A stretch of 64,000 nucleotides of DNA from Candidatus Poribacteria bacterium. Lineage in GTDB: Bacteria; Poribacteria; WGA-4E; WGA-3G. Each line of letters starts with the position of its first letter. Position 1 is the stretch's first letter. Location: NCBI GenBank assembly GCA_026702755.1, contig JAPPBX010000061.1, positions 1 through 64,000 of the forward strand, written 5' to 3'. This document shows positions 1-64,000 of this stretch, one piece after another. The notes beneath the pieces were generated by a model, which did no database searches, was not told the DNA's origin, and saw nothing but the letters and a program-made list of their open reading frames with translations. Position numbers and translations under genes: made by a program.

Positions 1-169
1 AAAATTGCTGCTGGATCTGCTTCCATGGGCGGCGGGTAATCATCTCACTCCAGAATCCCCATAAGGTCACCAGTCCTAACAACCCAGACAGAATAAAGAA
101 CAAAGCAGAATACGACTTACTCTCAGCAGGAATTTCCTTTTTGTTCCTCACGAAATCTTCTCCCTCCAT
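1..169 (-). CDS. N-terminus of a membrane-anchored subunit following cytochrome b (partial; probably c-type cytochrome)
   Basis: The frame opens at an ATG on the minus strand (167-169) and runs off the left edge, so only about 56 residues are visible. They comprise a charged N-terminus (MEGEDFVRNKKEIPAES), one hydrophobic membrane segment (ALFFILSGLLGLVTLWGF), then a basic stretch (TRRPWKQIQQQF). No haem motif falls within the window. The gene follows the Rieske and two cytochrome b genes in the same direction, about 60 bp after the subunit-IV-like gene. In related bc complexes this slot usually holds a membrane-anchored cytochrome c. That role is inferred from position; the visible sequence only shows a single-pass anchor. 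Confidence 0.6.
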   Translation of the reverse strand, partial: MEGEDFVRNKKEIPAESKSYSALFFILSGLLGLVTLWGFWSEMITRRPWKQIQQQF

Positions 170-230
170 GTCGATTAATACATTACGATGTCATTGCCAA
201 TAATATACCGTAAAGGGTGCGACCGCCTCG

Positions 231-1097
231 TTAGATATTGAACCACGGGGATACCCAGATATATTTTATATCCAAAGTCAAGCGCAGGATCATTTTTATC
301 GGCAGCGCGAGCATAGTTAAGAACAGAAATGAGACGATGATATATCGAACAAGACCAAGCTCCTGCAGGAAATGGCTACCTTTACGCTTCCATAAGTAGA
401 AAATAGGACCGATCGCGAAATAGCCCGCAACGACAACAAACCCGAAAAAGTTCGCAGTATTTGGATCTCGAATGCCGAAAAGATACGACAAATTCACGTT
501 CGTCAATGGAACAACAAGGTGCGGGTCCCACTTCTCCCAAGGCATAAAGAAATTCCATCCGGGGCCTCTGAGGAATGTACCGACAACCATCAAAACAATC
601 CATAAAATAATAAATCCGAAGCAGAATACGCTGAGCGCGAACGGACGCTCCTTGATTGTATAATAACCCTTACCTTTTGGATTTGTGTCAATGTAGGGAA
701 TAGCTATCAAGCCCGCGATAATCAGACCCGGCAGCACCACCCCGGCAATCCATGGGTCGAAGTAAACAAGCATTTCTTGGAGTGCAAGGAAATACCACGG
801 GGCTTTAGAAGGGTTCGGTGTCTTCGTCGGGTCGCTCGGTTCCTCAAGCGGCGCATCAATCATAATCGACCAAACACCCAGCACCAACATCACGATAATC
901 GCACAGATAAACTCATTTCGGCACAGGTAGGGCCACACGTAGACTTTATCGTTAAGAGCGGCATCCGAAGGGACACCTGTCTTGTCCGTCTGGCGTGCCT
1001 GTCGATATGAAAGCCAAATAAAATAAGGTATCAAAAAGAGAATAGCAACAATGGGGACATTATCCGGTTTCGTCACCAGTGCTATAAAATTCTCCAT
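231..1097 (-). CDS. petD: Cytochrome b C-terminal half (subunit IV-like) of a bc-type complex
   Basis: Integral membrane subunit of a quinol:cytochrome c oxidoreductase, carrying the quinol-oxidation (Qo) side of a split cytochrome b. About seven hydrophobic helices are visible in 288 aa, longer than the roughly 160-aa plant-type subunit IV. The segment TPNPSKAPWYFLALQEML (around residues 93-110) matches the conserved region that normally carries the PEWY motif. Here the motif reads A-P-W-Y, so the usual Glu is absent. A second long loop (GPGWNFFMPW) follows. It lies about 90 bp downstream of the cytochrome b N-terminal half in one operon with the Rieske gene. The family assignment is firm; the exact electron acceptor is unknown. 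Confidence 0.85.
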   Translation of the reverse strand: MENFIALVTKPDNVPIVAILFLIPYFIWLSYRQARQTDKTGVPSDAALNDKVYVWPYLCRNEFICAIIVMLVLGVWSIMIDAPLEEPSDPTKTPNPSKAPWYFLALQEMLVYFDPWIAGVVLPGLIIAGLIAIPYIDTNPKGKGYYTIKERPFALSVFCFGFIILWIVLMVVGTFLRGPGWNFFMPWEKWDPHLVVPLTNVNLSYLFGIRDPNTANFFGFVVVAGYFAIGPIFYLWKRKGSHFLQELGLVRYIIVSFLFLTMLALPIKMILRLTLDIKYIWVSPWFNI

Positions 1098-1187
1098 ATT
1101 CTGCTCCTTTGAAGATTGGATTCCTTGCCCATGCTAATAGGGACCGCGTCCCATTCACCACACAAAAGATTCGCTGCTACATTTCCT

Positions 1188-1958
1188 TTATAGAGGGCCA
1201 GAGATGCCGCCATCTTTACGCACACGCCAGAAATGCAAAGCCATCAGCACGCTTGCTAACAACGGAACTGCAACGCAGTGTAAAATATAGAACCTCAACA
1301 GCGTTGAGGGACCTACTATTGTACCCGCCAGCAGTGCAAATCGGACATCGTTCGCTTGTGTGATGTCTTGCGGAGCAAATGGGCCTTCATGTCCTAAAAC
1401 CGGGGTCGCACGTGCCATGTTCGTTCCTACAGTCACAGCCCAAAATGCCAATTGATCCCAAGGTAACAAGTAACCCGTGAAACTCAGGAAAAATGTCACG
1501 AGTAACAAGATAACACCGACTGCCCAGTTGAACTCTCGTGGTTTCTTATACGAACCCGTCAAGAAAACCCTAAACATGTGCAACATCACCGAGATAACCA
1601 TCCCGTGTGCCGCCCAGCGGTGCATGTTCCGCAGAAGCATCCCAAATGGAATATCAAATTCAAGGTACTGGACATCGTGGAAAGCATATTCAGCCGTTGG
1701 ACGGTAATAGAACATTAGGAGCACGCCGGTGACGGCTGTCACGAGAAACATGAGAAAAGTGATGCCGCCCATGCACCATGTAAAGCGGAAGTTCAGTGCA
1801 TGCCGAGAAATCCGAGGAGGATGGAGATGCAACCAGACGTTTTGGAGAACCTGTAAGGTGTAGCGACGCCCCGTTTGTTCATATCCGTGGCGGAATATAG
1901 AGCGCCAAATGTCGGAATTCGTAATCTTTTCTTTGAGCCCTTTACGTTCTTCGTTCAT
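1188..1958 (-). CDS. petB: Cytochrome b N-terminal half (b6-like), di-haem subunit
   Basis: Di-haem membrane subunit that shuttles electrons from the quinol site across the membrane. At 256 aa it matches a split (b6-type) cytochrome b. Visible haem-ligand histidines sit in RNMHRWAAHGMV and in a helix near the C-terminus (LHCVAVPLLASVLMALHFW). The conserved SFTGYLLPWDQLAFWA segment marks the Qo-site region. Four hydrophobic helices are apparent. The gene lies between the Rieske gene upstream and the subunit-IV-like gene downstream, all leftward, so the three make the core of one bc complex. The call is secure from motifs and order. Confidence 0.92.
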   Translation of the reverse strand: MNEERKGLKEKITNSDIWRSIFRHGYEQTGRRYTLQVLQNVWLHLHPPRISRHALNFRFTWCMGGITFLMFLVTAVTGVLLMFYYRPTAEYAFHDVQYLEFDIPFGMLLRNMHRWAAHGMVISVMLHMFRVFLTGSYKKPREFNWAVGVILLLVTFFLSFTGYLLPWDQLAFWAVTVGTNMARATPVLGHEGPFAPQDITQANDVRFALLAGTIVGPSTLLRFYILHCVAVPLLASVLMALHFWRVRKDGGISGPL

Positions 1959-2064
1959 ACTTTCTTTAGCAAGTTTCGACGTGGACTTTAGCAGTACGTT
2001 GCCCCCACAACGCCGAAACCCCTTTTCTGCCTAACCGAAGCCAGGCACAAATGCTCTCCTTTCT

Positions 2065-2598
2065 TCAGACCTTCAAAAAGGAGCCTGGATCGGTCCACTG
2101 CCCCTTCTCACCTAAAAACTTCACAGACTTGTCGATTTCGATCTGGCCATCTTCTGCTAACGTAATTTTAACCCGTTCAAGAGGTCGTGGCGCCGGACCC
2201 TCGTAGTTTAAGCCCTCTCGGTCAAAACCACTACCGTGACACGGACACTTGAATTTGTTTTCAGAGCCGAGCCAGCGAGGTGTGCATCCGAGGTGTGTAC
2301 AGATAGTTAAAAGTGCATAGAATTCACCGTCCTGTTTTCGGACAATCCAGACACCAAACGGCTCTTTTTTGAACTTTTCACTAACGCTGCCCGGTGGATA
2401 TTCAGCCGGAAATCCTGCTTTAAAAACGGAGGAGGGTTCAAACAGCACGCGTGGATACAGATACCGAACCAATCCCGGTCCGAAGGCCAAACCCGATGCT
2501 GCAACGAAAGTCCCCCAACCGAGAGATTTGAAAAATTTACGTCGCGATTCCACTTCTACCCCCGAATCTTGCAGGCAATGCTTACACGCAACACCCAC
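2065..2598 (-). CDS. Rieske [2Fe-2S] iron-sulfur protein, Tat-exported
   Basis: Rieske subunit of the bc complex; its 2Fe-2S cluster takes one electron from quinol and passes it to a cytochrome c. Cluster-binding boxes are visible as CTHLGC (near residue 122) and CPCHGSGFD (near residue 138). The N-terminus carries a twin-arginine signal-anchor (ESRRKFFKSLGWGTF) followed by a hydrophobic stretch, so the folded protein is exported and stays anchored. A short Cys-containing leader (ACKHCLQD) precedes the Arg pair. It is the first gene of a leftward operon with the two cytochrome b halves and has a consensus promoter about 180 bp upstream. Confidence 0.93.
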   Translation of the reverse strand: MGVACKHCLQDSGVEVESRRKFFKSLGWGTFVAASGLAFGPGLVRYLYPRVLFEPSSVFKAGFPAEYPPGSVSEKFKKEPFGVWIVRKQDGEFYALLTICTHLGCTPRWLGSENKFKCPCHGSGFDREGLNYEGPAPRPLERVKITLAEDGQIEIDKSVKFLGEKGQWTDPGSFLKV

Positions 2599-2774
2599 GA
2601 ATTATAAGGCAAATCGTATATTATTATAAACCAGTTGAAAATAAATGTCACCAAAATCTTGCCGCATTTGAAAGTCCGTTTTACACAAACAGGACAGGCG
2701 CATCAATTTCAGATTGGTTTGATTAAAAGAGCACAAAGTTTGCCCAAAGCAATTTCACGCCACGAGCGTTAATT

Positions 2775-2803
2775 ATTATAACATGTCTTCAAAAGTTTGT
2801 CAA
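2775..2803 (-). promoter_or_regulatory. Sigma-70 promoter for the Rieske/cytochrome b operon
   Basis: On the minus strand TTGACA (2803-2798), a 17-bp spacer and TATAAT (2780-2775) make a perfect consensus promoter. It points at the Rieske gene start at 2598, giving a leader of about 170 nt. The rest of the 2599-3056 gap is AT-rich and also holds the divergent promoter for the LamG gene; nothing else was recognised there. Confidence 0.8.
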
Positions 2804-2970
2804 CCACTTTTTAAATTTTTTCACAGAATTTTAAAAAAAATTATAGGTGAACACGCCCTTTCTTTTCGATCAACATTTTAAAGGACTGCAAAGCTCAACA
2901 AAACGGACAGAGTCTATAGGAAATCGCTGAGGTGAACTATCCAATTTGTAACAAAACGAGCAAAATTTTG

Positions 2971-2999
2971 TTCAATTCTTCAACGATTTATGATATAAT
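2971..2999 (+). promoter_or_regulatory. Sigma-70 promoter for the LamG gene
   Basis: TTCAAT (2971-2976), a 17-bp spacer and a perfect TATAAT (2994-2999) lie about 58 bp before the ATG at 3057. A strong AAGGAGG ribosome-binding site (3043-3049) fixes that start. Confidence 0.7.
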
Positions 3000-3056
3000 C
3001 TACCCGATGATTTCCCAGTTTTCAGGAACCAGCAACCGAACGAAGGAGGAACCAAG

Positions 3057-3842
3057 ATGATACGCTTGATAATCAGTTTAATCACCATAACTCTCATGTT
3101 TACACAACTTAGCACCGCTGAAATTGACCCAGAATCTATTGTTGGTGCGTGGTTGTTCAACGAAAAAAGTGGAAAAGTCGCTGCAGATTCATCCGACAAT
3201 GGCAACGATGGTGACCTTGTTGGCGGTGCTAAATGGGTGAAGGGTAAATTCGGTAACGCCATTGAACTTAACGGTAAGGATGCTTGGGTCACTGTGCCAG
3301 AAATTGGACCACTTGAGGACTTTACACTCCTAAAATGGTTTAATTCGACAGGTAGGGTTGGGCTGTGGAGATGTTTCTTTAACCGTGATGGTTGGTCTCC
3401 TGGGTTTGTCCACTATCAATTCCGTCCAGACAACAAGATGGAGATGGCGATTCACTCCAACAACCCAGTGCGACATCCGGGTTGGCCCAATTCGGATTTT
3501 ACAGCAGACAAGGATACCCTAAATAAATGGTTTCATCTCGCAGTTGCTTATAGCAGCACGGATGAATTCGTTCGCGTCTACTTCGACGGTGAACTTGATG
3601 CCGAGGGCAAATGGGGTCCCTTGCCCGGAGAATTTGGACCCGGACGTATCGGTTCATGGAGTGGTGGCGGCAGAGAGTGGGAAGGCATGTTCGATGAAAT
3701 GCTACTCTTTGATGTCGCATTGGAGGAAGACGACATTCAAATGCTCATGGAGAACGGTTTAGAAGACACCCTCGCTGTTGAAGCAGCAAACAAAGCTGCA
3801 ACAATTTGGGGTAAAATTAAGTCAGAATTTACGGACAAATAG
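3057..3842 (+). CDS. Secreted LamG/concanavalin-A-like domain protein with C-terminal WGKIK tail
   Basis: Exported protein with an N-terminal signal peptide (about residues 1-21, ending near LSTA). One LamG/ConA-like jelly-roll domain follows, of the type common in marine Planctomycetes-like and poribacterial genomes. The family hallmarks are visible: VGAWLFNEKSGKVAADSS, GGAKWVKGKFGNAIELNG, and a late MFDEMLLFDVALEEDDI strand. Such domains usually bind carbohydrate or protein ligands outside the cell; no catalytic motif was seen. The last residues read ATIWGKIKSEFTDK, a tail shared in form with six beta-propeller proteins elsewhere in this window. It is monocistronic, behind its own promoter, and ends at a GC-rich hairpin. 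Confidence 0.8.
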   Translation: MIRLIISLITITLMFTQLSTAEIDPESIVGAWLFNEKSGKVAADSSDNGNDGDLVGGAKWVKGKFGNAIELNGKDAWVTVPEIGPLEDFTLLKWFNSTGRVGLWRCFFNRDGWSPGFVHYQFRPDNKMEMAIHSNNPVRHPGWPNSDFTADKDTLNKWFHLAVAYSSTDEFVRVYFDGELDAEGKWGPLPGEFGPGRIGSWSGGGREWEGMFDEMLLFDVALEEDDIQMLMENGLEDTLAVEAANKAATIWGKIKSEFTDK

Positions 3843-3851
3843 GTAGGCACT

Positions 3852-3887
3852 CTCCGGTAGGCGCGCTTGAAAAGCGCGCCCTCGGAG
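3852..3887. terminator. GC-rich hairpin between convergent genes
   Basis: A perfect 9-bp stem (GGCGCGCTT 3860-3868 / AAGCGCGCC 3872-3880) with a 3-nt loop is enclosed by a second pairing CTCCG/CGGAG (3852-3856 / 3883-3887). It sits just past the LamG stop and before the 3' end of the convergent QueC-TIR gene. There is no clear T-tract, so terminator function is likely but not proven. Confidence 0.5.
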
Positions 3888-3945
3888 GTATGATTGGAAT
3901 TTCTTATTGATATACTTTAGCAGAGGCAATTTTTTCATAATAGAT

Positions 3946-5973
3946 TCAGGTCTGATTGAGATCCTCAACAGCCTTTCTGATTCCCCTTGCAATATTCACA
4001 AATGCCTCATCTTGATTTTCCCATCGTGTCACAGCCTTCGCGTCCCTAGGTAATGCTTGAAGTCTACCAAAGGGTGCGTCTTTCCAGTCAACAGGACGAA
4101 GTATTACTGGAATCACACGGGCTTCTTCAGCGTTGTACCTTTCCAGTGCTCGATTCATCTCAACATCATAACAATAATCGGATGCAAGGAAGTCAGAACT
4201 AATAAGCAGGAGTATTATATGAGCAGTATTCAGATGCTCATGAATCTCTCCTTCCCATTCTCTACCAGCCCCTATTTTTCGATCATGCCAATCTATGATG
4301 ACTTTCTGCCTTCTCAAAATAGATAGGTGGTTCTCAAGTTGTTGCCGTAACTCTTCATCTTGATGTGAGTAAGCATAAAAAAGTTTAACACTATTTGGCT
4401 CCAATCTTGAATTCATTGTTCTACTCCGTTGTTGTTCTTGAATTGGTTCGGGTAAATACTCTCTTTCCGCAATCATTTGGAGAAACGAACCTTCTGGTAA
4501 TAGAAGAAACGGATCATCATGTATCGCTTGTATTCTGCGGATGGCAGCACCTACTTGTTTACCATGACGACAACAGAGTTCCCAAATGTTTTCAACTTTC
4601 TCCTGCTCGTTCGCTCCAGGAATATAATCAATGAAATCAGCTAACTCACTAAACATTTGTAAATAAAAGCCGTCCAGATTCAATGAAGCGAACTCCTTTG
4701 CTTGATAAACATAATCAAGTAACATAGTCTTAACTTCATCATTCTCAATTCCGCTGCGAATAAAATCCGAGGTGTAAATACCAACATCGTCCACATCATC
4801 CAATTCCGAACCATAGGCGGCGAATCTTCTATCAATACATTGCGAGCAACCACCACAATGAGTCACTTTCCCACGATTATGGGATGTATGGCTGCAAGAT
4901 ACCGTACTTGAGATTAAATCTCTTCGTCCAACTTTACTTAGGATATGAAAGATATCTGTTTTGGTTTTCCATAGGAAAGGGGTAACAATTTTGACCCTCG
5001 GTTGATCGGTTTCTGCAAACAAATGAAAGAGATTTTCAAGAAAAGCTATCGTCTTTGGATGCGTTGTACGGCTAGCCCTTGCGTTCATCTGATTCTGTTG
5101 AGTGGGAAAATTTATTGAAGTTACTCCGTTCTCATAAACAAAAATTTCTCGCTGAGAAAAAGCGTACGCCAATGCATAAGCGATAGATGTGTATAAAAAA
5201 GCGCGGGTTCGCTGTGTTTCTTCTTTCCGTCCAATTCCGTGTAAGCTGCAATTAAATTTGTAGTATTTGATTCGATTTGGATAATACTGTTCAAGGGCAT
5301 CAACTAGTTGATCTTGCGTTTTTGCTGTCGCGGGCTGACCAGAGCGATGACTAACGAGGTAAAGTTGGTCGGAAGAACTTTCAAGCTCGCTAACGATTCC
5401 AGCCAACGAATCAAGTCCACCTGAAAAAAGTATAATTTTTGTATTTTGCTGGGATTCAATTTGAAACTCCTCACCATCAAACAAGCCTGATAGTTGGGTT
5501 GAATGTCCGGGCTGAAAGGTAAAATGATAAGCTTGATCCCCTGACATGAAAACAAGGGCCTCTTTAAGTTTTTCCTTCACCTCAATAGTGTTCCAGAAAT
5601 CCCAATCCCGGACCTTAATGGCAAAGTGAAATAATCGCGACCAACCATGGTACTCCACACTGGTTTTATTTCCACGTAAAATCAGCCGATCCGCACAAAA
5701 GACATAGGTGGCAATCTCCAATAAATCAAGAATACGATCCGGAAGATGACCAACACTACGGACAAAGCTGGACAAAGAAAGGTTGACATTTTGGGTGTTG
5801 TTAGCAGCCTCACTATATTCAAGAATCAAAGGTTCATATTGAGCCCATTGCTGAGGCAAATCAGCACCGTTACATAGGGGACAATTCGAGGAGAGACATT
5901 TCTCATTCCTTATCGTCCTCCTGTTGCAAGGCATCACGTATCTTCCCAAAAGCGACTGAGAGAAATCCCTCAA
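3946..5973 (-). CDS. QueC-like PP-loop enzyme fused to a C-terminal TIR domain (probable antiphage protein)
   Basis: The protein has 675 aa from the first ATG. A Cys-rich N-terminus (C26, C31, C34) leads into a QueC/7-cyano-7-deazaguanine-synthase-like domain. That domain shows the PP-loop SGGLDS at 184-189 and a zinc-site pattern C360-x12-C373-x2-C376-x2-C379. A linker is followed by a TIR domain from about 529 to 670, with LFYAYSHQDEE at its start and a putative NADase glutamate at E605 (SDYCYDVEM). Canonical QueC makes preQ0. QueC-like proteins in defence systems are known to attach a deazaguanine to a partner protein's N-terminal glycine. TIR domains often degrade or cyclise NAD. The upstream gene overlaps by 71 nt; starting at M14 (5934) would reduce this to 32 nt. 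A direct QueC-TIR fusion is unusual. Domain calls are firm; the role is inference. Confidence 0.8.
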   Translation of the reverse strand: MRDFSQSLLGRYVMPCNRRTIRNEKCLSSNCPLCNGADLPQQWAQYEPLILEYSEAANNTQNVNLSLSSFVRSVGHLPDRILDLLEIATYVFCADRLILRGNKTSVEYHGWSRLFHFAIKVRDWDFWNTIEVKEKLKEALVFMSGDQAYHFTFQPGHSTQLSGLFDGEEFQIESQQNTKIILFSGGLDSLAGIVSELESSSDQLYLVSHRSGQPATAKTQDQLVDALEQYYPNRIKYYKFNCSLHGIGRKEETQRTRAFLYTSIAYALAYAFSQREIFVYENGVTSINFPTQQNQMNARASRTTHPKTIAFLENLFHLFAETDQPRVKIVTPFLWKTKTDIFHILSKVGRRDLISSTVSCSHTSHNRGKVTHCGGCSQCIDRRFAAYGSELDDVDDVGIYTSDFIRSGIENDEVKTMLLDYVYQAKEFASLNLDGFYLQMFSELADFIDYIPGANEQEKVENIWELCCRHGKQVGAAIRRIQAIHDDPFLLLPEGSFLQMIAEREYLPEPIQEQQRSRTMNSRLEPNSVKLFYAYSHQDEELRQQLENHLSILRRQKVIIDWHDRKIGAGREWEGEIHEHLNTAHIILLLISSDFLASDYCYDVEMNRALERYNAEEARVIPVILRPVDWKDAPFGRLQALPRDAKAVTRWENQDEAFVNIARGIRKAVEDLNQT

Positions 5974-6688
5974 TTTCTTTTTCGTTTGGAACGCCTCCTT
6001 TTAAGCGTTCATTAAACCAACCCGCCGCAAAAGACTGTGTAATCTTCGCCGTCTCAAAGGCATGCAAGGAAATATCATCAACATGTTTTGCAAGTTGTTG
6101 ATTAAATTGGGCTCGTTCGTCAATACCCCCCAAAGTCGCTGGGGATGCTCTTTGAAGAAAATATTCTAAATACCGTTGCGTAAACTTTGCGAAAAACAGA
6201 CGCGATAACTCACAGAATCCTGCGCCACTTCCGGCTTTACGCCACACTTCAAACGGATCCTCCAATGACTTGAAAAGACTCCCTGTTGTTGGTTGATTCT
6301 GATGGTACCAAATAGAAATTGCATCACTAGCAGCTTTTTGCGCCATTTCACCGTACTCAAGAGAATCTTTCTTTGGTGCAACATAAGCATTGACAGCTTT
6401 CGCAAACGAAAGTGGTGTAAGATTATCAGGAAGTTCAATCCCAATATTCAATAGCCAGGCTTGTGGATCTGTTTCACGTGAAGCAATAGCAAGATTGACA
6501 AGGAATTGAAACGTCCCCAAAACGCCATCATCTCGTTCAATATGACGAAACCGAGACCTAACATTCTGGATTGTCTTTTGGGCAATGTCCGCGACTTCGG
6601 CATCAGATATATGCTCCCCAGCAATCAATTGAGCAATATCCTGCCACCTTTGACTTGTCGGAAGAACACCTATTCGCCTATGACCCAT
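5903..6688 (-). CDS. Met-Gly-initiating 261-aa protein, partner of the QueC-TIR gene
   Basis: I do not recognise a named family with certainty. The protein starts MGHRRIGVLPTSQRW, so Gly2 would be exposed after Met removal. The rest looks mostly helical and soluble, with a central GTFQFLVNLAIASRETDPQ segment and a charged C-terminus. It is co-transcribed with the QueC-TIR gene and overlaps it. The gene lies behind its own TTGACG-17-TATACT promoter with a 120-nt leader. QueC-like defence enzymes in Qat and type IV CBASS act together with a small partner or a nucleotidyltransferase that starts Met-Gly. This protein may be that kind of substrate, which is inference. It could also be a phage sensor or an adaptor for the TIR effector. 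Confidence 0.6.
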   Translation of the reverse strand: MGHRRIGVLPTSQRWQDIAQLIAGEHISDAEVADIAQKTIQNVRSRFRHIERDDGVLGTFQFLVNLAIASRETDPQAWLLNIGIELPDNLTPLSFAKAVNAYVAPKKDSLEYGEMAQKAASDAISIWYHQNQPTTGSLFKSLEDPFEVWRKAGSGAGFCELSRLFFAKFTQRYLEYFLQRASPATLGGIDERAQFNQQLAKHVDDISLHAFETAKITQSFAAGWFNERLKGGVPNEKEIEGFLSVAFGKIRDALQQEDDKE

Positions 6689-6752
6689 TTTTGATCTCCG
6701 GTTTACAACTTTTTACCATTTACATGATATTGCGATATTTTTGGTTGTTGAG

Positions 6753-6774
6753 CATATCAATCAAACTCGATATG
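6753..6774. promoter_or_regulatory. Inverted repeat in the leader of the Met-Gly/QueC-TIR operon
   Basis: CATATC (6753-6758) and GATATG (6769-6774) form a perfect 6-bp inverted repeat with a 10-nt centre. It sits about 40-60 nt downstream of the -10 box and before the ATG at 6688. This is a candidate operator or leader hairpin; no regulator gene lies adjacent. Confidence 0.35.
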
Positions 6775-6814
6775 ATATTCATTAACGCGTCTACAGATTG
6801 AGATTAGCATAGAA

Positions 6815-6843
6815 AGTATAAATGCAATTCCAACGCGCGTCAA
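6815..6843 (-). promoter_or_regulatory. Sigma-70 promoter for the Met-Gly/QueC-TIR operon
   Basis: On the minus strand TTGACG (6843-6838), a 17-bp spacer and TATACT (6820-6815) give a near-consensus promoter. It lies in the 200-bp gap after the nuclease gene, so the two-gene QueC-TIR unit can be expressed separately from the methyltransferase/nuclease pair. Confidence 0.7.
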
Positions 6844-6888
6844 CTCTTTTCAGAAAATAGCAAACTGAATGCCTTGATGTGACGGATA

Positions 6889-7983
6889 CTACTGCTTAAT
6901 CACGAATATTACATCTGCTTCAGTTGAGTAAGGTTCACCTTCCCAGAGGAAATCCAACTGAAAACCAATATCTTGACCGACCTCGGTTAAATAATTGGTC
7001 ACGTGCTCTGAAATTAGGGACCTAGCTCTTTTCAACTTCCACGAATTAAAAAAATCGCTTTTATCTACCAAAACCAAAAATAACCGGTTTGAAGCATCAA
7101 AACGCCGTGTGCCTTGGTTTTCATACAACCATCTAACAAGTGGTTCCGAATTCGCTATACAGTCGTCTAACAATGTCTCTCGGTATTTTTGCAGTTCACG
7201 TATTAGTTTCCGGGCATTACGATGCGGATTGTCGTCGAGTTTACGCCATAAATCTGGAATCAATATTGAATCCGTTGCTGACTTGTCAAATCCTATATCG
7301 AGTTCCCTAGCTAAGCCTTTCATCAATGTTAATTCCGGACGAAAACCACGAGATTTACGATGATCTTTAATATATCCTTCAGGCAAATAGGTGACTTTCA
7401 AATCAAAAGGTTTATTGTTAACGAAAAAGTCAATTTTTTTTATTTGTCCAATTGCTGGAATCACATTGACATGTTCTTTAAAAATATCTTCAATGATGAT
7501 AGAACTCCAATGGTTGTACCATGAAGCTACTACATAAGCCCGCAAACTCTTATGAAGATCGCCTTCTATCTCGTTTTGTAAGGATTCATAAGAGGTAATC
7601 TGTTTTACATATTTGTTCACAATTGTTGTTTCTAAACTATTCTGATGTAATCCTCCCCAATCAAAAGACTGGATTTTATACAACTCATTGATTAACTGTT
7701 GTTCGTTATCGCGTCGAATTTTCCGTTCCTCTTCAAACAATTCTTGTATAATATCATCTATATCTTCCAATTGGATAGCCGATTCATAAATAAACTGCAG
7801 CCACTGTGCTGACTTAAGGTTTCCTACTTCCACTTCAAATTTACGGATTAGGTAATCAAGGTGTTTTTTTCGCGAGAGCGAACGTAGTTTCAAAAACCGC
7901 ATTCCCTCATCTGTCCCCGCAAGTTCTTGAATTTTATCGTTTTTGTAGAGATTCACCGCTGTGTTGAAGTTTAACATCTTCAA
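6889..7983 (-). CDS. PD-(D/E)XK nuclease, probable restriction endonuclease of the adjacent methyltransferase
   Basis: 364-aa protein with a helical N-terminal half and a PD-(D/E)XK nuclease core. Visible core residues are E165 in a helix (SIIIEDIF), D185 in KKIDFFV and D194-x-K196 in KPFDLKVTYLP. This D-x8-D-x-K pattern is typical of type II restriction enzymes and related DNA nucleases. Its ATG overlaps the stop of the upstream DNA methyltransferase by 4 nt (ATGA). The two are therefore translationally coupled and most simply form a restriction-modification pair. I do not recognise a named restriction enzyme. The family call rests on the motif and on context. Confidence 0.65.
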   Translation of the reverse strand: MKMLNFNTAVNLYKNDKIQELAGTDEGMRFLKLRSLSRKKHLDYLIRKFEVEVGNLKSAQWLQFIYESAIQLEDIDDIIQELFEEERKIRRDNEQQLINELYKIQSFDWGGLHQNSLETTIVNKYVKQITSYESLQNEIEGDLHKSLRAYVVASWYNHWSSIIIEDIFKEHVNVIPAIGQIKKIDFFVNNKPFDLKVTYLPEGYIKDHRKSRGFRPELTLMKGLARELDIGFDKSATDSILIPDLWRKLDDNPHRNARKLIRELQKYRETLLDDCIANSEPLVRWLYENQGTRRFDASNRLFLVLVDKSDFFNSWKLKRARSLISEHVTNYLTEVGQDIGFQLDFLWEGEPYSTEADVIFVIKQ

Positions 7984-9530
7984 TAAATCTTCTTAGGATG
8001 TCGGGTTGTCCATCCATTCGTCCTTCTAAAAGCATCTATAATCGGGACTTGATCTTCCTTGTTCATGGATTTGCCATATAGTAACACGAAATCTGTTTTT
8101 AATCCTCCTCTTCTGTTATCTTGAAGAATCGATCCAGCAGAATATGCAACAGGGTAACATCCTAAATAGACGAGATCTGAAGAGGCTTCCAATTCGCACA
8201 GGTTATCCCAATAATCCGTTGAACGCGCATTAAACATAATTGCCAAAACGCCATTTTTCTCCAATACCCGAGAGCATTCATGAAAAATTGATGCCAATTT
8301 CTTGTTATAAGCAGATATATCTTTACCACGCTCCTTCGCATTTGAGACAACGAGTTCATCTTCATAGTTTGATTCAAGACCGATTATACTATTCCACATT
8401 TCGCTGAGCTCTAAATAAGGGATCCGATCTCCATGAGGTGGATCCGTTAAAACGACTTTGATTGCGCCTGTCGGTATATCCTTCAGAAGGACTTCGGAGT
8501 CACCTTGCTGGATATAAGCTGCTTGGTGTTCACTTATAAAACAGCTTAGAGACGGCGAAATTACCACCGGTTTTGTTAATCCTGCTTCCGCGACAGCTTT
8601 TAATAATTTTCGAGCTTTGGTAGTGTAACAATTCCATGCGTTTATTTCAAAATGTCGGGCTGGCTGCCAATACCCAACAGCCCAACTTCCTACCTCAATA
8701 GATCTGCTATCACGAAGACGATCAACTCGCTTATCAATTTTTGCTTCCACGTCCTTGGTTTTATTTCTCTTTGAAACAGCGAAAACCATCTTAGACATTT
8801 GACCTACTGATGCTGAAAGGATCAGATAGAGAGCTCTCTTTAAATCACCGGAGTACTGCTCTATTTCAGCCTTGATTAAGTCAATTGATCGCAACGCACG
8901 CGGGGTGAAAAGTTTTGTAAAGTTACAGGTTTTCTGTGAGTTAATTCGCGAATTATCAAACAACCGGAGCTCCCTTAGTAGACGTGGTTCGTACATTTCC
9001 ACGCTTTGGAGTCTCTCCATTTCTTCTTTAGCCAAGGTAAGCTCAACCCGCTTCGCGCCACGTTTCGTCCACACCTGTGTTATTCGCTCATTCTCCCACA
9101 GAATATGCGTAGCGAGATTTCCATCCGGCAAAAGGTACATAGAATTAATGAGCACCTTAAGACGATTGTCAATGTGACAAACAGCATTTCTTAAATCCAT
9201 GTAGTCCGGTGCCTGCAGATAAAGTTTTGTCAATTCAATACTGATAGGATTGACATCAAAACCAATAAATCTGCGATCTCGAGCGATGCATTCTTTAGCG
9301 ATAAGTCCAGAACCAAGAAATGGGTCCAACACAATACTATTGGGTTCTGTTAATTTATCTATTAGAAATTGCCATGATTCAATTGGCTTTTTCCCCCAAT
9401 ATTTGTGGAAACTGGCGAATCCTTTGTACCCTGCTGGTAGATGAGTATCACAAGGACGATCAGGCGATAATTGGACACCGACCTCCCTATTTTCCTCGAA
9501 GTCAAATGTGGCTTGCAAGTTTTCTACCAT
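7980..9530 (-). CDS. DNA N4/N6-amino-methyltransferase of a restriction-modification module
   Basis: 516-aa SAM-dependent DNA methyltransferase. The SAM motif LDPFLGSG is at 68-75, preceded by a YWGKKP box at 44-49 and followed by the acidic FIGFDVNP at 88-95. The catalytic DPPHGDRIPY box is at 363-372, with the putative target-recognition region of about 270 residues between them. D/N-P-P-[YFHW] enzymes methylate an exocyclic amino group of adenine or cytosine. The YWGKKP box resembles a group of large DNA methylases often found in defence loci. The gene is coupled by a 4-nt overlap to the nuclease gene. It starts 84 bp after the uracil-DNA glycosylase stop in the same direction, with no strong promoter seen in that gap. 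Confidence 0.85.
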   Translation of the reverse strand: MVENLQATFDFEENREVGVQLSPDRPCDTHLPAGYKGFASFHKYWGKKPIESWQFLIDKLTEPNSIVLDPFLGSGLIAKECIARDRRFIGFDVNPISIELTKLYLQAPDYMDLRNAVCHIDNRLKVLINSMYLLPDGNLATHILWENERITQVWTKRGAKRVELTLAKEEMERLQSVEMYEPRLLRELRLFDNSRINSQKTCNFTKLFTPRALRSIDLIKAEIEQYSGDLKRALYLILSASVGQMSKMVFAVSKRNKTKDVEAKIDKRVDRLRDSRSIEVGSWAVGYWQPARHFEINAWNCYTTKARKLLKAVAEAGLTKPVVISPSLSCFISEHQAAYIQQGDSEVLLKDIPTGAIKVVLTDPPHGDRIPYLELSEMWNSIIGLESNYEDELVVSNAKERGKDISAYNKKLASIFHECSRVLEKNGVLAIMFNARSTDYWDNLCELEASSDLVYLGCYPVAYSAGSILQDNRRGGLKTDFVLLYGKSMNKEDQVPIIDAFRRTNGWTTRHPKKIY

Positions 9531-9613
9531 TTTTTAATTCCCAAGATTTGTTGATTGAGCACCATCTCCAAGTTTCTTTTTGGTTTGCCGATTTTTTAAA
9601 CCGTATTTTCATT

Positions 9614-10246
9614 TTAAAAAAGCGTTAGTTTGGGAACTTCGATCGGTTCCTGCAGTTTCCGCACCGCCTCGGCAATATCGTCAATGACGATTTGGCGCAG
9701 TGCTGTAAAATTCTCGCCCTCTTGTCGTAGTACATAAGCAGGGTTAAACGTCGCCATGGCAAACGGCGCATAGTGGGTATCCGTAAACCAGACCCCGCGT
9801 TCCTCCGTAATGCGGAAACTGCGATCAATAAGAGTTTTTGCTGCAGGGGCACCCATACAGAGAATCACCGAGGGCAGCATCAACGTAAGCTCTCCGTCAA
9901 GCCATTTAGCACACGCCTTAATCTCTGATGCCTTCGGCGGACGATTTTTCAACACACCGCCCTTCAGACTTGCTGCACGACATTTAATGATGTTCGTGAG
10001 CCAGATATCTGCACGCGTTAACTCGTTTGCCGCTAAAACTTCATCAAGCAAATCGCCAGCAGGACCTGAAAATGGAAATGTTGTGTGATTATCGGCAGCG
10101 GAGGGTCCCTCCGCAACAATTGCTAATTTCGCCGTAGAATCCCCGCTACCGAAAACAACATTCGCACGGGTCTTCGCCAAATCACAAGCTGTACAAGTGC
10201 TGGCGCGCGCTTTAAGGGCTTGTATCTGGGTATGCGTACTATTCAT
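9614..10246 (-). CDS. Family 4/5-type Fe-S uracil-DNA glycosylase
   Basis: DNA repair enzyme that excises uracil left by cytosine deamination. The 210-aa protein has the Fe-S cysteine pattern of family 4/5 UDGs: C18-x2-C21 near the N-terminus, plus Cys in NIIKCR and EIKACAKW. The active-site segment reads IVAEGPSAADNHTTFPFSG, close to the family's GEAPG...GxPFxG box. The later substrate loop reads FNPAYVLR where most relatives have H-P-S-x-x-L-R, so the usual His is Asn. It lies just upstream of the defence island in the same direction. The fold call is firm, but the active-site variation leaves substrate preference open. Confidence 0.85.
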   Translation of the reverse strand: MNSTHTQIQALKARASTCTACDLAKTRANVVFGSGDSTAKLAIVAEGPSAADNHTTFPFSGPAGDLLDEVLAANELTRADIWLTNIIKCRAASLKGGVLKNRPPKASEIKACAKWLDGELTLMLPSVILCMGAPAAKTLIDRSFRITEERGVWFTDTHYAPFAMATFNPAYVLRQEGENFTALRQIVIDDIAEAVRKLQEPIEVPKLTLF

Positions 10247-10340
10247 CTCCTCACACCAATTTTTCTACAAATTCCCTCATAAATAGCTCAGCCGATTCAG
10301 GCATGAGAACCGTCACTTTTTCAGATTCCGTGCGGTTAGG

Positions 10341-10368
10341 GGATTTAGTCTGGGGTTAGACTAAATCC
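10341..10368. terminator. Perfect 11-bp hairpin after the GH36-like gene
   Basis: GGATTTAGTCT (10341-10351) pairs perfectly with AGACTAAATCC (10358-10368) around a 6-nt loop, with possible outer pairing of TGCGG and CCGCA. It lies 3' of the leftward glycosidase gene and before the glycosylase start, a terminator position. There is no long T-run. Confidence 0.5.
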
Positions 10369-10438
10369 ATTCCTTGTATTACATTCCGCACCTACTTTGG
10401 TTGGAGACCGATTTCCTTAGAACAAACTACCACTGAAA

Positions 10439-12976
10439 CTACAAGGTTCCACCCGAAGTTTTCGCAAAGTGAATGCTGGCTTGCACCAACTTATTCGGTT
10501 GGATTCCCGTAAATGTTAATTTACAGATCGGTTTGTCCCATTCATACTGATAATCGCTGCCGTAAGTTGCCACGCTTGTCGGTAAGTAATCCTCTGGCAC
10601 ATGAATAAAGCAGGTACCATCAGCCTGTCTAAGCGGTTTGCAAACAAGCAGATAACTTTCACTATGACTATCCCAACCCGCAGACAGAATTTCAACACCA
10701 CCTTGCGTATAATGCATATCCGTAGCGAGCAATTGCGGTACATCTTGCTCTTCGCGGAAGCAGAGCAGTTTGGCAGAACGAGGCGGTATGTTCAACAAGG
10801 TCACACCGTCTGAAACCTTTCCAAGATATTGGCGCATCCAGAAATCGTGAACGAGAAACTCTTTAGACGCAGGCAACCCAAGCGCGTCTAACTCAAAGTA
10901 AGCATCACTCTCGTGGTCATCCCAGTTGAAGACAGAAGCGAGATGCCAAGTTTCACGAGGCGTTGAAACCGGTAGGCTCCATATTTTAGGAAAAGGTTCA
11001 TCGTAAAGGTCTACCGGTGTAGCCGCTTCACCTATGAGTGGGAAGATTTTTGCCAAGTATGCAGCGCGCGACGAAGTGAGGGTCGCGAATTGATCGGCGC
11101 AGAAGACTGTTCCACCACTCAACGCAGCCGCTGTTACCTCCACGATTACCTCGTTGATAGGTCGTGGTTCATCAACAGCAATCTCACCAAAAACATGCCC
11201 CCAGAGAACGTTATGTTCCCTTATATGTGCTGCATATCTACTCAAGCGATGCTTCGTGCCACGCTGATGATGCCAAGGGTCGCTTGTGCGGTTGGAGACC
11301 GCACCGTCAGTGGAAACCGAAGAACTCAGGAGTGGGGCACTAACACCAATACTACCGATGCAGGGACCCGGAACGGCATTGTATCCTGCAAGCAAAACGT
11401 CCTCTTTAAAAAAAGGTGACCTTTCCGAGCGTGCATCATCGATCGCATTCCTGATTAATTCTCCAGCGAGCCGATAAAGCTGCACTGAAGTTAGGTTGCT
11501 GTCGTGCCAATGCAAGTTGTGTGAACCGTTCGTGAGTCCTGTTGTATAAGGCGTGAAATCTGCGTTGATGAGGGAATACCCACACTCGTTGACAATCTGT
11601 TTAATCTGTCCACGAATGCGCAATTGCACCTCCGGATGCGAAACGTCCAAGAGGGCAACCTCTTTACCACCCTCTGGCAGATGGACTGTGGCAGGTTTGT
11701 AACTATTACGCCCTGAACGACTACGAGAATTTCCTTTTCCACGACGAGACGTGGTCTGTTCCTGTATGCAATAGTTTGGATGGCTCTTCAGAAGTTCCGA
11801 ATCAAGTGACACACAGAATGGATTAAAACGGATGCCCGCCTTAAAACCCTTTGCCCGGATTTGATTGGCAACCGCTTGGATCCCGCCACCATCTTGTAGT
11901 GCCGAAGCCTCTGAACTTTCTGCAACACTCCCCAACTCTGATTCCGACACCGCATCTAATTGGATATAATCAATACCGCCAGTGTAACCTGGCTGAAACA
12001 GTGGATTCTCGGCGAGGGCATCCGTTTGCGTTAAAATGGCGTTCGTGTCAAGGGATTCTTGTGTATCCGGAAACGTCCATGCAGTAATCGGTTTACGACA
12101 TGCCGGTACGGATCCAGACGCTTGCTCAACGCTCCGCGCCACCAACTCAGTATAATGTTTATAGGCTGCCGTAGCCCCCTCTGTAAAGTTGATATAGGCA
12201 GTTTCGGAGGTGATTTCTTCACCGGAGGCGCACTGCTGTTCACACTGATGATAAAGTGCCCACGGGTTAACAGCGGATGCCGATGATTTTTTCCGCTGCC
12301 CTTGCGAGCCGCGCCCCTTATTGGCATCTTGACATCCAATCTGAACTCGGGGCCACCATTTCTCAGTCGTCAAGAAACCGAAGACAAGTGCCTTACCACT
12401 CTTTGTATCGTGAAGGATACCATCGTGACTGGGATGCATAGCCTCGGTCTCACTCAGTAGAAACCCCTCATACAACCTTTTACTGACACCGGGAGAAACA
12501 GGAGGCATGTTGATAAAGAGATGATAATCTGACGAGGCATCTCCGAGCAGCACAGCCCCACGGTTCCCTGAAACGCCAAGCACCGTCATGCTATCCAGTT
12601 GCAGCGGTTCCGGTTTTAGGTTCTCAACGCCAACTTTGAGGTGGACGGCAGGGTGAGCGGCATAGCAATTGAGGTAAGTGTTTATCCGAACCCCTTTACC
12701 TGTCGCTTCGTGCGAGAAGCGAATCTGGTGATAGTCACCGAAAACATCCGTCTCCGAGAGCTCGGTGATAAATTCGCGGGTGCCAGCGTCTTCCATTTTG
12801 ACGACGCTCCCATCTTTAAGCGTTATCTGGGCACACCCGTCCCGAATAATTGTGGCACCGCCCTCATCAATGTAATCCCATGTTCCTTTTGAAAGGTTAA
12901 ATTTAATCTCATACTTACTGTGGTTTATCACGGCGAGATTCCCCTGCCGTGAGACTTCTATATCATCTGCTCTCAT
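10439..12976 (-). CDS. GH36/melibiase-like glycoside hydrolase (putative alpha-galactosidase clan), cytoplasmic
   Basis: 845-aa protein without a signal peptide. An N-terminal beta-sandwich of about 280 residues precedes a TIM-barrel-like catalytic part. Barrel strands read ITAWTFPDTQESL, GIDYIQLDAV, GFKAGIRFNPF and SLINADFTPYT. The Asp in INADF (about D473) aligns with the usual GH36/GH-D nucleophile, and DEPRPINEVI lies further on. The C-terminal beta domain includes VFNWDDHESDAYFELDALGL. These features fit retaining alpha-galactosidase-like enzymes acting on alpha-linked sugars; the substrate cannot be read. A disordered basic insert lies around residues 405-425 (RRGKGNSRSRSGRN). A bicupin gene lies just upstream in the same direction, as seen in sugar-catabolism clusters. 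Confidence 0.65.
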   Translation of the reverse strand: MRADDIEVSRQGNLAVINHSKYEIKFNLSKGTWDYIDEGGATIIRDGCAQITLKDGSVVKMEDAGTREFITELSETDVFGDYHQIRFSHEATGKGVRINTYLNCYAAHPAVHLKVGVENLKPEPLQLDSMTVLGVSGNRGAVLLGDASSDYHLFINMPPVSPGVSKRLYEGFLLSETEAMHPSHDGILHDTKSGKALVFGFLTTEKWWPRVQIGCQDANKGRGSQGQRKKSSASAVNPWALYHQCEQQCASGEEITSETAYINFTEGATAAYKHYTELVARSVEQASGSVPACRKPITAWTFPDTQESLDTNAILTQTDALAENPLFQPGYTGGIDYIQLDAVSESELGSVAESSEASALQDGGGIQAVANQIRAKGFKAGIRFNPFCVSLDSELLKSHPNYCIQEQTTSRRGKGNSRSRSGRNSYKPATVHLPEGGKEVALLDVSHPEVQLRIRGQIKQIVNECGYSLINADFTPYTTGLTNGSHNLHWHDSNLTSVQLYRLAGELIRNAIDDARSERSPFFKEDVLLAGYNAVPGPCIGSIGVSAPLLSSSVSTDGAVSNRTSDPWHHQRGTKHRLSRYAAHIREHNVLWGHVFGEIAVDEPRPINEVIVEVTAAALSGGTVFCADQFATLTSSRAAYLAKIFPLIGEAATPVDLYDEPFPKIWSLPVSTPRETWHLASVFNWDDHESDAYFELDALGLPASKEFLVHDFWMRQYLGKVSDGVTLLNIPPRSAKLLCFREEQDVPQLLATDMHYTQGGVEILSAGWDSHSESYLLVCKPLRQADGTCFIHVPEDYLPTSVATYGSDYQYEWDKPICKLTFTGIQPNKLVQASIHFAKTSGGTL

Positions 12977-13123
12977 CCATTTAATTTCCTTTTCATCTTT
13001 GCGTAAAGAATCTGCCGTACCTATTCAGAAGCCGAAATCTTGCCAGACATCCCCTTTAAAAAGGGCAATCAAAACGACAAGCGAAACCTCCACCACCTTA
13101 ATAATATAGGAGTGCAAGTTTCG

Positions 13124-13858
13124 CTAATCGAAAGGGGCAACTGCCCAACAAGATATGACCGCTGTCGGTTCATCTCCTGCTTGGGAAAGCGAGAAGGTGT
13201 CTCCAGGAGAAAGAAAGAGGACATCATGTTGTCCCAATTCGCACGTTTCACCAGTCCCAGTTGTCACACCAGCATTTCCATCCTTTAGCACATAAATCGC
13301 TTCACTATCTATCGGTTCATGTGTAAAACGCTCACCTTTGTTGAGGGAAATGTAATCCAAGGAGAGATGAACAGAGCCTTTTTCGGGTGAGACCACGCTA
13401 CGCCAATCGGTGGATTTCCCAAAAACGGGACCACTACGCGCCATATTGATCACCTGAACGTTACTCCGATGTCCATCTTGGGGCATCGGGGCTTCATCGG
13501 GAGTATCCCGTTCACCCCGGTAGAGTGCCATATCCGGCGGAGCCTGGAAACTAATGAGACGCGCCATATTCGGCGTTGTGTTCACCGTTCCGTGGACCTC
13601 CCCTGCAGGCACAAAAATAACATCGCCCACAGCAATCGGTGTATAAACCTCCCCCTGTCGAATAGCCCCACCACCCTCCAAGACAACAATCGCGTCTTCC
13701 GAGGCATCGTGGTAATGCTGTGTAAATTCTTGACCGGGGGCGTGAACTCCGTGGTTCAGCGTCAACTGTTTGGAACCCATATCGGGATGCACAACACGCC
13801 AATTTTTACCTTTCCCCATTTGAAAGGGCGTTCCGGATTGCAGATTCAAGATTTTCAT
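13124..13858 (-). CDS. Bicupin protein
   Basis: 244-aa protein with two cupin barrels. The first (about residues 30-110) shows HGVHAPGQEFTQHYHDASED, PIAVGDVIFVPAGEVHG; the second (about 150-235) shows SLNKGERFTHEPIDSEAIYV and LGQHDVLFLSPGDTFS. Metal-binding His/Glu residues are clear in cupin 1 (HxH...E...H) and weaker in cupin 2. Cupins of this kind act as sugar isomerases, dioxygenases or binding proteins; no specific reaction can be assigned. It is a cytosolic protein with no signal peptide, between a glycosidase and rsmD, all leftward. Confidence 0.75.
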   Translation of the reverse strand: MKILNLQSGTPFQMGKGKNWRVVHPDMGSKQLTLNHGVHAPGQEFTQHYHDASEDAIVVLEGGGAIRQGEVYTPIAVGDVIFVPAGEVHGTVNTTPNMARLISFQAPPDMALYRGERDTPDEAPMPQDGHRSNVQVINMARSGPVFGKSTDWRSVVSPEKGSVHLSLDYISLNKGERFTHEPIDSEAIYVLKDGNAGVTTGTGETCELGQHDVLFLSPGDTFSLSQAGDEPTAVISCWAVAPFD

Positions 13859-13909
13859 TTTTTTCTTCAGTCCCTAAAGCACAATATGCCTTCAATAATG
13901 CTTAAATAC

Positions 13910-14497
13910 CTACAGACTTTTTTCATAAAAAGATACAACCGTATCCCCATAACGCGCTTGCCGACTTTGTTTCAAACTCCCAACTGCGTCCGGCACAACG
14001 TACTGCTTCGCATGTTCAACAAGCAGGACACTACCGACACGGAGTAGCGAACTCTCAGCAAGCAACTTTAGACAGTCCGTATAGAGTTGCGAGCCATTCA
14101 CGAAACCAACACTGTATGGCGGATCAAAATAGATAACCTCAAACACAGCAGACTGCTTGCAGAGGTCCGAAATCCCTTTCACAGCATCGCGACGGAGCAG
14201 ACAATGCCTCGCCTCGGATCCAGCAAGGAGTCCACACATACGGAGATTTCGCTCTATAATCTCGATGCACCGCGCGTCACGCTCCAAAAATGTGACATGC
14301 TTCGCGCCACGGCTTAATGCTTCAATCCCCATACTCCCTGTACCGGCACAAAGGTCTAAGAAGTTCGCATCAACGACCTGCTCCCGCAGAATACTAAAAA
14401 CCGACTCTTTAACCCGATCGGCAGTCGGACGGACGAGACGATCTCCTTTAGGAGCAGCCAAACGTCTACCCTTGAATATGCCAGCAATAACGCGCAT
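13910..14497 (-). CDS. rsmD: 16S rRNA (guanine966-N2)-methyltransferase RsmD
   Basis: Methylates G966 of 16S rRNA in the small ribosomal subunit using SAM. The 195-aa protein has the family N-terminus (MRVIAGIFKGRRLAAPKG), followed by RPTADRVKESVFSIL. The SAM-binding loop is LDLCAGTGSMGIEALSRGA and the catalytic box is IYFDPPYSVG. Length and motif order match RsmD. It sits 50 bp downstream of the bicupin's upstream neighbour boundary, in a leftward run, and is preceded by an intergenic palindrome. Confidence 0.92.
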   Translation of the reverse strand: MRVIAGIFKGRRLAAPKGDRLVRPTADRVKESVFSILREQVVDANFLDLCAGTGSMGIEALSRGAKHVTFLERDARCIEIIERNLRMCGLLAGSEARHCLLRRDAVKGISDLCKQSAVFEVIYFDPPYSVGFVNGSQLYTDCLKLLAESSLLRVGSVLLVEHAKQYVVPDAVGSLKQSRQARYGDTVVSFYEKSL

Positions 14498-14504
14498 GAG
14501 TTAC

Positions 14505-14599
14505 CAGTTATCGGTTAAGAAAGGTTTTAAAAATCTACCCAACTTGAAGTGCGCTAAGAAGCGGTTATTGTTACCAGAACCTTCTTTAACTGATAACTG
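14505..14599. repeat. Imperfect intergenic palindrome of the CAGTTATC-type
   Basis: The left arm starts CAGTTATCGGTTAAGAAAGG (14505) and the right arm (14578-14599) is its near-complement CCTTCTTTAACTGATAACTG. About 50 nt lie between them, followed by GACAACCGACAAC. The same CAGTTATC/GACAACCGA words recur between other genes (23250-23280, 28695-28790, 53925-54010), pointing to a dispersed repeat family. Confidence 0.55.
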
Positions 14600-14620
14600 A
14601 CCACTGACAACCGACAACTA

Positions 14621-15931
14621 TTATATGAATAACTCCTCTATCGCCGTGCCATCGTCAACAACCCGAATTGGACGACCAGATCGGGAATAGTTCTCTTCGG
14701 CACCGTCGATCCCAAGGGCAAAGCAGAGGGACGCGAACAGGTCAGGCACTCGGACAGCACCACTGGCAACCTCAGTCCCATCCTCATTCGTACTTCCGAT
14801 GACCTGACCACCGCGTGTACCACCGCCTGCAACAACCGCCGACCACCCCTCGGTATGATGGTCGCGTCCATCGTTGTCATTAATCTTCGGTGTGCGTCCG
14901 AATTCGCCGAGCCATAGCACAATCGTCTCCTCAAGAAGATCACGTTCAGCCAAATCCTTCAGGAGCATCGCGAATGCGGGATCCACCATATCAAGGAGTT
15001 CTTTCGTCCGTTCAAAGTTGTTTTCATGCGTATCCCAGCCATCTATTGAAACCTCCACAAATTTAACACCGGCTTCCACGAGTCGGCGTGCCATCAAGCA
15101 GCCCTGACCGAACTTATTCATGCCATAAGCCTCACGGATAGCAACGGGTTCCTCATTGAGATGAAACGCATCTATTTTGGGGGAGTTGATGAGCTGGTCG
15201 GCTTTCTTGTAAATCGCTTCGTGTGCTTCCGTGCTGCGCCCAGTCCGTTTCGCAATGAAATCCGCTTCAATCGCCTTGAGCATCTTGAGACGTTCGCGAA
15301 AACGGTGTGTATCCATCTGCGCAGGATAGGAGAGGTCATCCACAGGACTCATCGGATCCTTGACGATAAACGGATCGTGCGTCGCACCGAGGAAACCACC
15401 AGAGTACGCCGGCGCATTGATATTAACGCAACTCGGAAGATCGGAAGTGTCATCTTCAAGGTAGTAAGAGGTGAGTGAACCGAGGGTGGGATGTCTGACC
15501 GCACCACCGGGGGCATAACCCGTATGCAGTAGATAGCGTGCGCGTTCATGGTTTCCTTCACGTGAGACCATCGATCGGATGATGGAGAGATGATGCGCCT
15601 GCTCCGCGACATTTGGGAGGTGTTCCGAAACCTTTATGCCTTCAGCACTCGTCGGAATCGCTGCAAAGGGACCGCCGTTTTTGGTGCCGGGCTTCGGATC
15701 AAACGTGTCTAATTGACTCGCGCCACCGCTCATGAACAGCACAATGCAATTTTTGGCGCGCGGCACAACATCCTCAAGCTGCGCAAGTCCCATCGAACTA
15801 AAATGCTGCATCGCGACGAGTCCTAAAAAACTGCCGACACTACTTTTGAAAAACCCACGCCGTGAGATCTCTTTGTGCCATAATTCCGGGGTATCGTATT
15901 CTGGCACCCACAATTTCGCGTCCATGTCCAC
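14621..15931 (-). CDS. DUF1501 (sulfatase-like fold) protein, Tat-exported
   Basis: 436-aa exported protein. The N-terminus has a twin-arginine motif (SRRGFFKSSVGSF) after a 20-residue charged lead, so it leaves the cell folded. The body matches DUF1501: NCIVLFMSGGASQLDTFDPKPG near residue 60, GGFLGATHDPF, a VEVSIDGWDTHENNF segment and a C-terminal WLGEFGRTPKINDNDGRDHH box. DUF1501 proteins have an alkaline-phosphatase/sulfatase-like metal site. In Planctomycetes they are usually paired with DUF1549/DUF1553 cytochrome proteins, but no such partner is adjacent here. The biochemical role is unknown. Confidence 0.85.
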   Translation of the reverse strand: MDMDAKLWVPEYDTPELWHKEISRRGFFKSSVGSFLGLVAMQHFSSMGLAQLEDVVPRAKNCIVLFMSGGASQLDTFDPKPGTKNGGPFAAIPTSAEGIKVSEHLPNVAEQAHHLSIIRSMVSREGNHERARYLLHTGYAPGGAVRHPTLGSLTSYYLEDDTSDLPSCVNINAPAYSGGFLGATHDPFIVKDPMSPVDDLSYPAQMDTHRFRERLKMLKAIEADFIAKRTGRSTEAHEAIYKKADQLINSPKIDAFHLNEEPVAIREAYGMNKFGQGCLMARRLVEAGVKFVEVSIDGWDTHENNFERTKELLDMVDPAFAMLLKDLAERDLLEETIVLWLGEFGRTPKINDNDGRDHHTEGWSAVVAGGGTRGGQVIGSTNEDGTEVASGAVRVPDLFASLCFALGIDGAEENYSRSGRPIRVVDDGTAIEELFI

Positions 15932-16038
15932 CCTCCTTAATTCTTCATTCCTATCATTTTAACATGTTCACGTCTTTTAAACAAGGACAAAATTTAACGG
16001 AAGGGTGGAAGATAAGATGGAAGGTTTTGTGTGAAAGC

Positions 16039-16622
16039 TCATGCGAGCCATGGAATGTGTTGATTTTTCAGGTAAGGGGTGAGACGTTCTCGGAGTTGGA
16101 GGCGGGCATTGCGAAGATGGGTCTTGATAGTACCTTCGCTCCGCCCTATCTGTTTTGCGATGGTTTTGATAGGCATTTCATGAACATAGTATAGAAGAAA
16201 GACGCGTTTGCGTGTCGGTGTCAGGGGCGCAACAGCCTCCTGAAGATGGTGTCGGAGTTCCTGCCGCTCAATGTTGTGGCTTGGACAAGGATGTGTATCT
16301 ATGATGCGACGTTCGTCGATGTCATGAATGGGTTCAATGGTGTGTGCTACCTTCCGTTTTCGGTAGTAGTCGATACAGACATTTTCGGCGATGCGGTAGA
16401 GCCAGCTGTAAAACGAAGCGTCTGCACGGAAGGTGTTGATGGCACGAAACGCTTTTATCCATGTCTCTTGTGTCAATTCCTTTGCGATTTCGGTGTCTTT
16501 GACGCACCTCAGGATGTGGGTATAGATTTTGGGGTGGTATTTTCGCACCAAGGATCAAAGGCTTCGGTATCTTCCTGCTGTATATAGTGGATGGATGCGT
16601 GTTCGCCGAAGTATGTAAGCAA
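16039..16622 (-). pseudogene. ECF-type RNA polymerase sigma factor with an apparent 1-nt frameshift
   Basis: From a TTG at 16551 the frame encodes 170 aa with sigma-70 region 2 (ELTQETWIKAFRAINTF, SWLYRIAENVCIDYYRKR) and region 4 (LTPTRKRVFLLYYVHEMPI, IGRSEGTIKTHLRNARLQL). This frame begins right after a stop and lacks the start of region 2.1. The missing part is encoded one frame over, immediately upstream: IQQEDTEAFDP, which would join to LVRKYHPKIYTHIL, exactly the ECF consensus. One base therefore seems to be missing near 16551. A TTG at 16622 is a possible original start. The defect may be real or a sequencing error. No anti-sigma gene was recognised next to it. Confidence 0.65.
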
Positions 16623-16679
16623 AGTGGTTCGCGTGTGTGGATTGGTAATCGTTTTAGGAATTTGGAGGAATACAAGTTT

Positions 16680-16973
16680 CTATGATGTTAAGATTTCCCT
16701 TTTTTCAATATTAATCTTTGTCTCTTCGTCAGAGGTAATGATTTGTAGTCTGTTATTTGCACTATAGCGGAGTGCTAAGGATGTCTTGGTTGGGAAGAAG
16801 AGCAGCAAGAGGTCAGCAAACCGCAAATGTGGAGCAATTTGCTGTGCGCCTGGGCCGCGAGTACGGATTGTTAGAAATGTTTCTTTAAGCGGAGGTATTG
16901 TCTTAACGTTGAGAATGAGGGTTTCTTCTTTCCAGTGCGGTGTTTCAGTGAGTTTTAGGGGTTTTGGAGACAT
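16680..16973 (-). CDS. Hypothetical 97-aa protein upstream of the ECF sigma gene
   Basis: I do not recognise this protein. It starts MSPKPLKLTETPHWKEETL, has a hydrophobic patch in the middle (RFADLLLLFFPTKTSLALRY) and ends with a charged stretch. It lies directly upstream of the ECF sigma frame in the same direction, its stop at 16680 being in phase with the sigma gene's upstream half. It could be a small real gene of the same operon or a chance frame. No Shine-Dalgarno sequence is striking. Confidence 0.35.
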   Translation of the reverse strand: MSPKPLKLTETPHWKEETLILNVKTIPPLKETFLTIRTRGPGAQQIAPHLRFADLLLLFFPTKTSLALRYSANNRLQIITSDEETKINIEKREILTS

Positions 16974-17104
16974 GGTTTATCATATTAGAAAAAAGGAAAC
17001 GTAGTAACGATGTAGTATAACCACGTTCCCTTTTGAATTTCTGTCAGTATTGACGATCTATTTTTGCCATATACTGACGTAAGCATCAGTCAGTTTCTAA
17101 CGAA

Positions 17105-17452
17105 TTAACGACAGGCCCTTGCAGAAGCATATCTGGTGATCTTTGTAAGGCCATGGTTGATAACATCGCGGATCCCATGATTTGCGTGCACAGGATCACA
17201 TCGTATTCCCTGGCCCGTATCGTAGCAAAATTCCCCATCAGGTGGATGATCGCTGTCCGTTACTAACATGCTTCGCCATTCAGTATCTCTCGAAAGAACC
17301 GATCCATCAGGGCAGACCGTGGTAATCTCGCAGCGATAAAAAATTCTCTTATTAGGGGTCGAATGGGCAGTGTCGGTGGTAACCAGTAAAGGCATTACAA
17401 TAGCAAATACAAATAGGAAGACGGAAAAGCCTCCCAATATTTTTTTTAACAT
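17105..17452 (-). CDS. Small exported Cys-containing protein of unknown function
   Basis: 115-aa protein with a clear N-terminal signal peptide (LKKILGGFSVFLFVFAIV, cleavage probably near DTAHS). The mature part has five Cys (RCEITTVCPDGS, EFCYDTGQGIRCDP and a C-terminal ACR) and a HANHGIRDVINHG segment. I do not recognise a family. It is on the same strand as the two envelope proteins upstream but is separated from them by a 196-bp gap with a palindromic repeat, so it may be transcribed separately. The signal peptide and the SD-like GGAG before the ATG make it likely real. Confidence 0.6.
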   Translation of the reverse strand: MLKKILGGFSVFLFVFAIVMPLLVTTDTAHSTPNKRIFYRCEITTVCPDGSVLSRDTEWRSMLVTDSDHPPDGEFCYDTGQGIRCDPVHANHGIRDVINHGLTKITRYASARACR

Positions 17453-17474
17453 TTGTTCTCCTTATGGGATAAAT

Positions 17475-17548
17475 GGTGAACGGTAAAAGGAAACGCGCCG
17501 CATGTAGACAGTCCGCATGCGATTTTTTCATTCTTTTACCTTTTCACC
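17475..17548. repeat. Long imperfect intergenic palindrome
   Basis: The left arm GGTGAACGGTAAAAGGAA (17475-17492) pairs with the right arm TTCTTTTACCTTTTCACC (17531-17548). An inner GCATG/GCATGC pairing lies between. It sits between two leftward genes and could form a large hairpin. It resembles in size, though not in sequence, the palindromes at 14505 and 44742. Confidence 0.5.
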
Positions 17549-17648
17549 TTTGGTAAATTTGCTGGCATGAGCCAGCGTCTGAGATAGGTCCACTCACTTT
17601 TAGAGAGAAGAATCAACCTACCTGCACAGTAAAAAAGCCTCGCGAGTT

Positions 17649-18359
17649 TTAGTTATCATTATCATCATCCTGTTCTCGAAGTTGCCGAAGATGTGAAAGT
17701 GCAGCTTGCATTTCCTGACGCTCCGCATCTGTGAGTATTTCTCCCAACAACTGTTTTCGTAGGAGATTCAGATAAGTGTGGACCTCTGGGATGTCTCCGT
17801 ATTTTTTCACATACAATAACCTCTGGGACTCTATGAATCCCTCAGGATCCTTTTCCATCCATACCTGTACTTCATCTTTAGGTCCGTCTTGTGGCGGTAG
17901 ATACCCTTCGGTGGACACTGCGCGAATGTCTCGCATTGCTTTTAGGTTTTTTTCACTTGGGAAGAGGCGGTACATGGCTTCAGAATAAGCGATGGCTTGC
18001 TCGAGTGTGATATTATTCTTGGGTTTTAGGTTAAATACTATAATGTAGCGGAGCTCGGGAGTGTCCCCAAACTGCTTGAGAAGTTGGGCGAACTCATATT
18101 TTTGGCGCAACTCGGGATCTTCTGTCTTGGGCCAATCTGGCGGTGGGTTTAGTGCTAACAGCTCAGCGACATCCGCATCTGTGAGTTCCCACGCTTCACC
18201 TGTGGTTCCGGGGGGCCATTTGAATTCTCCCGATACAAGAGGAGCCGTTGGATTGACGGGGTCGTCTTCTCTGTCGCCGCATCCCCAAAAAGAGAGTAAA
18301 CTGACGAAAACTGTGAGTATCAAAAAGAAACGAAAACAAAAAAAGTTGTGAGTGTTCAT
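17649..18359 (-). CDS. Putative lipoprotein, paralogue of the upstream His-rich protein
   Basis: 236-aa protein with a lipoprotein signal peptide (hydrophobic FFLILTVFVSLLSFWGC, lipobox Cys about residue 27). It has a Pro-rich region and then a helical domain: PPDWPKTEDPELRQKYEFAQ, LLKQFGDTPELRYIIVFNL, YRLFPSEKNLKAMRDIRA. This domain is clearly homologous to the C-terminal half of the next gene upstream (18370-19035), only 10 bp away, so the pair forms a two-gene operon of paralogues. A second partial copy appears later (YVKKYGDIPEVHTYLNLLR). No known family is recognised. Control by the sigma-54 promoter upstream of its partner is likely. Confidence 0.65.
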   Translation of the reverse strand: MNTHNFFCFRFFLILTVFVSLLSFWGCGDREDDPVNPTAPLVSGEFKWPPGTTGEAWELTDADVAELLALNPPPDWPKTEDPELRQKYEFAQLLKQFGDTPELRYIIVFNLKPKNNITLEQAIAYSEAMYRLFPSEKNLKAMRDIRAVSTEGYLPPQDGPKDEVQVWMEKDPEGFIESQRLLYVKKYGDIPEVHTYLNLLRKQLLGEILTDAERQEMQAALSHLRQLREQDDDNDN

Positions 18360-18369
18360 GAGATCTCCT

Positions 18370-19035
18370 CTATTCAGAGCTCTCAGAGCTCATTGTTGCC
18401 CCTGATGCTTTTATCTCCTGAAAGTCTTCGATCGCTTTTTTATTTTTCTCATTCGGAAAGAGATAATAGTTTGCTTCAAGATAGGCTTCAATATTACCAA
18501 GAGTTTGCGGGACACCCTTTGCAACGTTTAAATTGTGTTCGCCAACGGTATGAACTTCTGGAATGTCCCCAAACTGCTTGAGAAGTTGGGCGTAAAGGTA
18601 TTCTGCGTGCAACTCCGGATCTTCCGTTTTGTACCAATCTCGGGGCGGATATGTGTCATCAGCAGTGTCGGTAGGTTCACTCTCTGGATGGGTTTGTTTC
18701 CACGGATCGCTCTTTGGGAGTGCAGCATCAAATGCGCTCTCGTCTCGCCAGTCATATCCGCTACTGCCGATGTTCGTTTCGTCCCCGTGGGAGTGCGGCA
18801 CAGTCTCATGGGAATGCCCGTGGCTGTGGTCGTGGTTGTGGCTGTGCGACGGAGTGATGCCCGTTTCTTCCTTACCAGTTTCCTTTATTGCCCTCGTTTT
18901 CGGGTCTGGTGTTACCGCTTTATAGATTTTTATGGGTTCTTGAGTTTCAGTTTTTGGCTTTAAGAAAAGGACAATTCCGCTGATACAGAGAACAACAACT
19001 GCAGTAGGTGCCCAGTACCACTTTCGTTTGAACAT
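18370..19035 (-). CDS. Membrane-anchored His-rich protein, first gene of a sigma-54 operon
   Basis: 221-aa protein with an N-terminal membrane anchor (APTAVVVLCISGIVLFL). A His/Asp/Ser-rich metal-binding-like stretch (SHSHNHDHSHGHSHETVP) follows around residues 62-82. The C-terminal domain (PPRDWYKTEDPELHAEYLYA, LLKQFGDIPEVHTVGEHNL, YYLFPNEKNKKAIEDFQEI) is shared with the downstream lipoprotein. His-rich linkers of this sort often bind Zn, Ni or Cu, but function is unknown here. The gene is preceded by a near-perfect -24/-12 promoter about 100 bp upstream, with three operator-like palindromes and a sigma-54 activator gene beyond. This makes it a strong candidate target of that activator. Confidence 0.65.
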   Translation of the reverse strand: MFKRKWYWAPTAVVVLCISGIVLFLKPKTETQEPIKIYKAVTPDPKTRAIKETGKEETGITPSHSHNHDHSHGHSHETVPHSHGDETNIGSSGYDWRDESAFDAALPKSDPWKQTHPESEPTDTADDTYPPRDWYKTEDPELHAEYLYAQLLKQFGDIPEVHTVGEHNLNVAKGVPQTLGNIEAYLEANYYLFPNEKNKKAIEDFQEIKASGATMSSESSE

Positions 19036-19134
19036 CCAAATATCTCCTATATTAAAGGTGCTAACCTGAAAGTCTCACAAAACAGAGGCGTTTTATGCTA
19101 CATCACATTAGTTTGTCTGTCTTAAAGCACTTAA

Positions 19135-19150
19135 AGCAAATTTCATGCCA
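19135..19150 (-). promoter_or_regulatory. Sigma-54 (-24/-12) promoter
   Basis: On the minus strand the sequence reads TGGCATGAAATTTGCT, matching the sigma-54 consensus TGGCACG-N4-TTGCW with one change and exact GG-to-GC spacing. It points to the His-rich protein gene starting at 19035, with an expected leader of about 90 nt. Upstream lie three palindromes and the gene of an NtrC-type activator. Confidence 0.75.
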
Positions 19151-19331
19151 ATGCCCTAATAAAACGTAATCTGTGTGTCAAAACCAGTGAAATTACAAAA
19201 GCCTTATTTAGTTTGATGCGCCCAAAATATAGGTAGACGCTCGGTTTGTCAAAGCAAACAGAGACGTTTACTTTCAAAAAACTACCCCCTTGAAGAATGG
19301 AAAAAGTTAAATTCAGGACAATTCTGAACCC

Positions 19332-19387
19332 CGTCATTTTTGACGTGTACGTCATTATTGACGCACCTAACCCCGTCATTTTTGACG
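19332..19387. promoter_or_regulatory. Three operator-like palindromes (candidate enhancer sites for the sigma-54 activator)
   Basis: CGTCA-N4-TGACG occurs three times: 19332-19345 (centre TTTT), 19350-19363 (centre TTAT) and 19374-19387 (centre TTTT). The first and third sit in an 18-bp direct repeat CCCCGTCATTTTTGACGT. The spacing is 18 and 24 bp. They lie about 180-240 bp upstream of the -24/-12 promoter, the usual distance for enhancer sites, and just 3' of the activator gene. Binding by that activator is inferred. Confidence 0.65.
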
Positions 19388-19450
19388 TATTTACCACAAA
19401 TAAAAACTGGACATCCTTTTCGCCGTGAGCAGGATTTTATCAGATTTTCG

Positions 19451-20734
19451 TCATTCATCCAATAAAGAAAACTTCTCATTTTCCGTGCGCTTCTCTTCGG
19501 ATTGATCGTCAGCACGATGCTTTTTCAACTTCCGTTGCAAGGTCCTTACGCTTATCCCCAACATCTCCGAGGCTTTTTTCCGACTCCCGTCAAGCCGCGC
19601 CAATGTGGTACGGATGAACGATCCTTCCATCGCCTCAAGCGTCGTGTCGAAAGGAAAACTTATCTCCTGTTCATTTTCAGATGTAAGTAGTTCTTTAAGG
19701 GAATTCATGGGGCGTTCCTGACACATCCGAATCTCCTCGGGTAGATGCTCTGGTAAAAGAACCCCCTCCTTGACAGCGTAACACGCCCTTTGAATAGCAC
19801 TTGCCAACTCCCGGACATTCCCGGGCCAAGCGTAACTTTCAAGGAGAGCCAACGTACTCGGTGCTATCTGTGGAACTTCCGAGTCATAGGACAAGCGATA
19901 TTTCTTAAGAAAGTGTGTCACTAAATCTTCAATATCTTCTCGTCTTTCCGCCAACGTCGGTAGAGAAATAGATGCCATATTCAACCGATAATAGAGGTCT
20001 TCACGAAAAAAGCCATCTTTAACGGCTTGTGTAAGATCTCGGTTGGTAGCCGCCACGATTCGGACATCCACCGCGATCGGTTTCTCGCCACCGACGCGTT
20101 CAATCTCACCCGCCTCAATCGCCCTTAACAACTTCGATTGCATAGCAAATGGCATCTCCCCGATTTCATCAAGGAACAGTGTCCCCTTGTCTGCCCTTTC
20201 AAACTTACCAATATGACGTGTATCCGCACTCGTGAACGCGCCTTTCTCGTGTCCGAACAGTTCACTTTCCAATAAGTCTGCCGGCATCGCTGCACAATTG
20301 ACAGGAACCATCTTTCCCGACTTGCCACTGTTTTTGTGTAAGGCACGCGCGACCAACTCTTTACCGGTCCCGGTCCTGCCGAAAATCAGGATCCTCAGCG
20401 GCGTAGCCGCAAAATTCTCAATGCGCTGCAGAACCTCAAAAATTTGGGGACTCCTCCCGATGATCTCTCTGTAGTCCCCAGACAAACTATCTCTGGCGGA
20501 CGTAACTTGAGAAACTGTCTCCTCTATAACTGCAGATACACTATTTCTCCGTTGTGGAACCAGTACATCGGCATCATCCCCGTGGATTATCTTTAAGATT
20601 GGATCGCTTGTAAGAGGCGAGGTCTGCGTACCTTGATTGGCCGCAATAGAGACCTTGTATCCCATCCCTTCAAGATCTTCTTTTACCTCTTTCGCTGTAT
20701 CAGGTACATTACTTACAATAACAATGTGTTTCAC
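19451..20734 (-). CDS. NtrC-type sigma-54-dependent transcriptional activator with a degenerate receiver-like N-terminus
   Basis: 427-aa activator. Residues 1-60 resemble a response-regulator start ([20 protein letters not shown]) but are short and lack a clear phospho-Asp site. The AAA+ domain starts around 90: Walker A GRTGTGKE 119-126, the sigma-54-contacting loop GAFTSA 165-170 (consensus GAFTGA), the acidic Walker [10 protein letters not shown] around 187-195, and EDLYYRLN with an Arg finger region. A Fis-type helix-turn-helix lies near the C-terminus ([20 protein letters not shown]). It hydrolyses ATP to open sigma-54 promoters. No histidine kinase is adjacent. The likely target operon, with promoter and operators, lies immediately downstream. 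Confidence 0.9.
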
Positions 20735-21355
20735 TATAGAGACCTCCTTCCCGATCCCACTGTCGCTGGCGAAGGTGTTTTTGTTGGGGTGTTTCCGTTA
20801 GTATCCTCGCGATCGGTACTTGCCAAATGGATATAATCCGTTCATTAAACGTGAGTTTGATAAAAGTGAGATGTTGAGGTTCGCTTAGACTTGCAACCCG
20901 CAACTACTTAGGTTATAACTTATGTTAATTTTATCAAAATTATCTCAATTATTAAATTAAAAGACTATATCTAACCAATTTAAAAGACTATATCTAACCA
21001 ATATCATACAATATTTTTAGGAAAAAGCAAAGAAAATTTTGTGCTGTGTGCGATTTTTAGGAGGTCTCCATCCAACCTAATGGAAATCCGCAGAAACACC
21101 CAAGCAAAGACACTAAGCAAAAACGCCTACGGGAACTTCAATTTTTATTTTCAAATGCACGTTAAAAATAAAAGGTTGCTGTTGAACTAAAATGGTGGTG
21201 AATGTAAGAGGAGGAAGGTGTATAAAAAACAAGGGCGGAGACTCCCCGCCCATAATCTTCAACTTGGTGTGTAGGTTGGATTAAAGGGATACTGGCAACT
21301 ATCATATAGATAGTCAAAGGCACGCGAAACCGAATATTACTACAGACGGGTTTTC
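20735..21355. other. 620-bp intergenic region
   Basis: No convincing gene was seen. It contains an AT-rich part with a perfect 23-nt tandem duplication (20957-21002). On the 3' side lies a short GC-containing stretch before the stop of the beta-propeller gene. Promoters for the leftward activator gene should lie here, but no clear consensus was found. Confidence 0.5.
20957..21002. repeat. Perfect 23-nt tandem duplication
   Basis: The unit TTAAAAGACTATATCTAACC followed by AAT occurs twice with no gap (20957-20979 and 20980-21002). Only two copies are present; this is a recent duplication or paired binding site upstream of the sigma-54 activator gene. Confidence 0.8.
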
Positions 21356-22345
21356 TTACTTTAAGTCCTGCTGCTTGAGTTTTCCCCAGAGCGTGGTCAA
21401 TCGGTTAGTAGGTTCTACAGCATACGCAACATCAGTCTGGGTCCAATCAAATAACCACACACCTTCCTCATATTCATCCAAGAATTCTTCATGGGGGCCT
21501 CCGTTGATAGGTGCTGCGAAGTTGCGATATGTTCCGTTCCATCTTATTGTGTAAACGACGTACTGTCCATCAGGTGACCATTTGAGGTTAAAGTAGCCTC
21601 CCTGGGCTTCTTGCGTTTCTATAGCTTTCAAGTTTGGTCGGCCAGTAAGTGAGACAATGCTAATCGTATACGTAGTTGCCCAACGCCCGTGTGCAAAAGC
21701 CCTATTCGCAAAAGCGAGGTATCTCCCATCTGGTGAGAAGGCGGGGTAACCACCATCTCTGCTTATCTGTAAAACTTCTTGGGTTAGGATATTCAAGATA
21801 CAAACGCCGTCGGAAGTACTATAAACGATATGTTTTCCGCTCGATGACCATTCTACAGTATACGCCTCACCCTCTTTTAACAGGTAGACTTTCGGTCGCA
21901 ATTTCTTTAATTCATGTTTTGGAATGAGATATATCCCAGTCGCTGGTGCCGGTCCTGTCCGCTCGTGCGTGAAGACGATATCACCGTTTTGTGAGATGTC
22001 GAGACCCCAAATAAGACTAAATTGCTGACGTGTAAGGTCTCGAACTTTTGGAAAATCAGCCTCTTTATCAAAAACGTAGATGTCGTTACCAAACATGAGT
22101 TGATTGTGCAAAGCCATCGTGACGACGAGGTTCCCATTTGTTTGTACGGCGAGTCCCTCTGGCGAATATCCCAGGGTAAACAATGGGTGATCATCGCGTG
22201 CTTTTTCCACGTTGGTGATCCAGAGTTCGTTGAATGCATTAATTGGAGGTCTAAAGATGACTTCGCCAGTAAGTTTCGCCTGTGCTGTTGCAAACGGAAG
22301 CAGGAAAGTCAGACATAAACAGAGGAATTTGAAAAAGGGTTTCAT
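21356..22345 (-). CDS. Secreted PD40/TolB-like beta-propeller protein with WGKLK tail
   Basis: 329-aa protein with an N-terminal signal peptide (FFKFLCLCLTFLLPFATAQA). A beta-propeller follows, built from WD40-like PD40 blades: GLAVQTNGNLVVTM, GLDISQNGDIVFTH, VEWSSSGKHIVYSTSDG, PAFSPDGRYLAFAN, LKWSPDGQYVVYTI. It is probably periplasmic or cell-surface. Such propellers mediate protein contacts and resemble the C-terminal half of TolB, but no other Tol genes are near. The C-terminus reads RLTTLWGKLKQQDLK, matching the tail of six other secreted proteins in the window. A good Shine-Dalgarno (AAGGAG) precedes the ATG. It appears monocistronic. Confidence 0.8.
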   Translation of the reverse strand: MKPFFKFLCLCLTFLLPFATAQAKLTGEVIFRPPINAFNELWITNVEKARDDHPLFTLGYSPEGLAVQTNGNLVVTMALHNQLMFGNDIYVFDKEADFPKVRDLTRQQFSLIWGLDISQNGDIVFTHERTGPAPATGIYLIPKHELKKLRPKVYLLKEGEAYTVEWSSSGKHIVYSTSDGVCILNILTQEVLQISRDGGYPAFSPDGRYLAFANRAFAHGRWATTYTISIVSLTGRPNLKAIETQEAQGGYFNLKWSPDGQYVVYTIRWNGTYRNFAAPINGGPHEEFLDEYEEGVWLFDWTQTDVAYAVEPTNRLTTLWGKLKQQDLK

Positions 22346-22371
22346 GATAACTCCTTTTGAAATTCACCGAG

Positions 22372-23142
22372 TCAAATATTTGAGTGCGACTGACACCCAT
22401 CAACGTTCACACAGGCACCCGTCACAAGGCTTGCCCGTTCCGATGCAAGAAAAACAACGACATTCGCGATTTCTTCCGGCTTCCCGAACCTGCCGAGCGG
22501 CATATCGCTCTTTACAAAAGCCTCCATCGCCTCAGGGTCCGCCGCCATCCGACGCGCCCAACCGCCACCCGGAAACAGAATCGAACCCGGGGCAACGCTA
22601 TTGACGCGGATATTGTCCGGTGCGAGTTCTCTCGCCAACGATTTTGTCATGCTAATCTCAGCAGCCTTTGAAGCGTTATAGGTGATATGTCCGCCGCCTT
22701 CCCTGCCGTAGATAGACGTTATCATCAGAATGGCACCGCCACCTCGCTTTTTCATCTCAGGGATCGCGAGTCGGTTAACGCGTGCCGCAGAAACAAGGTT
22801 CAAATCAAGGATCTCGTGCCATTCGGTATCCGAAATCTCCTCCAAAGGTGTCCACCGACTGCCACCCACGTTGTTCACAACGACATCGATCCCGCCGTAG
22901 GTGTCCACCGTTTCTGTGATAAACGCCTCAACCTGTGTCCCATCCGTAACATCCGTGAGTTTAGCGAAAACCTCCGCACCTTTCGCTGTGAGTTCATCCG
23001 TAACACTTTGGAGTGTATCCTCGGTTCTGCCACAGATGCTCAGCCGTACACCCTCTTCAGCGAATCCGTGTGCAATCGCGCGACCGATCCCACGGCTCGC
23101 ACCCGTTACAACAACCACTTTGCCTTTCAGTCCTAAGTCCAT
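22372..23142 (-). CDS. SDR-family oxidoreductase (3-oxoacyl-ACP-reductase-like)
   Basis: NAD(P)-dependent short-chain dehydrogenase/reductase of classical type. The start at 23142 (MDLGLKGKVVVVTGASRGIG) follows an AGGACGAGGA ribosome-binding site and is preferred over an upstream frame extension. The cofactor motif TGASRGIG is at about 12-19 and NNVGG at about 90. The catalytic Ser is in LMITSIYG and the Tyr-x3-Lys pair is YNASKAA, followed by NIRVNSVAPGSI. At 256 aa it has family length. The substrate is not predictable; sugars, acyl chains and alcohols are all possible. It is a cytosolic, single gene on its strand. Confidence 0.85.
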   Translation of the reverse strand: MDLGLKGKVVVVTGASRGIGRAIAHGFAEEGVRLSICGRTEDTLQSVTDELTAKGAEVFAKLTDVTDGTQVEAFITETVDTYGGIDVVVNNVGGSRWTPLEEISDTEWHEILDLNLVSAARVNRLAIPEMKKRGGGAILMITSIYGREGGGHITYNASKAAEISMTKSLARELAPDNIRVNSVAPGSILFPGGGWARRMAADPEAMEAFVKSDMPLGRFGKPEEIANVVVFLASERASLVTGACVNVDGCQSHSNI

Positions 23143-23352
23143 TAGAATCCTCGTCCTTTCTTGTAGTATGAACTTGTATAGTAACACCCTAATATATCTA
23201 TGCTGTTATTATAGCGAATAACCCTGAAAATATCAACGGGATAGTTTTCAGTCTTCGGTTCTCGGTTTTCAGTTATAAGATGCGAGGATACAACCCTCGC
23301 CAGCAACGGTGAGGGTGTTTTGCCCAATGACTCCATTAAAATAAAAACACAC

Positions 23353-23381
23353 TTGACAATTTACAAAGCTTGTGGTAAAAT
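23353..23381 (+). promoter_or_regulatory. Sigma-70 promoter for the ferredoxin gene
   Basis: A perfect TTGACA (23353-23358), a 17-bp spacer and TAAAAT (23376-23381) lie about 57 bp before the ATG at 23439. Confidence 0.75.
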
Positions 23382-23438
23382 ATATGTGTTGAAGATAATA
23401 GAAAATTCTGTCCGATTTAAAAAACAGGGAAAGGACTC

Positions 23439-23897
23439 ATGGCATACTATATCACTGACGAATGTATTGGGTGTATGGCGTGTTTAACCAATTGCCCCGT
23501 TGACGCAATCACGGGTGACAGGAACATGCTGCACATCATCGATCCAAATATTTGTATCGACTGCAGTGCGTGCGGGATGGTCTGCCCCGTTGAAGCGATT
23601 CGGGACCAGTTTGGTGAGGTGTGCAAGTTTATCCGCCGTCCAACACATCGACCCATTGCCGTCATCTACGAAGAACTCTGCTCCGGATGTGATTTCTGCG
23701 TTCACATCTGCCCCTGGGAGTGTTTAGAACTTAAGGACCCGGACACCGGCGAGCACGCCGAAAGTTTTTTCGGCATCTGCGAATTGGTTAAACCCAAGGA
23801 TTGTGTCGGATGCAAGTTGTGCGAAGAAGTCTGTATCAAAGACGCTATTCGCATTGAATCGCCTGTCCTCGTGGAGTTAGATGAAGCCGCAGATTAA
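23439..23897 (+). CDS. Polyferredoxin with four 4Fe-4S cluster motifs
   Basis: 152-aa cytosolic electron carrier. Four Cys-rich cluster motifs can be read: CIGCMACLTNCP (near residue 8), CIDCSACGMVCP (near 38), CSGCDFCVHICP (near 78) and CVGCKLCEEVC (near 119). This would allow up to four [4Fe-4S] clusters. Such proteins feed or accept electrons from oxidoreductases; no dedicated partner is adjacent (SDR upstream on the other strand, gmk downstream). It has its own strong promoter. The family is clear; the redox partner is unknown. Confidence 0.88.
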   Translation: MAYYITDECIGCMACLTNCPVDAITGDRNMLHIIDPNICIDCSACGMVCPVEAIRDQFGEVCKFIRRPTHRPIAVIYEELCSGCDFCVHICPWECLELKDPDTGEHAESFFGICELVKPKDCVGCKLCEEVCIKDAIRIESPVLVELDEAAD

Positions 23898-24026
23898 CAT
23901 TCAAGGCAACACACCCAAGACTCACGCAGCCCTTTCGCTGTCGAGGTTTGGAACCTCGACAGCCGCACGTAATATGTAGGGATTCATAGAAAATTGCGTA
24001 AGTCCTAACACCTTTGTAAGGGTGCA

Positions 24027-24701
24027 ATGTTTCCAATGGCGAATATCCATCTTTACAAACCAAACCTTGTCATCGTCATTTCTGGACCTTCCGGCTCAGG
24101 GAAAAGCACCGTTATTAACGCCCTTTGCAAATTGGATGAAACGCTGCGGTTATCCATCTCTGCAACAACGCGTAAGCGGCGTCGAAGTGAAAAAGACGGT
24201 GTTGATTACCACTTCTTATCAAAAGCAGAATTTGAAAAGCATATTCAGCAAGGCAGCTTCTTAGAATGGGCAGAATATGGAGGCAACCTCTACGGCACGC
24301 TCAAATCTGAAATAGCCGCAGCACGCGAAGCCGGGAAAGATTCTATTTTAGAGATCGAGGTAAAAGGTTCTCTGCAAATTCAAAAGCAAAATCTTGCGCC
24401 AGCGAGAAGTGTGCTCATCTTCATTATACCCCCACCTTTGACTGTCTTAGCGAAACGCCTTCGCCGCAGAAAAACAGAATCGGAGGCAGAACAGAAACAA
24501 CGATTGGACATAGCCAAATCCGAAGTCCAAGAGATTAAGAATTACGATTACTGGGTTAGCAATCCAGAGAAGGCAATCGAAGAGGCAGTTCAACAGATTC
24601 AGACTATCATCGCTGCAGAACGCTCCCGCGTTGATGACAAACTGATAGAGACAATTAATCCACTGCTCGGTATTGATGGCACAGATTATAGTAAACCCTA
24701 A
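24027..24701 (+). CDS. gmk: Guanylate kinase
   Basis: Phosphorylates GMP to GDP with ATP in nucleotide metabolism. The P-loop SGPSGSGKSTV lies near residue 17. It is followed by the GMP-binding segment (SISATTRKRRRSEKDGVDYH) and LEWAEYGGNLYGT, both standard for bacterial guanylate kinases. At 224 aa it is slightly longer than usual owing to an extended C-terminus. Two nearby ATGs (24027, 24036) are possible starts. The first gene downstream begins 22 bp later on the same strand and may be co-transcribed. Confidence 0.93.
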   Translation: MFPMANIHLYKPNLVIVISGPSGSGKSTVINALCKLDETLRLSISATTRKRRRSEKDGVDYHFLSKAEFEKHIQQGSFLEWAEYGGNLYGTLKSEIAAAREAGKDSILEIEVKGSLQIQKQNLAPARSVLIFIIPPPLTVLAKRLRRRKTESEAEQKQRLDIAKSEVQEIKNYDYWVSNPEKAIEEAVQQIQTIIAAERSRVDDKLIETINPLLGIDGTDYSKP

Positions 24702-24722
24702 AATAATCAAATGGAGATAACC

Positions 24723-25526
24723 ATGGATACCATAAACGACTTTGGCTTCAAACGAAAAAAATATATGCCAGTCTTTCCAAAAGCAAACGGTAAAACGACT
24801 GTCTATATTGAAGGTTATCCGTGTGAAGATGACGAACCTATGGCCGCAACCTATTTTCACGGCGAACAGATTGCATCACTTTACGAACAGTTCAAGCGAT
24901 ACTTCGCAATTAATGAACTTGTTCACATCGGTATCGACAGTTTTATCTATTATAGTGAAGGCGACATCACAAAATGTGTGGCACCTGATATTCACATTGT
25001 GTTCGGGGTCGCGAAGTATCCGTTACGGCGTAGTTTCTATACGTGGGCAGAAGGTGCCGCCCCGGTTGCTGTCTTTGAGTTTCTCTCCGACGCGACGGCA
25101 CGTCAAGATAGAAATGAAAAAGTCGGTGTGTATCTAAATGATATAGGTGTCCAAGAGTATTTTATCCATCAACCGGAGCTGAAGAAACCCGCAGAGTTTC
25201 GGGGGTGGCGGCAGGATCTATCAGGTAGTATTGTTGAGATGGAACCGGATGCGGAAGGTGGTCTGTTCAGTGAAGCGTTAAATCTCTACTTTCACTGCGA
25301 GGAACAACATCATACACACGTTAGACTATTGCGTCCGTATCTGCCAGACGGCACGCCGATTACGACTTCTATGGAAGAGCATTCCCTTCGGATAGAGGCA
25401 GAAACGCGCGCAGAAACAGCAGAAACGCGCGCAGAAGCAGCAGAACAGGAACGACAGGAAATGGAAGCCGAGCTAAAACGGCTCCGTCAGCAACTCGCTC
25501 ATCACCAGAACAACGATATTTCATGA
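24723..25526 (+). CDS. Uma2-family (DUF820) PD-(D/E)XK-fold protein with C-terminal coiled coil
   Basis: The 267-aa protein starts best at 24723, because the ATG at 24711 overlaps the GGAG ribosome-binding site of the second. The core matches the Uma2/DUF820 nuclease-like fold: VAPDIHIVFGV, APVAVFEFLSDATARQD and KVGVYLNDIGVQEYFIHQP, with the D..E pattern of PD-(D/E)XK sites. A C-terminal coiled coil made of imperfect RAETAET repeats (about residues 220-258) probably causes oligomerisation. Uma2 proteins are abundant in cyanobacteria and other large genomes, but their role is unknown and nuclease activity is unproven. It is likely co-transcribed with gmk. Confidence 0.75.
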   Translation: MDTINDFGFKRKKYMPVFPKANGKTTVYIEGYPCEDDEPMAATYFHGEQIASLYEQFKRYFAINELVHIGIDSFIYYSEGDITKCVAPDIHIVFGVAKYPLRRSFYTWAEGAAPVAVFEFLSDATARQDRNEKVGVYLNDIGVQEYFIHQPELKKPAEFRGWRQDLSGSIVEMEPDAEGGLFSEALNLYFHCEEQHHTHVRLLRPYLPDGTPITTSMEEHSLRIEAETRAETAETRAEAAEQERQEMEAELKRLRQQLAHHQNNDIS

Positions 25527-25624
25527 AGCATACGACAAACACAAATTATCAGTTGCAACACTCCTTTACGTTCTACATATCATCCTTCAGATTGCGCAAA
25601 TAAAATCTTGTAATCCTCAAAAAT

Positions 25625-26848
25625 ATGGAATTCAGAGGGCGAACGATCATCTTAGGTGTTACAGGCGGCATAGCCATTCACAAATCGCTTGACGTGGCAA
25701 GCCAACTCGTTAAAAGCGGTGCTTACGTCCACGTCGTGATGACGGAGAACGCCACACGTCTCGTACAGCCCCTGCAATTCCAAGTCATCTCACGAAACCC
25801 AGTCCTCCTGAATCTCTTCGACACGGGGACAGATTGGAAGCCACCCCACATTGATCTCGCCGACCGTGCCGATCTATTCGCGATTGTTCCTGCGACAGCG
25901 AACACCATCGGTAAACTCGCCAACGGCATCGCCGATGACGCACTTTCCACCGTCGCGGTTTCCGTTCACTGCCCGATACTCCTCGCACCCGCAATGAACG
26001 GACACATGTATCAAAATCCCTTCGTCCAAAGAAACATCGACGCTTTGAAAGCCCAAGGTGTCCATTTCATCGAACCTGAAAGCGGTGATTTAGCCTGTGG
26101 GTATGAAGGTACAGGACGACTGAATACAGTAGAGACGATCCTCCAAACTATGAGTGATATTCTAAAGGGTCGCGATTCGGAGGGTACGCCCCCTACTAAA
26201 AGAGCAGATGATTTGCAAGGGAAACGTGTCCTCGTCACGGCAGGTGCAACGCGCGAATACATAGATCCCGTCAGATTTATTACCAACCGCTCCAGCGGAA
26301 AGATGGGGTATGCTATCGCTGAAGCGGCAGCACAGCGCGGCGCAGAAGTCCGTTTGATTAGTGGAACCGCCACTGTCCCCGCACCCGTCGGTATTAAGAT
26401 CGAAAAGGTCGAAACAACGCTCGAAATGCACGACGCTGTCCTGCAAGCATTTGATGAAACGGATATCGTCATCATGGCAGGAGCACCCGCTGATTATCGA
26501 CCACGCGAATTTACGCCCCATAAAATCAAAAAAACGAACGACACATTAACACTCCCACTCGAAAAAAATCCGGACATCGCACAGGCTCTCGGCGAACAGA
26601 AAACCCATCAAACGCTCGTCTGCTTCGCCGCCGAAACCAACGACCTCCTCGAAAACGCGCAAAAGAAGTTAATCCGTAAAAACTGCGACCTCATTGTCGC
26701 GAACGACATTCTTGCGGAAGGCGCGGGATTTCAATCCGATACCAACATTGTCACCTTACTGGATCGGCACGGCACCTGCGAACAACTGCCACGCGCCTCA
26801 AAGCGTGACGTAGCGGATGTTATTTTAACAAAGGTTGTTTCGCTATAG
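25625..26848 (+). CDS. coaBC: Bifunctional phosphopantothenoylcysteine decarboxylase/phosphopantothenate-cysteine ligase CoaBC
   Basis: Two consecutive steps of coenzyme A synthesis. The N-terminal CoaC flavoprotein half shows ILGVTGGIAIHKSLD, the catalytic His in PPHIDLADRADL, and APAMNGHMYQNP. The C-terminal CoaB half starts near residue 198 with GKRVLVTAGATREYIDPVRF, NRSSGKMGYAIAEAA and later DIVIMAGAPADYRP and KIKKTNDTLTLPLEKNPDI. At 407 aa it is the normal length for the fusion. It is cytosolic. No clear ribosome-binding site precedes the ATG. The rsmA gene follows on the same strand. Confidence 0.93.
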   Translation: MEFRGRTIILGVTGGIAIHKSLDVASQLVKSGAYVHVVMTENATRLVQPLQFQVISRNPVLLNLFDTGTDWKPPHIDLADRADLFAIVPATANTIGKLANGIADDALSTVAVSVHCPILLAPAMNGHMYQNPFVQRNIDALKAQGVHFIEPESGDLACGYEGTGRLNTVETILQTMSDILKGRDSEGTPPTKRADDLQGKRVLVTAGATREYIDPVRFITNRSSGKMGYAIAEAAAQRGAEVRLISGTATVPAPVGIKIEKVETTLEMHDAVLQAFDETDIVIMAGAPADYRPREFTPHKIKKTNDTLTLPLEKNPDIAQALGEQKTHQTLVCFAAETNDLLENAQKKLIRKNCDLIVANDILAEGAGFQSDTNIVTLLDRHGTCEQLPRASKRDVADVILTKVVSL

Positions 26849-26963
26849 TTATAAGTTATAAGTTAAGAGGTTAGAAGTTAAAGAGGGTTTGGGTTGCAAG
26901 CAAAACGTTGGGGGTGACTCACCTCTCTTAACCAACAACCACTCCCCCGACAATCCTTCAAAA

Positions 26964-27845
26964 ATGAACCACCAACAGGTCCGCGACTTCTTTGCCCTAA
27001 ATCAGACCCGTCCCAAAAAACAGTTAGGACAAAACTTCCTCGTTAACCCAGAAGTCCTCAAAACTATCGCCGAAGCAGGGGAACTGACAGACACCGATAC
27101 AGTCATAGAAATCGGTGCTGGTTTAGGGTGTCTCACGGATGTGTTAGTGAGGCATGCCAAACGCGTAATTGCCGTTGAAGTGGACGAATTGTTGTACAAG
27201 GCTTTAGAGGCACAATTTTCGATGGATTCGCGCGTTCAACTTTTTAACTCTGATATTCTTAAATTGGAACTCGATTTATTGTTGTCTGACGGTCTATGGA
27301 ACGAGTCTACGACTTGTTACGGCACATGGAGTGTGCCTACTACTTTTAAAGTCATCGCTAATCTGCCCTACAGCATCACAACACCCATCCTGTGGAAACT
27401 CCTCTCGCATCACAAAGAGATACATAGTTGTGTGTTGATGATGCAGAAGGAGGTTGCTGAAAGGATCGTCGCCGGACCGGGAGGAAAAGATTATGGTGCG
27501 TTGACAATTGGGGTTGGCTATCGCGCCGATACGGCATTAATCTCGACTCTATCGCCAGAAAATTTCTACCCTGCCCCCAAAGTGGATTCCGCACTCTTAA
27601 AACTGACAATGCGTGAAAACCCAAAGGTTGCCGTTGACGATGAGGAACTTTTCTTTAAAATAGTACGGACAGCGTTTCGGACGCGACGAAAGATGCTAAA
27701 AAACACCCTAACCAGAGGCAGACTCGCACCGGCAGAGGTATTAGCCGCCGCATTTGAGGAACTCGGCATAGCACCACAGAGACGCCCCGAAACATTAGAC
27801 ATCACGGAATTCGCAGCCCTCACCAATTTCTTGTCTCGATCTTAG
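26964..27845 (+). CDS. rsmA: 16S rRNA (adenine1518-N6/adenine1519-N6)-dimethyltransferase RsmA (KsgA)
   Basis: Dimethylates two adjacent adenines near the 3' end of 16S rRNA during small-subunit assembly. Motifs are PKKQLGQNFLVNP at the start, the SAM loop VIEIGAGLGCLTDVLV, and the catalytic ANLPYSITTPIL. The C-terminal FRTRRKMLKNTL and RPETLDITEFAAL segments are typical. The ATG at 26964 is preferred; an upstream in-frame TTG (26889) would add 25 unrelated residues. A short insertion of about 15 residues (WNESTTCYGTWSVPTTF) precedes the NLPY motif and is unusual. The gene ends near a convergent hairpin. Confidence 0.92.
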   Translation: MNHQQVRDFFALNQTRPKKQLGQNFLVNPEVLKTIAEAGELTDTDTVIEIGAGLGCLTDVLVRHAKRVIAVEVDELLYKALEAQFSMDSRVQLFNSDILKLELDLLLSDGLWNESTTCYGTWSVPTTFKVIANLPYSITTPILWKLLSHHKEIHSCVLMMQKEVAERIVAGPGGKDYGALTIGVGYRADTALISTLSPENFYPAPKVDSALLKLTMRENPKVAVDDEELFFKIVRTAFRTRRKMLKNTLTRGRLAPAEVLAAAFEELGIAPQRRPETLDITEFAALTNFLSRS

Positions 27846-27869
27846 GTATTTATATTAATTTTAAAGTCT

Positions 27870-27895
27870 GTAGGGGTTGGGTTACCCAACCCTAC
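27870..27895. terminator. Convergent-gene hairpin
   Basis: GTAGGG/CCCTAC and TTGGG/CCCAA stems, with one bulged G and a 3-nt loop (27870-27895), lie between the ends of rsmA (+) and the lipoprotein gene (-). This is a probable bidirectional terminator. Confidence 0.55.
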
Positions 27896-27899
27896 GGAA

Positions 27900-28673
27900 T
27901 CACAATCGGACATCCAATTCAAAAAGTTGCCAATGCACAATCTTCAAATCCGGTCCTTCACGGCGAAATTCAAATTGGCAACGGGCTTTGAGCTCCCTTA
28001 AATCGAGATCTTCTCCCTTTTCGGCGTTTATATCAAGCTGAAGCGTTACCGCCGCTTTCCGGGCATGTGTAATATCCATCTCCATATCCTGGAACAGGAA
28101 TTGAAGTGAGACATACTCCTCAAAGAGTTGGGTCATTGCCGGAACAACATCCGCATAATTCTCAGGAATAATTCCTGATGCTACACCGAAAAGTGTCGCT
28201 GGATCGTCAGCAGCGACGTACGTCTCCGAAAAGAGTGCCTCAATTGCTTCAATGTTTTTCATATCTACAGATTCAAGGAGGTCAGCAAAATTGTCAAAAA
28301 ATTCCTGTATCTCCTCAACCGGATCCCGAAGTGGTGTCAACATAATATCCACAACCAAACGCTGTTGATTGAGGGTAATGGGCTGGCTATACGGTTTGTA
28401 ATCCGGATCTGAAACAATTAAGGTATGGGTATCTCCATAAGGAACACCTTGAAAGGCGTAAGCACCATCCACGCCAGTTTCGATCGATTGTTCCAGCAGT
28501 GTTACAGTTGACCCAGGAATTCGATTCCCTGTTCCAGCATCCGTGATGCTTCCAGAGACTGCTCCGTATTCAATCACAACTGGTTCTTCAGGTTCAGTTG
28601 TCTCTTCCGCTTCCCCACATGCAAAAATACATGCCAGCAGTAACAGAAGTAAAATATTTTTTTTCAATATCAT
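27900..28673 (-). CDS. Lipoprotein with a carboxypeptidase-regulatory-like domain and an NTF2-like C-terminal domain
   Basis: 257-aa probable outer lipoprotein. Its signal (KKNILLLLLLACIFAC) ends in a lipobox Cys at about residue 19. A carboxypeptidase-regulatory-like beta-sandwich follows, with GAVSGSITDAGTGNRIPGS, GVDGAYAFQGVPYGDTHTL and MLTPLRDP. The C-terminal half (FFDNFADLLESVDMKNIEA, FEYVSLQFLFQDMEMDI-like) suggests an NTF2/SnoaL-like cone fold but shows no clear active site. It is monocistronic. Function is unknown, probably ligand binding at the envelope. Confidence 0.65.
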   Translation of the reverse strand: MILKKNILLLLLLACIFACGEAEETTEPEEPVVIEYGAVSGSITDAGTGNRIPGSTVTLLEQSIETGVDGAYAFQGVPYGDTHTLIVSDPDYKPYSQPITLNQQRLVVDIMLTPLRDPVEEIQEFFDNFADLLESVDMKNIEAIEALFSETYVAADDPATLFGVASGIIPENYADVVPAMTQLFEEYVSLQFLFQDMEMDITHARKAAVTLQLDINAEKGEDLDLRELKARCQFEFRREGPDLKIVHWQLFELDVRL

Positions 28674-28791
28674 GGTCTGTTTGCCATCCTTTAATGGCTA
28701 TCAGTTATCAGCACTCGCTGGTCAGCCAGAGAGCCTCGTGGCATTCAAGTGAGCCGCGCATTCCAAACACCGACAACCGACAACCGAAAAG

Positions 28792-30249
28792 TCAGATTTT
28801 ATTAGAATCGAAAAACTTCTCAAGCGTTTGTGAATTCGGCGGTTTCGTGAATAGAGAAACGACTATCAGCGTGACAGACGAAACAGCAATCAGAATCGCA
28901 GCAGGCATAATACCGGTTCCGTCCACACTATACCCCGGTGTCCGCCAGTTTTGAAGAAAGAAATAGAGCCATAATAAGATAACACTTATAATCGCGGCGA
29001 ACACTCCCAACTTTGTGCTGCGTCGCCAAAACAACGCCGCAACCACAATCGGAAAGAGACCCGCAAATCCGGTGAACGACCAAATAGCAAGTCTAAAAAT
29101 ACTCGGTGTCGCAATGAGTGAGATTAGATAGGTAATACAAAGCACACCACTCACAAAGAGCCGCCCGACCCATACCCGCTGTCTCTCCGAAAACACTTCC
29201 CGGCGATAATGCTCAACAATATCGTGTGTGAACATGCTCCCAATAGCAAGCGATTGTGAATCCAATGAGGACATAATCGCCGCGAACACTCCGGCTCCTA
29301 AAAACCCAGCCAAAACACCAGGGGCATGCATACTAATCATCTGAATCAGTACGTTGTTTGCCTGCGCCCCCTTTAAACCGGGAACATCTACACTCCCCAA
29401 TATTCCGAGCAGCACACTCGGAATCCATACAATCGCGATACACAATGGATACAGAATGATTGCATAACGGAATGTTCCCACATCCTTGGCTGTTAAGAAA
29501 TGTGAAAAGATATGTGGGAACATACCAACACAGAGCGGAATACAGAGATACGTCAATAATTCCAACGGTTTTATATGCTCCGCCTGCATCAGCAAACCCG
29601 TATCTACTTTAGAGATAGCGTTTGAAAACCCACCCATCCGATTCGTGATAACAAAAAACGTGATGCCTCCGAGGGTCATGAAAACGAGCGTCTGGAACGT
29701 GTTTACCCATGCAGTGCCTCGCATGCCACTGTAGGTAACGTAACAGAGGACGACAGCACAGATGAGTAAACCCCCACCCCACTGTGGAATCTTGCCATCT
29801 GTGAGTGTCGCCAATGTCCCGCCACCGCCCATCACTCCGATAAGTAGATACGGGATGAGCAGCAACACAAACACGATGAAAAGAAGCAGCCCCAAACCAT
29901 CGGATTCCCACCGGTCGCGGAAGTACTGTGCCTGTGTCACATAACCGAACCGCTTTCCGAGCCGCCACAGACGAGTTCCGATGAAAAGAAACACACACGG
30001 CACAACTATCGCTGAAGAAGAAGCCATCAACGCAAAAACACCGATACCTCTGTGATAGGCTTCACCCGATGCACCGAGGATCGAGAACGCCGTCATGTTC
30101 GTGCCAAAAAGCGTCATCAACAGGATAAACCAATTGATTGTCCGACTCGCGACGAAGTAGTCTTCCGCAGTGTTTCGGAAGAGTTTATGGCTCAGAACAC
30201 CGAGCAACAGCACCATAGCGAGGTAGATAAAAATAATCGCAAGACTCAT
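28792..30249 (-). CDS. Sodium:solute symporter (SSS family)
   Basis: Inner-membrane Na+-coupled uptake transporter with about 13 hydrophobic helices over 485 aa. The start at 30249 (MSLAIIFIYLAMVLLLGVL) follows a GGGGAGAG ribosome-binding site. Family features include DYFVASRTINWFILLMTLFG, a GYVTQAQYFRDRW segment, YSGMRGTAWVNTFQTLVF and AAIMSSLDSQSLAIGSMFT. The substrate cannot be read; relatives take up sugars, proline, pantothenate or other organic solutes. The ATG overlaps the stop of the DUF3311 gene (ATGA), and the fused TRAP permease precedes that, so all three form one overlapping operon. Confidence 0.88.
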   Translation of the reverse strand: MSLAIIFIYLAMVLLLGVLSHKLFRNTAEDYFVASRTINWFILLMTLFGTNMTAFSILGASGEAYHRGIGVFALMASSSAIVVPCVFLFIGTRLWRLGKRFGYVTQAQYFRDRWESDGLGLLLFIVFVLLLIPYLLIGVMGGGGTLATLTDGKIPQWGGGLLICAVVLCYVTYSGMRGTAWVNTFQTLVFMTLGGITFFVITNRMGGFSNAISKVDTGLLMQAEHIKPLELLTYLCIPLCVGMFPHIFSHFLTAKDVGTFRYAIILYPLCIAIVWIPSVLLGILGSVDVPGLKGAQANNVLIQMISMHAPGVLAGFLGAGVFAAIMSSLDSQSLAIGSMFTHDIVEHYRREVFSERQRVWVGRLFVSGVLCITYLISLIATPSIFRLAIWSFTGFAGLFPIVVAALFWRRSTKLGVFAAIISVILLWLYFFLQNWRTPGYSVDGTGIMPAAILIAVSSVTLIVVSLFTKPPNSQTLEKFFDSNKI

Positions 30250-30446
30250 TTCTCTCCCCAATCCCCGCGCGCTTTGACGAAGGCTGCCATTAGCAACGTC
30301 GCCACAAGGCAGTAACCGATATGATAGAGCAGCCCTACCGGTATGCCCAAAACGAGCTGCGGTGTCTTCCAGAACCAGAAATCGTTGTGTAGTAAAAACA
30401 GTAGCACGAGCAAGCCGGACAACAACCATCTAACCGGGTTTTTCAT
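30246..30446 (-). CDS. DUF3311-family small membrane partner of the SSS symporter
   Basis: 66-aa protein starting MKNPVRWLLSGLLVLLF with two hydrophobic helices. The conserved FWFWKTPQLVLGIPVGLLYH core matches DUF3311, a family almost always encoded immediately before SSS symporters and thought to be an accessory subunit. The start at 30446 lies inside the 3' end of the TRAP permease gene, and the stop overlaps the symporter ATG, so translation of the three is coupled. The longer upstream frame is not needed. Confidence 0.8.
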   Translation of the reverse strand: MKNPVRWLLSGLLVLLFLLHNDFWFWKTPQLVLGIPVGLLYHIGYCLVATLLMAAFVKARGDWGEK

Positions 30447-32415
30447 GACGCGCCTCCTTTTTTGCCAGCCAATTATAGTAGAAAACGGCAATACTTGCGA
30501 GGACAACTATTCCATGAATCCACACGAACTGCATGCCGGTCGGTAGAAAAAAGAGAATGAGCGCAGCAATACACAAAATGCCGCGCGTCCATAGCGTCAG
30601 TCTGTTAAAGATATAACCAGCAATCGCAGCCGCAAAGATAATCGTCCCAACTAACGTTAGTGAGAAATTCCCGAAAACCGTCCACATATCCGGCGTACTA
30701 CCATCCCCACTCAACCAGAGTAACGCCGGTCGCAACACAAACACGTAAGGCAGTGCAAAACCGACAAGCGCGAACCTGAACGCAGCGAATCCCGTTGCCA
30801 TTATCCCCGAACCCGCGATGGCAGCTGCAGCATACGCCGCCAAGGCGACAGGTGGAGTTACCATCGACATCATTCCGAAATAGAAAATGAAAAAATGCGC
30901 AGCAAGTGGAACGACCCCCAAATCCAGAAGCACGGGACCCACCAAAATAGCCATCAATAGATAACAGACCGATGAAGGCAAGCCCATTCCCAGAATAATC
31001 GTCGAAATCATCAGAAAAAACAACGCTAACATCAGATTCGTAGACGCAATCGGCAAAAGTGTTGAGGGCAGCTTGCTACCGATACCCGTTAGTGTCACCA
31101 CACCTAAAATGATACCGACACACGCTGCAGCTGCAATCAGCGACACACCGCTCTGTGCAGCGTTTCCCATCGCCTTTGAAATCCCCGAAATCCCGACGCG
31201 GGTTTTAGGATGAAAGAGACCCACAACCAATACAACTAACAGACTCCAACTCACCGCCCGGAAGGGTGTAGCACCCATTCGCAGGAAAACAATCAGTGTG
31301 ATAAACGCCGTGAAAAAGACGACACCTTGCATCTTAGGAAGTTTGTCCGTAGACGCACGCGTTTGATTTTCGTCCGTAGCATCGACATCCGGAGCACTAT
31401 CCCACGCGGCGTTCCCGATATGTTTCGCCAAAAAATGCACCATACACAACATCGCCACATAGTAAAGGATCGCTGGTAATAATGCAGCTTTGATGATCTC
31501 AAAATACGTAACAGCAGGCTCTACGATTTCGAGCATCATATACGCCCCTGCGCCCATGATCGGTGGCACCAACGCGCCACCAGAACTCGCAGCAGCTTCA
31601 ATACCTCCCGCCATCGCCGGTTGGAATCCGGCGCGTCGCATCAACGGAATCGTGAACGTACCGGTCGTTGCGGTGTTCGCAACGGCGGAACCCGACAATG
31701 ATCCCATCATACCGCTGCCCAACACGGCGACCTTCGCAGGCGCACCTGCGCTTGAACCAAACACACGCCTCGCCAAATCCAAAACGTAACCGGTTGCTCC
31801 CGTGCGTTCCAACAACGTCCCAAACAACACAAAAAGAAACACATAAGTGAACATCACTCGCAGCGCGACACCAAATGTGCCTTGACTGTGCAGAAACGTC
31901 TGGCTGACAATCCGTTGAACGGAATATCCGCGATGCGGAAACAATCCATCCGGCATAAACTGACCAAAGCCAGCGTAAAGAAGAAACGCAAGAGAGAGCA
32001 GCGGGAGCGTCACGCCAATAGAACGGCGCGTCCCCTCTAAAATCAAGATAAGTCCAAACCCGCCAACCACATAATCCAATAGCCGTTCCGCCCCCGCCCG
32101 ATCCCCGAGGGACTTATCACCTAACCAAAATGCTCGGAAGATCGGTTCCGTTTGACCGACAACATAACCGAAACAGATAATCACACCGACTATCAGCACG
32201 ATATCCAAAAGCCGAAAGACAAGGTAGTCCGCAAAACGTGGATGAATAGGGTATTTCAAGAATACCACTATTAACCCCAGCATCGCAAAGAGTGCCAACT
32301 CAGATTGTGGTGCAAGCTGCGGATAGTTAACCTCGATTAAGATAAAGAGGCACAGCAGCACCGAGACTGCAAGAAAGATGTTATTTTTTATCTTTTCTCT
32401 CAATAGATTAACCAA
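30430..32415 (-). CDS. TRAP transporter permease, DctQ-M fused type
   Basis: 661-aa inner-membrane permease with about 16 hydrophobic segments. The N-terminal part corresponds to the small TRAP subunit and the rest to the 12-helix large subunit. Diagnostic segments are GSGMMGSLSGSAVANTATTG, GFQPAMAGGIEAAASSGGAL, PPIMGAGAYMM and GMGLPSSVCYLLMAILVGP. TRAP systems use a periplasmic binding protein, TAXI type for fused permeases, with ion-driven uptake. No binding-protein gene is seen in the window. It is the first gene of an operon with DUF3311 and an SSS symporter, an unusual pairing of two uptake systems. Confidence 0.88.
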   Translation of the reverse strand: MVNLLREKIKNNIFLAVSVLLCLFILIEVNYPQLAPQSELALFAMLGLIVVFLKYPIHPRFADYLVFRLLDIVLIVGVIICFGYVVGQTEPIFRAFWLGDKSLGDRAGAERLLDYVVGGFGLILILEGTRRSIGVTLPLLSLAFLLYAGFGQFMPDGLFPHRGYSVQRIVSQTFLHSQGTFGVALRVMFTYVFLFVLFGTLLERTGATGYVLDLARRVFGSSAGAPAKVAVLGSGMMGSLSGSAVANTATTGTFTIPLMRRAGFQPAMAGGIEAAASSGGALVPPIMGAGAYMMLEIVEPAVTYFEIIKAALLPAILYYVAMLCMVHFLAKHIGNAAWDSAPDVDATDENQTRASTDKLPKMQGVVFFTAFITLIVFLRMGATPFRAVSWSLLVVLVVGLFHPKTRVGISGISKAMGNAAQSGVSLIAAAACVGIILGVVTLTGIGSKLPSTLLPIASTNLMLALFFLMISTIILGMGLPSSVCYLLMAILVGPVLLDLGVVPLAAHFFIFYFGMMSMVTPPVALAAYAAAAIAGSGIMATGFAAFRFALVGFALPYVFVLRPALLWLSGDGSTPDMWTVFGNFSLTLVGTIIFAAAIAGYIFNRLTLWTRGILCIAALILFFLPTGMQFVWIHGIVVLASIAVFYYNWLAKKEARHEKPG

Positions 32416-32862
32416 TTCTGCTTTTTGGATCTGCTGGTGTGATTTGAACTTCCACCATAACTGTCAATTTTAGAAAAACAACCATCGCGGACCGAGTTTT
32501 GCGGCGTACTCGCCCAAATGCGAACTGCCTTCCTAACCGAACCGAGTTTTACACAGAAACCTTGAAACTTTCAAAAACCTCTTGAATCCCGTAGGGATGG
32601 TATCTGTGTAGAAAAACGGGACCTCACAGACCTAAGCCCGGTAGGGGCGGCATTTGTAGAGAGGTTGTTACTTGAAAAATCCCTAAATTGACACCTATAG
32701 TGTAGTTTGAACTTCCACCTATTTTCAAAGCGAATAACGGGATACCCTAAATTTCTTTAAGTTTAGCAGGAAAGAAGCGGTAAATCAAGGGAAAAGGGTA
32801 GCACTACCCACTCGTGATAGGTCAAATGTTTCATTGTGCCCCTGAATATCAAATTCTGTTTG
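32416..32862. other. 447-bp intergenic region with degenerate GTAGGG-type repeats
   Basis: No gene was recognised. Two related stretches are visible: CCCGTAGGGATGGTATCTGT (from about 32587) and CCGGTAGGGGCGGCATTTGT (from about 32639). There is also a repeated ACCGAGTTTT word (about 32490 and 32540) and a repeated TTTGAACTTCCACC (about 32441 and 32706). It looks like decayed intergenic repeat material upstream of the TRAP operon. Confidence 0.45.
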
Positions 32863-33738
32863 CTACGAAAAGGTTCGGAATTGCCGAGTCAAATCAATCT
32901 GCTGCCCAAAAAATATGATCATTTTGACATCCAGTGTTTCTTCAAACAAGCATCCGAGGTGACGAAGCGGATTTTCATATCTGCTTCCAGTACAAGTCCA
33001 CCACGCCAGCGGTGTCGGAATCACTGCTTGAATTGATTTGATAACTTCTATTGGATCCACATTCGGCACAATCGGGTCCCAAATCAATCCGCTTGGATAG
33101 CCTTCCGACGACTCAGACCATTCTGCATAACCAATGATGTCGCTATCGCGACGTAGGACACGGTAATTATTCAAATTGAACTGATTTACCTTCACGTGCC
33201 CTGGTGCCCACAAAACTCGGAAATTCTGCCTTGACCATCTCTTATCTAATTGATGTAAGACCTTTAAATCTTCAAGACGCGGGTCTGTCCATTTGAGTTG
33301 AGAGTCCTCCGAACTCGGCAAGAGTTGTGTGCGTAATGTTCTGGTAACCTCCTGATATCCGACCTTCCGATATAATCGAAGAGAGGCTTCCGTATTTAGG
33401 TCAAGGATACTTCCGCAACAACCTTTCCTCTCAAAGTAGGTGTGCACCTCCTGCATCAAACGGGTTGCAATGCCTTGCCGACGCATATCCGGGGCGACAA
33501 AGACATCCATAACCTCTCCGAATTTCTGAACCTTTCCCTCAATATCGAGTGTAGTAAGTTCACCCATAACATGTCCAACAACCCTTTCATTGAGAAACGC
33601 CAAACGAATCCCTTCAGGTTCAAGGTCCTCATCGTCAAACTTATGTCGAAACCAATCTTCATTGGTATTAGGTCGAAATGCCAAGACAGCGTCATCATCG
33701 CCAGGCATCCAATGTCTGTAAACGATTGTATTGCGCAT
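32863..33738 (-). CDS. GNAT-family acetyltransferase (two-domain)
   Basis: 291-aa protein. The N-terminal GNAT domain (residues about 5-140) has the acetyl-CoA-binding V-x-P-x-M-R-R-Q-G-I-A-T motif (VFVAPDMRRQGIATRLMQEV), preceded by RVVGHVMGELTTL and followed by LYRKVGYQEV. The C-terminal half is a degenerate second GNAT-like domain. The acceptor is not predictable. A perfect sigma-70 promoter lies about 360 bp upstream, and two hairpins sit in the leader just before the AAGGAGAC ribosome-binding site. The gene is monocistronic. Confidence 0.8.
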   Translation of the reverse strand: MRNTIVYRHWMPGDDDAVLAFRPNTNEDWFRHKFDDEDLEPEGIRLAFLNERVVGHVMGELTTLDIEGKVQKFGEVMDVFVAPDMRRQGIATRLMQEVHTYFERKGCCGSILDLNTEASLRLYRKVGYQEVTRTLRTQLLPSSEDSQLKWTDPRLEDLKVLHQLDKRWSRQNFRVLWAPGHVKVNQFNLNNYRVLRRDSDIIGYAEWSESSEGYPSGLIWDPIVPNVDPIEVIKSIQAVIPTPLAWWTCTGSRYENPLRHLGCLFEETLDVKMIIFFGQQIDLTRQFRTFS

Positions 33739-33759
33739 ACGTCTCCTTTCGTGTAAATC

Positions 33760-33820
33760 ACATCTGACAAAACAGATGTACCCCTTGAAGTAACCACATA
33801 ACGCGCGGTACTTGAAGGGG
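33760..33820. promoter_or_regulatory. Two leader hairpins upstream of the GNAT gene
   Basis: ACATCTG/CAGATGT (33760-33766 / 33773-33779, 6-nt loop) and CCCCTTGAAGTA/TACTTGAAGGGG (33781-33792 / 33809-33820, one mismatch) lie between the -10/-35 promoter at 34097 and the GNAT start. They may be attenuators or remnants of a repeat; no known riboswitch was recognised. The rest of the 33739-34175 gap holds only the promoter. Confidence 0.4.
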
Positions 33821-34096
33821 CTTGTCGGCGTATATTAAGAGGTTCAAGTTTATGGGAATTGCCCAGCAGAGCAACGGGAACAGTGAAAGGGCAGTGGAAT
33901 AAGACTAATTTTAAGAAGTTAACACTTTGAGAAAGGAAAAACCAACTGTTAACTTTCGAGAAAAGAAGTAGAATCAGTGGTGCACGCACAGCAATTGCCA
34001 AAGCGGTTAGCACCTTGTTCAAAAAGTTTCTGGTTGAGGTGTTTAGATAGAATCGTCAAGTCATCTTCTTGTTATCTCCGCTGATAGAGTAAGGAA

Positions 34097-34125
34097 ATTA
34101 TACACACTAAAAAATCGTTTGTCAA
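34097..34125 (-). promoter_or_regulatory. Perfect sigma-70 promoter, leftward
   Basis: On the minus strand TTGACA (34125-34120), a 17-bp spacer and TATAAT (34102-34097) form an exact consensus. It lies downstream of the MacB-like gene stop and directs transcription to the GNAT gene with a leader of about 350 nt. Confidence 0.7.
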
Positions 34126-34175
34126 AAAAATTCTAAAACATAATCTTTGAACATGGAGAAAAAACAGAAACTATC

Positions 34176-35444
34176 TTAATTCTCGGTCCGGAGTGCGTCA
34201 ATAGGTGAAAGCCGCGCCGCCCGCATCGCGGGGTACACGCCGAAACTAACACCCATGAAAACCGAAAAAATAACAGAAGTCAGTATCCAAGGTAAAGAGA
34301 GAACGACGGGCCACTCAGGCAAAATTGGTACGATGCGTACGGCGAGTCTTGCCATTCCGTGCGCCGCTAACCAACCTCCCGCGATACCAAATATGCCACC
34401 ACAGAAACAGAGACATATTGATTCTGTCAAAAATTGCCAGAAAATGTGAATCTGTCTCGCTCCAACCGATTTTCGTAAACCGATCTCCCGCGTTTTCTCA
34501 CCGACGGAGACAAGACACATATTCATAATACCGATGCCGCCAACGAAAAGCGAGAAACTTGCGATACTTCCCAACGCGATTTTTATCATCTTTTGCGTGT
34601 GCGCAAGCCGCTGAATATTACCTTTCGGTATCCAATAACCGATAAAGTCATCTTTCCCCCGGTGTCTTTTGCGAAGGACATCTTTAACCGAATCAATGAC
34701 ACTGTAAACATCCGCATCTTTTTGAAAAAAGAGAACCAATCTATCAACATACGGGTTGCGGAAAATCCGTTGTTGACGCGTTGTCAGCGGGACACAAATG
34801 GTATCATCTAAAGAACGCCAAGAACTGAGACTACGACCCTTTGCTTTCATCACACCGACAACACGTAGCCTCACCGAGGGCAACCGCCAAGAAAACCGCA
34901 CCTTTACCTCTTGACCAATAGAAGAGGTTTCGCTAAACAATTCACTGGCAATACTGGCACCTAAGACACAGACCTGAGTTGCGTTTTCAATATCGTTCTC
35001 GGAGAGGAATCTGCCCTCTTGAATCTCCCAGTGCATACCGAGTGCATAGTCTGCGGTGACACCTTCGAGACGCGGAGCGGGTCGACTGCCGTATCGGCTA
35101 CTAACGAGGTGCGGGCTGAATACTTCATTTTTCGGTAAAACAAATAAGACGTTGGGACATTCTGCTTCAATGGCATGAGCGTCCGCAAGCGTATACCGTT
35201 CAGTTGTCCGCCGCACGAGCCCTCGCCGCTTCCAAATGGTACTCCGTGTCCACAATTGGACTTGGTTTGCACCACCAAGTTTTTCAAGGTCTTTAACGAT
35301 GAGACGTTTCGCACCATCGCCGATAGCCATCATGCATAGCACACTTGCAATCCCGATAAGAATACCGAGAATGGATAACCCAGCACGCAATCGGTTCTGA
35401 GAAAGATGTAAGATACCCGTAGCGACAACATCATGGATTTCCAT
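34176..35444 (-). CDS. MacB/FtsX-type ABC transporter permease
   Basis: 422-aa inner-membrane protein of the MacB-FtsX superfamily. An N-terminal helix (RAGLSILGILIGIASVLCMM) is followed by a large periplasmic domain of about 230 residues. Three C-terminal helices include VGGIGIMNMCLVSVGEKTREIGLRKSVGAR (split here as VGGIGIMNMCLVS and EKTREIGLRKSVGAR), the hallmark of the family. The C-terminal PAMRAARLSPIDALRTE end is also typical. Such permeases work with an ABC ATPase and often a periplasmic adaptor to move peptides or lipoproteins, or act as mechanotransmitters. Neither partner gene is adjacent in this window. Confidence 0.85.
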   Translation of the reverse strand: MEIHDVVATGILHLSQNRLRAGLSILGILIGIASVLCMMAIGDGAKRLIVKDLEKLGGANQVQLWTRSTIWKRRGLVRRTTERYTLADAHAIEAECPNVLFVLPKNEVFSPHLVSSRYGSRPAPRLEGVTADYALGMHWEIQEGRFLSENDIENATQVCVLGASIASELFSETSSIGQEVKVRFSWRLPSVRLRVVGVMKAKGRSLSSWRSLDDTICVPLTTRQQRIFRNPYVDRLVLFFQKDADVYSVIDSVKDVLRKRHRGKDDFIGYWIPKGNIQRLAHTQKMIKIALGSIASFSLFVGGIGIMNMCLVSVGEKTREIGLRKSVGARQIHIFWQFLTESICLCFCGGIFGIAGGWLAAHGMARLAVRIVPILPEWPVVLSLPWILTSVIFSVFMGVSFGVYPAMRAARLSPIDALRTEN

Positions 35445-35689
35445 TTTAGTAGATAAGGTTTCATAGCCCAGAGAATGATAATACCATCAAGACTTCCACC
35501 TCCAAGCAGGACCTCATCTGCTAAAAAAGAATGGTAGCCAGATATCACCGTTATAGAAAAAGGTAACAACCCTAATTTACCACTAATTTTTTAGACTTAA
35601 AGAGGGAAATATTTGGGAAAAGGTTTAAGAAAATGAAAAAACGAGGAAAAAGCGGTTTCCCCCAAACAAATCACAAACAAATTTTTTGC

Positions 35690-35717
35690 TTGTATTTTCG
35701 TGTGTTTGTGGTATACT
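35690..35717 (+). promoter_or_regulatory. Sigma-70 promoter for the Pro-rich lipoprotein gene
   Basis: TTGTAT (35690-35695), a 16-bp spacer and TATACT (35712-35717) lie about 66 bp before the ATG at 35783. This promoter is the only feature recognised in the 35445-35782 gap. Confidence 0.55.
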
Positions 35718-35782
35718 CTTAGGTAGAAAACTTCACCTACACTGTTTGGAAAAATCTCTATCACTCAACAAAGGAGAGTATC

Positions 35783-36238
35783 ATGAAACATTTGGTCTCA
35801 CTCACCGCTCTGATCGCTCTACTCGGTTGTGGAAGCGATTCAGACATTATAACACCGGATCCATCAATAAATATGGTCCAATCCGCTAAAAAACTTGAGC
35901 CGCCAGTCGAGGAGGAGCCGTTAGCAGAACTGCCCGATGTTATCGTTCAAATACTCAATCAGGGCCCACCGATACCACCGTTAGATCCCAATGTTATCGC
36001 TGAGATATTAGAGAAGGATCCACCGGAGCCCCCAGAATTAGAACCTCCAGAGGTACCCGAAGTTATTATCGCTGAAGTACTTGAGAATCCGCCAAAGATA
36101 CGCGTCTTAAAACCACCCGAAGTTCCTGAGATTATTATTGAAATACAGCAGAATGATGACCCACCAATGATAATAAGAATAAACCCTCCTGAAGCCATGC
36201 CTGAACCTCCGAACGGGGATCCGCCGCCTGACGAGTAG
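35783..36238 (+). CDS. Pro/Glu-rich putative lipoprotein with internal repeats
   Basis: 151-aa protein with a short lipoprotein signal (KHLVSLTALIALLGC, Cys about residue 16). A mature part is rich in Pro, Glu and Ile. Imperfect repeats are visible: PPEVPEVIIAEVLENPP, PPEVPEIIIEIQQNDDPP and earlier DVIVQILNQGPPIPPL, DPNVIAEILEKDPPEPP. It is probably an extended or beta-rich surface linker-like protein; no enzyme motif was seen. An AAGGAG ribosome-binding site and a promoter precede it. The following gene also encodes a lipoprotein. Confidence 0.65.
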   Translation: MKHLVSLTALIALLGCGSDSDIITPDPSINMVQSAKKLEPPVEEEPLAELPDVIVQILNQGPPIPPLDPNVIAEILEKDPPEPPELEPPEVPEVIIAEVLENPPKIRVLKPPEVPEIIIEIQQNDDPPMIIRINPPEAMPEPPNGDPPPDE

Positions 36239-36348
36239 TCGCGGCAGAACCAGTAGAGGATAAAGAAATATCCGTGATTTAGATTAAAACCCAAGTCGGA
36301 AATTTTGGCATGCACAGTAAAATCCGTGCCGAAGTTTCCGATTTGCTT

Positions 36349-36912
36349 ATGAACACTCTTAGATTTCTCCGAACTTACACTTCAAGGAAATTTCTTGTGA
36401 GATTCTTGCTATATTTCTGTTGTTTATCAATTGTTCTTACAGGCTGCGGTTCTAAACGTTATGAGAATACACCACAGGATTCCATATACCTTCAGGCGAA
36501 AATAGATGCTGAATCGGATGCCAAACACGATGTCAATTTACTGGCTTACTTTGGAGCAGGCGTGAGTGCACCTCTCGCCGCAGGGATGTGTGCTTTGATG
36601 ACTGGATGTATCGCTGACTTGCACTTTGGACATAGTCAGCCCGAACCTTCGTACATAATTGCTGGAATGAGTGCTGCAACGGTCTTCAGTCTATTGACTC
36701 GATATTATATGCGTCTCCATCCACCGAATCCGCCCCCTGAAAGATTGATCGGAAAATCGCCTGAATACGTCAAGTCTTACGCCAATGCTTATCGGGAGAA
36801 AATGCGATCGTATCAGATTAAATCAGGTGCCGCAGGATCCGCCTTCGGTTGCCTGACGCTAACCGGTGGGACTGTTATTATTATTGTCGGTGTGGTGGGT
36901 ACGGATGAGTGA
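36349..36912 (+). CDS. Putative lipoprotein with hydrophobic segments
   Basis: About 187 aa from the ATG at 36349 (MNTLRFLRTYTSRKF); an upstream ATG at 36310 would add 13 residues. A lipoprotein signal (LLYFCCLSIVLTGC) gives a Cys near residue 33. The mature part has YLQAKIDAESDAKHDVNLLA, then a hydrophobic FGAGVSAPLAAGMCALM stretch, a second one around SYIIAGMSAATVF and a C-terminal TGGTVIIIVGVVG. It may be a membrane-associated small protein. I do not recognise a named family. It sits 110 bp after the Pro-rich lipoprotein. Confidence 0.55.
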   Translation: MNTLRFLRTYTSRKFLVRFLLYFCCLSIVLTGCGSKRYENTPQDSIYLQAKIDAESDAKHDVNLLAYFGAGVSAPLAAGMCALMTGCIADLHFGHSQPEPSYIIAGMSAATVFSLLTRYYMRLHPPNPPPERLIGKSPEYVKSYANAYREKMRSYQIKSGAAGSAFGCLTLTGGTVIIIVGVVGTDE

Positions 36913-37245
36913 TGGAAAGCAGTATCGTGATTGAGGGAGAGGTTCCAATGGAGGGGAACGGTCCCCTTTTCCGAATTGATAGTTATAGATGGGTTGGTTT
37001 GTTTGGAAATTGTGTTAAAATTTCTGGCGGAGCCTCTGAGGGCGAACTTAGCGCGTCTTGGGCTTCATAAAATTGGGCGGGTTCTGGGGAAAAGATAGTT
37101 GTTTTTGGATGTTCAGCTCTACAAGACCGACGTGCTGAAAAAAGAGGCAGATGCAATACTCTTTTTAGAGTTAGTACTTAAGTGTTATGCAACATTGGCT
37201 ACTTTTGAAACGATGAGCAATGCACGAAATTGAGGGATTTATGAA
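36913..37245. other. 333-bp region without a recognised gene
   Basis: No open frame of note was found. A short GGGGAACGGTCCCC palindrome lies near 36955. Nothing else was recognised. Confidence 0.4.
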
Positions 37246-37449
37246 ATGGAAATTGTGTTGATGGCGGTACTGTTTCTCGTATTTGGTTTTTACACCTCAA
37301 GGCGAGAAAGCCGAATGAAAGAAAAGATGTTTGAAATCTACCGAGAACACAGACAAGGCAAGTGGGACCATGAAAGGGATTGGGAGAAGTATCCACCCCC
37401 GAAGTGGGTTATTGAAATGTATGCATCTAAAGAGAGTTTCGATAAATAG
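37246..37449 (+). CDS. Small membrane-anchored protein (67 aa), hypothetical
   Basis: The protein starts with a hydrophobic helix (EIVLMAVLFLVFGFYT) followed by a charged, basic/acidic tail (REHRQGKWDHERDWEKYPPP). This layout fits a small single-pass membrane protein with a cytosolic tail. I do not recognise a family. The start follows a GAGGGA stretch 10 nt upstream. It is followed 16 bp later by the start of a decayed nuclease-like gene. Confidence 0.45.
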   Translation: MEIVLMAVLFLVFGFYTSRRESRMKEKMFEIYREHRQGKWDHERDWEKYPPPKWVIEMYASKESFDK

Positions 37450-37465
37450 AATTAGAGGTATCCCT

Positions 37466-37921
37466 ATGAAGACTATCGTCAACATAACCGAGTCCCGAAC
37501 CTTTGTTAAGTGCAAACATAGAGAAGGTGAAGAATTATCCAAGAGCAGTTCGGTAAAGCCCTCAAGACAAACCCTCTCTTTTCTCGAACACTGAACACCT
37601 ACGCCCCAGTAGGTAGCTCAACGAAACACTCGAAATCGCACGACCCCTTGTAAAGAAAATCCATTCTGAACAAGCACGCTCGACATTTGTGATTAGCAAT
37701 ATTATCCTTGAACTTTACAAGCATAATAACTCCAACCTTACCATTTACACAAAGCAAACACTGAATATAGGTGATTTGAGGGCAAACTCGATTATGTGAT
37801 GGGTCAAGGCGATCAAACCCCTCTCCGACAGCGGGGATTCAATCCACCTATTACAGTTGTTAGGGTTGAAAGCGAATACAGTAAGCGTACCGAGTTTGTG
37901 ACACAACACATCACGTGCTAA
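37466..37921 (+). pseudogene. Frameshifted remnant of a PD-(D/E)XK nuclease-like gene
   Basis: From an ATG at 37466 (MKTIVNITESRTFVKCKHRE), with an AGAGG ribosome-binding site, protein-like segments follow in changing frames. They are FGKALKTNPLFSRTLNTYAP, then LNETLEIARPLVKKIHSEQ and FVISNIILELYKHNNSNLTI, then FEGKLDYVMGQGDQTPL and ITVVRVESEY. Read in order, these look like one protein with a late E-[GA]-x-L-D-Y...V-E-[AS]-x-S motif typical of PD-(D/E)XK-like domains. At least two frameshifts and stops interrupt it. The TGA near 37799 is not treated as selenocysteine because frameshifts are also needed. The remainder to 38055 shows nothing else. Confidence 0.55.
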
Positions 37922-38055
37922 ACCAGTATCGCGAACGCGCCGACATCACGCGCGGTGCCCTCTTCCGACATATCTGTCGCGGCGACCACATCCAACCGAC
38001 AAGGCTTCACCCCTACTCAGCACGCCGCATTATTTTGACGTTGGATACGCCTCAT

Positions 38056-39045
38056 TTAGTCCTGGACAGGCTGCTTCAACCTACCCCAGAGTGTTGTTTG
38101 TGTCTCCGCAGTCGGAGAAACGGATAAAGTACCTGTTGGCACCCATGTCGGACCCATATCTGTCTCCCGATGGCGTGTCAATCTGCGACGATTATCTACA
38201 GCACCATTGACATCTATGTGATAGATGTCAGAATTTCCCTCCCACTTTCCCAGCAAATTGTTCAACAGTGTGGACGAGAAAACCATCGAGTGTCCATCAG
38301 GGTGCCAGGCTGGCGACCAATCACCCGCCATATTGCGTGTTACCCGTCTGAGATCACTCCCGTCAATGTTTAGGGTGTAGATGTCATAATTTCCGCCTAA
38401 AACTACGGTAAAGGCAATCCGTTTCCCATCCGGAGACCACGCCGGCATCCATCCCGGTTCCGGTTGGTTTTTGAGTCTGCTCTGATTTCCGCCATCCGCA
38501 TGCATGATATAAATACCAGCCGGGTCCTTGAAAGCACGAAAAGCGATGAATTGACCATCAGGGGACCAAGCCGGGGTGTTGTTCTTCTCATCCCCATGCG
38601 TCAACTGTTGGAGATTCGCCCCACTCGGTTCGACTTTGTAGATGTCAAACGTCCCTGCTCTCTCAGAGACAAACGCAATCCATCGTCCGTCTGGAGACCA
38701 TGCCGGATTAAAGTCACGTGCCGGATGGTTCGTCAACCGGTGGGATACCTTTGTTTTGAGGTTCATCACATAAACGTCCTCATTGCCGTCCCGAGAGGAA
38801 TTATAAGCCATCCACTGTCCGTCCGGCGAAAACGTAGGGTAAGTCTCATTGGCTAAGTGGTCTGTCAGCTGCTGGAGATTCTTGCCGTTGATATCCATCA
38901 TGTAGATGTCATAATTTCCATTACGCTTGGAACTAAAAGCAATATACGGCACATCGGACGCGTATACATAAAGATTCGTCGCCAGCAAGAAATACACGAA
39001 TAGCAGGGTCGTTCCCAATACAATATAGGCAAGTTTTCCTTTCAT
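38056..39045 (-). CDS. Secreted PD40/TolB-like beta-propeller protein, tandem copy 1
   Basis: The start is the ATG at 39045 (MKGKLAYIVLGTTLL), placed by a GGAGGAG ribosome-binding site; the upstream GTG is not needed. A signal peptide ends near VYASD. Six or so PD40 blades follow, each with a W/F-S-P-D-G-x-x-[IM]-A-[FY] core: FSPDGQWMAYNS, WSPDGRWIAFVS, WSPDGQFIAFRA, WSPDGKRIAFTV, WHPDGHSMVFSS. The C-terminus is TQTTLWGRLKQPVQD, the shared tail. It is very similar over its whole length to copy 3 (40167-41135). It probably acts in the envelope in binding or scaffolding; there is no catalytic site. Confidence 0.82.
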   Translation of the reverse strand: MKGKLAYIVLGTTLLFVYFLLATNLYVYASDVPYIAFSSKRNGNYDIYMMDINGKNLQQLTDHLANETYPTFSPDGQWMAYNSSRDGNEDVYVMNLKTKVSHRLTNHPARDFNPAWSPDGRWIAFVSERAGTFDIYKVEPSGANLQQLTHGDEKNNTPAWSPDGQFIAFRAFKDPAGIYIMHADGGNQSRLKNQPEPGWMPAWSPDGKRIAFTVVLGGNYDIYTLNIDGSDLRRVTRNMAGDWSPAWHPDGHSMVFSSTLLNNLLGKWEGNSDIYHIDVNGAVDNRRRLTRHRETDMGPTWVPTGTLSVSPTAETQTTLWGRLKQPVQD

Positions 39046-39112
39046 TTTTATCTCCTCCACGTATGCCAGTCAGAATTGATTTTACCACTTTATCTACTCC
39101 GATGTCCTTCAT

Positions 39113-40099
39113 TTAGTCGTGGGCGGTCTGCTTGAGTCTGCCCCAGAGTGTTGTTTGTGTTTCCATAGTTGGCGAGACGGGAAAGAACCCTTTTGGCACC
39201 CACGTCGGATGCTTATCCTCCGCCGGATGACGCGTCAGTTGGCCGCCATGTCGCCCAAGCCCACCTTCTATAAGATAAATGTCAGATTTCTCATTCCACA
39301 CGGAATAGTAAACAATTGATTTTCCATCAGGGCTCCAGACAGGAGCCAAATCATCCGCTGGATGGCGTGTCCTCTGCCTGAGATCGCTCCCGTCTACGTT
39401 TACGGTGTAGATATTCCGATCAGGCATTAGTAGAATATCCCGCTTTGCCTCTAAAGTCATATCACTAAAAGCGATCTGTTTTCCATCTGGCGACCATGAG
39501 GGCACTTGTCCCCGTCGCGGTTGATTTGGGAGTCGTCTCGGATTTTCGCCATCCGCATCCATGATGTAGATGCCGCTTCTGAAAGAACCGAAAGCGATGA
39601 ATTGACTATCAGGGGACCAAGCCGCGTTGTAGTTATCCCACCCCTCGTGCGTCAATTGTTGTAGATTCTCGCCGTCTGGTTCGATTTTATAGATGTGATA
39701 CCTCCCTGTTCTATTGGAGTCAAAAGCGATCCATCGCCCGTCTGGGGACCATGCGGGATTCGCGTCATGTTTTGGGTGATTTGTCAAGCGGTGGGATACC
39801 TTCGTACTGAGATTCATCACATAGATTTCGAGATAGCCATCATGCCGAGAGGACACATAAGCCATCCGCTGTCCATCCGGCGAAAACGTGGGCTGAAACT
39901 CATGTGTTGGGCTGTTTGTTAAGTTCTGGAGATTCTTTCCTTTTATATCCATGATGTAGATGTCATAATTTCCACTCCGCTTGGAACTGAAAGCAATATA
40001 CGGAGCATCGGATGCGTAGGCGTATAGGTTTACCGCAAACACAAAGTACACCACAAGCAAGGTCGTTCTGAACATGATATAAGTCAGGTGCCGTTTCAT
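39113..40099 (-). CDS. Secreted PD40/TolB-like beta-propeller protein, tandem copy 2
   Basis: The protein starts at the ATG at 40099 (MKRHLTYIMFRTTLL) with a signal peptide ending near AYASD. Blades include FSPDGQRMAYVSS, WSPDGRWIAFDS, WSPDSQFIAFGS, WSPDGKQIAFSD and WSPDGKSIVYYS. The C-terminus TQTTLWGRLKQTAHD is identical in its last 15 residues to copy 3. It is more diverged from copies 1 and 3 than they are from each other, so the 1/3 pair arose by a later duplication or conversion around it. It is about 70 bp from each neighbour, on the same strand. Confidence 0.82.
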   Translation of the reverse strand: MKRHLTYIMFRTTLLVVYFVFAVNLYAYASDAPYIAFSSKRSGNYDIYIMDIKGKNLQNLTNSPTHEFQPTFSPDGQRMAYVSSRHDGYLEIYVMNLSTKVSHRLTNHPKHDANPAWSPDGRWIAFDSNRTGRYHIYKIEPDGENLQQLTHEGWDNYNAAWSPDSQFIAFGSFRSGIYIMDADGENPRRLPNQPRRGQVPSWSPDGKQIAFSDMTLEAKRDILLMPDRNIYTVNVDGSDLRQRTRHPADDLAPVWSPDGKSIVYYSVWNEKSDIYLIEGGLGRHGGQLTRHPAEDKHPTWVPKGFFPVSPTMETQTTLWGRLKQTAHD

Positions 40100-40166
40100 T
40101 TTTATTTTTTCCACGTTTGCCAGTCAGAATTGATTTTACCGCTTTATCTACTCCGATGTCCTTCAT

Positions 40167-41135
40167 TTAGTCGTGGGCGGTCTGCTTGAGTCTGCCCCAG
40201 AGTGTTGTTTGTGTCTCCGCAGTCGGAGAAACAGATAAAGGACCTATTGGCACCCAGGTCGGACCCATATCTGACTCCGGATGGCGTGTCAATCTGCGGC
40301 GATTCCCTATGATGCCATTGATATCTGTTCGATAGATGTCAGAAGTTCTGTCCCACCAGGACGAGAAAACAATCGTGTGTCCATCAGGTGACCAAGCGGG
40401 CGACCCCTCACCGTTCCGATGGCGGGTGATCCGTCTGAGATCTGTCCCATCAACGTTTAGGATGCAGATGTCATAGCCTCCGAAAAAAACTGCGCAAAAG
40501 GCGATCTGTTTGCCATCCGGAGACCACGCGGGTGTATATGCCTGGTGGGGTTGGTTTTTGAGTCTGCTCTGATTTCCGCCATCCGCATCCATGATATAGA
40601 TGCCAGCCGGGTCCTTGAAAGAACGAAAAGCGATGAATTGACCATCAGGGGACCAAACCGGGGTGTTATTCTTCTCATCCGCGTCCGTCAACTGTTGGAG
40701 ATTCGCACCACTCAGTTCGATTTTGTAGATGTCAAGTGTTCCTGCTCTCTCGGAGGCAAACGCGATCCATCGCCCATCCGGAGACCATGCGGGATTAAGG
40801 TCACGTGCCGGATGGTTCGTCAGTCGCTTAGATACCTTCGTCTTGAGATCCATCACATAAATGTCCTTATTGCCATCCGGAGAGAAAACGTAAGCCATCT
40901 GCTGTCCGTCCGGCGAAAACGTAGGATAAGTCTCATGAGCTAAATGGTCTGTCAGCCGCTGGAGATTATTGCCGTTGATATCCATCATGTAGATATCATA
41001 ATTTTCATTCCGCCGCTTGGAACTAAAGGCAATATACGGCACATCGGATGCGTATACATAAAGATTCGTCGCCAATAAGAAATACACGAATAGCAGTGTC
41101 GTTCCCAATACAATATAGGCAAGTTTTCCTTTCAT
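40167..41135 (-). CDS. Secreted PD40/TolB-like beta-propeller protein, tandem copy 3
   Basis: The ATG at 41135 (MKGKLAYIVLGTTLL) starts a signal peptide nearly identical to copy 1. Blades are FSPDGQQMAYVFS, WSPDGRWIAFAS, WSPDGQFIAFRS, WSPDGKQIAFCA and WSPDGHTIVFSS. The C-terminal tail is TQTTLWGRLKQTAHD. It lacks one short insertion present in copy 1, giving 322 versus 329 residues. The upstream leader also resembles that of copy 1 (TATCCTCCACGTAT...). The copies may bind different partners; no other clue to function is visible. Confidence 0.82.
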   Translation of the reverse strand: MKGKLAYIVLGTTLLFVYFLLATNLYVYASDVPYIAFSSKRRNENYDIYMMDINGNNLQRLTDHLAHETYPTFSPDGQQMAYVFSPDGNKDIYVMDLKTKVSKRLTNHPARDLNPAWSPDGRWIAFASERAGTLDIYKIELSGANLQQLTDADEKNNTPVWSPDGQFIAFRSFKDPAGIYIMDADGGNQSRLKNQPHQAYTPAWSPDGKQIAFCAVFFGGYDICILNVDGTDLRRITRHRNGEGSPAWSPDGHTIVFSSWWDRTSDIYRTDINGIIGNRRRLTRHPESDMGPTWVPIGPLSVSPTAETQTTLWGRLKQTAHD

Positions 41136-41240
41136 TTTTATATCCTCCACGTATACCAGTCAGACATAACGAGTTTAGTAATAATAGGGGAAATGGGCGT
41201 TGACAGAGTTTGCCGCTGCATCCCAACATCCACAACATAA

Positions 41241-42308
41241 TTAGTCGTGGACAGACTGCTTCAACCTACCCCAGAGTGTTGTCTGTTTCTCCGGACTCGG
41301 GGATACAGAGAGAAACCCCTCCGGCACCCATGCAGGAGATAGATTCCTCCCGCCAGCCTTCACAAGCGGTTTTCCACGTCCATTTCCCATCGCATCTATA
41401 ACATAAATATCAGCATCGCCAAATGATTTTTCATAAACATAGGCAATCCATTTTCCATTAGGCGACCAGACAGGCTGGCGAATCTCAGGAAACCGAACAC
41501 CATCCTTGTTCCCCAATATAGGGGGACCCTCGGTGAGTTGACGAAAGTTCTTACCATCTATGTCAATCACGTACAAGTGCATGCGATCCTCCCTGGGGAC
41601 AACCATACTGAAGGCGATCTGTTCGCCATCGGGAGACCAAGCACACTGACTTTGAATTATGCCATCGAGTGCTTGTACCTCTTTATCATTAATTCGTCTT
41701 AACCTTCTTCCATCGGCATCCATCACATAGATACCTTTCCTTTCATTACCCCGATGGTAGGAGACAAACGCGATCCGTTGGCTGTCTGGTGACCAAGTGG
41801 GTCCCACGTTTGTTCCCTTGTCGGTCAACTGCACCAGATGTGCGCCGTTGATATCCGCTTTGTAGATATCGGTCGTTAGATTGATTTTGACCCCGGGAAT
41901 AAAGTCAAGATTACCAGAGGCAAATGCAATCCATTTTCCATCAGGAGACCATGCCGGTGTCCACTCTCTCTCGTGGCGGTTTGTGAGTCGCCAATGTTCC
42001 CCTGTCCTTATGTCCAAGACATAAATCTTGTAGGTTCCGTCTTGATTTGAGGTATAAGCCAAAAATCGTCCATTCGGCGACCACGTTAAATCTTTCTCAT
42101 CTGTTGGATGGTTTGTGAGTGGACGGAGATTTTCGCCATTTGTATCCTGCCGATAAACGTTATAGTCTCCTGTTATGTTGGATACATAGGAAATGTATTG
42201 AGTACCATAAGTCTGAGCACAGATATTATTTATCAGCAGTGTATGGACTAACACCAATGCGACCCCAAATGCGAAATATACCCGTTTATCTGTCATCGCT
42301 GATTTCAT
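41241..42308 (-). CDS. Secreted PD40/TolB-like beta-propeller protein, tandem copy 4
   Basis: 355-aa protein with a good GAGGAG ribosome-binding site before its ATG at 42308. The signal peptide runs to about NNICAQ. Blades include WSPNGRFLAYTS, WSPDGKWIAFASG, WSPDSQRIAFVS, WSPDGEQIAFSM and WSPNGKWIAYVY, each followed by a D-I-Y or I-Y-V-M strand. The C-terminus is KQTTLWGRLKQSVHD. It is a clear but older paralogue of copies 1-3, with a longer loop (LDFIPGVKINLTTD). It probably begins the run of tandem copies or is co-transcribed from copy 5. Confidence 0.82.
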   Translation of the reverse strand: MKSAMTDKRVYFAFGVALVLVHTLLINNICAQTYGTQYISYVSNITGDYNVYRQDTNGENLRPLTNHPTDEKDLTWSPNGRFLAYTSNQDGTYKIYVLDIRTGEHWRLTNRHEREWTPAWSPDGKWIAFASGNLDFIPGVKINLTTDIYKADINGAHLVQLTDKGTNVGPTWSPDSQRIAFVSYHRGNERKGIYVMDADGRRLRRINDKEVQALDGIIQSQCAWSPDGEQIAFSMVVPREDRMHLYVIDIDGKNFRQLTEGPPILGNKDGVRFPEIRQPVWSPNGKWIAYVYEKSFGDADIYVIDAMGNGRGKPLVKAGGRNLSPAWVPEGFLSVSPSPEKQTTLWGRLKQSVHD

Positions 42309-42342
42309 AATAAACTCCTCTTGTTCGGCTATGCCTGAACTC

Positions 42343-43350
42343 CTATTCCCGTTTCACCTTTCCCCATAGTGTCGTCAGCAGCTCCGGTTGCGGTGAAACT
42401 GGCAACCCATACGAAGGATCAAACCAATCGCCCCCAAAATTTCCGAATCTTGGCATCCCAACATGTGTCAATTGCGTCTGGACACCGGTGTTTATATCAA
42501 GTTTGAAGATCTGGTGCCGTTCGTTAACTACCTTTGTATAAAGGACTTCATCTCCATTTGGTGATAGTTCCGGATACTGTGCCATAGGACCGGCTTCATC
42601 AATAAGTTGTTGGAGACCGGTGCCATCTCGATTGATTAGGTAGATCGTCTGCGTATCACGCCAATCGTCAGGAAGACGTCCACCCGGCAAGAGCGGCGGT
42701 AACGGCTTGTTATTCCAAGCAAATGTAAGTTTGTCACCGGATGCCGACCAAGATGAAGCACGTTGATGTGCATTTGCTTTCTTGGGTAGAAGTAATTTTT
42801 GTTCTTGTGTGCGCACATTGACAAGTGTAAGTCGACTACGTATTTGGCAAACAATTTCCGTTCCATCTGGCGACCATGCTGGACCAGTACCCGGTACAAA
42901 TTGTTCTTTATCTTGTTCGCCAAGCGTCGCAATGTAGGTATGAAATGTGCGAGTGTCAAAGTTTATTTGATCGTAGGCGATCTGTTTTCCGTCAGGGGAC
43001 CATGTCGGACTTCTTCTCATCTCTTTTGTCTTGGATCTGAAAACGCGTTGGACATTGGAACCATCTGGATCCATCAGATAGAGGTCTCGCTTCCCGCCGC
43101 GATCGGAGATAAAAAGAATCTTCTCGCCAGTCGGGGACCAAGCGGCATCCAGGTCCTGCGCGCGGTGCTGTGTTAGGTTCACCTGTTCTGAGCCATCCGG
43201 GTTCATGATGTAGACTTCGTAATTACCATCTCGTGCGGAGGTAAACAGGATTTTTGGGGTCGTCGGTGCTTTCGCGAAAACCGGAAGGACATCTACATTC
43301 AGAATTAACAAAGTGAATAAGAAAAGCACTAATAATCTCATCATTCTCAT
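42343..43350 (-). CDS. Secreted PD40/TolB-like beta-propeller protein, tandem copy 5 (most diverged)
   Basis: 335-aa protein, first in the leftward run, with a strong AGGAGG ribosome-binding site. The signal peptide (RLLVLFLFTLLILNVDVL) ends near VFAKA. Blades are WSPTGEKILFIS, WSPDGKQIAYDQ, WSPDGTEIVCQI, WSASGDKLTFAW and LSPNGDEVLYTK. The C-terminus LLTTLWGKVKRE again carries the shared tail. It is 34 bp from copy 4, so the five genes may be one transcript. Sequence divergence makes it the oldest member. Confidence 0.82.
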   Translation of the reverse strand: MRMMRLLVLFLFTLLILNVDVLPVFAKAPTTPKILFTSARDGNYEVYIMNPDGSEQVNLTQHRAQDLDAAWSPTGEKILFISDRGGKRDLYLMDPDGSNVQRVFRSKTKEMRRSPTWSPDGKQIAYDQINFDTRTFHTYIATLGEQDKEQFVPGTGPAWSPDGTEIVCQIRSRLTLVNVRTQEQKLLLPKKANAHQRASSWSASGDKLTFAWNNKPLPPLLPGGRLPDDWRDTQTIYLINRDGTGLQQLIDEAGPMAQYPELSPNGDEVLYTKVVNERHQIFKLDINTGVQTQLTHVGMPRFGNFGGDWFDPSYGLPVSPQPELLTTLWGKVKRE

Positions 43351-43362
43351 AAGACTTCCCTC

Positions 43363-43632
43363 CTAAGACCATCCTGCAATTTGAATAATAACTTCTAAAT
43401 CAGCATCCGCTTCAAATATGTAAAGCTGATGTAAAGTTCTTGGAAAATCAAACACTTTTTTCAGCCAACCTTTTCGTTGTTTGTTCGTGCCTTTAACATT
43501 AAAGACACAATACATGTAGACAAAGGGTGCATAATTTGCAAAAATATGCCCCTCAATTATATTAAACATGCCCGCGCCCAGTTCGCTGAACGCAGCGCAA
43601 TCGCACGCTTCAAAATCTTCTATCAAATTCAC
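43363..43632 (-). CDS. Hypothetical 89-aa protein downstream of cydB
   Basis: The frame after the cydB stop starts at a GTG at 43632 (or TTG 43626) and reads MNLIEDFEACDCAAFSELG. It continues with MFNIIEGHIFANYAPFVYMY, WLKKVFDFPRTLHQLY and a C-terminal ADADLEVIIQIAGWS. It looks like a compact soluble protein and not cydX. A longer frame running into cydB is rejected. I do not recognise it; confidence is moderate because the composition is protein-like. Confidence 0.45.
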   Translation of the reverse strand: MNLIEDFEACDCAAFSELGAGMFNIIEGHIFANYAPFVYMYCVFNVKGTNKQRKGWLKKVFDFPRTLHQLYIFEADADLEVIIQIAGWS

Positions 43633-43633
43633 G

Positions 43634-44674
43634 TTAAGTACGAATCTCTTCTTCGGTTTCCCCCGCCTTCCGAGCTGCACCCTTAAACACAGTGTAAAGA
43701 TACCAGAAAGCAGGCACCAACAGCACCCCCCCGGCAATCAGCACAATCAACAGCGGACGTAGCACCGTATCCGGTGCAGCTGTATTTGAAAAGGTTAAGT
43801 CTGGTGTGACAAGATACGGATACTGCGCCAGCCCCCAACCGAAAACGATGAGTGTAACCTGTATCGGAACGAGGATACGTGCAAGGTGAAATTGACGGTT
43901 CCAAATCGTCCAGATTGCCCACAACGCCACCGCACCCGTCAAGATGTGAAACGGGATTGACCAGACCGCGCTACCGAGTCCTCGTCGAATTGTAGGCGCA
44001 CCTTCAGCCGATAATATAAAACTCAATCCCGCCATCACGCCGACACTCACTGCCGAGAGAAGCGCACGTCGCCGAAAATCCTCCCGCAACTCAGTGTCCT
44101 CGGTTTCAAGCGTGAGATACACTGCCGCGAGCAACGCACACAACGTCAAAGTAAAGAACCCGATTGCAAACGGAAACGGCGCGAACCACGCTGAGATAAA
44201 ATCGGTCTCCACTTGTCCATTCTCCACATCAACGTGAATCGTGCCAGATGCGACAGCCCCCAACGTAACTCCTAACATCACAGGCGTAATAGCACTCGCA
44301 ATCGCAAACAACCGGCTCCAACGTCGGTGTATTGTATCCGATTGGACATCATAAGTACGAAATACAAACGCCGTGCCGCGAAGCACAATACCGATAAGCA
44401 TCAATGTCAGTGGAACATGCAAAGCCGTACTGATCGCCGCGAAGGCGACAGGAAACGCTACGAAAAGCAGAACGACAATCACAATCAACCAGACGTGATT
44501 TGCTTCCCAGATCGGGGCAATCGCGTGTGCGATAAGTGAACGCTGCGCTTTCGCACGACGACCCGTCGCGAAGAGATCCCAAATGCCGCCGCCAAAATCA
44601 GCACCACCCGTTAGCATATAAATAATCAGGGAAATAAGCATCACACATGCAATGCAGAATTCAAGGGTCAGCAT
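43634..44674 (-). CDS. cydB: Cytochrome bd-type ubiquinol oxidase subunit II
   Basis: Second subunit of the bd-type quinol oxidase, an inner-membrane enzyme that reduces O2 with quinol at high affinity. The start is the ATG at 44674 (MLTLEFCIACVMLISLIIY). Typical segments are YMLTGGADFGGGIWDLFA and APIWEANHVWLIVIVVLLFVAF-like (here split), with RGTAFVFRTYD. About nine hydrophobic helices are visible. At 346 aa it has normal length. It follows cydA in the same direction across a gap of about 140 bp that holds a long hairpin. Confidence 0.9.
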   Translation of the reverse strand: MLTLEFCIACVMLISLIIYMLTGGADFGGGIWDLFATGRRAKAQRSLIAHAIAPIWEANHVWLIVIVVLLFVAFPVAFAAISTALHVPLTLMLIGIVLRGTAFVFRTYDVQSDTIHRRWSRLFAIASAITPVMLGVTLGAVASGTIHVDVENGQVETDFISAWFAPFPFAIGFFTLTLCALLAAVYLTLETEDTELREDFRRRALLSAVSVGVMAGLSFILSAEGAPTIRRGLGSAVWSIPFHILTGAVALWAIWTIWNRQFHLARILVPIQVTLIVFGWGLAQYPYLVTPDLTFSNTAAPDTVLRPLLIVLIAGGVLLVPAFWYLYTVFKGAARKAGETEEEIRT

Positions 44675-44741
44675 AAGACTCTCGCTACCTCTTAGCAATT
44701 TTCAATGTTAGATGTTATCTCTTAAAGCAGCCTGAAGGCAT

Positions 44742-44795
44742 GGAAGATTGGAAGAATGGATAGCAAAAGTAGTCCTTCCACTCTTCCAATCTTCC
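44742..44795. repeat. 19-bp inverted repeat between cydA and cydB
   Basis: GGAAGATTGGAAGAATGGA (44742-44760) and TCCACTCTTCCAATCTTCC (44777-44795) pair at 18 of 19 positions around a 16-nt loop. Related GGAAGA/GGAAGG words occur near 16000-16025. It could cause partial termination between the two cyd genes. Confidence 0.6.
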
Positions 44796-44812
44796 CTCTT
44801 TTCCATGGCTCC

Positions 44813-46111
44813 TTACAAGTCGGGACTCTGGAAGATCTGACGACGTAACAGGATAACAACAATAATTGAGAGGAAAATATAAAGCACCGTAAAACTGGCA
44901 AACGGAACGACGAGGTTCGGCATTGAGGTTACCGCCTCAGCAGTGCGCATGTAGTTATAGATAATCCACGGTTGCCTCCCGACTTCCGTGACCGTCCAAC
45001 CCGCCTCAATCGCAATAAACCCAAGCGGAGCACAGAACGTGACAAAGCGCAGGTACCAGCGTTGGTCTGGCAGGCTTTTGTGCTTCCACGCGAGCCAACC
45101 ACCGAGAACACCAGCGACAATCAATACGATCCCACACGCCACCATAATTTGAAATGCGAAATGCACAATTGCCACAGGTGGACGGTCTTCCCGCGGCACT
45201 GCCTTAAGCCCCATAATCTCAGCGTTGAAGTCAGAATGCGCAAGAAAACTAAGAGCCTTCGGAATCTCAAGCGCGTATCGGGTCTCCTCAGTGTCCTCGT
45301 TAGGAATACCACCGATGCGTAAAGGCGCGCCGCGCTCCGTCTCCCACTGCGCCTCCATCGCTGCGAGTTTAATGGGTTGGTGCTTCGCGAGCTTCTTGGC
45401 ACTAATGTCGCCTGAAATCGGTTGGAGAAGCGCGAATACACCACCAACACTCAAGGCAATCGCGAACGCCCGGCGATGGAAAAGGTTGTTCGGATCGCGT
45501 CGCAGAAAATAGGCGTGGATGCCCGCCACTGCAAACCCGACTGTCAGAAAAGCAGCGATGGTCATGTGAAGTGCTTGGCTAAACGACGAAGGATTTAACA
45601 TCGCCGCAATCGGATCAACGTCTGTCACTTCGCCATTAACAATAGAGAACCCGGTAGGCGTGTTCATCCAGGCATTCGCGGTGACAACGAAAATACCGGA
45701 CAAGGTACCGCCGAGCAGCACCATCACACCAGCAAACCAATGTGCATATTTTGGAATGCGGTCCCAGCCGTAGAGGTAAAGCCCCAAGAAAATCGCCTCA
45801 AGGAAGAACGCAAACCCTTCCAATGAAAACGGCATGCCGATGATCGGACCGGCGTAAGCCATGAAATTGGGCCACAACAAACCGAGTTCAAAAGACAAGA
45901 CAGTGCCAGAAACCGCCCCAACAGCGAACATAATCGCAGTGCCTTTTGCCCACCGCTTCGCAAGCGTCAGGTAAATCTCCTCTCGCGTTTTGAGCCATAG
46001 TCCCTCTGCGATCACCATCAGCAGCGGCATCGCTATACCGATCACCGCAAAAATAATGTGAAATGCAAGTGACATCGCCATCTGTGCGCGTGCTGCCAAT
46101 AAATCTGACAT
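44813..46111 (-). CDS. cydA: Cytochrome bd-type ubiquinol oxidase subunit I (short Q-loop)
   Basis: Quinol-oxidising, haem-bearing subunit of the bd oxidase. The start is the ATG at 46111 (MSDLLAARAQMAMSLAFHI), which follows a strong AGGAGG ribosome-binding site. Conserved features are SLAFHIIFAVIGIAMPLLM (haem-ligand His), SGTVLSFELGLLWP, GMPFSLEGFAFFLEAIFLG and the C-terminal GRQPWIIYNYMRT. The region between helices VI and VII is short, as in cyanide-insensitive (CioA-type) short-Q-loop enzymes. At 432 aa it matches that group. The cydB gene follows. Confidence 0.9.
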   Translation of the reverse strand: MSDLLAARAQMAMSLAFHIIFAVIGIAMPLLMVIAEGLWLKTREEIYLTLAKRWAKGTAIMFAVGAVSGTVLSFELGLLWPNFMAYAGPIIGMPFSLEGFAFFLEAIFLGLYLYGWDRIPKYAHWFAGVMVLLGGTLSGIFVVTANAWMNTPTGFSIVNGEVTDVDPIAAMLNPSSFSQALHMTIAAFLTVGFAVAGIHAYFLRRDPNNLFHRRAFAIALSVGGVFALLQPISGDISAKKLAKHQPIKLAAMEAQWETERGAPLRIGGIPNEDTEETRYALEIPKALSFLAHSDFNAEIMGLKAVPREDRPPVAIVHFAFQIMVACGIVLIVAGVLGGWLAWKHKSLPDQRWYLRFVTFCAPLGFIAIEAGWTVTEVGRQPWIIYNYMRTAEAVTSMPNLVVPFASFTVLYIFLSIIVVILLRRQIFQSPDL

Positions 46112-46192
46112 GAGAGTAACCTCCTTCATGCGCCAGCTGCACATCAGTGAGCGTCACAGGCACCCACCCTATTTGCTAACGACAAAGACACA

Positions 46193-47017
46193 TCACGCAA
46201 CCCACGGTTCAAGACCAAGGAGTTTCTTTCCTAAAGGTGTCAATTCCGCTGTTTCACCCTGGTAATGCTCCTTTTCTTTCGCCTCTTTCCCGAGACCAGT
46301 TAACCGTTCGCGCCATCCTTTAACACGGCTTTCGTTTGTATCCTTACCATCATTTGGTGCTGGTGACATCGTGATGTATTGTGCCATCCGAGGACGCACA
46401 GCAGAGTTCGGACTACTGCCGTGTGGCAATGCACTATGCCAGATAACCAGATCCCCCGCTTTTCCTGCAACGGGTACCGCCTCTGCCTGGTAGTCTCGCA
46501 CAACTTCCCGCGGGTTCGCATCATCAGGTAAGTCCCCCAACCATTTTTCCAACTTCCGATGGAAGCCCGGAATACAAGTGAACGCGCCCTGATTCCCCGG
46601 GGTATCCGCCAGATATAAAACACCTTGCACCTTCAAACGTACCGGCATATTATCTAACGACATATCCCAATGTAAATAAGGACCGGTAAACTTCCAGTCT
46701 GGACGTTCCGGCGGATTCATGCTCGCACGATCAAAACTAACCCAAAGTTTCTCGTTCTCCCAAATCTCTGAAAACGCCTGATGGATGCGAGGGTATTGGC
46801 GGTTATTCCACAACGCCTGATGCTGATAAATCTCCACCATGATGCTCTTGCGCGGTGGCTCAGGATACCAACTGTCCGGGTCGTCGCGGTCCATCTCAAG
46901 AAAATCCCAGACGGCTTGTTCCGCGGCGCGGCAATTCTCAAGTGGTACCGCCTCCGGCACAACGACGTAACCGTTCTCTTCCCAAAAATCCAAGGCTTCT
47001 GCGTCAAAAACTGGCAT
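46193..47017 (-). CDS. Phytanoyl-CoA-dioxygenase-family (PhyH) Fe(II)/2-oxoglutarate oxygenase
   Basis: 274-aa non-haem iron enzyme. It has the double-stranded beta-helix iron site: HWDMSLD (H-x-D, about residue 113) and distal His in VIWHSALPHGSS (about residue 192), with a C-terminal Arg (AVRPRMAQYITM) to bind 2-oxoglutarate. The N-terminus (FWEENGYVVVPEAV) is typical of PhyH. Relatives hydroxylate ectoine, phytanoyl-CoA or natural products, so the substrate is open. A second PhyH gene lies about 1.2 kb away on the other strand, with a Gfo/Idh/MocA gene between. Confidence 0.85.
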   Translation of the reverse strand: MPVFDAEALDFWEENGYVVVPEAVPLENCRAAEQAVWDFLEMDRDDPDSWYPEPPRKSIMVEIYQHQALWNNRQYPRIHQAFSEIWENEKLWVSFDRASMNPPERPDWKFTGPYLHWDMSLDNMPVRLKVQGVLYLADTPGNQGAFTCIPGFHRKLEKWLGDLPDDANPREVVRDYQAEAVPVAGKAGDLVIWHSALPHGSSPNSAVRPRMAQYITMSPAPNDGKDTNESRVKGWRERLTGLGKEAKEKEHYQGETAELTPLGKKLLGLEPWVA

Positions 47018-47155
47018 GAGTCTCTCCTTATTAATCAGTTCAGTTTCGAGTTACCCTACGAACAGAGAAATGTTTTAACTGCTCAAAGATTACTGTCGTG
47101 TTAAGAATACCACAAAAAATTGAGAGAATCAAACTTTAATGTCCGAAAAATTTTC

Positions 47156-47184
47156 TTGCAATCAATTCAGCCTTGTGCTAAAGT
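47156..47184 (+). promoter_or_regulatory. Sigma-70 promoter for the oxidoreductase gene
   Basis: TTGCAA (47156-47161), a 17-bp spacer and TAAAGT (47179-47184) lie about 55 bp before the ATG at 47239. Confidence 0.5.
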
Positions 47185-47238
47185 ACGGATACTTCAACCG
47201 GCGAAATTTAGCGAACACTGAGACGAAGGAGAGCCACA

Positions 47239-48192
47239 ATGCTCAAAGCAGGATTTATCGGCGCAGGAGGACGCAGCCAAGGCGCGCACTACCCAAGCGT
47301 AAATCGTTTGGAAGATGATGTCGAAATGCTCGGTGCCTGTGAACTGGATGAGGAGAAACTCGCACAAGTTGCCCAGAAATATGAGTTCCCAAACACCTTC
47401 ACAGATCACCGGAAGATGCTCGACACACTGGACTTAGATGTCGTCTATTGTGTCATGAACGAGAAGTGGATTTTGCAACCCGCCTTGGATTGCCTCAACG
47501 CTGGCAAGCATCTATTTATTGAGAAACCTCCGGGTGCGAACAGCGACGAAACACAACAATTACTTGAGGCAGCGGTGGCAAACGATGTCTACTGCATGGT
47601 AGGGTTTCAGCGTAGATATGCTGCTGTTACACGTGAAGCCATGCGGCGCGTCGCAGAGAAGGGACCCGTTACATTAGCCGTCACCACCTTTAACAAACAG
47701 ATGTTGGGCGGAAATCGGGAATTTACGACAACCCTTTGGAACGATGTTTGCCATGTTGTCGATCTACTCCGCTATATGGCAGGTGGTGAACCCGTAGAAG
47801 TCACCGCGCATCGCGACACTTTTGGTGCCGAACAACGCAACTTTTACACCGCCTTTGTCCGCTTTGATAACAACGTCACAGGTGTACTTTTTGGGAGTCG
47901 CGCATCGGGTGGACGTGTCCTACGTTCCGAATTGCACGGGGTTGGTATCGGTTGTTATATGAAAATTCCCGAAGAAATCGAAATTCACGAAGATAACAAT
48001 AGAAGCGTTATGGGAGGTTGGGAAGTTGATCAAGTGGACCAGCGTGACAGCCCCAGTTATGAGGGTGTACTAACGATGCACCGTCACTTTGCCGACTGCG
48101 TCCGCAACCGAGAAGTCCCGCTCACAGACCTCCGTGATGTTATTAACTCCATCCACCTGGTTGATCAGATAGAAGGCCCTCTACCAGATTAA
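47239..48192 (+). CDS. Gfo/Idh/MocA-family NAD(P)-dependent oxidoreductase
   Basis: 317-aa cytosolic dehydrogenase. The Rossmann start is AGFIGAGGRSQGAHYPSV with the family's later EKPPGANSDETQQLLEAA (the E-K-P box). VGFQRRYAAVTREAMRRV and a second alpha/beta domain follow. Members oxidise or reduce sugars, inositols or similar polyols; the substrate is unknown. It is followed 46 bp later by a PhyH-type dioxygenase gene, so the two may work in one catabolic or modification route. Confidence 0.88.
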   Translation: MLKAGFIGAGGRSQGAHYPSVNRLEDDVEMLGACELDEEKLAQVAQKYEFPNTFTDHRKMLDTLDLDVVYCVMNEKWILQPALDCLNAGKHLFIEKPPGANSDETQQLLEAAVANDVYCMVGFQRRYAAVTREAMRRVAEKGPVTLAVTTFNKQMLGGNREFTTTLWNDVCHVVDLLRYMAGGEPVEVTAHRDTFGAEQRNFYTAFVRFDNNVTGVLFGSRASGGRVLRSELHGVGIGCYMKIPEEIEIHEDNNRSVMGGWEVDQVDQRDSPSYEGVLTMHRHFADCVRNREVPLTDLRDVINSIHLVDQIEGPLPD

Positions 48193-48238
48193 CCCATTCG
48201 CTTATGTGGACAAACATCACAAATTGGAGACTTAATCC

Positions 48239-49102
48239 ATGCTTGACGAACGACATCTACAACATCAGATTACTGACGAACAGCACCAAAAGCTGAACGA
48301 GGACGGATATTTCATCGTTGAAAACGCGCTCCCATTAGATCTCGTTGAACGTCTTGAAACACGGGTAGATCGCATCTACCAAGACCATCTCGACGCTGGC
48401 TATGATCCACATACCAAAAATCAGATGACTGAGCACAGCAATTTTTTCTACCCGAACTTCCTCGGCACTGATCAAATTTTCGTGAATATCCTGGACTGGC
48501 ATAAAACATTCCCGAAGGTCTGGGGCATTCTGGGATGGAACATCTATTCCTACCACAGCCATTTCATCATCACACCACCTCGTCCTGATGAGGTTCGTGG
48601 CAAACCTGCCCCACTCGGATGGCATCAGGACAGTGGACGTGTCAACACGGAAATTGAAAGTTCACCGCGCCCACGTCTCTCAATAAAAGTCGTCTATTGG
48701 CTCTCTGATTGTTCCGAAACGGGACGCGGGAATTTCTATGTGGTTCCGGGAAGCCATCTCTCGGACAAACTTGAGAAACCGGTAGACGGTTCGCTCCCCG
48801 AAGGCGCAACGCCAGTCTGCTGTAAACCCGGTGATGCCGTTTTCTTTGACCGACGTATATGGCACGCCCGTAGTGAAAACGATTCGGACATCACTCGCAA
48901 GGGACTCTTCTACGGATACGGCTACCGATGGCTACGGAGCAAAGACAACATGACGATTCCACGAGAGATGTTTGAACGGAACGATCCGATCCGACAGCAG
49001 CTACTCGGTGGCGGAACCAATGCAAACGGGCATTTTTCACCCAAGGACGCAGACGTTCCATTGAAGGTGTGGCTTGAGGAACAGGGTATCCTCTCAAACT
49101 GA
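48239..49102 (+). CDS. Phytanoyl-CoA-dioxygenase-family (PhyH) Fe(II)/2-oxoglutarate oxygenase
   Basis: 287-aa non-haem iron enzyme. The H-x-D pair is in LGWHQDSGRVN (about residue 125) and the distal His in RRIWHARSEN. YFIVENALPLDLVERLE marks the PhyH N-terminus. The FYGYGYRWLRSKDNM segment after the core resembles ectoine-hydroxylase-like members. The substrate is not assigned. It is co-directional with the oxidoreductase gene 46 bp upstream. The sequence is clearly different from the PhyH gene at 46193. Confidence 0.85.
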   Translation: MLDERHLQHQITDEQHQKLNEDGYFIVENALPLDLVERLETRVDRIYQDHLDAGYDPHTKNQMTEHSNFFYPNFLGTDQIFVNILDWHKTFPKVWGILGWNIYSYHSHFIITPPRPDEVRGKPAPLGWHQDSGRVNTEIESSPRPRLSIKVVYWLSDCSETGRGNFYVVPGSHLSDKLEKPVDGSLPEGATPVCCKPGDAVFFDRRIWHARSENDSDITRKGLFYGYGYRWLRSKDNMTIPREMFERNDPIRQQLLGGGTNANGHFSPKDADVPLKVWLEEQGILSN

Positions 49103-49169
49103 TAGGACACCTATCACAACGTGACATTAATACAAGCACAAAACGGTGCCCTACTGAACAGAAATTCAT

Positions 49170-49198
49170 TTGACACCCACAACAAAATAGCGTATAAT
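49170..49198 (+). promoter_or_regulatory. Perfect sigma-70 promoter of the selenoprotein peroxiredoxin gene
   Basis: An exact TTGACA (49170-49175), a 17-bp spacer and TATAAT (49193-49198) lie 35 bp before the ATG at 49234. A GGAGG ribosome-binding site at about 49220 fixes the start. Confidence 0.8.
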
Positions 49199-49233
49199 TT
49201 CAGTAACAACATATTTAACGGAGGCATGACGCG

Positions 49234-50244
49234 ATGTTTCAAACATGGCTTAATGCGAGCGTTTGGGCTGTTATCCTCATAACCGCTATTTTGATTCCAA
49301 CAGCTTCAGGAGAGAAAGCAGTGAAAACGCCAGATACGCTAAAAGTGGGCATGATCGCCCCCGATTTTACATTGAAAGATGAAGAAGGCGTTGAGCGAAG
49401 TCTCAGCGACTATTTAGGCAAAAAGAATATCGTCCTCGCCTTTTATCCAAAAGATTTTACCGGCGGCTGAACGGCTGAACTTTGCTCGCTCCGGGATAGT
49501 TTGAGCGAGATAGAAGCAACCGACAGTGTCCTTTTCGGGGTCAGTGTTGACGATGTTGATTCACATAAGCGGTTTAGGGAAGAAGAGAAATTTGGATTTT
49601 CACTCTTAGCCGATACCGAATTTGAGGTGAGTCATCAGTACAGCGGCATCATCGAAAACTTCAACGCCTCAAAACGAACAACCTTTATCATTGATAAAGC
49701 CGGATACATCCGTGCCATTGATAGAGAAGTCAACGTCAAAACGCACGGTGAAGATGTGACCGCACTGCTCAAGGAAGTCCTACCGAAGGTAGAAGTTGGA
49801 CAATCCGCACCAGATTTCATCGCAACTGATGGAACCGGTAAAACGCACCAACTCAGCGAATTACATCAGAAGAAAAATGTCGTATTAGCGTTCTATCCAC
49901 GCGATTTCGGGCGTGGCTGAACGGCTCAAGTTTGCTCGCTCCGTGATGAGTCGAGTAGTTTTGAAAAATACGATGCACAGGTCTTTGGGATTACCTCAAA
50001 CGACGCAGACTCACATCAGAAATTTTCGGCAGAAAATCAGTTGAACTTCCCGCTTTTGGTGGACACTGGACGCAACCTCGCGCTCCTCTACGGCGCTACG
50101 AATGCACCAGACGGCAAGATTCAGCGATTAGCCGTTGTCATTGACAAAACTGGGAAAATCTTGGAAATCGACAAAAACGTTAACGCCGGCACGCACGGCA
50201 CCGACTTAGTCAATTTCTTCAAAACTTTGGAAACGTCAAATTAA
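49234..50244 (+). CDS. Tandem-domain PrxQ/BCP-like peroxiredoxin with two predicted selenocysteines (UGA at 49468 and 49918)
   Basis: A 336-residue exported protein if two in-frame UGA codons are read as Sec. Residues 1-26 form a signal peptide or anchor. Two thioredoxin-fold domains follow (about 36-185 and 187-336), each with APDF at its start. Each has the motif F-x-x-G-U-T-A-x-x-C-S-L-R-D, with U79/C84 and U229/C234. The U sits exactly where PrxQ/BCP enzymes have the peroxidatic Cys, and the second Cys fits the resolving Cys. Frame is kept across all three segments, and homology continues unbroken past each UGA. A similar hairpin begins 15 nt after each UGA, as for a bacterial SECIS. It would reduce peroxides. 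Automated callers will split it into three fragments. Sec-incorporation genes are not in the window. Confidence 0.85.
49485..49509 (+). promoter_or_regulatory. Candidate SECIS hairpin 1
   Basis: CTCGCTC (49485-49491) pairs perfectly with GAGCGAG (49503-49509) around an 11-nt loop, starting 15 nt after the UGA at 49468-49470. This is the position where bacterial SECIS elements bind SelB. Confidence 0.6.
49935..49955 (+). promoter_or_regulatory. Candidate SECIS hairpin 2
   Basis: CTCG/CGAG (49935-49938 / 49952-49955) and CTC/GAG (49939-49941 / 49948-49950) stack with a single bulged U (49951) and a 6-nt loop CGTGAT. It also starts 15 nt after its UGA (49918-49920). A bulged U below the apical stem is a known bacterial SECIS feature. 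Confidence 0.6.
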
Positions 50245-50247
50245 TTG

Positions 50248-50862
50248 ATGACGCGTAGCAATTCATTGACAATCCCGGCATGCATCGCATGGTGCACCTC
50301 TGTTTTATTCAGCCCATTTTTGGTGCCAATTGTAACAGCTGCTGGGGTCGTCCAAAAACATGCGGACCCCCAAAACGCACTCCGCTGGTTAGCGATTGTC
50401 GTCTTGTTTGTTACCGTGCTGCCTGTCCTGTCAATAGCAGTGATGGTCCGGTGTGCTAAAGTCAGTGACTTTCATCTGCAGAACAGGGAAGAACGACTAC
50501 TACCTTTATGCTGTACGCTTATCAGCATGATTGCAGGTACCGTTCTACTCCATCAGCTGGGTGCAGCACGCGAAATCGTCTGGGCGGGAGTCGCATACAT
50601 TACAAATAGCGTTATCTTCTCCGCAATTACCCCGATGTGGAAAATCAGCTTTCACAGCAGTGTCGCCACGGGGTGCATTACTGTTCTCGTCATGCTCGTT
50701 AACCCACAATTCGGATGGCTATTTCTGCTGATTCCCTTAATCGCTTGGGCGCGGATCTACCGAAAACGGCACACGCTTCTCCAAACCGTTGTCGGCGCGC
50801 TACTTGCTATTGGCAACACGGTACTTGTTCTGGAGATGGCAAAACTTGGAAGCCAAAGTTGA
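50248..50862 (+). CDS. PAP2-like membrane protein
   Basis: About 204 aa starting at ATG 50248, right after the peroxiredoxin stop (a TTG at 50245 is also possible). Five or six hydrophobic helices are seen. Segments WKISFHSSVATGCITVLVML and AWARIYRKRHTLLQTVVGAL correspond to the late part of PAP2-type phosphatase folds, with two His spaced similarly to the catalytic boxes. The early catalytic box is not obvious. Activity as a lipid phosphatase is therefore uncertain. It is probably co-transcribed with the peroxiredoxin. Confidence 0.6.
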   Translation: MTRSNSLTIPACIAWCTSVLFSPFLVPIVTAAGVVQKHADPQNALRWLAIVVLFVTVLPVLSIAVMVRCAKVSDFHLQNREERLLPLCCTLISMIAGTVLLHQLGAAREIVWAGVAYITNSVIFSAITPMWKISFHSSVATGCITVLVMLVNPQFGWLFLLIPLIAWARIYRKRHTLLQTVVGALLAIGNTVLVLEMAKLGSQS

Positions 50863-50899
50863 ATCGCAGAAAGGATTGGATGTGCGCTTCAGTCTCAAG

Positions 50900-51763
50900 T
50901 TATCGTGGGTGTTTGAGCGGAGGTAGGTTATCCCAATCGCATTCTAAGCAGAAAATACCTTCTCTGCCGAGCTGGCGCACACGCCCACCACATTCAGGAC
51001 ATTTAATTACCGAAGCAGAGTTAGTCTCTTCGGCACTCGGTGGAAACATGAGCAGCTGTTCTATTGGCACAGCCTGTTCCCGTTCCCCTACGAGTTCTAA
51101 TTGCACACTTTCAATTATATCGCTGGTATTAAGTTTATACGGCGGTGGTGAATTTTGGGTGAGATTAATAAATTCGCTACGGTAAACCCGAATTGTGTCT
51201 TCTTCCCGTGCCTGTCGTACAAAAAGCGTATATTTATCAGGTGCGACCAAATAAGCTGCAGTATCTAAAATGTATCTGCGCGGTTTGATGGCTATCTCAT
51301 ACCCTCCGTAGTACAGCACAGAAGGGCTGGCATCGGGTTGGATCTGACAAATTTCAAAGAGTTCGTGAGAACGCGACACCGAGAGAATCAACGCATATTG
51401 TTGACAAGAATACTCAGAGAGACGCTCAAACGGCAAAAAAGCCTCCGGTTCCGCGTTATCTTCAAGGAAACCAATAAACGCTGTATAAGCATTCTCGGTA
51501 GCTTCTTGCAAAATTAACTGGCTTAACCGCCGTGGCTGCGACGCACGCGCCGGACCAGCACGCTCAATTTCTCGCGAGTACAACTCCGATCGCACATCGA
51601 CATCAATAGGCTGATTTTCAGCATTGATACGATGCAGACGTTCAACAGGTTGGTCGGCGATCTTCAGAACAAAGGGTAACATAGCAACGTATTTAAACTC
51701 CTCAAACGAAGGATGTAACAAGTTTAGCACAGACTTCAGGTTTTGTCCAATCAAAATATACAA
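50900..51763 (-). CDS. Protein with C-terminal zinc ribbon, unknown function
   Basis: Up to 287 aa; M28 (51682) is a possible shorter start. The main part is mixed alpha/beta with no recognised family (SELYSREIERAGPARASQP, YTAFIGFLEDNAEPEAF, YEIAIKPRRYILDTAAYLV). The C-terminus carries a zinc ribbon of the type CPECGGRVRQLGREGIFC followed by LEC (C-x2-C-x13-C-x2-C), so it likely binds zinc and perhaps nucleic acid. It is convergent with the peroxiredoxin operon and divergent from yebC. It is monocistronic. Confidence 0.6.
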   Translation of the reverse strand: MYILIGQNLKSVLNLLHPSFEEFKYVAMLPFVLKIADQPVERLHRINAENQPIDVDVRSELYSREIERAGPARASQPRRLSQLILQEATENAYTAFIGFLEDNAEPEAFLPFERLSEYSCQQYALILSVSRSHELFEICQIQPDASPSVLYYGGYEIAIKPRRYILDTAAYLVAPDKYTLFVRQAREEDTIRVYRSEFINLTQNSPPPYKLNTSDIIESVQLELVGEREQAVPIEQLLMFPPSAEETNSASVIKCPECGGRVRQLGREGIFCLECDWDNLPPLKHPR

Positions 51764-51839
51764 GTAGCGTAGATTTAAGTTTCATCTTTTTCATTTTTAT
51801 GCTATATTAATTGAATCAGAAACAGAAAGGATACAGATT

Positions 51840-52586
51840 ATGTCAGGACACTCTAAATGGTCAACAATTAAACATAAAAAAGCAGCAAATGACTCCAGAC
51901 GCGGTAAACTCTTCTCAAAGTTGGTGAAAGAGATTACCGCAGCAGCGCGTATTGGCGGCGGCGATGTAGATATGAACCCACGACTACGAACCGCAATTGC
52001 GACAGCAAAATCAAGCAATGTTCCCAACGATAACATTGAGAAAGCGGTACTTCGCGGCACTGGTGAACTCGAAGGTGAAACTTATGAAGAAATCCTTTAC
52101 GAAGGTTATGGACCCGGTGGTGTCGCAGTGATGATAGAAGCCCTAACCGACAACCGTAACCGGACTATCGCTGAGGTTCGACACGTTTTCAGCAAACACG
52201 AAGGGAGAATCGGTGAGCGGGGATGCGTCGCGTGGGGCTTTGACAAGTGTGGATTGATCGTCGTTACATCAGAGAGCATCGATGAAGAAGAACTCTTCAT
52301 GACCGCAGCTGAAGCGGGGGCTGAAGATGTAACTGCCTCCGAGACAGGCATAGAAATCATTACCCCCTTTGAAATGTTCGACAGCGTTCTAACGGCAATT
52401 CAGGAAACATCCGCTGAAATCCAACTCGCTGAAATTAGCATGATTCCCCAAAGCACAGTGAAACTCGAAGGAAAAGAAGCAGAACGGATGCTACGTCTCA
52501 TGGATGCTCTTGACGAACTCGACGATGTACAGAAAGTCTATGCCAATTTCGATATTCCCGATAACCTTTTAGAAGCCGCAGCTTAA
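51840..52586 (+). CDS. yebC: YebC/TACO1-family protein
   Basis: 248-aa protein with the family's start ([20 protein letters not shown]), [19 protein letters not shown] and the acidic [18 protein letters not shown]. YebC-family proteins were described as transcriptional regulators, and more recent work links them to translation of proline-rich stretches. It lies 5' of ruvC, the standard bacterial arrangement yebC-ruvC-ruvA-ruvB. It is cytosolic. A good AAAGGA ribosome-binding site precedes the start. Confidence 0.92.
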
Positions 52587-52734
52587 CGACCGCATCCAAC
52601 TCGCGACTATTTGAGTATCAGTCGTAGGGGCAAGTTCTGATCATAACGCTCAAGGTGTTTGGTAAAATTCTTCACAGCATCAAAAACTTAGTGCGTAATG
52701 TAGTGGAGGACGGCTCTATGGGAAGGGACATCAA

Positions 52735-53274
52735 ATGCAAAAATCACCTCACCCAACCGAAAGGAACACTAAAAAAATAATTCTTGGCATTGACCCGGGC
52801 ATCGCAAATACTGGATACGGGGTGGTTGAATCTCACGCGAACCAACTTACCCCGCGCGACTTTGGAAACATCAGGACAAGCCCGGAAACAGCGTCAGAGG
52901 TGCGACTAAAACAAATTTACGATGCCGTAACCCATCTGATTGCAAAGTTCGCCGTTGAGAATATAGTACTTGAGGATATTTTCTTCAGCAAAAACGTAAG
53001 CAGCGCATTCGCCGTAGGTGAAGTCAAAGGGATCGTCAAACTTGCAGCCGCGAATGCGGACTGTCCCATTGCCTTGTATACACCAACGCAGGTCAAACAA
53101 GCGATTGTCGGTTACGGGAGAGCCACGAAATCTCAGATGCAAAAGATGGCACAGGCACTCCTTCAACTCAAGGAACCGCCTCGTCCCGATCACGCAGCAG
53201 ATGCCCTCGCGCTCGCACTTTGTCATGCCCGTTCTTATAAAGTTCTTGAACTCCAAAAAAAGTATACACAGTAG
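52735..53274 (+). CDS. ruvC: Holliday junction resolvase RuvC
   Basis: 179-aa endonuclease that cuts four-way DNA junctions in recombinational repair. Catalytic acidic residues are in ILGIDPGIANTGYGV (first Asp), VLEDIFFSKN (Glu) and PDHAADALALALCHA (last Asp pair). The length and order match RuvC. The start follows yebC by about 150 bp. It is followed closely by ruvA (32 bp), so the two are co-transcribed. Confidence 0.94.
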   Translation: MQKSPHPTERNTKKIILGIDPGIANTGYGVVESHANQLTPRDFGNIRTSPETASEVRLKQIYDAVTHLIAKFAVENIVLEDIFFSKNVSSAFAVGEVKGIVKLAAANADCPIALYTPTQVKQAIVGYGRATKSQMQKMAQALLQLKEPPRPDHAADALALALCHARSYKVLELQKKYTQ

Positions 53275-53306
53275 CGCAGCGGATCTCTGTTTAAAGGAAC
53301 GTTAGG

Positions 53307-53903
53307 ATGATCTCTTATATCAAAGGCATTATCGTCCACAAAGAGACAAAACAGGTTATTGTAGATGTAAACGGCATCGGATATGCCATTGATGTACCAC
53401 CGAGAGTTATAACGGATTTACCACCCATAGGCGATACCGTTACCTTCTATACATACTACAACCAAACTCGAGAAAATAAAATTACCCTCTACGGGTTCAC
53501 CTCCAGAGATGCCTTGAGAGTTTTTGAATTGGCACTTACCGTTACCGGTGTCGGGCCCGCACTTGCACAAAACATCGTTGCGAGACTTTCCCCCACACAA
53601 TTCCAGCGCGCCGTTCAGCGTGGAGATGCAACCACCCTCATGCGTGTCCCACGGTTAACAAAAGACATCGCCCAAGTCATCATCACTAAACTGAAAAAGA
53701 ATATTATGAAAATGCAACTCGAAGGTGAGGCTGAACTCGGAGAGACGGGATCCCTAAATGTAGAAGTGATTAAAATGCTCGTCAATCTCGGCGCATCGGA
53801 ACTCGAAGCCGAACAAGCCGTTGAAAAGGCACAGAAAGTACTTGGTGATTCTGCACAGCGAGAAAATTTAGTTGCGCAGGCACTCCGCTATATCCGAAAT
53901 TAG
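53307..53903 (+). CDS. ruvA: Holliday junction DNA helicase subunit RuvA
   Basis: 198-aa tetrameric protein that binds four-way junctions and loads RuvB. The OB-fold start reads ISYIKGIIVHKETKQVIVDV; two helix-hairpin-helix motifs follow (TVTGVGPALAQNIVARLS and RVPRLTKDIAQVIITKL), and the C-terminal domain III binds RuvB (EVIKMLVNLGASELEAEQAV). It is normal length. An IS4-family element sits between it and ruvB. Confidence 0.93.
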   Translation: MISYIKGIIVHKETKQVIVDVNGIGYAIDVPPRVITDLPPIGDTVTFYTYYNQTRENKITLYGFTSRDALRVFELALTVTGVGPALAQNIVARLSPTQFQRAVQRGDATTLMRVPRLTKDIAQVIITKLKKNIMKMQLEGEAELGETGSLNVEVIKMLVNLGASELEAEQAVEKAQKVLGDSAQRENLVAQALRYIRN

Positions 53904-54002
53904 TTTGAAAAAGTTTTCAGTTAATAGTTGTCAGTTTGCCTCGCAGTGAGAGTAATAAGAGATGTCGTGGCGGCCACAAGTGCTCTCTTAACTGATGACT
54001 TG

Positions 54003-54011
54003 TAACTATTA
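54003..54011 (+). repeat. 9-bp target-site duplication, left copy
   Basis: TAACTATTA at 54003-54011 is repeated exactly at 55410-55418 on the far side of the insertion sequence, which is a 9-bp duplication typical of IS4-group elements. Confidence 0.8.
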
Positions 54012-55409
54012 CTAAAGTTTGGACAATGTTGTAAAGTTATGCTGCCTTGTCCAAAGGCAGGTGTGTATCCTCTTGAACACTCACCTTAATATCCTGCGAG
54101 TTTGTTTTTTCATTGAACTTAGCGAAAAATGACGACACCGCTATTTGCGATCGAAGATAAGCCACCCGCAAGCCTTGTGTGAGTTTTCTCGGACGATACC
54201 AATGAATGCCGAGATGTTGACAGACGTTCTGAACACTGATAGTTTTCTGTGTAGCATTCGGCAGTGTGAATATCAACTTCGTTAGACTCGCAGCGACAAA
54301 ACTTAGCTGCACAAATCGATTGATACTTTTTCGAGATTTCAGCCGATAGGCATCAAATCCGAAGTGCTGTTTGACATCTCGAAAAGCTGTTTCTATGAGC
54401 CACCTCTTGCGATAGTATGTCGCAATCTGAGGTATCTCAAGCGTCAAATCTGTTGTAAAGACGCAGAAATACCGATACGGTTTTGATGCCTTCGGACGCT
54501 TACGAATAATGACGAGTCGAACATTCGCATCACACATCTTCGTCCGGACGACCTTTGAGGCAATCGAATACCTTTGACCGTCTATATCTGTGTCCTTATA
54601 TCGGAGTCGGCGAATATCGAGACGGTCGCCATATTTTCTCGGTCGCCCGCGTTGACGGCGTTTCGTCGGTTTCGGTAAACGATAGAACACGGCATTAGAT
54701 TTCGCACGACATAAGATATGATGTCCGAAACTCAATGCCATTGTAAAAACTTTTCGCCGTGCGAAGCCACGGTCAAAGATGATAAGTCCCGGAGGTATCT
54801 TTGAACAGATACGTTTCAACACCGCCTGACTTTTATCGCGAATCGACTGGGGCAGAATGAGTTTCACCCAGACGGGGAATAGATGCCACTGTGTCGCTGT
54901 CTGGCAAAGTAGACCTAACGCCCCAAACTCGTGTCCGTAATGAAACTTCGATTGATTCACGCGACGCTTTTGATAACTGAAGTTGCGGAAAAAATGCAAT
55001 CCCCATTGTGCTATGCCTGTCTTCAGTGCCTTGGTCTCATCATAGACATAAACCCAATCGGTAAAATAGTGTTGGATGCGTCTGATGAGAACGCCAGCGA
55101 CGGCATCGGCGTTCCATTTCCCCCGGGAAAGAAACTTCGGAAATGACCAATACTGCGTCTCTGACCCACTACATTGATAAAGGTCTGTCAGTGTCCCATT
55201 GCCTCTATTGGCGATGAAGCCAAAGATAAAGGCTTGAAAAAGAGCAAAGTTTTGTTGATTGAATAAATGACGAAAATCCGATAGAATACTTTCTAAGCAG
55301 AGAAGGAGGTTCATTTTTACGTTCCTTTCAAAACAAGCGTATGTTTATGAAAGGATACCTCTTTTTCTGCTTTCGCGCATCTTAATTTTTAAAATTGTCC
55401 AAACTATAG
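54012..55409. mobile_element. IS4-family insertion sequence between ruvA and ruvB
   Basis: 1398-bp element. The terminal inverted repeats are CTAAAGTTTGGACAAT (54012-54027) and its complement with one change at 55394-55409. It carries one transposase gene on the minus strand and is flanked by the 9-bp direct repeat TAACTATTA. It looks complete, with an intact transposase frame and both ends present, so it could be recent and active. It separates ruvA from ruvB. Confidence 0.88.
54037..55314 (-). CDS. IS4-family DDE transposase
   Basis: 425-aa transposase filling the insertion sequence. The DDE residues appear as VYVYDETKALKTG (first Asp), LIIFDRGFARRKV (second Asp) and the Y-x2-R-x3-E-x6-K signature YRKRWLIETAFRDVKQHFGF (Glu). 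A basic segment (TKRRQRGRPRKYGDR) lies in the insertion region. The frame is intact, so the element may still move. It starts just inside the right-hand inverted repeat. Confidence 0.9.
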   Translation of the reverse strand: MNLLLCLESILSDFRHLFNQQNFALFQAFIFGFIANRGNGTLTDLYQCSGSETQYWSFPKFLSRGKWNADAVAGVLIRRIQHYFTDWVYVYDETKALKTGIAQWGLHFFRNFSYQKRRVNQSKFHYGHEFGALGLLCQTATQWHLFPVWVKLILPQSIRDKSQAVLKRICSKIPPGLIIFDRGFARRKVFTMALSFGHHILCRAKSNAVFYRLPKPTKRRQRGRPRKYGDRLDIRRLRYKDTDIDGQRYSIASKVVRTKMCDANVRLVIIRKRPKASKPYRYFCVFTTDLTLEIPQIATYYRKRWLIETAFRDVKQHFGFDAYRLKSRKSINRFVQLSFVAASLTKLIFTLPNATQKTISVQNVCQHLGIHWYRPRKLTQGLRVAYLRSQIAVSSFFAKFNEKTNSQDIKVSVQEDTHLPLDKAA

Positions 55410-55418
55410 TAACTATTA
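55410..55418 (+). repeat. 9-bp target-site duplication, right copy
   Basis: Second TAACTATTA, 14 bp before the ruvB start codon. See the left copy at 54003. Confidence 0.8.
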
Positions 55419-55432
55419 TAGGACGAAACAAA

Positions 55433-56449
55433 ATGGACCACCACGAAATACCAGATTTCTCTGAGATGCAACATGAAGATGATGACTTTGGCTATAGCCT
55501 TCGTCCGGAGACACTGAGCGAATTTATCGGACAGGAACAAGCCAAAGAACAACTCCGCATTCACATTGAAGCTGCCAAAAAGCGTGGCGATGCACTGGAA
55601 CACGTTCTACTCGTCAGTCCACCCGGGCTTGGGAAGACGACGCTTGCAAAAATTATCTCCAATGAAATTCAGAGTAACTTTAAACAAGCCATCGGGCCCG
55701 TCATGGAACGCCTTGACCTCGCCTCAACCTTGACAAATCTTGAGCGGACCGACATTCTCTTTATTGATGAAATCCACCAGATGAAAGGGCATGTGCAAGA
55801 ATCGCTCTACCCTGCGATGGAAGACTATAAACTCGACTTAACGCTTGGTCAAGGACCCACATCAGATGTTGTCCAACTTCAACTCAAACCCTTTACGCTT
55901 GTCGGCGCGACGACACGTGAAGGATTGCTTGCCGGTCCCTTTCGAGATCGATTCGGTATCCGCATCCACCTCGACTATTACGAAGCAGAAGACATTCAAC
56001 AAGCAATTCGTATTAATAGCGCGAAACTCAGCATTGATATCGATGAAGCCGCAGAATACGCATTAGCCTGCCGTTCTCGCGGCACGATGCGAATCGCAAA
56101 TAAATTACTCGCCAACGTCAGAGACTATGCCCAAGTCAAAGGCAGCGGCACACTCTCACTTGAAATCGCAGAGGAAGCACTCGAATTCTTTCGCATTGAT
56201 GAACGCGGACTAAATACACAAGATTATGCCTACTTTCAGACGCTTATTGAAAAATTCAAAGGACGCGCAGGGCTTAAAGCACTCGCTGTCGCCCTCAGTG
56301 AAGATGAACGCACTATCGCTGAGGTTTACGAACCTTACTATATCAAAGAGGGGTTTTTGATGCTAACACCGGGCGGACGTGTCGCTACAGATGCTGCTTA
56401 TGCCTACTTTGACTATCCTGTAGGCACACAAACATCGCTGTTCCATTAG
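55433..56449 (+). CDS. ruvB: Holliday junction DNA helicase subunit RuvB
   Basis: 338-aa AAA+ motor that drives branch migration with RuvA. The N-terminus has DFGYSLRPETLSEFIGQEQA and Walker A VSPPGLGKTTLAK at about 63-75. Walker B is ILFIDEIHQMKG at about 116-127. Sensor and Arg finger segments are VGATTREGLLAGPFRDRFGI, and the winged-helix C-terminus ends LTPGGRVATDAAY. It is normal length. The IS element directly upstream separates it from ruvA, so it must rely on readthrough or a promoter at the IS edge. Confidence 0.95.
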   Translation: MDHHEIPDFSEMQHEDDDFGYSLRPETLSEFIGQEQAKEQLRIHIEAAKKRGDALEHVLLVSPPGLGKTTLAKIISNEIQSNFKQAIGPVMERLDLASTLTNLERTDILFIDEIHQMKGHVQESLYPAMEDYKLDLTLGQGPTSDVVQLQLKPFTLVGATTREGLLAGPFRDRFGIRIHLDYYEAEDIQQAIRINSAKLSIDIDEAAEYALACRSRGTMRIANKLLANVRDYAQVKGSGTLSLEIAEEALEFFRIDERGLNTQDYAYFQTLIEKFKGRAGLKALAVALSEDERTIAEVYEPYYIKEGFLMLTPGGRVATDAAYAYFDYPVGTQTSLFH

Positions 56450-56491
56450 TTGTACATTTTGCTGACAAGGTTTCAAACCCCATCTACAGTT

Positions 56492-57520
56492 ATGAAACTC
56501 ACAGATTTCGATTACGATCTACCGCCCGACCGGATCGCGCAAAGTCCACTTCAACAGCGTGATGCATCACGACTTTTGGTAGTTGATCGCGATACCTGTG
56601 ATTTTCATCACACTCAGTTTTCGCAGATTGCGGAATACCTACCGGACAATGCCCTGTTAGTCCTGAACGACACTAAGGTAATTCCGGCACGGTTAATCGG
56701 TAACAAAAGCAGAACCGGGGGAAAGATAGAACTCCTTCTTATTCGTGAAAAAGAGGCGGATATTTGGGAGGTACTCGCCAAACCGCGGCGGAACCTTCAA
56801 ATCGGGACACAGATTGTATTCCGCAACGGAGTCTTGACAGCAGAAGTACTGGCAAAGCCAGAGAGTGGATACTGCATCGTCCGCTTCAACTACAGCGGTA
56901 CGTTTTCAACCATTCTCGCCGATGTCGGCAATATGCCCTTGCCACCCTATATTCGTCGTCCACCGAATGCCGAAGATAAAGTGCGTTATCAGTCGGTTTA
57001 CGCAACAACTGAAGGCGCAATCGCAGCCCCTACAGCAGGATTGCACTTCACACAAGAATTGCTGGAGGAATTGAAAGATAACGGGGTAGAAACAGCAACC
57101 CTAACATTGCATGTTGGACCCGGGACCTTCCAACCGGTGAAAGTGGAAGACATTCAGAACCACAAGATGCACGCTGAATATATTCACCTCACTGAAACAG
57201 AAGCGAACCGAATTCGCAGAGCACGCGAGGGAAGCACGAAAATTGTCGCCATCGGGACGACAGTGGTACGCTCTTTAGAAACGGCAGGGGCAACAGGGAC
57301 TGTCCACCCTTATAGTGGCGATAGCGAACTTTTTATTTATCCGGGGTACCAATTTAACGTCGTAGATGCCTTGGTCACAAACTTTCATCTACCCAAATCA
57401 ACCTTACTCATGCTCGTGAGTGCCTTCGCTGGACGAGACCTAATTCAGAAGGCATATCAAGAAGCACTTCAACACAACTATCGTTTTTATAGTTATGGCG
57501 ATGCCATGCTGATCATTTAA
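56492..57520 (+). CDS. queA: S-adenosylmethionine:tRNA ribosyltransferase-isomerase QueA
   Basis: Transfers the ribosyl moiety of SAM to preQ1-tRNA to make epoxyqueuosine in queuosine synthesis. The start at 56492 (MKLTDFDYDLPPDRIAQSP) is preferred; an upstream TTG would add 14 residues. Motifs are RDASRLLVVDR, NDTKVIPARLIG, PLPPYIRRP, AAPTAGLHFT and LHVGPGTFQPV, all standard for the family. It is 342 aa. yajC follows 20 bp later; the usual tgt gene is absent here. Confidence 0.94.
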   Translation: MKLTDFDYDLPPDRIAQSPLQQRDASRLLVVDRDTCDFHHTQFSQIAEYLPDNALLVLNDTKVIPARLIGNKSRTGGKIELLLIREKEADIWEVLAKPRRNLQIGTQIVFRNGVLTAEVLAKPESGYCIVRFNYSGTFSTILADVGNMPLPPYIRRPPNAEDKVRYQSVYATTEGAIAAPTAGLHFTQELLEELKDNGVETATLTLHVGPGTFQPVKVEDIQNHKMHAEYIHLTETEANRIRRAREGSTKIVAIGTTVVRSLETAGATGTVHPYSGDSELFIYPGYQFNVVDALVTNFHLPKSTLLMLVSAFAGRDLIQKAYQEALQHNYRFYSYGDAMLII

Positions 57521-57540
57521 AAAACAGAAGGAGAGATTTT

Positions 57541-57843
57541 ATGGAAGCACTAACAGGTTTACTTGTTCCTTTTATCGCTATGGGTGCTATCATGTATTTT
57601 TTGCTATTTAGGCCCGAACAAGCCAAACGCAAAAGACATCAGACGATGCTGGAAAACCTGACCAAAGGCGATGAAATTGTAACAAATGGTGGGTTACACG
57701 GCAAAATCCTTGGACTCAGTAACGATAAGGACATTATTCTTATCGCCGTTGGAGAGTTGAACAACCAAGAGGTAAAAGTTCAAATCTCACGGAGTTCCGT
57801 TGCCTTTCTCAAAAAAGGAGGCGAACTTATCGAAGGCGAGTAG
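57541..57843 (+). CDS. yajC: Preprotein translocase accessory subunit YajC
   Basis: 100-aa membrane protein of the Sec holo-translocon. One N-terminal helix (LLVPFIAMGAIMYFLLF) is followed by the R-P-E-Q-A-K box (FRPEQAKRKRHQTMLENL) and LTKGDEIVTNGGLHGKIL. Typically yajC is followed by secDF; here the next gene is on the other strand. The GGAGAG ribosome-binding site is good. It is co-directional with queA. Confidence 0.92.
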   Translation: MEALTGLLVPFIAMGAIMYFLLFRPEQAKRKRHQTMLENLTKGDEIVTNGGLHGKILGLSNDKDIILIAVGELNNQEVKVQISRSSVAFLKKGGELIEGE

Positions 57844-57857
57844 GTCCCAAACAAGAC

Positions 57858-58550
57858 TCACGAATAATCGGGCTGCATCCACAACTGGTAGCCAACGCCT
57901 TCAGATGTTAGCGACACGATGTTATGCTGTTCTGGAGCTGCTAACACATCGTTGTTATACAACCGCACGCGTACCGTTTCCTCGCTATACGGTGAACTTG
58001 CGAACCGCTCATTTTCGGTACGCGTGATCTCAAAGACAGCACTCCCCGCCCCATCAAGAAACCTCTGGAAACAGATCGCCTCTTCCGGCGTAGGCATCCT
58101 GCGTGCATCACCTATCCCATCTGATGAAGAATTTTCCCAAATCCTGAGATGCGTCTCACTTTCATTTATTGACTCCCCAGCATCCAAAATAGCCGCTGCG
58201 GATTCTGAGTGAGATGGCACTTTGCACACCGCAATCTCAACACCGATTTCGCCTGCGAGAACCTCATAAGTTGTGTGATGTGGGATATAGCCTATACACG
58301 CCTCTCCATTGAAGACATCCGAACGTTCACCCAAAGCACCGTTTGCCTTGTTGCCGTTATGTCCCACCAATAAAGTACAGTGTCCACCTAACGCGATTAA
58401 AGCGACTTCGGTGTCATCAGAATGGTCAAAAAAGGTTGCTTCGGGAGTGAGATTAAGAATTCCGAAATGGAGTTTTGTGATGGCCATTTCGCCGGGTTTC
58501 ACAATTTCGGTGTAGCCATCGGTAGGTGTGTAATTCTTAGATGCCGACAT
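57858..58550 (-). CDS. IolB/KduI-like cupin (5-deoxy-glucuronate isomerase-like)
   Basis: About 230 aa starting at ATG 58550 (an upstream ATG at 58580 would give 240). The sequence EVALIALGGHCTLLVGHNG, GERSDVFNGEACIGYIPHH and EIAVCKVPSHSE match the N-terminal cupin of IolB-type isomerases of inositol breakdown. The second half is less similar (RIWENSSSDGIGDARRMP). It may be a true isomerase or a divergent family member; no other iol genes are nearby. It overlaps maf by a few nucleotides. Confidence 0.65.
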   Translation of the reverse strand: MSASKNYTPTDGYTEIVKPGEMAITKLHFGILNLTPEATFFDHSDDTEVALIALGGHCTLLVGHNGNKANGALGERSDVFNGEACIGYIPHHTTYEVLAGEIGVEIAVCKVPSHSESAAAILDAGESINESETHLRIWENSSSDGIGDARRMPTPEEAICFQRFLDGAGSAVFEITRTENERFASSPYSEETVRVRLYNNDVLAAPEQHNIVSLTSEGVGYQLWMQPDYS

Positions 58551-59151
58551 TGGATTGAAAATTCGATAGGTGTTCGACAAGACTCGCTAACGGAAGCCCA
58601 ACGACATTAAAATAGCACCCCTCAATGCGTCGAACGAAAGCAGCACCCCGGCCTTGGATTCCGTAGGCACCTGCCTTATCTGACGCTTCCCCGCTCGCAA
58701 TATAGGTGGTTATTTCGGCCCTGGATAACTCTCGGAAATAAACCTGCGTTGTCTCCGACCAGACACTGTTCCGCCCCGTTGCTGCGTCAATTAACGTCAC
58801 GCCCGTCACAACCTCGTGGGAGTTACCACTAAGGTGTGTTAACATCGTTAGGGCATCCGCATCATCAGACGGTTTGCCGAGAAGTTCTCCATCCAGCGAT
58901 ACCAGCGTATCCGCCCCAATAATCACACCATCGTTGTGATCCTGAGCGACAGCCTTCGCCTTAATCAAAGCAAGTTCGCGCGTTATCTCACTCGCGGACT
59001 TGTTTGAATACATGCTAAGCGGGGGTTCCACAACATCGCTCGGACAGACCTCAAATGTTAGCCCGATCTGCGATAATAGAGAGGCACGTCGGGGAGACGC
59101 AGAGGCTAAAATCAGACGCGGGACTTTTAAAGTAGACGCGCGCGTTTGCAT
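58537..59151 (-). CDS. maf: Maf-family nucleotide pyrophosphatase
   Basis: 204-aa house-cleaning enzyme that hydrolyses non-canonical nucleoside triphosphates. The start reads LILASASPRRASLLSQIGL, with a signature IGADTLVSLDGELLGKPSD and a later AYGIQGRGAAFVRRIEGCYF. All are standard for Maf/YhdE-type proteins. It is leftward, one bp from the next upstream gene, and overlaps the downstream IolB-like gene slightly, so the run is probably an operon. Confidence 0.93.
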   Translation of the reverse strand: MQTRASTLKVPRLILASASPRRASLLSQIGLTFEVCPSDVVEPPLSMYSNKSASEITRELALIKAKAVAQDHNDGVIIGADTLVSLDGELLGKPSDDADALTMLTHLSGNSHEVVTGVTLIDAATGRNSVWSETTQVYFRELSRAEITTYIASGEASDKAGAYGIQGRGAAFVRRIEGCYFNVVGLPLASLVEHLSNFQSNVGI

Positions 59152-59152
59152 G

Positions 59153-59461
59153 TTATTTTAGGCTATACCACCGTGCATCCCGCTCATCGTGGATTTGCAA
59201 CAGGTCTACACGGACCAGTTCCTGGAACGCTTTTTCAATACCCCTCTTTGAAAGCCCTATATTTTTAAGACGCTGGTCAGCCTCCGGTACGCGAAACCAG
59301 TCAGGCTTTTCACTCGAGGAATATTCTTTTTTGAAAACCCCTAAGACGCTATATAAACGCAAAGTCTTAGGCGGTAAACCAACAAGCGGATTAATCTTTG
59401 CAAAGGATTGAAGTGAACCATTTCGCATAGCTTCAGTCCATAGATAAGCAGAGTTATTCAT
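59153..59461 (-). CDS. Small protein with a winged-helix-like region, hypothetical
   Basis: Likely start at ATG 59461 (MNNSAYLWTEAMRNGSLQSF), giving about 102 aa; an upstream ATG would add 18. The C-terminal half (RLKNIGLSKRGIEKAFQELV) looks like a helix-turn-helix with a following strand pair (LLQIHDERDARWYSLK), so a DNA-binding role is possible. I do not recognise a family. It is directly upstream of maf with a one-bp spacer, so it probably belongs to the same operon. Confidence 0.55.
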   Translation of the reverse strand: MNNSAYLWTEAMRNGSLQSFAKINPLVGLPPKTLRLYSVLGVFKKEYSSSEKPDWFRVPEADQRLKNIGLSKRGIEKAFQELVRVDLLQIHDERDARWYSLK

Positions 59462-59591
59462 ACTTTGAATAACGTAGTTGTCTATGAATCGGTTACAAAA
59501 AACTACAAAAAACAACGTTAGGGCATTTTTTTATGTATATTCAACCGTTGTAACTCGTCATGATGCAGCAACCTCGCCGCCCAAGTTGCAT

Positions 59592-59621
59592 TTGACAATA
59601 TCTTAAACATCATGATAAACT
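59592..59621 (+). promoter_or_regulatory. Sigma-70 promoter for the DUF6785-type gene
   Basis: TTGACA (59592-59597), an 18-bp spacer and TAAACT (59616-59621) lie 30 bp before the TTG start at 59652. Confidence 0.55.
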
Positions 59622-59651
59622 TTACCAAATTTCAGACAGGACAGTGCGATA

Positions 59652-61604
59652 TTGTTGCCTACAAATGAAAATCGTCTATCAGGGCGTTCCCTCCTACTTG
59701 GCACCTGCTTCGTTATTGCCATAATTTGCATCGTCTCCTATGCGGAACTCGTAATTACTTATATCCAAATCGGGTTTTTACAACTACCACCCGCAGTTAT
59801 TGGGTTATTCTTCTTTCTCGTAATAGCGAATCGGTTGCTTGAAAAACTGAACGATCGACTCGGATTGTCCCCCCGCGAATTGATGTGCATTTACTGCATG
59901 ATGCTTATCGCATCAATGATTTCATCGCGCGGTGTTATGGAGAAACTCATCCCCGCACTGATCGCAGTCAATTATTTCACCAACGAGACCAACAGTTGGG
60001 ACACCCTCTTTTTCCCACACATAAAGCCTTGGTTGATTCCATTCTCTCCAGAACAGAAAGGACAAGCAGCTATCGCCATCAGTTTCTACAAAGGAATACA
60101 AACAGGCGACGCGATTCCGTGGCGAGCATGGGTGGAACCGCTGTTCGTCTGGGGTGTGCTTGTCTTTCTGGTATTCACGGCGTTTCTCTGCTTAGCAGCG
60201 ATTTTACGTAAACAGTGGATTGAAAACGAGAAACTCTCTTTTCCACTGGTTTCACTACCGCTTGAGTTCGTACACGAGGGACGCGGCTTCCTTCGGAATC
60301 GCCTGATGTGGCTGGGGTTTGCGCTGCCCGCCTTTATCTTTACACTAAACGGAATTCATGAAATCTGGCCCCAAATCCCGAATCTTCCGCTGAGGTACAT
60401 ACTCAATCAATACTTCACAGAACGCCCCTTCAACGCTATGGTCTACACACCGATTTTTCTGTCCTTCGCGGCAGTAGGGTTCTTCTATCTACTCCCCACC
60501 CAACTCCTTTTCAGCCTGTGGTTCTTCTTTCTACTCACCCGGTTTCAAGATGTTGTCGCTGCGATATTTGGTTGGCGAGTAAGCACTATGCCGCTTTACC
60601 CAACCCGACTCTATATCGGTTACCAAGTTGCGGGGGCTTATATGGTACTCGTGGCTTCGTTCATCTACATGGGATTTCCGCATTTCCGACAAGTGTTTCG
60701 CCGGGCGTTCACTGCGACGGAAGCGGATGATCGCGAGGAACTTTTACCGTATCGCACAGCGGTTTGGGGACTCATCATCAGTATAATTCTTGCGATAGGA
60801 TGGTGTTACACAGCAGGGCTGAATTTAGGCTTTGCAGCGTTCGAGATACTGGTTTATATCTGCATTGTTGCGGTGGTGATGGCGCGTAGCACCGCCGAAG
60901 GCGGCTTACTAATGACAGAAACGTCGTTCCGACCGTTAGATCTCTACCAACTCATTTCAACCAAAGCAGCACTCGGTGTGCAGAGTCTCACTGTGCTGTC
61001 GTTTCTTGATGCGATTTTCACCCGCGATCAGCGCGGATTAATCCTCACAGGTTTCTTGGATGGCTTAAAAATTAGGGATCGGGTAGGAATGTCCTATCGT
61101 TCGTTGTTGGGTGTGTTCGTGTTCGGCAGTATACTCGCATTCATAAGTGCAGCGGCAATCCATCTGTGGCTTCCTTACACCCACGGTGCTAACTATATGT
61201 ATAGCTACACCTATCGCGGCAATCCGCTCTGGGCATTTCAGGACAATGTCGCAGCGATGGAAGGATTAGGCACGGATCTCCGCACAACAGGTGGACTCTT
61301 TTTTGGGATTGGCGTGCTTGTGACAACAGGATTAGTGATCTTGAGAATGCTATATTGGTGGTGGCCCCTGCACCCACTTGGGTACGCCTTATCGGCTTCG
61401 TGGACACTTATCGTGTTCTGGTTCCCTGTGCTAATTGCATGGGGCATCAAAACGCCACTTCTACGTTACAGCGGCATTCGGCAGTATCAGCGACTGCGAC
61501 CATTTTTCTTAGGCATGGTTTTCGGGGAATTTAGCATGGCGGTTGTGTGGACGCTCATCAGTTGGGCGGCAAATGTTCCCGCACCGTTCTTTCCGTGGCC
61601 CTGA
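59652..61604 (+). CDS. Large multi-pass membrane protein, DUF6785/OPT-like
   Basis: 650 aa with 12 or more hydrophobic helices. The start is a TTG at 59652 (MLPTNENRLSGRSLLLGTC). Visible segments include LSPRELMCIYCMMLIASMIS, NEKLSFPLVSLPLEF, YPTRLYIGYQVAGAYMV and STAEGGLLMTETSFRPLD. It matches the DUF6785/DUF6784 pattern found in Planctomycetes and related phyla and has a resemblance to oligopeptide-type transporters. The substrate is unknown. The gene is convergent with the D-threonine-aldolase-like gene and has its own promoter. Confidence 0.7.
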   Translation: MLPTNENRLSGRSLLLGTCFVIAIICIVSYAELVITYIQIGFLQLPPAVIGLFFFLVIANRLLEKLNDRLGLSPRELMCIYCMMLIASMISSRGVMEKLIPALIAVNYFTNETNSWDTLFFPHIKPWLIPFSPEQKGQAAIAISFYKGIQTGDAIPWRAWVEPLFVWGVLVFLVFTAFLCLAAILRKQWIENEKLSFPLVSLPLEFVHEGRGFLRNRLMWLGFALPAFIFTLNGIHEIWPQIPNLPLRYILNQYFTERPFNAMVYTPIFLSFAAVGFFYLLPTQLLFSLWFFFLLTRFQDVVAAIFGWRVSTMPLYPTRLYIGYQVAGAYMVLVASFIYMGFPHFRQVFRRAFTATEADDREELLPYRTAVWGLIISIILAIGWCYTAGLNLGFAAFEILVYICIVAVVMARSTAEGGLLMTETSFRPLDLYQLISTKAALGVQSLTVLSFLDAIFTRDQRGLILTGFLDGLKIRDRVGMSYRSLLGVFVFGSILAFISAAAIHLWLPYTHGANYMYSYTYRGNPLWAFQDNVAAMEGLGTDLRTTGGLFFGIGVLVTTGLVILRMLYWWWPLHPLGYALSASWTLIVFWFPVLIAWGIKTPLLRYSGIRQYQRLRPFFLGMVFGEFSMAVVWTLISWAANVPAPFFPWP

Positions 61605-61624
61605 GCGTCCTTTCCAACACCAAC

Positions 61625-62734
61625 TCACGCAGCACTCCGATTGCGCGCCGTGACTTCCCACGTGCCTCTACAATACCCATCGGTATCCACCAGATAGTAA
61701 AACGGATGCAGCGCAACACAAGGGCAGATATGTGTCGGGCAGACGTAAATCTCCTGTCCGATGTGCATCGGTGTGCTGTCAGGAACGTTAATCGCCCAAT
61801 GCTCCTCATGCTGCATGCTCACCTCAGCATCATCAATATTCAAAACGACACCGCGCACACCATCAGGATCCGCAGCGATGGCTTTATGCCCCAAATCAAG
61901 CGTAACCCGATGCGGCGTAGGAATACTAATGATACGGCTCAGAAGCAAAGCTGCAGGTGTAAAACCGAGATCAGGATAGCGGGTTGTATAGCCGTGATCA
62001 TGAAAAACGAACGTTCCCGGTGATGTCTCAACGCCCGGCGTATTCGCATAGATGGGGAAGGTCGGTGTGCCACCCATCACGATCAACGGCACTTCGAGTC
62101 CCTTAGCAGTCAGTCTATCCTGCATCTCTTCCACCTGTGCAAGGCTCTTGTTGCAGGATGCTCTCCGTTCGGCGACATCTTCATCGTGGATATGCCCATC
62201 GTAGACGTGCAACCCCCACGGTTGCAATCCGTCTGCTTCTTCAATCTGCGCGTAGACATCCACAGCAGCATCGCCGACCGGTATCCCTGTACGGTTCATT
62301 CCTACATCCAGATCCAGCATGACTTTGACGGTCAAGCCGTGCCTCGCGGCTGATGATGAGAGCGCGATTACTGCTTCTTGATGATCGACAACAACCTTGA
62401 AATCAGCATCTGGATAATTTTGCTGCAGCGAAATAAAACGGTTGACGTTGGGACCCACCATCTGGTAGGCAATCAGAATATCCGCTATACCGTTCTGTGC
62501 CAGCATCTCTGCTTCCCGCAACGTCGCGCATTTGTGTTTGAGGATACCCGCATCGCGCTCCATAGCGATAATCTCGGCGGTTTTATGCGTCTTCGCGTGC
62601 GGTCTGAGCTTTGAGACATCCCCACCGACAGTAGCAACTGCATGCTCAATGTTATATTGAACTTGTGCGAGATAGACAACCAGCGATGGACTCGGTATTG
62701 TTTCAGCGTTCTGAATACGGTATTTCTTATCCAT
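61625..62734 (-). CDS. PLP-dependent D-threonine-aldolase-like enzyme (alanine-racemase fold)
   Basis: 369-aa fold-type III PLP enzyme. The PLP-Lys box is KLRPHAKTHKTAEI (Lys about residue 49), with VKVMLDLDVGMNRTGIPV, WGLHVYDGHIHD and VMGGTPTFPIYA as later barrel strands. The C-terminus has a metal-binding HICPC segment, as in bacterial D-threonine aldolases and DSD1-type dehydratases. It cleaves or dehydrates D-hydroxyamino acids, most likely D-threonine or D-serine-type substrates; exact specificity cannot be read. It is upstream neighbour to the sulfatase on the same strand, separated by about 50 bp. Confidence 0.8.
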   Translation of the reverse strand: MDKKYRIQNAETIPSPSLVVYLAQVQYNIEHAVATVGGDVSKLRPHAKTHKTAEIIAMERDAGILKHKCATLREAEMLAQNGIADILIAYQMVGPNVNRFISLQQNYPDADFKVVVDHQEAVIALSSSAARHGLTVKVMLDLDVGMNRTGIPVGDAAVDVYAQIEEADGLQPWGLHVYDGHIHDEDVAERRASCNKSLAQVEEMQDRLTAKGLEVPLIVMGGTPTFPIYANTPGVETSPGTFVFHDHGYTTRYPDLGFTPAALLLSRIISIPTPHRVTLDLGHKAIAADPDGVRGVVLNIDDAEVSMQHEEHWAINVPDSTPMHIGQEIYVCPTHICPCVALHPFYYLVDTDGYCRGTWEVTARNRSAA

Positions 62735-62784
62735 GGGTTTACCTCTTTCCGTGTTAAAACATTATCCGTCACTTTTTAGCACAA

Positions 62785-64000
62785 TTAGGTTAACGTCGCC
62801 GTACGAAGGATAATCCGATCTTCGGTCCAATTATCACGATACCACGTACACGCCTCAAAGGTGTCGTTAAGCGCATCCATGCGCTGCTTCAACATCGTTC
62901 GGAACCCATCTCGGAGTTCAGTCGATTCCAGATCATCAACCAGATTACGGGTTTGGAACGGGTCAGCAATATTATCAAAAAGTTTCTCACTTCGGTCCGG
63001 ACGATGAACAGCGTAGGTATATTGCTTTGTGCGGAGTGCCCGCCACTCATAACCATCCTCCCATTTGGCGGTACACCCCATTCCCTGCATAAACGCTGCA
63101 TCCGGTTCATCAGTGGGTTGATTAAAGGCAGTGTTACTCAAATTTGCACCTTCAACATCTTTCGGAATTGGCAAATCCATCATCGCCAGCAGCGTCGGCA
63201 TGATGTCCGGTGTGTTCAAGCATGCATCCGAGACGTGTCCCTCCGGAATCTGCCTTTGCCATCGGACCAGAAATGGAACACGCACCGCTTCCTCATAAAA
63301 GATGTTCTTCGCACGGCGACCCTGCGCACCAAACATCTCACCGTGATCGGAGGTGAAAACAAAAATTGTATCGTCGCGCAACCCAAGGGCATCAACGGCT
63401 TGCAGCAACCGCCCAATATTCCGATCCAGATTCGCAGTCATCGCGTAATAGACGCGCATCCACTCAGGCAGCGCGGCACGTTCTGCGGGGGACATAATCG
63501 CCCACGTATCGCCGTAGGGATCGTTCTCATCGCGATAGTTTGGTGGCAGCAGGAAGTCAACGTCTCGGAACATCTCGTAATCAGCAGCTGGAACGTTGTC
63601 TTGTGTCCACGGATCGTGCGGCGTTCCGATTGAGAGGAAAAGCGCGAAAGGGTCATCCCCTGTTGATGCCCGTTGCAGGTAATCAATAGCTAAATCGGTC
63701 TGTCCATCAGGTTCGTACCCCGGAAGCACGATCTTTTCAGGTGAGTCCCTGTGATAATACGCGTCAAAATACAGGTGATGAAAATTGTACGCCGACCACT
63801 CTCCATCAAAACCGAGGCGATGGTGTCCGGGCGGAATGTAGGAGTTTTTCGGATCGTTGTGTCTTCCCAATTGATTTGCCCACAGATGCCATTTCCCGAT
63901 GTAACTCGTCTGGTAACCGTTGCGATGCAAAACATGCCCGAAACAGTCATGATTCGGATTCATGCGAAGTTCATTGATTGCCATGCCGGTACTACTGGCG
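62785..64000 (-). CDS. Sulfatase (arylsulfatase-type), N-terminus beyond the window
   Basis: Frame open to the right edge, so the N-terminal part with the formylglycine-forming Cys/Ser (C/S-x-P-x-R) is not visible. The visible part starts ASSTGMAINELRMNPNHDC and continues with NGYQTSYIGKWHLW (K-W-H box), FALFLSIGTPHDPW and FVFTSDHGEMFGAQG, the Ca-binding and catalytic segments of alkaline-phosphatase-fold sulfatases. The C-terminal region follows (AKWEDGYEWRALRTKQYTYA). Exported or cytosolic localisation cannot be decided. The substrate is probably a sulfated sugar or aryl sulfate, inferred from family only. Confidence 0.85.
   Translation of the reverse strand, partial: ASSTGMAINELRMNPNHDCFGHVLHRNGYQTSYIGKWHLWANQLGRHNDPKNSYIPPGHHRLGFDGEWSAYNFHHLYFDAYYHRDSPEKIVLPGYEPDGQTDLAIDYLQRASTGDDPFALFLSIGTPHDPWTQDNVPAADYEMFRDVDFLLPPNYRDENDPYGDTWAIMSPAERAALPEWMRVYYAMTANLDRNIGRLLQAVDALGLRDDTIFVFTSDHGEMFGAQGRRAKNIFYEEAVRVPFLVRWQRQIPEGHVSDACLNTPDIMPTLLAMMDLPIPKDVEGANLSNTAFNQPTDEPDAAFMQGMGCTAKWEDGYEWRALRTKQYTYAVHRPDRSEKLFDNIADPFQTRNLVDDLESTELRDGFRTMLKQRMDALNDTFEACTWYRDNWTEDRIILRTATLT

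Follow-up and report, generated by a model that had tools for sequence, protein, structure and literature searches.

An IS4/IS701-type insertion sequence between ruvA and ruvB of a Candidatus Poribacteria bacterium, at the tip of a dispersed palindromic repeat

De Palmenaer et al. 2008 (PMC2266710) characterize the IS4 family by a complete Y(2)R(3)E(6)K motif and a D(60-110)D(100-150)E catalytic spacing, and give target duplications of 7-13 bp, about one helix turn, for the IS4 subgroups. In their account, nearly all IS701 elements duplicate 4 bp, and the tyrosine of the YREK motif is absent in 23 of 27 elements and kept in 4, the incomplete motif being a tendency of IS701 with members that keep the tyrosine and not a strict definition. 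A different kind of target choice is described by Tobes and Pareja (PMC1525189) for REP-specific insertion sequences (such as ISPsy8, ISPpu9/10 and ISRm22), which sit inside repeated intergenic palindromes and, in type 1, have 100% of their copies at one REP position. The element analysed here also lies inside a repeated intergenic palindrome. We call it an IS4/IS701-superfamily element because NCBIfam places its transposase in IS701, while its YREK motif and its duplications follow IS4.

The insertion between ruvA and ruvB

The element separates ruvA from ruvB in the window, by which we mean the whole 64,000-nucleotide stretch of DNA that was analysed. The features of the locus are as follows.

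53307..53903, plus strand: ruvA, intact (open, family model above cut-off)
53911..54011, no strand: imperfect palindrome, one member of a dispersed repeat family with heptamer-like arms and core GTTTGCCTCGCAGTGAGAGT
54003..54011, plus strand: target duplication copy 1, TAACTATTA, 9 bp
54012..55409, minus strand: insertion sequence, IS4/IS701-type, 1,398 bp (delimited by ends, duplication and full-length alignments of relatives' copies)
54012..54027, plus strand: end downstream of the transposase, CTAAAGTTTGGACAAT
54037..55314, minus strand: DDE transposase, 425 aa, single intact ORF, with D92, D181 and E308 (D92 and D181 assigned by motif, not structure) and Y301-R304-E308-K315
55394..55409, minus strand: end upstream of the transposase, CTATAGTTTGGACAAT on the minus strand (plus-strand letters ATTGTCCAAACTATAG)
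55410..55418, plus strand: target duplication copy 2, TAACTATTA, 9 bp
55420..55423, plus strand: AGGA, the likely ribosome-binding site of ruvB, 9 nt upstream of the ATG, undisturbed by the insertion
55433..56449, plus strand: ruvB, intact (open, family model above cut-off)

The preliminary description had reported, for 53920-55418, an intact element with 16-bp ends, an intact transposase and a 9-bp duplication, lying in the arm of an intergenic palindrome and splitting ruvA from ruvB; its range extends from close to the palindrome's start through the second duplication copy. All of these points are confirmed from the sequence. In addition, the ends are inverted repeats with 15 of 16 positions matching, and the palindrome is itself repeated in the genome. 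The flanking duplication is perfect, and full-length copies of the element in relatives align across the identical span, 1-1398.

Among the 37 relatives with a ruvB match, the ruv loci were readable in 29 (23 of the genus and six more distant), and the ruvA-ruvB spacer is free of an insertion sequence in every one of these 29. The spacer is 22-179 nt long in the 23 genus relatives. In the closest relative, G001 (ruvA 97% and ruvB 96% identical), it measures 67 nt and is without the palindrome; judged by eye, the palindrome replaces about 43 nt of the G001-type spacer rather than being cleanly inserted into it. Arms of the repeat family were also seen by eye in the ruvA-ruvB spacer of 7 of the 23 genus relatives (G005, G006, G008, G010, G014, G015 and G020), where the repeat arrangements differ among the spacers (L143, L145-L148, L150 and L152), and the nearest relatives are without the repeat.

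Target sites and the palindromic repeat

Insertion sites were compared over a set of 29 distinct two-ended sites with ends 1,300-1,450 bp apart in nine genomes, the window's site included (eight in G009, seven in G017, six in G005, three in G006, and one each in G000, G002, G004, G013 and G033). Single-ended fragments at contig ends and internally deleted copies (e.g., L050 and L085) were left out of the set, and each site was counted once. Perfect duplications of 7-11 bp flank the element at 24 of the 29 sites, with lengths of 7 bp (n=1), 8 bp (n=6), 9 bp (n=8), 10 bp (n=8) and 11 bp (n=1). The five sites without one are L038, L067, L069, L072 and L084; four of them show no duplication, and L067 shows a 4-bp match, but its right flank is identical to that of copy L063. 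The duplications start with TA in 22 of 24 cases and end with TA in 20 of 24, the preceding base is C in 14/24 and the following base G in 11/24, and the A+T content is 89% in the duplications compared with 62% in the flanks. A 30th site, outside the 29-site counts, has the 9-bp duplication TAACTCATA. An ORF of at least 100 aa is crossed at 7 of the 29 sites and none at the other 22, and the noncoding share of the TA-N3-7-TA sites in genome samples of relatives is 25-27%, with ORF rules that differ slightly between the two counts. Insertions are clearly enriched outside ORFs, whether through target choice or through selection. Overall, the element's targets are AT-rich (C)TA-N-TA(G) sites that lie mostly outside ORFs, and its duplications span 7-11 bp.

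In the window, the insertion point is the outermost tip of the palindrome's right arm and not its axis. The exact arms of the palindrome, TAATAGTT and AACTATTA, are 8 nt long (53922-53929 and 54004-54011), and longer arms of 17-18 nt have 78-82% complementarity; folded as RNA, the palindrome outperforms the majority of its shuffles (z of -2.33), and 4 of 200 shuffles are equally good. BLAST places the family at no fewer than 59 positions in its own genome at E<=10 (itself included) and at least 42 at E<=0.001, lower bounds from the 40 of 173 first-look candidates that were scored. The 20-base core with at most one mismatch has 38 matches in the own genome compared with 0 for a reversed control, and 30 of the 36 genus genomes (own included) contain it, compared with 1 of 24 outside the genus; the family is nearly confined to the genus. 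Thirty own-genome copies, placed by a simple ORF rule, lie between codirectional genes in 22 cases, between convergent genes in 4, between divergent genes in 3 and inside an ORF in 1. Among copies L004-L032 the core GTTTGCCTCGCAGTGAGAGT is well conserved and the arms are variable, and copy L017 adjoins the tmRNA gene. Rfam gives no match in window positions 53700-55600 at E<=5, and a known RNA was rejected as an identity for the repeat, as the only above-gathering Rfam match across the loci of ten other copies is the neighbouring tmRNA gene. A REP/RAYT system is likewise not supported: the own genome has four Y1-transposase genes above cut-off and one below, and one of the five loci matches the repeat, over 23 bp. 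For further study, this dispersed family may be more rewarding than the insertion sequence.

A single element in a repeat arm hinted at targeting, and the preliminary description had pointed out that insertion sequences of other bacteria are known to target repeat palindromes. On this reading the transposase would recognize the repeated palindrome in the manner of REP-specific elements, which would make the ruvA-ruvB insertion a targeted event. The other copies' targets point elsewhere. We searched the sites by BLAST with 29 own-genome copies of the palindrome as the search set, and took as background the noncoding TA-N3-7-TA sites in 400-kb samples of three relatives under a simple ORF mask, the insertion sites themselves coming from nine genomes. 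The palindrome family is found at 2 of the 29 sites (the ruvA-ruvB site and L083 in G017), close to the background of 4.6% (159 of 3,479; 67/1,181, 46/1,090 and 46/1,208 in the three relatives) and not clearly above it, and the fair count is 1 of 28 because the window was chosen for its palindrome. A heptamer-count test, which missed both palindrome sites and flagged L044 and L078 instead, was replaced by the BLAST test. Of the 28 other distinct sites, 27 lie outside the family, the kind of result that the preliminary description had itself named as refuting its idea. All copies of type 1 elements, by contrast, are reported at one REP position (PMC1525189), and the window's insertion sits at the outer tip. 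What speaks for targeting, apart from the precedents that the same source describes in other bacteria, is that L083 used the same 9 bp of the palindrome family in the opposite orientation, between two other codirectional ORFs, so that two insertions in different genomes and at different loci share an identical target in either orientation. The palindrome tip is a usable site and may have a mild preference; recognition of the palindrome as such is already largely refuted and, in our view, highly improbable.

A broader form of the idea is a general preference for dispersed-repeat tips, whether of palindromes or of MITE-like repeats, since such tips carry the CTA/TAG half-sites that the element favours. 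Several insertion-site flanks (L066, L073, L081 and L084) share a MITE-like repeat whose tip is TATAGTAAAACC. This family is present, at its TATAGT tip, at 7 of the 29 sites compared with 7.1-8.4% of the background, which is a lead only, because the family was picked after the sites had been seen, and 4 of the 7 sites supplied the search set. Among the 21 insertion sites that belong to the three sampled relatives, those with at least three matches to dispersed repeats of any kind show a slight excess (5 of 21 compared with 14.7%, 13.2% and 16.3%), but with at least one match, the unselected test, there is no clear excess (7 of 21 compared with 26.5%, 30% and 31.3% in samples of 600 noncoding TA..TA sites from each genome). 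This test misses diverged copies, because L083, a true palindrome-family site, scored zero. The tip motif count, 4/29 against a background of 5.6-6.8%, also weighs against a general preference. We regard such a preference as somewhat unlikely; it is compatible with an ordinary insertion in everything except the role of the palindrome as a bystander.

We therefore favour, with a probability of about 0.9, a single ordinary insertion at an AT-rich TA-N5-TA site with the palindrome tip incidental, a reading drawn largely from copies in relatives, as the own genome holds one full copy only. On this explanation, a DDE element of the IS4/IS701 superfamily, so far found in Candidatus Poribacteria, would have entered the ruvA-ruvB spacer once, probably by cut-and-paste, as its DDE/YREK family suggests. 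A dispersed palindromic repeat that was already there would by chance have offered the target at its outer tip, staggered strand transfer would have duplicated 9 bp, and the palindrome would be a bystander rather than a recognition signal. The earlier impression gained from one element is corrected by the 29 sites, which point to AT-rich, mostly intergenic insertion.

ruvB after the insertion

The ruvB gene is the sole match in its own genome at E<=1e-60, and ruvC, too, matches its family above cut-off. The dN/dS of ruvB is 0.049-0.077 between the own genome and three relatives, compared with 0.056-0.077 among the relatives, and the changes unique to the own genome comprise 3 nonsynonymous and 21 synonymous codons. 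The gene may, as the preliminary description holds, now depend on readthrough or a new promoter. Judged from these substitutions, ruvB is under purifying selection and shows no decay. The dN/dS values argue against a long decay, although expression could still have been lost recently.

The continued selection on ruvB, together with its start codon and likely ribosome-binding site, both untouched by the insertion (AGGA is also present in the ruvA-ruvB spacers of the nearest relatives G001, G007 and G017), is what could be expected if the element had been co-opted to supply a ruvB promoter and were kept by selection, an effect that concerns the fate of the insertion rather than its origin and is compatible with the other explanations. 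One weak plus-strand promoter-like site is indeed found within the element, at 55259-55287. However, the plus-strand site nearest ruvB stops 122 bp short of the element's end, the transposase is antisense to ruvA and reads away from ruvB, and the region 53200-55600 has 7 promoter-like sites compared with a shuffle mean of 3.8 (sd 2.1). A recent insertion would leave ruvB undecayed anyway. The promoter scans give nothing convincing, a new ruvB promoter at the element's end is not supported, and we consider co-option unlikely.

Family character and distribution of the element

The transposase scores 197.5 bits with the NCBIfam model IS701_3 (transpos_IS701_3, NF049999; cut-off 170) over residues 3-407 of 425, and the four matching NCBIfam IS4 models all stay below their cut-offs (best 69.7 bits, cut-off 115). 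The complete YREK motif, YRKRWLIETAFRDVK, lies at residues 301-315, and the catalytic spacing, D(88)D(126)E, is within the IS4 range published in PMC2266710. Measured against the descriptions there, the element agrees with IS4 in its complete YREK motif, its duplications of about one helix turn and its single-ORF transposase with DDE spacing, but its transposase is not closest to the IS4 subgroups, as judged by NCBIfam models. With IS701 it shares a transposase above the curated cut-off, whereas the 4-bp duplications and mostly absent tyrosine of that group stand against 7-11 bp and a complete YREK motif here. With the IS4 subgroups of the same source (IS10, IS50, ISPepr1 and IS4Sa) the Poribacteria element shares the complete YREK motif, the DDE spacing and duplications near one helix turn, its own being 7-11 bp (mostly 8-10); IS10 and ISPepr1 have ends that start with CT, as does the Poribacteria element, and ISPepr1 also has AT-rich targets. 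The range of 7-11 bp fits no single IS4 subgroup tabulated there, and among curated models an IS4 model is not the best match. The label "IS4-family" in the preliminary description is defensible on the YREK motif and the duplication length, but not on the best curated model, which is IS701_3.

These elements of Poribacteria may form a group that combines an IS701-type transposase with IS4-type behaviour, namely a complete YREK motif, variable duplications of 7-11 bp and symmetric (C)TA-N-TA(G) targets, with half-sites that resemble the CTA found at the element's tips. We put this forward tentatively, with the odds slightly against it. If true, IS701 elements of this branch would not obey the 4-bp rule, and dispersed-repeat tips would be where the element lands on account of the half-sites present in them. 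For the classification of insertion sequences, the mixed IS4/IS701 character matters in a small way.

The host, Candidatus Poribacteria, is a sponge-symbiont bacterium. Its assembly holds one full copy of the element and one 109-bp remnant (36 of 36 candidates scored); the remnant, at window positions 19403-19511, corresponds to the side of the element where the transposase starts, with 72% identity. In named genomes, close relatives of the transposase occupy 55 distinct loci, and all 55 are in Poribacteria. A match to the element is present in 35 of the 60 genomes compared and, within the genus, in 29 of 36 (own included in both), and the copy numbers across genomes are lower bounds, with at most six candidates per genome scored. 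Three plasmid records contain relatives of the transposase with 24.2-26.2% identity, two of them annotated as IS701, and an imperfect inverted pair is present in the Priestia plasmid copy. A search of solved structures with the transposase returned six chains, all Tn5 transposase or inhibitor, at non-significant E-values of 0.057-0.54. Literature searches on Poribacteria with insertion sequence and transposase, or with palindromic, returned nothing on this element, judged by the titles listed, and searches with words from the repeat arms or the element's ends returned only papers unrelated by title.

Another genus of the same family contains a more distant element with ends CAATACCTTCGCCAA (genome G079, copies L302-L313). 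Against the IS701_3 model, part of which is covered, its copies score about 94 bits, well under the cut-off. Duplications of 6-8 bp were seen by eye at 8 of its 12 copies and none at the other 4. Compared with L303, nine of the 11 other copies are 99.66-100% identical and two are 93% identical, and from this similarity the element looks recently active.
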